Positions 1-33,186 of a stretch of DNA of 33,186 nucleotides are shown here, one piece after another. The notes beneath the pieces are model-generated. The model made no database searches and was not told where the DNA came from. It was given only the letters and a program-made list of their open reading frames with translations. The stretch's first letter is position 1, and every line of letters begins with the position of its first letter. A program made the translations under genes and the position numbers. Origin of the DNA: Okeania sp. SIO2C9 (GTDB lineage Bacteria > Cyanobacteriota > Cyanobacteriia > Cyanobacteriales > Microcoleaceae); assembly GCF_010672455.1 (NCBI RefSeq), contig NZ_JAAHGO010000058.1, positions 1-33,186 on the forward strand, written 5' to 3'.

Positions 1-459
1 AGTTATTTTATAGATGTGAAATAAGCGCTAAGATGGCAAGATAAATTTGTTTATATAGATACTATTTTTCTGCTAGTTATTAATAGTAAGTATCTCAAAC
101 ACCTATTCTGGTGTACAAAGTAACTACTTTTGCGATTTTGCGATAACCTCCGGTTAAGCGTACGCTATCGCGATTCTAAAGGTAGTGATAGTAGGACTTT
201 GGTTATTTTCGGAGATGTCTATTGCCACCCACAGGGAAGCAATCTCAAATCCTAGTTTTTCCCATCTCATGCGTAAGTCCCGATATAAATAGTTTCAACA
301 ATGTCAAAGATATAGCTAAGAAAGAATTAGTTAGGACAATTACTGATGATAAATCTTAGACTAGGAAATGTTTTTCCAACTGTTCCCTCTTCCCTATTCC
401 CTGCTATATAAAATCAAAACTTGAAAATAGCTAATCACCTAACAGTTAGGTAATAGAAT
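1..459. other. intergenic, no gene recognised
   Basis: No reading frame here looks like a protein gene. The stretch at about 340-410 (a TTAGAC motif, GGAAATGTTTTTCC, then ACTGTTCCC-type heptads ending in CTGCTATA) resembles 19130-19200, so it belongs to an interspersed repeat with short heptameric tandem units of the kind long known from cyanobacteria. Nothing else is recognisable. Confidence 0.6.
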
Positions 460-635
460 GGGTACATCTCAATGCAAGAATAAAGCAAAAAAATTATCGC
501 TTTTAGGCAACAGGCAACAGCTCCGAAATGCAACAGGGAATATATAGGAAAAAAGTATTTTTGCACATAAGAGACACACCCTATTTATCCCTATTTATTG
601 AGTACAATTATTTGCCGCTTAATTGAGATGCACCC
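460..635. mobile_element. 176-bp MITE with 14-bp terminal inverted repeats and 8-bp target duplication
   Basis: The left end GGGTACATCTCAAT (460-473) and the right end ATTGAGATGCACCC (622-635) are inverted repeats matching at 13 of 14 positions. The same octamer, AATAGAAT, flanks both sides (452-459 and 636-643) and reads as a target-site duplication. No ORF fits inside, so it is a non-autonomous element. The interior holds a GGCAACA heptad pair near 506-520. The parent transposase is not in this window. An 8-bp duplication is compatible with several DDE families, so no family is assigned. Confidence 0.85.
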
Positions 636-677
636 AATAGAATTTCTAGCTTTTGAAAAAATTGTAGTTAATAATTA

Positions 678-907
678 GAGTTTGCCTATGGAAAGTATTT
701 TTGCTGAGACAGGAGATAGGAGACAGGAGAAATGGGAATGAGCAAGGGGGTAGGAGTAAGAATTATAAGAATGATTTTTCTGCCCAATAATTAGTCTAAA
801 ATACTAGCTTTTTGAGCGTATTCAACTGAAACAGGGGCACTGCAATTTGACCCTAAAAATTATCAAACCTTTATAGAACAATACTTTTATAATTAATCAG
901 CAAACCC
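678..907. repeat. TA-flanked MITE family B, copy 1
   Basis: It begins GAGTTTGCC and ends CAGCAAACCC, with TA (within TAATTA) on both sides. It shares its interior with the copy at 1879-2113: GGAGACAGGAGA-type runs, GAATGATTTTTCTGC and a terminal AATCAGCAAAC. A third copy lies inverted at 4111-4352. No coding capacity. A TA duplication would fit IS630/Tc1-mariner-type mobilisation, which is inference. Confidence 0.6.
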
Positions 908-921
908 TAATTAACATAACA

Positions 922-1830
922 TCAAGATGTTGCACCAATCGCCCACAATACTAAAGGCAAAGTTAAAAAAGATAACAGTGTTGATACGACAACAACTCTA
1001 GAAGTTCGTGCCGCATCCCCACCAAATTCATTAACTATTAAAAAAGAAACTAAAGCACTTGGCATTGCACTTTCTAACACTAAAACTTGTAAATCAAGCA
1101 TTTCTAAACTCAGAAACTTACCAACTAAATAAGCAACGATCGCTCCTCCCAATAAACGCATCAAACTAGCACCCACTTCATAATTACTAGGTTGAAAACG
1201 ATTATTAGCTATTTGTATTCCCATTAATAACAAAGAAATTGGAATTGCAGCTTCTCTCAAAAGATGTAAACCATCATCAAGTTTTAGAGGTAGTTGAATA
1301 TCAAATGAGTTTAAAATTAAACCCAAAATCATTCCCCAAATTATGGGTAATTTGAGAGTGAAAATAATAGAAGACCAAACACCTCCTCCTCTGAGAATTG
1401 CAGGCATTGTACCTAGCACGATTAGATTAAAGGATATTAAATATATTACCGCCCTTTCTAACCCAGCTTCTCCTAATGCAAATAAAGTTACAGAAAGACC
1501 CATATTTCCAGCGTTTGGTAAAGCTGTTGTCGCTAATAAACTCTTTTGTATAGCCACAGAAAAACCTAATTTCCATCCTATTCCCCAAGCTATTAAACAG
1601 AGTAAAATATAAGTTAGCCCAAAGGCTACAAACATTTCAATTGCTTCTTCAATACTAATAGTAGTTCGATACATTATATCTGTTAGTAATGCCGGGAATA
1701 AAACATATAAAGCCAGTTTGGAAAGTGTGGGTTCATCAATGGAAAATTTTTTGGCAAATATAAAACCAATTAAAACAATACATCCCACTGGAAAAACAGC
1801 AGATACAACCGAAAATAAAATCTCAATCAT
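922..1830 (-). CDS. AEC (auxin efflux carrier) family permease
   Basis: This is a 302-residue integral membrane protein with about ten hydrophobic segments along its whole length. The N-terminal part (SVVSAVFPVGCIVLIGF) and the small-residue segment around 104-115 (ALPNAGNMGLSV) fit the AEC family, in which a central Asn/Pro motif breaks membrane helices. Family members are secondary transporters in the cytoplasmic membrane exporting organic acids or similar small molecules, and the substrate cannot be read from sequence. The ATG at 1830 starts a full-length protein, so no alternative start is needed. The gene stands alone between two MITE family B copies, and no operon partner is visible. 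Confidence 0.85.
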   Translation of the reverse strand: MIEILFSVVSAVFPVGCIVLIGFIFAKKFSIDEPTLSKLALYVLFPALLTDIMYRTTISIEEAIEMFVAFGLTYILLCLIAWGIGWKLGFSVAIQKSLLATTALPNAGNMGLSVTLFALGEAGLERAVIYLISFNLIVLGTMPAILRGGGVWSSIIFTLKLPIIWGMILGLILNSFDIQLPLKLDDGLHLLREAAIPISLLLMGIQIANNRFQPSNYEVGASLMRLLGGAIVAYLVGKFLSLEMLDLQVLVLESAMPSALVSFLIVNEFGGDAARTSRVVVVSTLLSFLTLPLVLWAIGATS

Positions 1831-1861
1831 AGTTGAAAAAATTATGATTCAATCATTTTAC

Positions 1862-2320
1862 CGAATAATTAATAATTAGGGTTTGCGCTTCACTAGTCTT
1901 TTAGTAGGGGTAGGAGACAGGAGACAGGAGAGAGGTGAAATGGGAATGAGTGAGGAGGTAGAAGTAAGAATTGTAAGAATGATTTTTCTGCTTAACTCTT
2001 GACTAAAATCCGCTCCTAATTGAACCATTACCATCTAAAACCTCGCAATTTTTGATATTTAAAAAGGCACTTACCTTTATCTGTAAATACTTTTAGATTT
2101 AATCAGCAAACTCTAATTAAATAATTCTGGTTTAAAGCCTCCCCTTTTAAGGAAAAAAAGCGGTCGATATTCGCAGCGCACCCGTTGGGTGGGATGGATG
2201 GGTTTCCTAACTATATCCAATCGACCAAGAGAAGAAATAATATTTCCTTATCTTCAATTCCGTAACGGTTTTAACCAGAGGTAGTTATCAATTATCCATT
2301 ATCAATTATCAATTAATGAA
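1862..2320 (+). mobile_element. TTAC-associated palindromic element A1, interrupted by MITE B2
   Basis: The left end follows TTAC at 1858-1861 (element starts CGAATAATTAATAATTA). The body resumes at about 2114 with AATTCTGGTTTAAAG and the left hairpin. The right part shows CAAT before a GGTTTTAACC-type hairpin and ends ATTAATGAA at 2320. MITE B2 splits the heptad-rich left end. The middle holds a secondary insert between GCGGTCG and ATCCAATCGAC. No coding capacity. The family is described in the findings. Confidence 0.7.
1879..2113. repeat. TA-flanked MITE family B, copy 2, nested in element A1
   Basis: It begins GGGTTTGCGC and ends CAGCAAACTC, flanked by TAATTA on both sides. The flanking sequence on either side matches the continuous left end of the related element at 5496 (CGAATAATTAATAATT, then AAATAATTC). 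The MITE therefore inserted into a pre-existing TTAC element. No ORF. Confidence 0.65.
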
Positions 2321-2570
2321 ATAAATAATTCTGGTTTAAAGCCTCCCCTTTTAAAGAAAAAAAGCGGTCGTTTGCTTCGCAACGCTGACGCGAAACGCGA
2401 CAGCGGAACGGAGTTCTCTCTTCGCAACTTCCCGAAGGGTGGGATGGATGGGTTTCCTAACCATATCCAATCGACCAAGAGAAGAAATAATATTTCCTTA
2501 TCTTCAATTCCGTAACAGTTTTAACCAGAGGTAATTATCAATTATTCATTATCAATTATCAATTAATGAA
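2321..2570 (+). mobile_element. TTAC-family palindromic element A2, tandem to A1
   Basis: This is a second copy directly after A1. It lacks the TTAC/CGAA left terminus and starts at AAATAATTCTGGTTTAAAG. It keeps the left hairpin (CCTCCCCTTTTAAAG), the GCGGTCG...ATCCAATCGAC central insert and the right end ATTAATGAA at 2570. The central insert is about 45 bp longer than in A1 because it contains extra short GC-rich dyads (TTTGCTTCGCAACGCTGACG and neighbours). It lies immediately downstream of the dipeptidase gene and could influence that mRNA's 3' end. Confidence 0.65.
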
Positions 2571-2589
2571 AAAGTTATTTTCCAGATAT

Positions 2590-3885
2590 TTATTGGTTCT
2601 GAATTTCTGTCGCCACTTTTTGTACTTCAGTAAAAACTCGCATTAAATTTCCACCCCAAATTTTTTGAATATCCTCTTCAGTATATCCCCGTGCTACTAA
2701 TTCTTTTGTAATATTTGGCATTTCTGAAACATCATTCATTCCTCTAACTCCACCACCGCCATCTAAATCTGAACCAATACCAACATGATTAATACCCATA
2801 ACTTTTACCATATAATCTATATGGTCTACTACATCAGCAACATTAGGTTTATTTTTGGGATATTTATCATTAATTAGATCGTATTTTTCTCTAAATTTTT
2901 CTCTTTCTACTTGACTCAGTTTTCCCTGCCAATAAGCAGTTCTTTCTTTGGCAATTGCTTTCATAGCTTTTTCTCTTTCTGGTGTTTGAGGTAGTTTTTT
3001 GATATAAGTATCAAAAATACAAACCTGTACAACCCCACCATTTTTTTTAATAGCTTTTAACATGTCATCACTCATATTTCGAGGATGATTTTCTATAGAC
3101 CTAGCACTAGAATGAGAGGCAATTATTGGTGCTTTTGTTAACTTAATTACATCCCAAAATGTATCATCATGGACGTGAGAAATGTCAACAATAATACCCA
3201 AACGATTCATTTCTTTGACAACTTTTTCTCCCAAATCACTTAATCCATTCCATTCTTGTTTTTCATCGGTAGAAGAATCAGCTAGTTCATTGTTTCTGGA
3301 ATGAGTTATTGTTATATATCTAATACCTTGGTCGTATAAAAATTCCACATTACTAATATCTTTACCAATAGGATAGCCATTTTCAATACCCATAAATATT
3401 GCCATTTTTCCCATTTTATCCAGGCGTTTAGCATCCTCTGGATTTAAAGCTATTTCAACTTGAGCTGAATTTTCCTCTGCCATCTTTTTGGTAATTTCAA
3501 TCATTTTAATTGCTTTTGCTTTTGCCCGTTCGTGCCCTTGGCGATCGCGTTCTCTTTGAGGAGTAAATATTGACATAAAGACAGCATCTAATCCACCTTC
3601 TTGCATCCTAACAATATCCCATTGACCACTTCCTAGTTTTCCTGGTAGATGTCTAATATTAGGTTGAAAATCAGGATTTAAAAATTGACGATAAGGCCAA
3701 TCAATATGACTGTCAATTGTTAAAACTTTTTCGTGTATTTCTTCAGGAGTTAATACTTTTTGTTGCTGCTCTTGAGTTGCTTCAGGGGATGGTGGTAATT
3801 TTTTGTTAGAGATCGTACATCCATGTACTGTTAAAGAAAGTAGAATTATTGACAATGATAAGACTGGATTTTTTGATAAATTCAT
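2590..3885 (-). CDS. membrane dipeptidase (renal dipeptidase family, M19), probable lipoprotein
   Basis: This is a 431-residue zinc dipeptidase of the M19 family, which hydrolyses dipeptides. The N-terminus is a hydrophobic signal ending in VHGC near residue 23, a plausible lipobox, followed by a Pro/Gln-rich linker. That predicts a lipid-anchored periplasmic enzyme. Metal-ligand motifs appear in family order: DSHIDW near 58-63, the bridging Glu in GIENGY near 170, DISHVHD near 237, ASHSSAR near 257 and GIGSDLDGG near 370. The length is normal for secreted members. The start is the ATG at 3885. The gene is monocistronic, with MITE B3 upstream and two palindromic elements immediately downstream. 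Confidence 0.92.
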   Translation of the reverse strand: MNLSKNPVLSLSIILLSLTVHGCTISNKKLPPSPEATQEQQQKVLTPEEIHEKVLTIDSHIDWPYRQFLNPDFQPNIRHLPGKLGSGQWDIVRMQEGGLDAVFMSIFTPQRERDRQGHERAKAKAIKMIEITKKMAEENSAQVEIALNPEDAKRLDKMGKMAIFMGIENGYPIGKDISNVEFLYDQGIRYITITHSRNNELADSSTDEKQEWNGLSDLGEKVVKEMNRLGIIVDISHVHDDTFWDVIKLTKAPIIASHSSARSIENHPRNMSDDMLKAIKKNGGVVQVCIFDTYIKKLPQTPEREKAMKAIAKERTAYWQGKLSQVEREKFREKYDLINDKYPKNKPNVADVVDHIDYMVKVMGINHVGIGSDLDGGGGVRGMNDVSEMPNITKELVARGYTEEDIQKIWGGNLMRVFTEVQKVATEIQNQ

Positions 3886-3928
3886 CTAGATTACACCTCA
3901 AAATTAGTATCACAAAAGGGTAGGATTC

Positions 3929-3971
3929 AATAATTAATAATTAATAATTAATAATTAATAATTAATAATTA
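3929..3971. repeat. heptameric tandem repeat (AATTAAT)n
   Basis: About six consecutive copies of a 7-bp unit (ATTAATA in register) lie just upstream of the dipeptidase start. The same unit makes up the left ends of the TTAC elements at 5496 and 11335 and the right ends of others, so this may be the residue of such an element. Confidence 0.7.
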
Positions 3972-4110
3972 GAGCTGATTCCTAAACTTAGTTGAAACTT
4001 TTATTTAATCTAACTCTCAGGGATTCAGGTATTACTGGACTATAACTTTCAAAGCCCAAGTATAGCAAGGAACTTAGCCTCTTAATATTTAATTTATAAA
4101 TCAGCTCTTA

Positions 4111-4352
4111 GGGCTTGCTGATTAAATATCAAAGCATTGATAGATAAAGGTTTTAGCTGTTTTAGGTTGAACAAAGTGCACCTGTTTTCGGTCAATAAAG
4201 CTCAAAAAACTAGCATTTTGTGCAATAGTTGGGCAGAAAAATTAAGGGACAAAACGCCCGCTCCTACCTCCTCTACATTCCCCGTTCCTCCTGTCTCCTG
4301 TCTCCAGTATAACTGTCTCCTACCCCAGCAAAAAGACTTTTTCAGCAAACCC
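4111..4352. repeat. TA-flanked MITE family B, copy 3 (inverted)
   Basis: It begins GGGCTTGCTGA and ends TCAGCAAACCC with TA on each side (TTA before, TAATTA after). The interior is the reverse complement of copies 1 and 2, including the CTCCTGTCTCCTGTCTCC run. The terminal inverted repeat GGGYTTGCTGA is clearest in this copy. The short open frame inside it is not a gene. Confidence 0.65.
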
Positions 4353-5495
4353 TAATTAATAATTACCGAAAAATTAACGTGGTTTCGTTAATACATAATA
4401 TTGCAGAGTTTAGAATTAAATAGCCCTGCTTAAAAGGAGAGACTTTAGACCTTGATTATTCCCTAAACAAGTAATGATAAGTATTAATAAATAGGGAACT
4501 TATCTCTTATGAAGGTTTCAGGAATCAAGAATAGGGAATATCGGAGTCACCGAATAGTTATGATATCCTGACTATTTTAGGGCTACTAAAAAAATATACT
4601 CTCTTGATTTTATAACAATTCTCTATATAGCAATTCCTATAATGCTTATACCAATTTGATAAATGTTTGCGACAAATAGCCAGGTTATTTATTATAATTT
4701 CCTAGGTCAGCTCCGCAAACAGAATTTCCGTTTTTCACCGCGAAGCAAACAGAATTCAAGAGTCGTATGGGAATAGATTTAATTCCAGTTTTTAGGTCGG
4801 AAATTCTCTTTTTCTCTTGGTACGCGTTCCGCAAGGGAACTGGCGTCGTCGCGGGGTCGCACCGCTTTGTCAAAGCGACATTTCCTAAAAAATTTTTTTA
4901 TTGCACTTATTATTAGTAACATTCTTTTTTCACGCTTGGTATTAGATACAAAATTCTAGGTTTTAGGGAACAGGGAATAGGGAGTAAAAATAGAAGTTTA
5001 TCTCATGCTTACTGAGAAACGCTATAAAGTCCAGCTTGATATTTAAAATAAATAATGCCAAATCTAATTCATATTGGCTATATATCTAAAAAAAAGCGGT
5101 ATCTGTAATACCATCTTTAAAAAGTAATGCTATATTTTATAGCTGGGAAAAATAACTACAGTTACTGAATATCAAGTATTTACTCTAGCAAATAAAATTG
5201 TATAGCAAGACTTTTGAGAATTAGTATAAGGGTGGGAAGTTAAAAAAATTATCAAAATATTTACTATTTAGATATAAGTTTCAAAGTATTGATCAACTAT
5301 TCTGAATCTCAGCACCCTATTCTTACACAGAGCTGTTAATTATAAATATTCTGTTACTATAATTTTCTCAAGTTTTGTCTTTTCAGCTTTATAATAATAG
5401 CTAGATTAAGATATTTTCTTGAACTGCCAGAGTCAAGGTAGTCCTTGAAAAACCTTTATATAGCAGAATAAAGAAGGAAGAAGGAAAAATTTTAC
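4353..5495. other. intergenic, no gene; cluster of short GC-rich dyads at about 4700-4880
   Basis: No protein gene is seen in 1.1 kb. The block at about 4700-4880 stands out by base composition. It packs short GC-rich palindromic pieces (GCTCCGCAAACAG, TTTTTCACCGCG, GTACGCGTTCCGCAAGGGAA, GTCGCGGGGTCGCACC). The last of these recurs in reverse near 8511-8530 (GGTGCGACCCCGCG). A GGGAACAGGGAATAGGGAG heptad run lies at about 4967-4985. Confidence 0.6.
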
Positions 5496-5783
5496 CGAAT
5501 AATTAATAATTAATAATTAATAATTAATAATTAAATAATTCACGCCTTGAAGCCGACCCTTTTAAGAGGAAAAAAGCGGTCGTTTGCTTCGCAACGCTGA
5601 CGCGAAACGCGACAGCGGAACGGAGTTCTTTCTTCGGAGCTTCCCGTAGGGTGGGATGGCGAGGTCTCCTCGCTGGCCAACCATCGACTAAGAGAAGAAA
5701 TAATATTTCCTTATATTCAATTCCGTAACGGTTAAAACCAGAGGTAATTATCAATTATCCATTATCAATTATCAATTAATGAA
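5496..5783 (+). mobile_element. TTAC-associated palindromic element A3
   Basis: TTTAC at 5491-5495 precedes CGAATAATTAATAATT, followed by about five heptad copies. The left hairpin region is CCGACCCTTTTAAGAGG, preceded by GAAG where other copies have AAAG. The centre carries the same GCGGTCG insert with nested dyads as A2, plus GGCGAGGTCTCCTCGC. The right region has CAAT before CCGTAACGG and ends ATTAATGAA at 5783. No coding capacity. Confidence 0.75.
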
Positions 5784-5966
5784 GTTGTCTTAGTTTTAAG
5801 CTTTTGATTTTTCCTAACCTTTCCTTCGACTGCTATATCGATAAGTTGAGACACTTATTTGAAAGGCAAAATAGGAAAAAAAACAACGGATAAAATTTAA
5901 TAATTTATTCCTCAACTTGAAATTGTTAAAGTACTCGTAACTCCAACAACTCCAAAACAAAAAAAT

Positions 5967-7022
5967 ATGAATTTTGGTCAATGGTTAGGCTTTTTTAGTT
6001 TACTTATTTCCCTATATATCCTTTGGGAAATTAGACAACTAGTACTATTAGTATTTGCTGCAATAGTTCTGGCAACTGCTTTAAATAGATTGGTGCAAAA
6101 ATTCAATAGATGGGGTATTAAAAGAAACTTAGCTGTAATTGTCACTCTGAGTTTAGCCACATTAATTATTCTGCTATTTTTGTTGCTAATTGTACCGCCT
6201 TTTACTACCCAGTTTCAAAAATTACTTGCCTTAATACCTGATGTCTTTACAGAAGTTCGTTCTCAACTTGTACAACTATATAAACAACAACCTGATTTAT
6301 TTCCTCCTCCACCTAGTGCAACTGATATGCTTGTACAAACACAATTATTAAGTACTCAGTTATTTAGCAACTTTTTTAAGATTTTTTCTAATACTTTTAT
6401 AGTCTTCTTGCAGGTACTTTTAGTGTTTGTATTAACAATAATGTTTTTAACTAATGCTCAAGCTTATCGACAAGTAGGATTACTTTTGTTTCCTTCCTTT
6501 TATCGACGACGTGCAGATGAAATTCTATCAAAGTGCGAGGTAGCTCTAGGAAATTGGTTTGGTGGAATAGTAATTAATTCTCTTTTTGTTAGTACCCTTA
6601 GTGGTCTTGGTTTATGGGTATTGCAAATTGATTTAGTTTTGGCTCACGCTTTATTGGCAGGTTTACTCAATTTTATTCCTAATATTGGTCCGACTACGAG
6701 TGTAGTTTTTCCTATTATGATTGCTCTATTAGATGCTCCTTGGAAAATAGTTGCCGTAGGAATTTTATATCTTATTATTCAGAATCTTGAAAGTTATTGG
6801 TTAAGCCCAATTGTTATGGCAAAACAAGTCTCTCTTTTACCTGCTGTTACTCTAGCATCTCAAATTTTCTTCACTACATTTTTTGGGATTTTAGGTCTAA
6901 TTTTAGCTTTACCTTTAACAGTAGTAGCTAAAACTTGGATAGAGGAAACATTATTTAAAGATATTTTAGACCCTTGGCAAAATTCTTTATCCCCTGAGAC
7001 AATTTCCACAGTCGATCGTTAA
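5967..7022 (+). CDS. AI-2E family (PerM/YhhT-type) membrane permease
   Basis: This 351-residue polytopic protein shows the family layout. Two or three N-terminal membrane segments (to about residue 80) precede a soluble stretch rich in Gln, Leu and Pro (about 85-130). C-terminal membrane segments follow, with the conserved NFIPNIGP motif near 238-245 and a glycine-rich GILGLILALPL segment near 315-325. Members transport small molecules or ions; the name comes from the E. coli AI-2 exporter, and the substrate here is unknown. The ATG at 5967 is the start used. The stop TAA is formed at the exact border with the downstream tandem repeat, so the last residues may have been altered by that repeat. 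Confidence 0.9.
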   Translation: MNFGQWLGFFSLLISLYILWEIRQLVLLVFAAIVLATALNRLVQKFNRWGIKRNLAVIVTLSLATLIILLFLLLIVPPFTTQFQKLLALIPDVFTEVRSQLVQLYKQQPDLFPPPPSATDMLVQTQLLSTQLFSNFFKIFSNTFIVFLQVLLVFVLTIMFLTNAQAYRQVGLLLFPSFYRRRADEILSKCEVALGNWFGGIVINSLFVSTLSGLGLWVLQIDLVLAHALLAGLLNFIPNIGPTTSVVFPIMIALLDAPWKIVAVGILYLIIQNLESYWLSPIVMAKQVSLLPAVTLASQIFFTTFFGILGLILALPLTVVAKTWIEETLFKDILDPWQNSLSPETISTVDR

Positions 7023-8486
7023 TAGACATAGCTTTGAAAAAGAGTAGACTGTTTTTGAATAATTTAGAATGCGCGAATTACCTCTCAAAAGAAAACGGAA
7101 TTGATTGACTAATCATAAAAATTTTTCTTTTTATCCTCTTAAAAGAGTCGGCTTTCAACCACAATTTTTCGGTAAAAGTAGGGAATAGGTATGGAGGGAA
7201 TAGGTAAGATGTTTTGAGATAAAAAACACGGAAAATGATTTTTTGAGTTATTACACTCTAGTTTATAGCAAATAAAGGACAAGTTTATTTTCTGGAGATT
7301 TCTAATAGACATAGCTTTGAAAAAGAGTAGACTGTTTTTGAATAATTTAGAATGCGCGAATTACCTCTCAAAAGAAAACGGAATTGATTGACTAATCATA
7401 AAAATTTTTCTTTTTATCCTCTTAAAAGAGTCGGCTTTCAACCACAATTTTTCGGTAAAAGTAGGGAATAGGTATGGAGGGAATAGGGAAAATATTTTGA
7501 GATAAAAAACATGGAAAATGATTTTTTGAGTTATTACACTCTAGTTTATAGCAAATAAAAGACAAGTTTGTTTTCTGGAGATTTCTAATAGACATAGCCG
7601 TGAAAAAGAGTAGACTGTTTTTGAATAATTTAGAATGCGCGAATTACCTCTCAAAAGAAAACGGAATTGATTGACTAATCATAAAAATTTTTCTTTTTAT
7701 CCTCTTAAAAGAGTCAACTTTCAACCACAATTTTTCGGTAAAAGTAGGGAATAGGTATGGAGGGAATAGGGAAGATGTTTTGAGATAAAAAACATGGAAA
7801 ATGATTTTTTGAGTTATTAAACTCTAGTTTATTAGGAAATAAAGGACAAGTTTATTTTCTGGAGATTTCTAATAGACATAGCTTTGAAAAAGAGTAGACT
7901 GTTTTTGAATAATTTAGAATGCGCTAATTACCTCTCCTTGAAAACGGAATTGATTGACTAATCATAAAAATTTTTCTTTTTATCCTCTTAAAAGAGTCAA
8001 CTTTCAACCACAATTTTTCGGTAAAAGTAGGGAATAGGTATGGAGGGAATAGGGAAAATATTTTGAGATAAAAAACATGGAAAATGATTTTTTGAGTTAT
8101 TACACTCTAGTTTATTAGGAAATAAAGGACAAGTTTATTTTCTGGAGATTTCTAATAGACATAGCTGTGAAAAAGAGTAGACTTTTTTTGAATAATTTAG
8201 AATGCGCGAATGCGCGAATGCGCGAATTACCTCTCCTTGAAAACGGAATTGATTGACTAATCATAAAAATTTTTCTTTTTATCCTCTTAAAAGAGTCAAC
8301 TTTCAACCACAATTTTTCGGTAAAAGTAGGGAATAGGTATGGAGGGAATAGGGAAAATATTTTGAGATAAAAAACACGGAAAATGATTTTTTGAGTTATT
8401 AAACTCTAGTTTATTAGGAAATAAAGGACAAGTTTATTTTCTGGAGATTTCTAATAGACATAGCCGTGAAAAAGAGTAGACTTTTT
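7021..8486 (+). repeat. tandem array, five units of about 283 bp plus a partial sixth
   Basis: Units start with AATAGACATAGC at 7021, 7304, 7587, 7871 and 8154, with a truncated one at 8453-8486. Periods are 283, 283, 284, 283 and 299. The last is longer because GAATGCGC is repeated twice more. Each unit contains a TTAC element copy in minus orientation (in unit 1 about 7056-7171, next to GGTAAAAGTAGGG). Units 4 and 5 share CTCTCCTTGAAAAC and TTATTAGGAAATAAAGG, unlike units 1-3, so they form a subgroup. No gene is encoded. Confidence 0.92.
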
Positions 8487-8673
8487 GCAGAAGTAGGCAA
8501 CAGGGAACAATGGTGCGACCCCGCGTCGGCGTCAGACGCAAGGGAATGCTGACCAAGAGAGGGAATGCGCACTCCTGTGATGCAACAGGAAACAGAGAAG
8601 AAAATTTCTGAAAAAAGAAACAAAAAATTATCTATATGTGTAATTTCTATTCCTATGTCTAATATTTTTTTAC

Positions 8674-8800
8674 CGAATAATTAAGGTTTAAAGCCTCTCC
8701 TTTAAAGGATAAAAAAGAAAAAATTATCCTTTTAGTCAATCCTCTTCTTTTCAAGGAGAAGTAATTATTAATTATTCATTATTCATTATTAATTGTTGAA
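8674..8800 (+). mobile_element. TTAC-associated palindromic element A4 (short form)
   Basis: TTTTAC precedes CGAATAATTAAGGTTT. AAAG sits at the foot of the left hairpin (CTCCTTTAAAGGA). CAAT sits at the foot of the right hairpin (CCTCTTC...). A tail of TTATTCA-type heptads ends TTGTTGAA at 8800. It lacks the GCGGTCG central insert of the longer copies and is close to a minimal form. Confidence 0.8.
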
Positions 8801-8942
8801 TAGTGCAGGATGGCGGAAATAACTTACCAGTTACAAAATTCTAAAACAATTACAAAGCAAAAATGCTAGACTTTCAACTTCCGGGTAGCGACAGTAGATT
8901 TATTGCGCTTAAATAATCTCATAAATTGCTCGACTTTTTTAC

Positions 8943-9063
8943 CGAATAATTAAGGTTTAAAGCCTCTCCTTTAAAGGAGAAACAATAAAAAATTTTCATG
9001 ATTAGTCAATCCTCTTCAATTCATAGAGAGGTAATAGTTAATTATTAATTATTAATTGTTGAA
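8943..9063 (+). mobile_element. TTAC-associated palindromic element A5 (minimal form)
   Basis: TTTTTTAC precedes CGAATAATTAAGG. TTTAAAG is followed by the near-perfect hairpin CTCCTTTAAAGGAG. The middle is only about 25 bp. GTCAAT is followed by CCTCTTCAATTCATAGAGAGG without a longer insert, and the tail ends TTGTTGAA at 9063. At 121 bp this is among the shortest copies and best shows the presumed ends. Its right end lies three bases from the stop codon of the small membrane protein gene. Confidence 0.8.
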
Positions 9064-9065
9064 TC

Positions 9066-9320
9066 TTACTCATCTTCTGGTTTTAGAGACCTTACAGTTT
9101 CTTGAATTGACCCTATAACAAATCCCATAATTGCACCTACTGTTGCATAAGTACGAGGTGCTTTTGCACTGCTATAACCTTTATCTATTTTTGTAAAATT
9201 ACAACATTGATAACGACTTTTACTCATTTCGGCAGCAGCTAATCCAATTACTGAACCTATCAAAGCCATCATCAAGCCAGAAAATACGACTAGCTTTAAA
9301 TTAATTGTTTTTTCTTCCAT
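9066..9320 (-). CDS. small two-helix membrane protein, hypothetical
   Basis: An 84-residue protein with two hydrophobic segments, about residues 10-30 (VVFSGLMMALIGSVIGLAAA) and 59-73 (YATVGAIMGFVIGSI), rich in small residues. They are separated by a basic loop with a Cys-Cys pair (QCCNF). A GGAGG Shine-Dalgarno lies 11 bases before the ATG at 9320, which supports it as a real gene. I do not recognise a named family. The glycine-rich helices suggest close packing or oligomerisation in a membrane, which is inference. Palindromic element A5 abuts its 3' end and it has no operon partner. Confidence 0.7.
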   Translation of the reverse strand: MEEKTINLKLVVFSGLMMALIGSVIGLAAAEMSKSRYQCCNFTKIDKGYSSAKAPRTYATVGAIMGFVIGSIQETVRSLKPEDE

Positions 9321-9377
9321 TATTAATTAACCTCCATAATTGAAATTAAAATTATTGATATATTATATGTTGTTTTT

Positions 9378-9662
9378 ATTTGAGATATAAATATAGATTG
9401 AGGTTTTTGCTTTTTTTCTCAGAAAAAAATTGCTGAATTTAGTACATTATATCCTTGTGTTTGTCACTTTTAATGCTATTTTCCCTCCTCGACCAAAAAT
9501 AAGGTCTCAACTCCCCCCTCTTTAGGTAATAAAAAAAGAATTCCGTATTTTCGTAGCCTCCCTATTACAGGAAGTACTGATAACTGATAACTGATAACTG
9601 AAGTGACTATTCTCTCCATACCTTTTTCATAGTACTTGGTTTCAACATCCCAGATAAAAACG
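9378..9662. repeat. intergenic direct repeat, first copy (empty site)
   Basis: This stretch (GAGATATAAATATAGATTGAGG onward, through GAATTCCGTATTT, CCCTATTACAGGAAGTACT and a TAACTGATAACTG run to CCCAGATAAAAA) is repeated at about 9785-10268. The second copy is interrupted by palindromic element A6 exactly where this copy reads CCTATTAC/AGG. No coding capacity in either copy. Confidence 0.8.
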
Positions 9663-9784
9663 GCATATCATAGTGTTTTTATTTGATACTAAATCCGGCG
9701 ATCAACAAAACCAATATTTATGAAGGTAAGGAAAAAAGATTAGAGAGGAAGGGCGAAAAACGTGATGCATGATAACCAGATTTT

Positions 9785-10268
9785 CTATGAGATGTAAATC
9801 TAGATTGAGGTTTTTTCTGAGAAAAAAATTGCTGAATTTAGTACCTTATATTCTTGTGTTTGCTGCTATTTAACGCTGTTTTCCCTCCTTGACCAAAAAA
9901 TCAGGTCTCAAGTCCCCCCTTTTTAGGTGATAAAAAAAAGAATTCCGTATTTCAAGTTGCCCTATTACCGAAAAATTGTGGTTTAAAGCCTCCCCTTTTA
10001 AGGGGATAATAAGCGGTCGGGGGATGGCGAGGTCTCCTCGCCATATCCAATCGACTCCTGTGAAGAAAAATTTTCATGAATTTGTCAATCCTCTTCAATT
10101 CATAGAGAGGTAATTATTCATTATTCATTATTCATTATTCATTATTCATTATTCATTATTCATTATTCATTGTTGAAAGGAGGTACTTATAACTGTTAAC
10201 TGATAACTGAAATGACTATTCCCTATTCCATTTTTCATAATACTTGGTCTCCAAATTCCAGATAAAAG
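9785..10268. repeat. intergenic direct repeat, second copy, filled by element A6
   Basis: This diverged copy of 9378-9662 runs GAGATGTAAATCTAGATTGAGG to AATTCCAGATAAAAG. It matches in order and spacing up to CCTATTAC at 9961-9968. Element A6 follows to 10177, and the alignment resumes with AGGAGGTACTTATAACTG. It lies downstream of the GUN4-domain gene. Confidence 0.8.
9969..10177 (+). mobile_element. TTAC-associated palindromic element A6
   Basis: ATTAC at 9964-9968 is followed by CGAAAAATTGTGGTTTAAAG and then the strong hairpin CCCCTTTTAAGGGG. The centre has GCGGTCG, the dyad GGCGAGGTCTCCTCGCC and ATCCAATCGAC. The right part has GTCAAT, then CCTCTTCAATTC...GAGAGG, and a tail of about seven TATTCAT heptads ending TTGTTGAA. 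Both borders are fixed by comparison with the uninterrupted copy at 9378-9662, and no target duplication is seen. Confidence 0.85.
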
Positions 10269-10337
10269 TTTTATATTTTTTTTCTAGCATAATTTCGACT
10301 ATTTTCAAATATTAAAAGTAAAAAAATTCATCAAAAT

Positions 10338-10952
10338 TCAATCAATGTTACAGGCATTAAGGCGAGCTAAAAAGTATACTGCTAGTTTAGCTCCATAAGG
10401 AGAGTCCCACCAAGCAACAGGAAAACAACCTTTAGGTGCTTCTAGACTAAAATTCAGTTTTTCATAAGGTATCCATTTATTATTTAACATCAATCCCAGT
10501 CGTTCACAAGTCTTATTCAAAAGTTTCATATCTATATTAGAAATATCATAAGTTCCTCCCATACTTTCATAAATTTTCTTTTGTATACTAAAGCCAAAAT
10601 GACCTTTACTATAATTAGTCCAAAGCTGGTCGATTAAATTTATTACGCTACATGGAAATTTGATAACATTATCAGGAGTCAGCTTTTCTTTGTCAGTTTG
10701 ACCAGATATTTCTAACATTACTTTTGCAGTTTCTTGGTCTGCTTCTTTCCATTTTCCCGCGGATAGTAAATCTCTTAATTTTCCATAGCGGTAAATATCA
10801 GAAATTAACATTAGTGCTTCATCTAACTTTTTTTCTAGTTGAGCTACTCTTTCTGATAATTCTAACTCTCTTGAATTTTGTTGTGATGAGAAAGATTCAT
10901 CAGAATAAATAGTAGATGTATTTATCTCTTTATATTCTATTTCGTTAGACAT
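10338..10952 (-). CDS. GUN4-domain protein with N-terminal coiled coil
   Basis: A 204-residue protein. Residues about 25-55 form a charged, heptad-like coiled coil (ELELSERVAQLEKKLDEAL). The rest is a GUN4 domain: AGKWKEADQETAKVML, then FPCSVINLIDQLWTNYSKGHFGFSIQ, a variable loop, and the C-terminal W-x-PYEKLNFSLEAPKG-x-FPVAWW block. GUN4 domains bind porphyrins. The canonical Gun4 stimulates Mg-chelatase in chlorophyll synthesis. This coiled-coil form resembles GUN4 modules used in other cyanobacterial signalling proteins, so a chelatase role is not assured. The ATG at 10952 has GGGAG seven bases upstream and is preferred over the TTG four codons earlier. Confidence 0.85.
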   Translation of the reverse strand: MSNEIEYKEINTSTIYSDESFSSQQNSRELELSERVAQLEKKLDEALMLISDIYRYGKLRDLLSAGKWKEADQETAKVMLEISGQTDKEKLTPDNVIKFPCSVINLIDQLWTNYSKGHFGFSIQKKIYESMGGTYDISNIDMKLLNKTCERLGLMLNNKWIPYEKLNFSLEAPKGCFPVAWWDSPYGAKLAVYFLARLNACNID

Positions 10953-11033
10953 AATTACTCCCAAATTTTTGCTCTAAACTATTTTTTTAGTATCTAGTAG
11001 TTCCTGGTTAGGGAAAAGTGTTTATTAATGGAT

Positions 11034-11335
11034 AATGGATAATTGATAATGGATAATTGATAATTGATAATTACCTCTGGTTAAAACCGAGAGGATTGAA
11101 GATAAGAAAATATTATTTCTTCACAGGAGTCGATTGGATATGGCTCCGAGACCTCGCCATCCCACCCTTCGGGAAGCTCCGAAGAGAGAACTCCGTTCCG
11201 AGATACGCGTTTCGCGTCAGCGTTGCGTTACGCCAGTTTTGCGAAGCAAAAGCAAACGACCGCTTTTTTCCCCTTAAAATAGGAGGCTTGAAACCAGAAT
11301 TATTTAATTATTAATTATTAATTATTAATTATTCG
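11034..11335 (-). mobile_element. TTAC-associated palindromic element A7 (long form)
   Basis: Read on the minus strand, ATTAC precedes CGAATAATTAATAATT heptads. CAAG precedes the left hairpin (CCTCCTATTTTAAGGGG). A GC-rich central insert follows with several dyads (TTTTGCGAAGC, ACGCGTTTCGCG, GGAAGCTCC). CAAT precedes CCTCTCGGTTTTAACCAGAGG without a longer loop. The 3' end near 11034 is uncertain. The left end lies within the relic repeat unit at 11336-11520. Confidence 0.75.
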
Positions 11336-11520
11336 GTAATAGACATCTCCAGAAAATAAACTTACCCTTTATTTACTAGAAACTAGAGTTTAATAACTCA
11401 AAAAATCATTTTTCGTGTTTTTTTCCTAAAAAAATATTCCTTGTTCCCTCCATACCTATTCCCTCCATACCTATTCCCTACTTTTACAAAAAGTCTATCT
11501 CTTTTTCACGCCTATGTCTA
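11336..11520 (-). repeat. solo unit of the 283-bp repeat, lacking the nested palindromic element
   Basis: On the minus strand this reads AGACATAGGCGTGAAAAAGAG...GTAGGGAATAGGTATGGAGG...GATTTTTTGAGTTATTAAACTCTAG...TTTTCTGGAGATGTC. It is the outer sequence of the array units at 7021-8486, but the central part of about 115 bp is absent and GACTTTTTGTAAAAGTAGGG is continuous. It therefore represents the state before insertion of the nested element. Confidence 0.85.
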
Positions 11521-11747
11521 AATATAACAATCAGCAATCAGATGTGAGAATTGAGGTCTTCCTTTAAAGTATAGAATATAGCAGTTATCTTATTCTTATG
11601 TATTCGTTTCTTCCCTCCATACCTATTCCCTATTCCCTTCATACCTAAAACAAAAGTCTCCAATATCTCACAACTAAAATCATATTGTTATAGTTTCTGA
11701 CTTTATGATTTACAGTCTTGAGTTTATGACAAATCCTCTACAGATTT

Positions 11748-12680
11748 TTATAGTTGATTCTGCTCTAGAATTGATTTACTAATTACTTCACTAATAACTA
11801 GATTGCCTTCAGGACTTAAATGAATATGGTCTCTGTATAAACTATCTGGTTCTGAGACAGATTTAAAGATAGGTAGTAAATCTAGATATAAAATATTTTC
11901 TGCCTGGGTAAACTCTTCTAAACGTTTACGAGTTTTAATTTCATAATCGCGGGGTCCAGGTTCACCTACTTCTCGTAGTAAAGGAGTCATTGCTAGAATG
12001 AATTTAGCATTGTTTAAATTAGCCAATTCATGAATTTTTTTAATTGCTACTAAATTAAAACCAACCCGGTCGCCTTCTTCTTGAATTTCAGGAACTTTTG
12101 GAGCCTTAACAAAATAACGATTTATCAATTCTGCAATAGCTGAAGGAGGTTTTTTATCTGGATAATTCCGGTCTAATCCTACCACTGATGAACTAGGTGC
12201 TTTAGAAAATAAATCATCAGTATTAATTAGTAATATTACTATTTGAGAATTAAACAAACCAAATTTTTCTAAATAAGCCAATTCATTTCTCGGACCCCAA
12301 GAATTAGCTGAGGCATTAAGAACTTCAACTATTTTATCCTTACCTAATTTTTCACTTAAATAGTTCTCTATAATTGCGGAAACTATATCATTTTGGTCAG
12401 TCCACCAATTACCATTAGCCACAGAATCTCCTACTAGAAATATTCTAAATTTAGTATTTTCTTTTGACTCTTCTATAGGTTTTGACCGCATAGAATACTG
12501 ATTGATTTTTATGCGATTTCCAAAGCGACTAACATTTTGATTTGGTCTCAAGAGATAACCAATTTGATTATCTGCAATATAAGTGAGAGGATTACCAAGA
12601 CCCACTACAACTCGGAGTCCTATTTCCAATATTCCCAATAATCCAAGTATAAGTGCTGAAATGATGAGTAGAATTTTCAC
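11748..12680 (-). CDS. SGNH/GDSL-type hydrolase, membrane-anchored or secreted
   Basis: A 310-residue protein starting with one hydrophobic segment (residues 3-23), a signal anchor or uncleaved signal peptide. The catalytic blocks follow: FLVGDSVANG (nucleophile Ser, about 82-91), ASANSWGPRNE (block II region, Gly/Asn, about 123-133), NTDD (about 153-156) and DHIHLSPEGN (catalytic Asp/His, about 286-295). This family includes esterases, lipases and polysaccharide O-acetyl-ester hydrolases. An N-terminal membrane anchor suggests work on exported glycans or lipids, which is inference. The ATG at 12680 is the natural start. It has no operon partner. Confidence 0.82.
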   Translation of the reverse strand: MKILLIISALILGLLGILEIGLRVVVGLGNPLTYIADNQIGYLLRPNQNVSRFGNRIKINQYSMRSKPIEESKENTKFRIFLVGDSVANGNWWTDQNDIVSAIIENYLSEKLGKDKIVEVLNASANSWGPRNELAYLEKFGLFNSQIVILLINTDDLFSKAPSSSVVGLDRNYPDKKPPSAIAELINRYFVKAPKVPEIQEEGDRVGFNLVAIKKIHELANLNNAKFILAMTPLLREVGEPGPRDYEIKTRKRLEEFTQAENILYLDLLPIFKSVSEPDSLYRDHIHLSPEGNLVISEVISKSILEQNQL

Positions 12681-12755
12681 TAATCTAAATTAAATAAATT
12701 AATCAATTTTATGTTCAATGATTTAGTCTCTAGTCTTGAGAGTTATAAATATTAT

Positions 12756-13006
12756 GTAAGCATTTCCTGCGGACTGCTGCGCAAACAGCTATTAGCTGTC
12801 AGCTATCAGCAACAAGACTCTATTCTTAAGGACAGTGTTTAAATTAACGACTGACTTTAAGGGCAAGGGAGACAACTTTTATAGTAAGACAATTAATCAA
12901 CCTTCTATCCTAAATTAAAATCAATAGCTGAAGTTCGCAGTTCCTCCGGAGGAGGCTAGCTGATGGCTGACGGCTGTTTGCGCAGCATTCCGGAGGAAAT
13001 GCTTAC
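12756..13006. mobile_element. 251-bp MITE with long inverted repeats, 8-bp target duplication and a 21-bp dyad in each arm
   Basis: The octamer AATATTAT flanks both sides (12748-12755 and 13007-13014). The arms are about 50 bp each, starting GTAAGCATT on the left and ending AATGCTTAC on the right, and run into GCTGTCAGC-type sequence. Each arm carries the 21-bp dyad at the same place (12765-12785 and 12977-12997). Removing it leaves GTAAGCATT-CAGC. The interior has no ORF. Confidence 0.88.
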
Positions 13007-13109
13007 AATATTATTATTTACTAATTCTCAATATTTTCGGTAGATAGATAATAGCTAAAATTGACTAAAAATTGTTTTAATTCCTGCCGATGAAAACTTC
13101 CTATGATTG

Positions 13110-13565
13110 ACAAAGTTCATAAACATTATAGTTCATAAAAATGTCAAATATGACATATCCTTCGGAACGCAGGTGTTATCCTGTCATAATAGGATAGACT
13201 TGTCTTTTCAAAGATCCAAGACTGACGAAGTAAATAATTAGTATAGTTATAGAGATTTTTAGACAAGAAACAAAGTCAGTCAATTTCAGCATAAAACCGA
13301 TGATTTTTCCTATGGGATATATCCCTCAACTAATTTCATAAATCCACGAGTTAAAATTACTATAATAATTCGAGAATTTAGGAACTTTTATTATTATTTA
13401 GTCTTTAATTCTTCGCCTACTTCATTATACAATTAAACATTTTGCCTTTGAGTTATTCAATTTTGTCAAGTATTTAATAGCTAGCTTCTTAGTACAAATT
13501 CACGAAGATATTTGACATTGTTTGACTATATATGAATATATTTATTTATAACTTTTATTATACGA
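13110..13565 (-). mobile_element. internally deleted derivative of the tnpB element at 21775-23295
   Basis: The left part (GTTCATAAAAATGTC...ATGACATATCC...GCAGGTGTTATCCTG, to about 13183) matches the element's 3' end at 21771-21826. The rest (TCATAATAGGATAG...CCAAGACTGACGAA...TTTGACTATATATGA...AACTTTTATTATAC) matches about 22924-23295. Roughly 1.1 kb of tnpB is missing at the join. What remains of the gene is the first 50 or so codons, with several changes, so it encodes nothing. It is a MITE that keeps both ends. Confidence 0.85.
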
Positions 13566-13681
13566 AAAATTTATACACTAAAATCAAATTTTGATAGGAA
13601 TTAGACAAAAACACTATATGTAGTAATAAAAAACTATAGTGCCACACTATCCATAGTTTTTATAGCTGAAAAATACTTCAA

Positions 13682-13934
13682 GAATTAAGAATGCGCGAAT
13701 TTAGAATGCGCGAATGCGCGAATTACCTCTCCTTGAAAAGAAGAGGATTGGGTTAAAAGGAATTTTTTTCTTCTCTTGGTCGATTAGATATGGCTCCGAG
13801 ACCCGCTCTTATCAGAGCCGCTCCGAATTGCGCCATCCCATCCTACGGAATGCTTTCCTTACGGAATACTATCGCAAACGCAAACGACCGCTTTTTTCTC
13901 CATGAATGGAGAGGCTTTATACCTGAAATTTTCG
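13682..13934 (-). mobile_element. TTAC-associated palindromic element A8
   Basis: On the minus strand TTTAC is followed by CGAAAATTTCAGG, then TATAAAG and the hairpin CTCCATTCATGGAG. The paired bases differ from the TTTAAA version in other copies, so the hairpin is conserved while its sequence changes. The centre has GCGGTCG and extra dyads (ACGGAATGC twice). CAAT precedes CCTCTTC...GAGAGG. The tail holds GCGCATTC repeats like those in the tandem array. The 3' end near 13682 is uncertain. Confidence 0.7.
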
Positions 13935-13938
13935 GTAA

Positions 13939-14446
13939 ATTCTGTTTGATTAAGTAAGCGATCATAAATAAAAATTAAAACGAAAAATCTGAAAATAAAG
14001 CCAGAAGACAGTTTTCAAGCTTATTTTCACAATTTTGAATTTCCATCGCTATTTTACGGATAATTAAACCCACCTACTTAATATCCCCATAGAAGAAAAG
14101 ACATGGACAAAAAAACTTTTATAACTATATAGATACAACATATTCGCTTATTTATGTGATACAACTGACGGGGTAAATATTTTTGGCTTGTTCCGCCTTC
14201 CCTACTCCCTAAAATCATCAATATATGTACTTTCAGAGAGTAGGAAAATCCTGTATTTTCAATAAAATAAATATAAAATACTGTCAACTCAAGTATGGAA
14301 TATTCAATAATTTGAAGAACAAACTATATAAAGTTTTAAAATGATGATGACCAAAAATTGACAATATACTAGCAGAGTCTAGATAATAGATATCTTCTAG
14401 GCCATAATTTATAATGTAAATTCTGTTATGTTATTGCCAAATAACC
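13939..14446. other. intergenic upstream of btpA, no gene recognised
   Basis: This is an AT-rich stretch without a believable coding frame. The btpA promoter presumably lies in its last 100 bases (TATAATGTAAATTCTG at 14410-14425 includes a TATAAT hexamer), but no matching -35 box is convincing. Confidence 0.5.
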
Positions 14447-15334
14447 GTGGTTTCAGGTAAACCCGTGGACTTAAAGCAAATATTTAAAACCAGACATCCA
14501 ATCATTGGGGTAGTACATTTACAGCCTCTGCCAACCTCACCCCGTTGGGGAGGCGACCTCCAAGCTATTATTAGTAGAGCAGAAAGAGAAGCCACGGCCC
14601 TTGCATCAGGCGGCGTAGATGGCATTATCGTAGAAAACTTTTTTGATGCTCCTTTTGTCAAAGACCAAGTTGACCCGGCCGTAGTTAGTGCCATGACATT
14701 ATTAGTACAAAAGATTATGAACTTGGTTTCCCTGCCAATTGGAATCAACGTTTTGCGTAATGATGGCCAAAGTGCCATGGCGATCGCCTCCTGTGTGCAG
14801 GCCCAATTTATTCGTGTTAATGTCCTAACCGGAGTTATGTCTACGGATCAAGGGTTAATTGAAGGAAAAGCACATCAACTTTTACGCTATCGTCGAGAAT
14901 TGGGTAGTGATGTCAAAATCTTTGCAGATGTTCTAGTCAAACACGCCCAACCATTGGGTGAACCCAATTTAACTACAGTTGTCCAAGAAACTATTGAACG
15001 TGGTCTAGCTGATGGAATAATTCTCTCCGGTTGGACTACTGGAAGTCCCCCTACCTTGGAAGATTTAAAATTAGCTAGTGCAGCAGCATCAGATACACCT
15101 ATATTTATCGGCAGTGGCGCTAACTTGAACAATATTTCTACCTTGATGCCAGCTGTAGATGGTGTTATTGTCTCTAGCTCACTGAAGCGACATGGCCAAA
15201 TCGATCAACCAATAGACCCTATTCGTGTGAGTCAGTTTGTGGAAGCTACTCAGCGAAGTTTATCAAATCAGAGACAAGATAATGAAAATTGGCAAAAAGA
15301 AACTAATAATTTGCCTTCTCCTCTAAAAAATTAG
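14447..15334 (+). CDS. btpA: photosystem I biogenesis protein BtpA
   Basis: This is a 295-residue BtpA/SgcQ-family protein with a TIM-barrel-like fold. In Synechocystis, BtpA is a peripheral thylakoid protein needed for stable accumulation of the PSI reaction-centre proteins. Recognisable blocks are PIIGVVHLQPLPTSPRWGG (about 19-37), GGVDGIIVENFFDAPF (about 55-70), VSAMTLL, PIGINVLRNDG (about 98-108), FIRVNVLTGVM, KIFADVLVKHA (about 155-165) and FIGSGANLNN. The start is GTG at 14447 or, as in many homologues beginning MDLxQ, GTG at 14465. No ATG is in frame nearby. The C-terminal 25 residues are polar and poorly conserved. Confidence 0.93.
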   Translation: MVSGKPVDLKQIFKTRHPIIGVVHLQPLPTSPRWGGDLQAIISRAEREATALASGGVDGIIVENFFDAPFVKDQVDPAVVSAMTLLVQKIMNLVSLPIGINVLRNDGQSAMAIASCVQAQFIRVNVLTGVMSTDQGLIEGKAHQLLRYRRELGSDVKIFADVLVKHAQPLGEPNLTTVVQETIERGLADGIILSGWTTGSPPTLEDLKLASAAASDTPIFIGSGANLNNISTLMPAVDGVIVSSSLKRHGQIDQPIDPIRVSQFVEATQRSLSNQRQDNENWQKETNNLPSPLKN

Positions 15335-15408
15335 GAATCAAAAATAGAAATGTAAATTATGATTCACTGAAACTCTAACCTATGGATTAAGCGGTGGTCA
15401 AGTCAAAT

Positions 15409-15430
15409 TATGGTGGCGATCGCCACCATA
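15409..15430. terminator. 22-bp perfect palindrome centred on HIP1, downstream of btpA
   Basis: TATGGTGGCGA followed by its reverse complement, with the HIP1 octamer GCGATCGC in the centre. It lies 75 bases after the btpA stop and could form a hairpin in the mRNA. No T-run follows, so an intrinsic-terminator role is doubtful. Confidence 0.35.
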
Positions 15431-16922
15431 AGTGTACTAAAGAGTCTATGGCATCATAGTCAAATTATCAGTCATCTCTTACAAATTATCAGTTAAAAGT
15501 TAATATTTTTAACTTTGTGTCTTTGTGTGGGTAACAAGAGAAGGAGCGAGAACATTAGCCACATCATATACTTGATGATTTATTAAATATGTACCACAAT
15601 AGTTGGCCTTAATGATAATGATTCAGAAGTCTTAATTAGTCTCTATACTGAAATATTTGGTCTGCTCAACCTATGGAGTTTTTTGACCTATATTTATATT
15701 TAATGATGGCAAAGATTTACCTTTTGAAGTGAATCTAGATACTAATAAAATGTTCCGACTTAATGTAGTTAAGACGTGGATCTTAATGTTGGGATTAGCA
15801 ATTAAAATTGTGGTTTATAGAAATTATCTAATCTGGATAGGTACTATTAAAATTAGTGAATTATATATTTTTAATGTATCGCTTATACATTGTTTTTAGG
15901 TAATCTATTCATCTTAATATTATCTAATTAGTTAAGATGTAGTTCTATTTTTTTCCTATAAATAGAATTACTATTGGTATGGTAACTTTAATTATAACAT
16001 TAGGAATTTATATTAATACCAATTCTATTTAAGGCTGCACATAATTATGAATTTATTAATTTTTCATTCTTTATTTGTAGTCAACTGTGATTCAACTTTT
16101 ATTCTATAGCAACTTATTATTAATTTGGTATCAAACAGTGCAATGCTTTGATAAACTCTAGTTACATAGACCCTCATCAAACTTGAGTATAATGTCAATT
16201 CATATAAAATTTATAAAACTATTTTGAAAGTAATAAATATGAAGTTGCAGATATAAAATTAGCTCTTCATTTAAGAGGAATAGATACTAAAAAACAAGGA
16301 ATACTTGGCTCTCTTCATTGCCAATAATAAATGCAATTTTCAACAAAAAAAGCTTTGAATATTAACGTCATATTGTAGCAGAAAAATCAATAGCCACTTT
16401 TATTCAGGTTACAAACTTTAGAGCAGCTTAAAATTTTGTCTACTTATCAGGGAAGTACAGTTTTAAAAACTAGATTTTGAGCATCAACTAAAGTAAGCAG
16501 TTTAAACAAGACTATTATTTTAATAGTAAATATATATGGTTACTTTGCCGAAATCAAGCAGAGAAGATTTGTTGTAAATAGTGATAGGCTATAATATAAA
16601 GTGAATATATCATAACCCTTAACTATCCGGATATACAGCTATTTTATTTTTAGATCGGGCTTGCTAAATAAATTCCAAACCTTGACTAATCATGGTTTTG
16701 AGAATTATTAAAGCCTCAAAAAGTGTAATAAATAAGCTTTCTGTAGTATCAAATTCAATATACCGATTGAAAACAAAACAGTAAAGTAATGAAATGAAAA
16801 TGATGTAAAAACTTTACCCTATTCCTTGTTCCCTGTTCCCTAATCTAACACTTAGGAATTTTTCCGCAGATATTATAGACATAGCTATTTTTTTGTTTAT
16901 ATTATATTTATATTACCTACAG
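15431..16922. other. 1.5-kb intergenic region, no gene recognised
   Basis: No frame on either strand reads as a known protein. A short conceptual stretch near 15700-15775 (DGKDLPFEVNLDTNK) looks protein-like but is closed by stops on both sides, so it may be a relic of a lost gene. A CCTTGTTCCCTGTTCCC heptad run lies near 16820. TATAGACATAGCT at about 16875-16887 resembles the start of the tandem array unit at 7021. Confidence 0.5.
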
Positions 16923-19091
16923 ATGTTCAAACTTTTCGGTACACATCAAAATACCATTCTGAAGAATATTAAACACTGGCTAATAGAAAACCGTCGATTA
17001 TTACTAACAGCTTCAACCTCAGCAGGTATCGTCATACTTTTACGCTCATTAGGTCTTTTGCAATCTTGGGAATGGACACTTTACGATTATTTTTTTCGCT
17101 TACGTCCAACAGAACCATTAGATCCCCGTATTGTAATTGTAGGAATTGATGAATCAGATATACAAAAGTATGGCTATCCTATAAACGATCAATTAATGGC
17201 TGAAATACTACAAAAGTTACACTCACTTCAACCTCGTGCTATTGGTTTAGATATATATCGTGATTCCCCTAGAGAACCAGGCTATGAAAATTTTGTAACA
17301 GCTCTAGAAAATATTCCTAATATAATTGGTATTGAGAGAATAGGAATCAAAAATAGTTTAGGAATAAAACCACCTGCAATTTTGGCTAAAAAACAACAAA
17401 TAGGATTTAATAATATAGTAACAGATGCCGATGGAAAAATTCGTCGTGGCTTGCTCTATATGCACTTAGAAGATGGCAAATTTCGGGAAAGTTTTGCACT
17501 TAAACTGGCTTTAAATTACTTAGAAAAAGAAGGAATTGAGCCAAAAGCAGCTAATAAAGCCAACGATTTACAATTAGAACTAGCTGTATTTCACCGTTTT
17601 AAAACAAATGACGGAGCTTATGTTAGAGTTGATGCAGGTGGCTATCAATTTTTAGCAAACCCCAGAAAAATATCAGATAGTTTTCATACAGTTTCCATGA
17701 ATGATTTACTATCTGGAAAAATAACTCCACACTTATTCAAAGACCGGATAATTCTCATTGGTTATACTGCAACTAGCGTTAAAGATTTTCATAGAAATTC
17801 TTACAGTAGTCGTTTATTTAATTCTCCCAAAGAAATATCTGGAGTAGAATTACAAGCTAATTTTTTGAGTCAAATTTTGAGTTCAGCACTAGATGGTAGA
17901 GTAAACATTAAAGTTTTTTCTGAACCTATAGAATGGTTATATATTATTGCTTTTTCTTGTATAGGTGCTAACTTAAGTTGGCAATTATTATTGCCCAACA
18001 AATCAATTATCACGATATTATTTATCGGTATTAGTATTACAGGATTTTCTTATATTATCTTGATTGATGCTGGTTGGTGGTTTCCTATAATTCCCTCAAT
18101 ATTTGCTCTTAGCTGCTCTGCTATTATGATTATGTTGCATCTTGCTTACTTAAAAGAAGAATGGCAGAAATCCACAGAATTTTTACAGTCAGTTATTGAT
18201 GCAATTCCTGACCCTATATTTGTCAAAAATAAAGATCATCATCGTATTGTCCTCAATGAATCTTATGGTAAATTTATCGGATATCCTGTAGAATCTCTAC
18301 TCATAAAAACAGACTATGAATTATTTCCTCAAAATGAAGCTAATATATTTTGGCAACAAGATGAGTTAGTATTTCAAACAAGTCAACAGCAAGAAAATGA
18401 AGAATATTTTACAGATGCTCATGGAATTACTCATATAGTTGCTACTAAAAGAACTCTTCATCAAGATGCCGCAGGAAATCTATTTTTAGTAGGAGTAATT
18501 AGAGATATTACCGAACGAAAAAAAATGGAGGAAAACCTGAAGGAAACAGCAACAAAATTAAAGCTTGATAATGACAAACTCAAACTTTTAGGAGATTCTT
18601 TACATCATCAAGCTAATCACGATCCCCTCACAGGATTACCTAATCGTAAGCAATTTCATGAGCGTTTAAGTCAAGCTATTGAGTGGGCAAATGTCAATGA
18701 AAAAATGGTTGGTCTACTATTTCTAGACCTCAATGGATTTAAAGCTGTTAATGATACCCTGGGTCATAATATAGGAGACTTACTATTAAAATTAGTAGCA
18801 CAAAGATTGGAAGGGTGCTTAAGAGGAAGTGATACAGTTTCCCGACTTGGAGGTGATGAATTTACTGTGATATTACCAGGTATTCCAGGACTACTAGGAG
18901 CTTCTAGAGTGGCTGAAAAAATTCGCAATACAATCAATCAACCTTTTAATTTAGAAGATCATATTGTACCAGTGGGAACCAGTATTGGTATTAGTCTATA
19001 TCCTATTGATGGTCAAGACATTGATCAACTAATTCATCACGCTGATAGTGCTATGTACGAAGACAAGAAACAGCAGAAGAAACAACGTTAA
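16923..19091 (+). CDS. CHASE2-PAS-GGDEF diguanylate cyclase, membrane-bound
   Basis: A 722-residue sensor enzyme predicted to make cyclic di-GMP. One N-terminal membrane segment (about 28-45) leads into an extracytoplasmic CHASE2 domain (about 50-325, with RIVIVGIDESDI and the late block DRIILIGYTATSVKD). Three membrane helices follow (about 335-410), then a PAS domain (about 425-540, closing in the PAC-like VIRDITERKKMEE), a coiled linker and a GGDEF domain (about 565-720). The active-site loop is RLGGDEF. An RGSD I-site lies five residues before it, so product inhibition is expected. The ATG at 16923 is preferred over a TTG ten codons upstream. It is a single gene with long intergenic DNA on both sides. 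Confidence 0.93.
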   Translation: MFKLFGTHQNTILKNIKHWLIENRRLLLTASTSAGIVILLRSLGLLQSWEWTLYDYFFRLRPTEPLDPRIVIVGIDESDIQKYGYPINDQLMAEILQKLHSLQPRAIGLDIYRDSPREPGYENFVTALENIPNIIGIERIGIKNSLGIKPPAILAKKQQIGFNNIVTDADGKIRRGLLYMHLEDGKFRESFALKLALNYLEKEGIEPKAANKANDLQLELAVFHRFKTNDGAYVRVDAGGYQFLANPRKISDSFHTVSMNDLLSGKITPHLFKDRIILIGYTATSVKDFHRNSYSSRLFNSPKEISGVELQANFLSQILSSALDGRVNIKVFSEPIEWLYIIAFSCIGANLSWQLLLPNKSIITILFIGISITGFSYIILIDAGWWFPIIPSIFALSCSAIMIMLHLAYLKEEWQKSTEFLQSVIDAIPDPIFVKNKDHHRIVLNESYGKFIGYPVESLLIKTDYELFPQNEANIFWQQDELVFQTSQQQENEEYFTDAHGITHIVATKRTLHQDAAGNLFLVGVIRDITERKKMEENLKETATKLKLDNDKLKLLGDSLHHQANHDPLTGLPNRKQFHERLSQAIEWANVNEKMVGLLFLDLNGFKAVNDTLGHNIGDLLLKLVAQRLEGCLRGSDTVSRLGGDEFTVILPGIPGLLGASRVAEKIRNTINQPFNLEDHIVPVGTSIGISLYPIDGQDIDQLIHHADSAMYEDKKQQKKQR

Positions 19092-19999
19092 ATAATGATT
19101 GTATAGCAAAGAACGATTTGCTTAGGACATAGACTGACGATCAACCTTAGACAGAGAAATGTTTTTCCCACTGTTGCCTGTTGCCTGTTGCCTGCTATAA
19201 ATTTGATTAGATTAGCATCTCAAATAAATTTAACCCAGTAATATATTACTGAGTTCAAAAATTTAATAATTTATTCATTTGTGAAAGTTTCCTGTTTTTG
19301 AACTTTGATTAAGGAATACTTAAATAAATATACATTTAATTGCAGATGAAGAATATAGTTAAGGTCACGATCAAATTTATCCTTATCGTTAATTTATGAA
19401 AAATTAGGTAGTTATAACAAATAATTTTCGCAGCTTACTTTTTGACGACGAAAGGGATTTACTAAAAAAATATCCTTACATATTTAGAACTACCACAAAT
19501 TGAATACTTGCTCAGATAAGAATATGACAAGTGTATATCACAAAATCCCAGACTATAACTATAGCAGACAACAGGGAATAGACTAAAGGCAATACTGGGA
19601 AAAACTTTTCCCTGTCTAAAGTTCATCATCACTATATGTGCTAAGTAAATTTTTCGCCTGCTATACCAAACTCCTGACTCTATGTAATTATCCTCACAAA
19701 CTTAGCGACTGGTGTAGCTTCCTCAATAGTGTTTTTCCGAATTTATACTGAATAATCGGCAATTTAATTAAGTTGATTAAGCCAAATATTGTATATACAT
19801 CTGTGTATGTACTGATATAATAGATTTATAATAAAGATTTTAATAATTTGAATTTGCTATTAATAGCTACCAATTAGTAGCCAAATTTCAATGAATCTGT
19901 GCAATTCAAAAACACAATGAAGAAAAAGCACTACTTTTCTAGCAAGCTAATCAATCTAGATAATCTTTGATCTAGCTCTACTATCAGGGGATAACTTTT
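19092..19999. other. intergenic, no gene; heptad repeats
   Basis: No credible gene. TGTTGCC repeated three times at 19172-19192 lies in a context (GAAATGTTTTTCCC before, CTGCTATA after) shared with 370-405. A second related piece (AACAGGGAATAG, GGGAAAAAC) lies near 19568-19605. The promoter of the peptide gene at 20000 should lie in the last 150 bases. Confidence 0.55.
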
Positions 20000-20239
20000 A
20001 TGAATGCGATACTACTACTTACTATCAAAAACATAGCTTTCTCAAGCTTAACTTTAAGCTTAGGTATCATAATACCAACAAGAGTGATGGCATTACCAGT
20101 AGCTAGCCATTACTCTAACTCTAATCAGACTTACATAGATGTTGATACCTATTTTTTTAAATCATCTATTCTTGCAAAATATGCACCAGACGATAATGGT
20201 AAATCTGGAGACAGTAAAAAAGGTGGAGGGGCACACTAA
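20000..20239 (+). CDS. small secreted peptide, hypothetical
   Basis: A 79-residue product with a hydrophobic N-terminus (about 12-32) ending VMA-LP, a likely signal peptidase site, leaving a mature part of about 48 residues. The end is YAPDDNGKSGDSKKGGGAH. The pattern Pro, Gly, then a GGG[T/S/A][R/H]-like tail resembles the short motif at the start of mature DUF928 proteins and of small cyanobacterial exported proteins often found near CHASE2 genes. That is recalled family knowledge, and the match is weak. An AGGGGA Shine-Dalgarno-like sequence precedes the ATG. The nearest gene upstream is the CHASE2 diguanylate cyclase. Function unknown. Confidence 0.6.
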   Translation: MNAILLLTIKNIAFSSLTLSLGIIIPTRVMALPVASHYSNSNQTYIDVDTYFFKSSILAKYAPDDNGKSGDSKKGGGAH

Positions 20240-20253
20240 CATTACCTCCTTTT
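20225..20253 (+). terminator. possible intrinsic terminator overlapping the end of the peptide gene
   Basis: GGAGG at 20225-20229 can pair with CCTCC at 20245-20249, followed by TTTT. The stem is only five pairs and the loop about 15 bases, so this is a weak call. Confidence 0.3.
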
Positions 20254-20478
20254 CATTTAAATACTAAATAGCTATCTTAGGATTAATCTACTATATTTAT
20301 TTCTGGTCGCGATTAAAACTTTAGAGTTAATTAAGTTTAGTAATTCATGTCGTAATTTTTTCAATTTATCCCTAAAACGCATCGATAATCTCAGTTAGTC
20401 TGAAAACAATAAATTTAAGAACTAATCCCTGAGGTTAATAGATAATCAGGCATTTGATCGATACTAATATTAGTTCAC

Positions 20479-20594
20479 CGAATAATTAATAATTTCATCT
20501 TTGAAGTCTATCCTTTTAAATTTTAAGGATAAAAGTCATTGATATTTCTTTTTAAGAAGAGATAACTGTTAATTGTTAATTATTAATTGTTGAA
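20479..20594 (+). mobile_element. TTAC-family palindromic element A9, diverged
   Basis: It starts CGAATAATTAATAATTT after TTCAC (a one-base variant of the TTAC target) and ends TTGTTGAA at 20594. The left guide position reads GAAG and the hairpins are decayed (CCTTTTAAATTTTAAGG). Length 116 bp, a minimal form. Confidence 0.6.
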
Positions 20595-20820
20595 TGTGAA
20601 AACTAAACTCTAGAAACTTGAAGGAATTGACATACTCCTGATGTTACCCATAGCTCAACTACTTGGGGTTCTTCAATTCGCATTTGGAATCGCTGTTTGT
20701 ATAGCAGATGATGAGCGAACCCTGTGTTTTTATTATAAGCATGAGTATCTATCCTATCTACTTCAGTAATGACTCTGCTGTATAATTGTAGGACATTATC
20801 GATCGCCTTCAACTAAATGA

Positions 20821-20868
20821 GAAGCTTAAATTAGATATAAATCCACCTAATTTAAACTTCTTTTATTT
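20821..20868. terminator. 14-bp stem hairpin between the peptide gene and psbU
   Basis: GAAGCTTAAATTAG and CTAATTTAAACTTC pair over 14 bases with one G-U, around a 12-base loop. On the plus strand TTTTATTT follows. On the minus strand, the direction of psbU, the tail is less T-rich. It may end transcripts from either side, and the plus orientation has the better tail. Confidence 0.45.
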
Positions 20869-21032
20869 CGCAACGCCTACACAAGCAGAATAAATACGGT
20901 TTTAACCCGTAGAGTTTCTAATACTTAACTTCAATAATCAATTGGTAATTCCCAAGATTTAATTAAGTACTCAAGTATTAAATAGCAGCATTGAAAATTG
21001 ACTAATGTTTGAGAGTTTAGTCTATGCTAATC

Positions 21033-21461
21033 TTAGTCGTATGAACCAGTATTCAATCTGAAGTCACCTTCAATATACACATCAGCAGGTGGAGTCACTG
21101 TAAAATTTTCAAGATTTGCTTCTAAAAGCTTTTTCTGTCTTTCAGTTAAATCAGAAATTTCTAGTACATCCTCTACGTTTTCGTAAGGAGCATTATCTAC
21201 TATCATCGCAGCTATAGTTGGAAACATTCCCCGGTATTTCCGAAAGCTTCGTAAAGGACTATTGTTAAGGTCGAGCTTCTCTCCAATCTCTCCTAATTTT
21301 CTGTCTGCCTTGTTAAGCCTTCCAGGTTCTACTGCTATAATTGATGTTGAAGGCCATACAGTTAAACTTAAGTTACCTGCATAAGCTTGATGGTATGGCA
21401 TTAATCCTACACAACCTAGACATAAACCTAATATTGCTAGCAGTAAGCCTATTTGTTTCAT
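21033..21461 (-). CDS. psbU: photosystem II extrinsic protein U (12 kDa)
   Basis: PsbU is a lumenal extrinsic subunit stabilising the oxygen-evolving complex of cyanobacterial photosystem II. The product is 142 residues. A signal peptide (MKQIGLLLAILGLCLGCVGL...YAG) would direct it to the thylakoid lumen. The mature part shows the typical helix-hairpin-helix core: LGEIGEKLDLNNS, SFRKYRGMFPTIAAMIVDNA, PYENVEDVLEISDLTERQK and LEANLENFTVT. The ATG at 21461 is chosen because AGGAG lies about ten bases upstream; an in-frame ATG six codons earlier overlaps that site. The gene is monocistronic and lies between a hairpin and a decayed tnpB element. Confidence 0.95.
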   Translation of the reverse strand: MKQIGLLLAILGLCLGCVGLMPYHQAYAGNLSLTVWPSTSIIAVEPGRLNKADRKLGEIGEKLDLNNSPLRSFRKYRGMFPTIAAMIVDNAPYENVEDVLEISDLTERQKKLLEANLENFTVTPPADVYIEGDFRLNTGSYD

Positions 21462-21774
21462 TATTCTGTTTCTCCTCATCTTTATTGATATACACAGTTT
21501 GTTAAGTACCTAAGGGTAAAAATTAAACTGTAGAAATTTAAACAGTTTACTTAATTGTTAGTGGGTTAATCAAGTAACGACTGCATGATGCAGCTTACTA
21601 TTCTCCAGACTCAGAAAGTCTATGAAAATAATTTTTCTACTTGTTGGTTTCCACTGCTTAAACGTCTCGCAAATTATCTCTTTCTTCTTCTAATCCGATA
21701 GAAACTTTGGGAGATATATTTTGTCCAACAAGACAAATTTAATCATAGACTATTAAGCCATATCCACTATAGTT

Positions 21775-23295
21775 CATAAAAATATAGTCAAATATGACAT
21801 ATCCTTATTTTGCAGGTGTTACCCTGACTGGGTGAACTACAACACCACGCCAGTTGCTTCAAGTCGGGGAACCCGCAAGGGCGCACTGGCTTCTCTATCC
21901 CATAGTCAAAGACATTTGGGACTGCTTTTCTCATGATGTTTAGAGAAGCATTAACATCAGCATTAATTAATCCAATGCTTGCGCTGCAATACAAACCTCT
22001 CTTTACTCTTTTTCCTGAAAAGGTTACATGATTTTTCTCTCCTTCAGTGTACACTGGAATCAAATCATTATCTATAAAACTTGCTTTTGAGGTATAAGAT
22101 TCTTCTGTAATAATTACATCTATCCCTACCATCTTGGCTTTATAAGATAACATTTCTATTAACTTGTTATAGGGAACAGATACAAAACATGAAATATTTC
22201 TTTTCCCTAGATTTATCTTCTGCTTCCACTCTTCATTGTACCCAATTATCAAAGTTCCTATTTTCTGATTAATCAGGGTATTAATAATCAAACGAGATGC
22301 AATACGCAAGATAATCGTTGATTTTAAATTCTCTTTTATTAGAAAGCTTTTTGAGTCTCTTACTTGATTGATTTTTCCGGAGTTCAGATTGTAGGAAGCT
22401 TTTTACCTTATTATAGTATTGATTTATAGATTTTAACGGTCTGCCATTGATCAAGAGCGGTTTCATTCCGGCGCTTATTAAAGGTTAATGTAGCTAAGTT
22501 GTTTAATCCTATATCAATACTGGCGCAACGATTTTTCTCTAGCTCGTATTGTTTTTCGCATTTTTCATAAATCACCTCTATTACATAATGATTAAGTTTA
22601 GGGACGAGACGAACTTGTTTAATTTGTGAAGCAGACACTAAAGTTTTTAGATAAATCCCAGTTTTACTCAGATTAATAATTCCTTGTTTTAATTGCCTCT
22701 TGCTGATGGCTTGTGTTGTATAAACTGCAATATTTCTTCCTGTTATTTTATTTTTATATCCAGGAAGACGAGGACGAGATTTAAACTTTGATGGGTTTTG
22801 TTTATAAACTTCGTTTGCTGCTAAAAAGCTTTTCCAGTTTTTCTCTAAAATCATCAAGATTTGTTGAGATACTTTAGCTGGCATTGCTTGATAGTCTGAT
22901 TGAGTAGAGAGTGTTTTTTGCAGGTCATAATAGGATAGATTTGTATTTTCAAATATCCAAGACTGACGAACTAAATAATTAGCATAGTTATAGATATTTT
23001 TAGACAAAAAACACAGTCGGTCAATTTCAGGATAAAACCGATGATTTTTCTGAATAATATGTTTCTCAACTAATCTCATCAATCCAGGAGTTAAAATTAT
23101 ATTAGGATTCGAGCAGTTCGGAATTTTGATGACTATTTAGTCTGGAACTCTCAGCCAATTATTATACTATAATACAGATGGCCTTTGATTTATTAAATTT
23201 TGTCAAATATTTAGTAGCTCTTTTGTACAAATTAACTAAGATATTTGACATAATTTGACTATATATGACTATATTTATGTATAACTTTTATTATA
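21775..23295 (-). mobile_element. tnpB-only IS200/IS605-type element, decayed
   Basis: The extent is taken from what is shared with the deletion derivative at 13110-13565. The 3' side begins near GTTCATAAAAATATAGTC, and the 5' side ends in TTTGACTATATATGAC...AACTTTTATTATAC. It contains only tnpB and no tnpA, so even an intact copy would need a transposase in trans. Confidence 0.75.
21788..23082 (-). pseudogene. tnpB: tnpB (RNA-guided nuclease ancestor family), two frameshifts
   Basis: Three consecutive minus-strand frames join into one TnpB of about 430 residues. The first (23082 to about 22450) carries the N-terminal helical/beta region and RuvC-I ASIDIGLNNLATLTF. The second (about 22466-22300) runs GRPLKSINQYYNKVKS to NDYL. 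The third (about 22309-21788) contains RLIINTLINQKIGTLIIGYNEEWKQ with the RuvC-II Glu, TEESYTSKASF, and the RuvC-III Asp in LINADVNASLNI. This subfamily lacks the usual four-Cys ribbon. Frame breaks fall near 22455 and 22305. TnpB in intact elements is a guide-RNA-directed nuclease; this copy is presumably inactive. Confidence 0.88.
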
Positions 23296-23319
23296 CTTTA
23301 TCAGGTTCTACGGCTTAAA

Positions 23320-23701
23320 CTAACCTTTTTTTGACACTCCCGCTGTTAAATCAAAGATTATAACGGGGAATTCTTGCGAGTGCTGACGCAACGCTCCGCG
23401 ACATTAAACGCGTAGCGAAACACAGATTCTCGGACGAGGTAACAAATCAAACAAGTTGAGTGGTACTCCCGTTACTACCATCTCCACAAACTTTCTTGCT
23501 CCGTCTTTACGCATCAGAAACCGTTGACTCGCAGGCGGTGCGCTTTTCTTTGACAGTGTGCCCTACGGTTATTAACCCTCTATTTTCAATGACTTTTGCA
23601 GCAGCTACATCACGATTCTTATAGAAGGTTGAGTTTACCATACAGCTACTTTTGCTTTTTCTCTCAGTTATCTTATCATGCTGTGTTGAAGTTAATTCCA
23701 A
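23320..23701 (-). pseudogene. tnpB remnant: C-terminus and right-end hairpin only
   Basis: On the minus strand, YKNRDVAAAKVIENRGL near 23610-23560 is the RuvC-III block of a TnpB, followed by a typical tail (VGHTVKEKRTACESTVSDA). The upstream nine-tenths of the gene is absent. Downstream, GAATTCCCCG...GCGGGAGTGTC at about 23330-23373 looks like the element's right-end hairpin. GC-rich dyads (GCGTAGCGAAAC and others) have inserted between them. It belongs to a different tnpB lineage from the neighbour at 21788. Confidence 0.7.
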
Positions 23702-23738
23702 GCCTTTTGATGTTAACGATCAGCTGATATGTCCCATC

Positions 23739-23941
23739 TTCAACAATTAATAATTAATAATTAATAATTAATAATTACCTCTTCTTGAAAAGAAGAGGAT
23801 TGACAAAGAGATGAAAACTTTTCTTCACAGGAGTCGATTGGATATGGCTCCGAGACCTCGCCATCCCACCCTTCGGGAAGCTGCGAAGATCGACCGCTTA
23901 TTATCCCCTTAAAAGGGGAGACGCATACCCACAAATTTTCG
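23739..23941 (-). mobile_element. TTAC-family palindromic element A10
   Basis: Read on the minus strand it starts CGAAAATTTGTGGG after TTTC (target variant) and has the hairpin CCCCTTTTAAGGGG. The guide position reads TGCG instead of AAAG. GCGGTCG and nested dyads follow, then GTCAAT before a perfect right hairpin with 7-bp stem CCTCTTC/GAAGAGG. Heptads end in TTGTTGAA. It shows the best-preserved right hairpin of the family. Confidence 0.75.
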
Positions 23942-24093
23942 GAAAGAAGTCTCATGGGATATTAAACTACAAAGTTTTTTCTTGAGTTTATACACTTAGC
24001 ACATCTACAATCTAAGCTTTTGCTTGACAGATAATAACTATATGAATTGAAAAACGGATAATTATACCTGTAAAAAGTAATAGTTGATTTGAT

Positions 24094-25107
24094 CTAAAAC
24101 AAATTTTGATTTTTTGCAGAGAGCAATTTTGTGCCCAAAAAACTGTTGAGATTATTAAAAGTACCACCATAAGTAATCGTTGGACTATCATAGCCTTTCA
24201 GATTTACTTGATACTGCTTAAATATTTGATGAACATTTTCTAGATCGCAAATATACTGATAAGTACCTTCTCCCAAAGCAATATCCATACCAATTTCTTT
24301 AGTAGATGATTCTAGACGAAATGCTGCATTTACAGTATCTCCCAAAGCAGTATAGTCCGAACGTTCACTACTACCAGCATTACTCACCATTGCATAACCT
24401 GTATTTATTCCTGCTCCTACTCTTAAAGGAAAGGGTAAAGGGTAGATTTTACTTAGTTCTCTTGTAACTTCATATAAATCTTTAAGAGCTAGAAAAATAC
24501 GAATCATTTCTGCACTATTAACTCCGTCAGCTCCATGAAACCAAACTGCCATAATCGCATCACCAATATATTTATCCACCCAACTTCCATATTTCCTGAT
24601 AATATCCCCTGCTTGCCGAAACCAACTACCAATAACTTCAGACAATACTCTCTCGTCCACTTTTCTAGTCAGCACTGTAAAATCTCGGATATCCATTACC
24701 ATCACCGATATTAGGCGACGAACATGCAAGGTAGATGTAAAATCTTGAGAATCAGCATCTATACCCGACTCTACTTCCATTGCCAGGTCTGGACAATTAA
24801 ATTCTAGTTCTGTTTGACCAAATAGTAAGTGATCGGAATCCTTTAAAATCACAGGAATACTAACACGACGACTATTTACAAAAGAGCCATTACGACTGCC
24901 TAAGTCAATCAGATAAAAATCTCCTTTGTCCATCTGTTGTATCATCGCATGGTTGCGGGATATCCATTTATCAGTCAGGACAAAAGTGTTATCTCTACCT
25001 CTACCAATAGTCCAACAATTATTTCCCACTAGAGGTAGGTAGCGATCGCCTGCTTCGGTACGAAGGAGCATATGAGGAGGTTGCAAAGTCACGACAGTGG
25101 CACTCAT
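24094..25107 (-). CDS. cya1: FHA-domain class III adenylate cyclase (Cya1 type)
   Basis: A 337-residue soluble enzyme predicted to make cAMP. The N-terminal FHA domain (about 28-105) keeps WTIGRG, SRNHA and DLGSRNGSFVN, so phosphothreonine binding is plausible. The cyclase domain (about 130-310) has the metal-binding Asp in VMVMDIRDFT, the second Asp and the adenine-selecting Lys in DKYIGDAIMAVW, and DYTALGDTVNAAFRLES with the second purine residue and the transition-state Asn and Arg. Architecture and length match Synechocystis Cya1 (Slr1991), a bicarbonate-responsive cyclase involved in motility. It lies 152 bases after the DUF3120 gene on the same strand and may share its transcript. Confidence 0.9.
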   Translation of the reverse strand: MSATVVTLQPPHMLLRTEAGDRYLPLVGNNCWTIGRGRDNTFVLTDKWISRNHAMIQQMDKGDFYLIDLGSRNGSFVNSRRVSIPVILKDSDHLLFGQTELEFNCPDLAMEVESGIDADSQDFTSTLHVRRLISVMVMDIRDFTVLTRKVDERVLSEVIGSWFRQAGDIIRKYGSWVDKYIGDAIMAVWFHGADGVNSAEMIRIFLALKDLYEVTRELSKIYPLPFPLRVGAGINTGYAMVSNAGSSERSDYTALGDTVNAAFRLESSTKEIGMDIALGEGTYQYICDLENVHQIFKQYQVNLKGYDSPTITYGGTFNNLNSFLGTKLLSAKNQNLF

Positions 25108-25259
25108 GGTAACACAAGCTCTAAACTTGTGTGAATTCTCTTTTGGTCAGCACTAATATATCACTAATAAACTGATTGTCCCTAAAATAGCATAGGTTTC
25201 TACAGGATTATTACCAATCTCTTCTTCTACTGCACCCCCTCTGACTATATTACTTAGTA

Positions 25260-25955
25260 TTAGGCTAAACAAGCAGCTAATAGAAATAGACTGTCCACTA
25301 AAATTGTACTTAATACTGCTGCTCCAAAGGTCCAAAAGTATAACTTGCTTGATTGCAAAGGTAAAAGACCAAAAAGCAATAGAATTCCCACCAAAACAAA
25401 TATCCAAATTATTCCCCAGGAAGTACGTACTTGAGTTAAAGCATCTTGGAATACTTCTAAGGCCATATCTGGTTCAACTATCATTAATCGTCGCCAATAA
25501 GGAATAAGGCCAGTTATGTAGAAGTATCCGTCTGTAACTGCTGTACCTAGTAGAGAACCAAGGTAAAAACAGTTACCTATCATTTCTCTTTTGTGCGCCA
25601 AACACCATAAAGCAAAAGGTACACATATCGCCTCAACTGGTAAATGGAGCAGTGGTTCCTGTCGTAGCCAACCCCAGTATATTGAGCCTGTGAACCAACT
25701 CCAAGTAAATCCCAATAATAGATCGCCCCATAGATGGGTATCTCTATCTTTAAGTAGTTTTAAACTTAGCCATAACCAGAAACCTGTCATAGCTAAACTT
25801 AACCAAGGTAGTTGGCGTACCATTGGAGCTTGAAAAAATACCGGCACTGATACTAGAAATACGGCAGTACAAAACACAGCCCATTTTTGGCTGATTCTAA
25901 TTTTTTTTGAAAAAAATAAAAATAAATTTGTCCCAAATTTTTCTGGGTAAAGCAT
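25260..25955 (-). CDS. DUF3120 family membrane protein
   Basis: A 231-residue cyanobacterial membrane protein of unknown function. It has about six hydrophobic segments, and the conserved stretches WGDLLLGFTWSWFTGSIYWGW (split by a TM boundary) and EPLLHLPVEAICVPFALW are typical of DUF3120 as I recall it. The ATG at 25955 is preferred. A TTG eleven codons upstream would extend the frame but has no better ribosome site. The C-terminus SLFLLAACLA is hydrophobic. It is divergent from uppP and upstream of cya1 on the same strand, and it is found in oxygenic cyanobacteria generally. Confidence 0.82.
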   Translation of the reverse strand: MLYPEKFGTNLFLFFSKKIRISQKWAVFCTAVFLVSVPVFFQAPMVRQLPWLSLAMTGFWLWLSLKLLKDRDTHLWGDLLLGFTWSWFTGSIYWGWLRQEPLLHLPVEAICVPFALWCLAHKREMIGNCFYLGSLLGTAVTDGYFYITGLIPYWRRLMIVEPDMALEVFQDALTQVRTSWGIIWIFVLVGILLLFGLLPLQSSKLYFWTFGAAVLSTILVDSLFLLAACLA

Positions 25956-26040
25956 TGTGACTCTAGCAAACAAAGTATTATTCAACAAGATATTTTTAAT
26001 ATTTTTTACTTAAGTTTATCTAATTTAACATATCACATTT

Positions 26041-26104
26041 ATTATCCCCTCCAGGGGCATCTTTGATAATAGCAGGTATTTTATCCCCTCCTAGGGGATT
26101 TTTT
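26041..26104 (+). promoter_or_regulatory. two successive CCCCT/AGGGG hairpins upstream of uppP, the second terminator-like
   Basis: TATCCCCTCCAGGGGC at 26043-26057 and ATCCCCT-CCT-AGGGGAT at 26083-26099 followed by TTTTTT. The second has the form of an intrinsic terminator pointing toward uppP, whose start is 125 bases further on. The DUF3120 gene points away, so no plus-strand gene ends here. The two hairpins share arm sequence and could form alternative pairings. A leader attenuator is possible, as is a mere repeat. Confidence 0.45.
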
Positions 26105-26228
26105 AGGAAGAGTTAATAATAAACAAAAACCCTATGAAATAAAGAGTTTTCACTCCTCAAAACTCAAAAAAGTGGTGATATTTCTGATGCTATAATCGAG
26201 ATAATAGTTCTACTTAAAACCCTACTTA

Positions 26229-27176
26229 ATGAAATTCTTATTTGCTGTTATTGTCAGCGCCCTAATTTTTATATCTTTAGACAAAGTAGGCCAATCATTA
26301 CCTTTGGACCCAGTTTCCACCTCTGAGCAGCTATCACAAATGAATATTTTTCAAGCAGTCATTCTAGGAATGGTGCAAGGATTAACAGAATTTTTACCTA
26401 TTAGTAGTACGGCTCACCTCAAGATTGTTCCTGTTGCCCTGGGTTGGGGAGATCCTGGTGTAGCTTTTACCGCTGTGATTCAATTGGGCAGTATTTTTTC
26501 AGTTGTTTGGTATTTTTGGCAGGATTTGACAAAGATCGTGATTGGTGCATATAAATCTATAGTGACATCCGATTACCAGTCTCCAGATTTCCGAATGGCA
26601 GTTGGAATAGCACTGGGAAGCATACCAATAATATTTTTTGGGTTACTAATCAAAATATTTATTCCAGATTTTGATAACTCGGCCTTGCGCAGTACAGTGG
26701 CGATCGCTATTGCTTCAATAGTTATGGCTTTATTATTAGGAATAGCAGAGAAAATTGGCAGTCGAAAACGTAATTTTGAACAACTAGATATTAAAGATGG
26801 CATACTCATGGGATTAGCTCAAGCATTGGCATTAGTCCCTGGAGTATCTCGCTCTGGCTCAACTATTACAGGTGGCCTATTTATGGGGTTAGAAAGGGCT
26901 ACAGCAGCAAAATTTTCTTTTTTATTGGGTCTTCCAGCGATTACTTTAGCAGGTTTAGTTGAACTTAAGACTCTATTAGATGAGGGTTTTGGAGGTGTGG
27001 GTTTAGTACCTACTATTGCTGGAATTATATCTGCAATAATTTTTTCTTACATAGCAATTGCTTGGTTGATTAAATACTTACAAACTCAAGATACATGGAT
27101 ATTTGTTTGGTATAGATTAGCTTTTGGAGTATTAATTTTAGTGGCGATCGCTGGTGGTGTAATGCAAAATAATTGA
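26229..27176 (+). CDS. uppP: undecaprenyl-diphosphatase (BacA/UppP)
   Basis: An integral membrane phosphatase that recycles undecaprenyl diphosphate to the monophosphate carrier for peptidoglycan and other glycans. The 315 residues include the two signature motifs: GMVQGLTEFLPISSTAHL (about 48-65) with the catalytic Glu and Ser residues, and PGVSRSGSTITGGLFMG (about 210-226) with the essential Arg. Eight or so hydrophobic helices are visible. The first 37 residues form an extra hydrophobic segment with signal-like character before MNIFQAVILG. Cyanobacterial homologues often have such an extension, so the ATG at 26229 is kept; the ATG at 26340 is the alternative. It is convergent with apcD. 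Confidence 0.95.
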   Translation: MKFLFAVIVSALIFISLDKVGQSLPLDPVSTSEQLSQMNIFQAVILGMVQGLTEFLPISSTAHLKIVPVALGWGDPGVAFTAVIQLGSIFSVVWYFWQDLTKIVIGAYKSIVTSDYQSPDFRMAVGIALGSIPIIFFGLLIKIFIPDFDNSALRSTVAIAIASIVMALLLGIAEKIGSRKRNFEQLDIKDGILMGLAQALALVPGVSRSGSTITGGLFMGLERATAAKFSFLLGLPAITLAGLVELKTLLDEGFGGVGLVPTIAGIISAIIFSYIAIAWLIKYLQTQDTWIFVWYRLAFGVLILVAIAGGVMQNN

Positions 27177-27244
27177 ATAAATCTAAGTTGGGATTATTTT
27201 GACTTTTGTTGAAGTTTTAATCAGTCAAAACTCTAAAAATTGAA

Positions 27245-27269
27245 CCCATCCAAGAATTCCTTAGATGGG
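27245..27269. terminator. hairpin between convergent uppP and apcD
   Basis: CCCATCCAAG and CTTAGATGGG pair with one mismatch around a short loop. It lies 68 bases after uppP and 28 after apcD. In the apcD direction the stem is followed by TTCAATTTTT, a weak T-tract; in the uppP direction there is none. It probably serves apcD. Confidence 0.45.
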
Positions 27270-27296
27270 TAGTCATGCTACAGAAAACAAAAAAAC

Positions 27297-27782
27297 TTAG
27301 GACATGGCCTGAATGATATAATCAAAGTAAGGAGCAGCTTCCTGAACATCTTCATCATCAAGTAAAGCAAGAGAAGCTTCCTTCAAACAACGGATTGACT
27401 CTACCATTCCAGGAACTGGTACACCCAATGAGTTGTACATTTCCCGAACACCAATCAAACCAATACTTTCAATTGGGTCTTTATCACCAGCTAGTACCCC
27501 ATAAGTAATCAAACGCAAGTACCAACCATAATCCCGGAGGCACAAGGCACGCTCCCGTTGACCAAAAGCATTACCACCAGGGGCAATAAAATCTGGACGC
27601 CTGCGCCACAACTCTTGACTAGCTTTGTCTACAATTCTTTTCTCATTTTCAGAAAGCACGCTAGCAATACGCACGCGCTGCTCGCCTGTTTTTAAAAAAT
27701 TATTTATGGCTTGAAGTTCCCCACTACTGGGATAACGTAATTCATCGTCTGCTTTGAGAATAACTTGGCTAACTACACTCAT
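27297..27782 (-). CDS. apcD: allophycocyanin alpha-B chain
   Basis: A 161-residue phycobiliprotein of the phycobilisome core. ApcD is a terminal emitter that passes energy mainly to photosystem I and takes part in state transitions. It begins [23 protein letters not shown], which distinguishes ApcD from ApcA (MSIVTKSIVNADAEARY). The bilin-binding Cys is in [20 protein letters not shown] (about 70-89), and the end [12 protein letters not shown] matches ApcD. The ATG at 27782 is chosen, because the three-codon upstream extension would need TTG. It is monocistronic, as usual for apcD. Confidence 0.95.
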
Positions 27783-27859
27783 AATTATCAAAAAATTTCA
27801 GAATTATATTTCATTTTAGCTATTTACGACCTTTCTCAGTCATCAAATTTGAGGGATTT

Positions 27860-28021
27860 AACTTTTGAGGAGTTCGGGGAGCTATAAGTCCCGCGCTGTA
27901 CCTGTGCATGTCAGCGTCGGGATACATGGACTCCCCGCGTCGATTGAGGGGTTCGATGCCCCGAAAATCGACACACTATCTATCGGTTCGTACTGAGATG
28001 CAAATCTGTTAGAATGTAGCT
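27860..28021 (+). other. GC-rich, hairpin-rich left flank of the tnpB relic
   Basis: This part is much richer in G and C than the neighbouring genes. CGATT-GA-GGGG...CCCC-GA-AATCG at 27939-27971 forms a compound hairpin, and GGGGAG near 27879 can pair with CTCCCC near 27931. It probably includes the element's left end. The sequence just before the gene, TTAGAATGTAGCT, precedes the ATG. Confidence 0.45.
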
Positions 28022-28600
28022 ATGTTGAACTTGACCTACAGCTACCGAATCTATCCAAGTCTTGACCAAGAGGCACAAATGCTGGACTGGTTGGAACAAT
28101 GCCGTCGCGTCTATAACTACGCATTGGCAGAGCGCAAAGACTGGATCAACTCGCGTAAATGTCCAGTCAATGCTTGCAGTATCACCTCCGAATACATTAT
28201 CCCTGCCGACAGGCCCGATCCCGACTACTACAAACAACAGTCGCGGGATGTTGGCAAAGCATTGCTTGGATGCTGCTTGGGGTAGTTTCTTGGAAATCCT
28301 CAAATGGGTGTGCTGGAAGCGTGGAGTCTACTTCGCTAAGGTTGCTCCCAATGGGACAAGTCAGACCTGTCCTCACTGTGGAGCGGATACCGCAAAGAAA
28401 GAACTCAGTGAACGAGTGCATCATTGCGAGGAATGCGGATATGTGACGGACCGAGATGTTGCTGCTGCTCAAGTAGTCATGCAGCGAGGTCTTGTACTTG
28501 TAGCCGATGGACAGTCGGTGATACTGCCTGTGGAGGAAGGTTGCTTGGGAACCCCGATGAAGCAGGAAAAACCAACCGCAAGGAAGGTTCATCATACAAC
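28022..28600 (+). pseudogene. tnpB with a large internal deletion
   Basis: The frame opens as a TnpB N-terminus (LTYSYRIYPSLDQEAQMLDWLEQCRRVYNYALAERK) and runs to YYKQQSR at about 28248. The next bases, in another frame, are the C-terminal part: GMLAKHCLDAAWGSFLEILKW, FAKVAPNGTSQTCPHCG and YVTDRDVAAAQVVMQRGL, with the four-Cys ribbon and the RuvC-III Asp. About 200 codons with RuvC-I and RuvC-II are missing at the join. The base composition is clearly richer in GC than the surrounding genes, which suggests arrival from another genome. After the gene, AACCCCGATGAAGCAGGAAA resembles the end of a guide-RNA region. Confidence 0.85.
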
Positions 28601-28649
28601 CATTATCAAATGGATTAAAGATGCAGGTATAACATTAATTAACCGCAAT

Positions 28650-28677
28650 GTAGGGACGTTGCATGCAATGTCCCTAC
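28650..28677. repeat. 28-bp palindrome with GTTGCATGCAA core
   Basis: GTAGGGACGTTGCA is followed by its reverse complement with one mismatch (AATGTCCCTAC). The same core, GTTGCATGCAAC, forms a perfect palindrome with other arms at 29156-29179. A small interspersed dyad, not obviously a terminator. Confidence 0.75.
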
Positions 28678-28779
28678 CAGGTTGGGTAAAGGTTGTTTAT
28701 TACATTTATTTAATGAGACATGATATAAGTGATGCTTATTCTGTGTACCGTTCTTAGAAACCTATAATTATCTATATAA

Positions 28780-29085
28780 ATCTATGATTTTCTATAGATA
28801 GCCTGTTCTATTCCTGCTTCGCTCCTGGCAACGTCGGCGTTATCCAGTCCACAGGCTGTCACGGGCGGTTCGCCCTAGCGTTGCGGAGCAAACTGCCCGC
28901 CATAGCTAAATTTAATGCTGCATTTCCTAGGTTATGCTACGCAAACAAGTCTCGGTCGCAGCTAAAATTGCAGTGTTCGCAATTGAACACGCGCTCTGAT
29001 AAAAACAGAGACTCGCGATTCAGTTCCACACCTACTGCAGGTATTAGAACTAGGAAACCATCTATCCACAACAATCAGCTCAACA
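28780..29085 (-). pseudogene. tnpB remnant: zinc ribbon and RuvC-III, interrupted by a 21-bp dyad
   Basis: On the minus strand, VVDRWFPSSNTCSRCGTE (from about 29080) is followed, after a frame change, by LSERVFNCEHCNFSCDRDL and then NAALNLA. These are the four-Cys ribbon and the catalytic DRD of a TnpB. Between DRDL and NAAL sits a 21-bp insertion (28925-28945), in frame but bringing a TAG stop. The rest of the gene is missing. The tail (ACGLDNADVARSEAG-like, near 28850-28810) is also TnpB-like. Confidence 0.75.
28925..28945 (-). repeat. 21-bp dyad inside a tnpB remnant
   Basis: Minus strand TTTGCGTAGC then ATAACCTAGGA, inserted between the codons for DRDL and NAAL. Exactly 21 bp, with the same borders as the copy at 29749. 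Confidence 0.85.
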
Positions 29086-29155
29086 ACCTAATAACTCACA
29101 CTTGTACTCGCGCCTGTCTGCGAAACTCGTAAAACCCCATGTCAGCAACAGCCTT

Positions 29156-29179
29156 AGCTACGTTGCATGCAACGTAGCT
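29156..29179. repeat. 24-bp perfect palindrome
   Basis: AGCTACGTTGCA followed by its exact reverse complement. It shares its core with 28650-28677. Intergenic. Confidence 0.85.
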
Positions 29180-29215
29180 GTGATTTGCCATCATTCTTGA
29201 TACATTAAGGTCTTC

Positions 29216-29260
29216 ACCCACCCCTCTTGCTCCCCTCCCGGGAGGGGATGGGGGTGGGTT
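29216..29260. repeat. GC-rich inverted repeat (CCCACCCC...GGGGTGGG)
   Basis: ACCCACCCCTCTTGCTCCCC pairs with GGGGATGGGGGTGGGT around CTCCCGGGAG. A strong intergenic hairpin of a kind widely dispersed in cyanobacterial genomes (recalled, not checked). Confidence 0.75.
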
Positions 29261-29310
29261 GTGGTTTTTGGCTAAGTAAGTAGGCGCGTTTATGCAATGT
29301 ATCTTTCCTA

Positions 29311-29390
29311 ATTTGACATCCTCCCCGGCCTAAAAGGCGCGGGGATTCCTACCGAACCGTAGCTCCTCGGCGGGTTGACGTTTTGCTAGC
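29311..29390 (-). ncRNA. candidate guide-RNA (omega RNA/reRNA) 3' region at the right end of the tnpB element
   Basis: Minus strand, just after the tnpB stop: GGAATCCCCGCGCC-TTTTA-GGCCGGGGAGGATG, then TCAAAT. The hairpin (CCCCGCGCC/GGCCGGGG) and the GGGGAGGATGTCAAA ending are typical of right ends in tnpB-carrying IS200/IS605 elements. Known omega RNAs overlap the tnpB 3' end and take their guide from the flanking DNA. Here that would begin TAGGAAAGATACATTGCAT (about 29310 downward). Expression is not shown by sequence alone. Confidence 0.5.
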
Positions 29391-29748
29391 GCAAAGCTCC
29401 GCTAACACAGACTGCTGCTAACTTGACGCTAGTCTTATGCTTGCCTCCACGTCCGTTTAATGTCTCGGATTGCCCACCCGCGACTAATATATTTATGGCT
29501 GCATTTATATCGCGATCATGTTTAGCACCACAGTTGAGACACTCCCATTCTCTCACTGAAAGGTCTAGTTTCCCACCTTTAAAACCACAACTAGAACAGC
29601 TTTGAGATGTTGCTTCCCAACGACTAATTACTCGAAACTCACGACCATATTTTTCTGCTTTTCCTTCTAGTAAAGTTCGGAATTGTCTCCAACCTAAATC
29701 AGAAATAGCTCTGGATAATTTACGGTTCTTGACCATTCCGGAAACGTT

Positions 29749-29769
29749 TCCTTCGGAATGCTCCGCAAA
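29749..29769 (-). repeat. 21-bp dyad inserted in frame in tnpB next to the RuvC-II motif
   Basis: Minus strand TTTGCGGAGC then ATTCCGAAGGA, coding FAEHSEG between VLEDL and NVSGMVKN. Relatives read EDLNVSGMVKNRKLS without it (recalled). It disturbs neither frame nor stop. Confidence 0.88.
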
Positions 29770-29862
29770 CAGATCCTCTAAAACAATTGTTTGGTTTTCA
29801 CGAATTATTTTAATTGATAATTTATGCAGAAAATCGGTCCGCGTATCTTTCAGTTTGGCATG

Positions 29863-29883
29863 TTTGCGTAGCATTCCGTAGGA
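29863..29883 (+). repeat. 21-bp dyad inserted in frame in tnpB, opposite orientation
   Basis: Plus strand TTTGCGTAGC then ATTCCGTAGGA. In the gene it adds seven codons (FSYGMLRK replaces one residue) between IAK and HAKLKDTR. It is 94 bases from the copy at 29749. Confidence 0.85.
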
Positions 29884-30659
29884 AAACTTAGCTATTCTCA
29901 ACCGAGCTTTTTCATACCTTTTAGAACCTTGAGTTTTATTAGATAATGACTTACTTAACTTCCTGTATTTCTTAATTCGTTTCTTTAGTGGTTTAGGAGC
30001 ATCAATTTTTGTACCATCGCTCAATGTAGCAAAAGTTTTAATCCCCAAATCTATTCCTACTGAACTATCAGTTTGAGGTAAAGTTTCGGGTTGTATTTCT
30101 ACTACAAAACTTAAGAAATATCTATTAGCTGAATCTTTGATAACTGTTACTGATGATGGAGCAGCAGGTAGCTCTCACAGGCGAAACTATCTTTAACTTC
30201 CCAATTTTAGCTAAGTAAACTTTATGCTGACCAACTTTAAAACCACCCTTTCTAAATCTAGCAGTCTGTCTTGACTTTCTAGTTTTGAATCGCGGAGGTT
30301 TAACAGCTCTACCTTTCCTCTTACCTTTGGTTGAAGTAAAGAAATTTTGATAAGCCTGGTTTAAATCATTCAAGGATTGCTGCAATGGTATATTAGAAAC
30401 TTCCGATAACCATTCTCTATCTTCAGTCTTTTTAGCAGATGTAATAAACTGTTTTTGCAGTTCTGAATTTGTCGGTTTCTTGGCTCCTATTTTGTACTGT
30501 TCTTTACAGAAAGCTAGACTATCATTCCAAACCACACGCACACAACCAAATAGCTTGGCTAATTGGTGTTTTTGTCCCGGTGTTGGATAGATACGATACT
30601 TAAATCTAGATTTCATAATCTGACGCAATAAACTAACAATATTATAACCTATTTATAGA

Positions 30660-31388
30660 GAAAAAATCAACTAAAAAGTCGCCCTATAAGGGCGAGGCTT
30701 GAGACCCAATTTTCTGGTCAGCTACCTTTGTGTGTAGTCTCGCTATTTTTAGCTGTGCTTTTTTCCAGTTAGAGCGAAAACTTGACTTGATGTCGATTCA
30801 AGTATTGCAACAAGCGAAAGTTTAGCTTCTAACTTTTTATAAGATTTAGCTCCTGGAAATACTTCACCAGTGGATAATGTAGCTAGTGATTTCACGCCCA
30901 AATCTACACCAACTACATCTACTGATTTCTCAGTAATTTGAGTTTCTTCCTCTCTAGAATTGAAACTGATAAACCATCTATCAGCTTTCTTGCTAATAGT
31001 TACAGACTTAGGAGTGACATTATCTGGCAAGATTTCAAATGTTTTCACCCATCCAATTCGAGGTAACTTTATACGATTAAAACCTACTGATATGGAACCA
31101 TCCAAAGTGTTTGCGTAGCATTCCGCAGGAAAACCATCATCCCTACCTTTGTTCTTGAATTTAGGTTGACCAGATACTTTGCTGAATCTTCGTTTGCAAG
31201 CGTCTGATAAATACCTCAAAGCATCCATACGGAGCGCACTTAGAAACTTCATAGTACCAATAGTTTAATGGTTTAACCATTGCTACTAAAAGTTTATACA
31301 GGTCGATTGCCGTCGGAAATTTAAGTTTACTATCAGGATTGTTGGAATTGTGAGTAAGGATATTTTTAGTTAACCACAAGCCCCAATT
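30660..31388 (-). pseudogene. tnpB 3' exon, truncated, downstream of the group II introns
   Basis: It continues directly from the intron end: NWGLWLTKNILTHN, FPTAIDLYKLLVAMVK and YYEVSKCAPYG, then after a frame change (about 31225) ALRYLSDACKRRFSK, SGQPKFKNKGRDDGF, TLDGSISVGFNRIKLPRIG and RuvC-I VDVVGVDLGVKSLATLSTG to KLEAKLS. After another frame change NWKKAQLKIARLHTKVAD is still visible near 30770-30720. The gene then stops, and the RuvC-II, ribbon and RuvC-III parts are missing. CGCCCT-ATA-AGGGCG at about 30676-30692 may be its right-end hairpin. A 21-bp dyad sits at 31110-31130. The 5' exon is outside the window. Confidence 0.82.
31110..31130 (+). repeat. 21-bp dyad inserted in frame in the third tnpB
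   Basis: Plus strand TTTGCGTAGC then ATTCCGCAGGA. In the gene it codes PAECYAN between GRDDGF and TLDGSIS, and the reading frame continues undisturbed. Confidence 0.88.
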
Positions 31389-32286
31389 GTTACAGTCGAT
31401 GGGGATATCGCTATCCCTCACCTCTGCTTCACGCGCCGTGCTTGAGAGTTTCCAACTCACACGGCTCCTCAATATATAGGTAGTATGTTTTCTTTCTAGT
31501 TTCTTTACTAACCATCCGTTCTTCCCAATAATATCGGGTTTGAGACTTTTGATGGGAGGTGCATTTAGGTTGTTAACCATCGACTTCTTATTTATAGTGG
31601 GCACGGCTTCCACTTCACAACCTCGCTACACATCCAAGTTTTGTCACCCCTTGAGGCATGATTTTCTTTACTCCAACCTATACATTGTCCTCACGTCAGC
31701 CTATCCTGAACATTACTCCAGGCTTGCTTCTTGAAGAATCCTCCACCCTAATCAGCATTGGCGCGCGCTTTCCCTACTCTTGTGTTTCTGTACTCAAGGT
31801 CGAATTTTTGTACATCGGCTTTTTTTTATAGTGGCTACGAATACCACTTATGAGAGCTGATCAGGGGTTACTTCGTTCCCTGATATCATTTCATGTTGAC
31901 CGTAGGTCTTCTAGTATAGGCCGACCTCTAATTAGATACGAGACCAACGCTTACTAATTAGTCCCAATTTGACGAGGCGTACCATTTTGGTCTAGGGGTA
32001 ACAATGCCTTTCCCCTATTCCGTCTCACGACCCATTTTACTAGATTCTCTGTACGATAGCCATAGTCAACTACCCTAGCAGAAGATCGAGTACAGCATTA
32101 CCCTTATTCCGCTTTTAGCCCATGCACTGAGAGACAGACTTGCACTTTGTCTGAATCCTGGGACTATGGAGTCATACGGTATCCGCGTAGGAAGGAATTT
32201 AACCTCCATGAATATCAGAGTTACCCTGGGTTCGAGGGCTGGCTGAACGTAGCCACTAAAGACTACTTAGGCCAAACGAGTCGCAC
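31389..32286 (-). ncRNA. group II intron (ORF-less), downstream copy
   Basis: Read on the minus strand the 898-nt unit starts GTGCGACTCG (group II 5' consensus GTGYG) and ends ...CGACTGTAAC (terminal AY). Domain V is at 31435-31467: GAGCCGTG...CACGGC with the AGC triad, a GGAA-like loop and an AG bulge. Domain VI follows with GGGATA-GCGA-TATCCC, and an unpaired A eight bases from the 3' end (31396) is the likely branch point. No reverse transcriptase is encoded and the short frames inside are not genes, so splicing needs a maturase in trans. The 3' exon is tnpB, entered between codons before NWGLW. Confidence 0.88.
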
Positions 32287-33184
32287 GTTACAGTCGATGG
32301 GGATATCGCTATCCCTCACCTCTGCTTCACGCGCCGTGCTTGAGAGTTTCCAACTCACACGGCTCCTCAATATATAGGTAGTATGTTTTCTTTCTAGTTT
32401 CTTTACTAACCATCCGTTCTTCCCAATAATATCGGGTTTGAGACTTTTGATGGGAGGTGCATTTAGGTTGTTAACCATCGACTTCTTATTTATAGTGGGC
32501 ACGGCTTCCACTTCACAACCTCGCTACACATCCAAGTTTTGTCACCCCTTGAGGCATGATTTTCTTTACTCCAACCTATACATTGTCCTCACGTCAGCCT
32601 ATCCTGAACATTACTCCAGGCTTGCTTCTTGAAGAATCCTCCACCCTAATCAGCATTGGCGCGCGCTTTCCCTACTCTTGTGTTTCTGTACTCAAGGTCG
32701 AATTTTTGTACATCGGCTTTTTTTTATAGTGGCTACGAATACCACTTATGAGAGCTGATCAGGGGTTACTTCGTTCCCTGATATCATTTCATGTTGACCG
32801 TAGGTCTTCTAGTATAGGCCGACCTCTAATTAGATACGAGACCAACGCTTACTAATTAGTCCCAATTTGACGAGGCGTACCATTTTGGTCTAGGGGTAAC
32901 AATGCCTTTCCCCTATTCCGTCTCACGACCCATTTTACTAGATTCTCTGTACGATAGCCATAGTCAACTACCCTAGCAGAAGATCGAGTACAGCATTACC
33001 CTTATTCCGCTTTTAGCCCATGCACTGAGAGACAGACTTGCACTTTGTCTGAATCCTGGGACTATGGAGTCATACGGTATCCGCGTAGGAAGGAATTTAA
33101 CCTCCATGAATATCAGAGTTACCCTGGGTTCGAGGGCTGGCTGAACGTAGCCACTAAAGACTACTTAGGCCAAACGAGTCGCAC
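32287..33184 (-). ncRNA. group II intron (ORF-less), upstream tandem copy
   Basis: Same length and, as far as I can read by eye, the same sequence as 31389-32286. Its 3' end ...TGTAAC at 32287 joins the next copy's GTGCGAC at 32286 with no base between. Domain V lies at 32333-32365. Upstream of its 5' G at 33184 only two bases are left (AC on the minus strand). They fit either the end of a tnpB 5' exon (an AAC codon before AAT-TGG) or a third intron copy. Confidence 0.85.
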
Positions 33185-33186
33185 GT

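Follow-up and report, generated by a model that had tools for sequence, protein, structure and literature searches.

The window analysed here (33,186 nucleotides of Okeania sp. SIO2C9, part of contig C272 in a genome of 10.88 Mb and 317 contigs) harbours dispersed, short palindromic elements that, with a probability we put at roughly 85%, are IS608-like non-autonomous single-strand elements of the IS200/IS605 type. This assignment is drawn from their borders, a target retained without duplication, the feet of their hairpins, a covariation between guide base 1 and cleavage site base 2, and the left end of a related autonomous element. They would belong to the kind called PATEs in haloarchaea. 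In the mechanism proposed, an HUH (Y1) transposase supplied in trans by another element would excise them as single-stranded DNA and insert them 3' of a tetranucleotide, the left hairpin foot AAAG pairing with target TTAC and the right foot CAAT with the right cleavage site TGAA. As specificity resides in the element's own DNA, guide and site could drift together under an unchanged transposase. On the left, AAAG/TTAC could turn into CAAG/TGAC or GAAG/TCAC; on the right, GAAT/TCAA could give rise to CAAT/TGAA in family A and to CAAG/TGAC in family B. Among hundreds of gene-less elements of a large cyanobacterial genome, the guide appears to have changed naturally in step with the landing site.

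A preliminary description of the window had already proposed IS608-like elements mobilised in trans. The core of that reading was retained, while the spacing of the right end, guide base 4 and the search for a suitable TnpA in the genome itself did not conform to it.

Elements of the window and their abundance

Elements A1, A2 and A10 shared the layout TTAC^CGAA..AAAG-hairpin..CAAT-hairpin..TTGTTGAA^ (^, element border; Table 1), in exact agreement with the preliminary description, whose dispersed TTAC-flanked palindromic elements proved real. Its inventory, A1 to A10 plus copies nested in a tandem array, was recovered in part: motif TTACCGAA occurred at 14 places of the window, 7 per strand, 11 of which displayed a left linker and hairpin by eye, and a profile scan added left ends at 2123, 2327, 4457 and 23934, but not every earlier label could be assigned to a copy. 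Among the remaining places, 18508 lies within an ORF (16893-19091) and is not an element, and 1858 and 4363 were discarded as devoid, by eye, of the usual foot and hairpin. The claim that most copies end in TGAA held for A1, A2 and A10 and failed for the tandem-array copies, which end otherwise. At gathering thresholds, Rfam gave no match over the whole window.

Each unit of the tandem array consists of an A-type element plus flank. Similar element-plus-flank triplets occurred in the same genome (G000, C24:155.9-156.3 kb) and in genome G004 (C66:205.1-205.8 kb); in G000, the ortholog of the G004 triplet is single.

Table 1. Coordinates of A-type, family-B and IS605-type features in the window (^, element border)
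Feature	Positions	Strand	Remarks
Retained target TTAC	8670-8673	+	Left border of A1
Element A1	8674-8800	+	TTAC^CGAATAATTAAGGTTT-AAAG-CC-hairpin ... GTCAAT-hairpin-heptamers-TTGTTGAA^
Element A2	8943-9063	+	Layout as A1
Element A10	9969-10177	+	Inserted into family-B element
Tandem array	7020-8486	-	283-base units, about 5, each with minus-strand A-type copy TTAC^CGAAAAATTGTGGTTGAAAG...
A-type copy	5496-5780	+	TAATTAA heptamers in left linker; TTAC 5492-5495; right end approximate
A-type copy	11026-11335	-	Left-heptamer class; TTAC 11339-11336; right end approximate
A-type copy	13680-13934	-	TTAC 13938-13935; foot ATAAAGCC; right end approximate
TTACCGAA with linker and hairpin	5492, 8670, 8939, 9965	+	By eye
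TTACCGAA with linker and hairpin	13938, 11339, 8323, 8024, 7741, 7458, 7175	-	By eye; the last five inside the tandem array
Family-B element	9494-9607	+	Flank CGAC^CAAA...; TAACTGA heptamer tail; end CTGAAGTGAC^; empty-site comparison for A10
Family-B element	9894-10216	+	TGAC target, CAAG guide; split by A10; end CTGAAATGAC^
tnpB-only IS605-type element (window IS)	29313-30716	-	Left TGAC^CAGAAAATTGGGTCT-CAAG-hairpin; right GAAT-hairpin-AGGATGTCAA^

The elements, 113-370 bases long among those listed, were far from confined to the window. Compared with 107 named loci, the DNA collected from this genome matched best Okeania hirsuta (92% over 2.0 kb), Hydrocoleum (86% over 0.8 kb) and a Microcoleaceae record (88% over 0.7 kb), in line with a source close to Okeania. 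A search of the genome with A2 gave at least 46 listed matches (40 of 1368 first-look candidates were scored). A left-end pattern occurred 525 times in this genome and 559, 388, 238 and 482 times in the four congeneric genomes; in three members of a second genus of the same family, it occurred 315-395 times. Reversed as a chance control, the pattern gave no match in the five genus genomes and one in total across the 59 genomes searched; against 238-559 real matches per genus genome, the left ends are not due to chance.

Left borders and empty sites

Borders were examined in 1.6 Mb of the same genome (C24:1-800000, C223:1-400000 and C285:1-400000) with a profile of the element interior from which TTAC had been left out. 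It gave 245 matches, 147 of which spanned the whole core with enough flank, and the border tetramer was TTAC in 93 of them. A wider left-end profile, run on the 1.6 Mb plus the window and kept up to E = 50, so that some matches are due to chance, yielded 231 left ends after removal of duplicate flanks. Apart from a left-heptamer class (26 members), the 205 others were preceded by TTAC in 137 cases (0.6% expected from base composition), TGAC in 18, TCAC in 3 and TAAC in 2. The TTAC border initially described was recovered by both profiles, although neither contained it.

TAAT stood in place of TTAC in 18 of the 147 full-core copies. These are members of the left-heptamer class, whose left linker contains TAATTAA heptamers; farther upstream, a TTAC preceding CGAA, CAAA or TGAA was seen in 18 of its 26 members by eye, and in only 9 of 26 under a stricter scripted pattern. 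Exceptions to the IS608 rule were also found at the foot, which was TGCG or TGTG in 29 and AAAT in 7 of the 137 TTAC copies; under that rule, such feet should not read TTAC. Yet, the TGCG-foot copy e120 displayed a clean empty site with TTAC, so copies with this foot do insert there. The AAAT-foot and GTATGCG-foot subfamilies may read TTAC otherwise, for instance through antiparallel GGTAA:TTACC.

Empty sites were searched by joining the flanks of 198 two-ended elements and comparing them with the collected DNA. A junction-spanning match was obtained for 53, of which 20 passed a filter (gap-free within 15 bases and 60% identical on either side) as gapless empty sites. The subject tetramer was TTAC in 9, TTAT in 4, TTCC in 2, and CGAC, TCAC, TTAG, CTAC and CTAT in one each. 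The best were C24:573763 against G002, identical over 30/30 bases on both sides, and C24:576978 against G001; e6, e20 and e132 are weak sites on repeat-like flanks, and e129 and e130 represent one site. Since this filter would itself hide duplications, all 53 matches were inspected. Within 8 bases of the junction, 22 had no gap, 18 had extra bases in the subject only and 13 in the element copy only; the last comprised left-heptamer members (5), decayed borders, element-in-element or truncated copies and repeat gaps of 1-4 bases, and by eye none contained a target copy. The absence of target duplication, first remarked in the window, was confirmed in that no duplicated target occurred among the 53 junction matches. 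Likewise, A10 interrupts a family-B copy whose paralogue, CCCTATTAC^AGGAAGTAC, is uninterrupted at 9560-9577, TTAC being kept. Insertion 3' of a short target, retained on the left and not duplicated, is typical of IS200/IS605 elements.

Covariation of guides and targets

IS608 uses TTAC (CL) with AAAG (GL) on the left and TCAA (CR) with GAAT (GR) on the right, A+16 pairing with T-3 and A+17 with T-4 (PMC5934647). Following the A+16/T-3 scheme, guide base 1 was set against site base 2; the correspondence between guide base 4 and site base 4 was derived from the two published IS608 pairs. An initial regular-expression search for NAAG feet was overwhelmed by chance matches and gave way to the profile scans described above. 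In the five genomes of the genus, TTAC copies (n = 964) displayed AAAG in 942 cases, CAAG in 11, GAAG in 9 and TAAG in 2. Among TGAC copies (n = 40), AAAG was found in 28, CAAG in 8, GAAG in 3 and TAAG in 1; TCAC copies (n = 17) had GAAG in 11, AAAG in 5 and TAAG in 1, and TAAC copies (n = 11) AAAG in 10 and CAAG in 1.

Both matched combinations were enriched (Fisher, raw counts: TCAC/GAAG, p = 1e-16; TGAC/CAAG, p = 2e-7), also after tandem and presumed orthologous copies had been collapsed by eye (5/11, p = 1e-7, and 5/37, p = 2e-4, respectively). Orthology of one TCAC/GAAG locus was shown by empty-site matches. Left flanks, compared for 30 of 68 loci, distinguished five TCAC/GAAG loci and four TGAC/CAAG loci, the latter including two that had been merged, which makes the collapsed TGAC/CAAG figure conservative. 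The pairing rule was followed in both directions, GAAG occurring 11 times at TCAC vs 3 at TGAC and CAAG 8 times at TGAC vs none at TCAC (Fisher, p = 0.001 raw, 0.028 collapsed). In the genome of the window itself (1.6 Mb plus window, counting family B and the window IS), guide base C was present in 8/18 TGAC vs 2/137 TTAC left ends (p = 3e-7).

The covariation anticipated in the preliminary description was found on the left between guide base 1 and cleavage base 2, as a statistical tendency to which TGCG and TGTG feet are exceptions; two subfamilies depart from the rule. It did not extend to base 4 within the family, since TTAT/AAAA (1/19) and TTAG/AAAC (1/17) showed none and 201 copies carried AAAH feet at TTAC. 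Base-4 pairing did fit between IS elements and between the right ends of families A, B and the IS, in contrast to its absence within family A. At the IS level, left pairs were TTAC/AAAG in L238, L235 (see below) and six further IS-type left ends of the 1.6 Mb (left ends only, genes unread), TGAC/CAAG in the window IS and TTAT/AAAA in L207 and L211/L212. Right pairs were GAAT/TCAA in the IS, CAAT/TGAA in family A and CAAG/TGAC in family B.

For IS608, guide-directed target choice was elucidated on a single element before being engineered. The hundreds of copies carried by the five related genomes constitute a natural experiment on the guide code, with three natural guide/cleavage pairs at the right ends; covariation of target and guide at one position, but not at another, is informative about the strictness of the code in vivo.

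Genus-wide, antiparallel pairing is possible between GGT(x) of the left linker and the target together with the first base (TTACC:GGTAA, TGACC:GGTC), most completely in the AAAT-foot class, and a small extra stem of this type was visible in three single-strand folds. A second guide, in which the base following GGT would read target base 2, was considered (C in 11/15 TGAC vs 6/90 TTAC copies); being confounded with the family-B lineage, it is not claimed here.

Hairpins, right extremities and heptamer arrays

Hairpins were subterminal at both ends and terminal inverted repeats were absent, as in non-autonomous members of IS200/IS605. In the left stem, 85% of cells pair, vs 34-66% when slid by 1-3 bases, although this is only slightly better than with shuffled partners (80%, maximum 82%). 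Fold energy was not below that of shuffles for left ends (z = -0.2 and -0.3) and was below it for right ends (z = -2.1 and -2.8); for A2 as single-stranded DNA, the values were -0.2 and -2.1, respectively.

Of 208 right modules, 178 reached TGAA within 130 bases, 150 of them with a CAAT foot; among the 28 with other feet, 15 look like antisense matches of the same hairpin. The distance from hairpin to TGAA equalled 4 modulo 7 in 118 of the 178 copies, with peaks at 25, 32, 39 and 46 bases. The right end departs from IS608 in this long spacing, mostly 25-46 bases vs 10 in the related IS, and in its variation by steps of 7, which is not met in the parts of the IS608 account considered here (PMC5934647). 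Heptamers probably change after insertion, since e37, e70 and e97, whose flanks match in three genomes, have tails differing by one heptamer each (their interiors differ as well). At least 7 of the 11 period-7 arrays listed for the window sit in ends of these elements.

Family B starts with TGAC^CAAA or TTAC^CAAA, has a CAAG, AAAG or TGTG foot and a TAACTGA tail, and ends in CTGAAATGAC. Its tails lie at 9576-9607 and 10186-10216 of the window. A loose right-end pattern gave 70 matches, 34 with a recognisable foot and 36 without. TGAC ends with a foot (n = 25) displayed CAAG in 13, AAAG in 1 and others in 11; CAAG was also found at 2/5 TAAC and 1/4 TTAC ends, three cases against the pairing rule.

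TAACTGA repeats, the same heptamer as the family-B tail, were previously reported without explanation (PMC4679880). An AATGAC-like end followed 17/42 arrays in Microcoleaceae records vs 4/79 elsewhere (two in Microcystis, one in Calothrix and one in Anabaena), which ties the transposon context chiefly to this lineage. The family was rejected as source of the Beggiatoaceae arrays, 0/7 arrays in Candidatus records (mostly Parabeggiatoa) having an AATGAC-like end.

One might tentatively go further and imagine a single population that retargets by matched mutation of guide and site, with a transposase tolerating heptamer linkers of changing length from hairpin to cut; we regard this as possible but rather doubtful. 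If it were true, transposon ends would have generated the heptamer arrays of these genomes as by-products.

Related IS605-type elements

An A-type left end adjoining tnpA was found at two loci, L238 in the same-genus genome G003 and L235 in G001. L238 is complete, with a tnpA of 135 aa (Y1_Tnp, 121.8 bits) and a divergent tnpB of 400 aa (OrfB_IS605, Cas12f1-like TNB); in L235, tnpA is retained and tnpB broken. The left end of L238, TTAC^CAGAAAATTGGGTTTAAAG-CCTCCCCC.. followed by the hairpin with its AAAG foot, closely resembles that of family A, whereas its right end (GAAT-hairpin-AGGATGTCAA, TCAA cut, 10-base spacing) and its tnpA and tnpB genes distinguish it. Since an IS605-type element of the same genus shares the left end and displays GAAT/TCAA on the right, CAAT/TGAA represents a matched change. 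The preliminary description had suggested as much from Helicobacter pylori IS608 alone; comparison within the genus makes it stronger.

The window IS, absent from that description, is a sibling of L238 with the same GAAT/TCAA right end, the left pair TGAC/CAAG and a TnpB match split over two ORFs. It uses TGAC where its relatives use TTAC; if the TnpB adjacent motif follows the target, that of the window IS should have shifted too. Further broken TnpB-like ORFs lie at 21788-23082, 28062-28757 and 30749-31613. Four ORFs were run against Pfam: 21788-22309 and 28062-28757 matched Cas12f1-like TNB, 30749-31252 matched OrfB_IS605 below the curated cut-off and 22411-23082 gave no match.

We agree that the window has no tnpA. 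The TnpAs of L207 and L211/L212 share 63-66% identity with that of L238. The genome of the window yielded no TnpA of the L238 clade, its full-length matches being 43-45% identical and others weaker or short pieces. Likewise, no tnpA locus owning a CAAT/TGAA right end was seen, both ends being inspected for 20 loci of this genome and left ends only for 69 loci. The search for a tnpA-bearing element sharing both ends, a test put forward in the preliminary description, gave a shared left end (L238, L235), in other genomes of the genus, and no shared right end. We infer that the elements were mobilised in trans by an L238-type TnpA now missing from this genome assembly.

Two other candidates were discarded as partners: L220-L223 (4/5 copies of a multi-copy tnpA element of G003) showed only a loose match inside the element, and L031-L033, tnpA loci of the window's genome, had no A-type left end. 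At locus L034 (G000:C277), a broken Y1 gene containing two stops adjoins, on its 3' side, an A-type element of the minus strand without the usual final TTGAA; at a guess, the gene might be RAYT-like.

Alternative origins

The most serious competitor is that the elements are IS605-derived relics in which guide and target are associated through shared decay or ancestry, and not through guide-directed choice. The majority of copies have diverged, tandem or orthologous copies occur in the TCAC/GAAG set, and guide base 4 does not covary. Moreover, the mismatched TGAC/GAAG combination (3/40, vs 9/964 GAAG at TTAC; p = 0.01) indicates that non-TTAC flanks carry somewhat more guide changes in general, hence some decay. 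Yet, the enrichment obeys the pairing rule (11 vs 3 for GAAG at TCAC, 8 vs 0 for CAAG at TGAC) and the window IS again displays TGAC/CAAG, so we consider this origin unlikely.

Still less probable are REPIN- or BIME-like palindromes spread by a domesticated RAYT (TnpA_REP) instead of an IS608-type TnpA. Short, palindromic and very abundant elements would suit them, and the genome has divergent Y1_Tnp matches in long frames with low scores (L041, 194 aa, 41 bits; L044, 182 aa, 31 bits) that could, at a guess, be RAYTs. REPINs consist, however, of two inverted copies of one REP with a GTAG-type tag at the hairpin foot. Here, feet were mostly AAAG, TGCG or CAAT, with GTAG absent among those listed. 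The hairpins of the two ends are unlike each other, the target stays in place and the left ends look like those of an IS605-type element, which renders a RAYT origin highly improbable. As for classical MITEs of a DDE transposase, which combine terminal inverted repeats with target duplication, element size and number are compatible with them; the ends, CGAATAATT.. vs ..TTGTTGAA, are not inverted repeats and 0 duplicated targets among 53 junction matches already contradict this origin, to which we attach next to no probability.

Comparison with known systems

The IS608-like, non-autonomous elements favoured here resemble IS608 of Helicobacter pylori by the TTAC kept on the left, the AAAG foot and a right cut read by the right hairpin foot (PMC5934647). 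They differ by the absence of genes, the CAAT/TGAA right pair, the long hairpin-to-cut spacing in 7-base steps and several alternative left feet. Among the titles and abstract openings listed in literature searches, none gave an account of this family in Okeania or Trichodesmium. The kind of element is not new, as PATEs are known from archaea and some cyanobacteria (PMC4853749); what is unusual are natural retargeting and heptamer linkers. Like the PATEs described from Haloquadratum walsbyi, where most tnpA genes are disrupted, the elements are short and transposase-free, with near-terminal palindromes, neither inverted repeats nor duplication, and ends resembling those of IS605-type elements (PMC3119063). 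Guide/target pairs, traced here, and heptamer arrays in linkers set them apart from PATEs. So does copy number, with 525 left ends vs 177-194 PATEs in H. walsbyi (PMC3119063).
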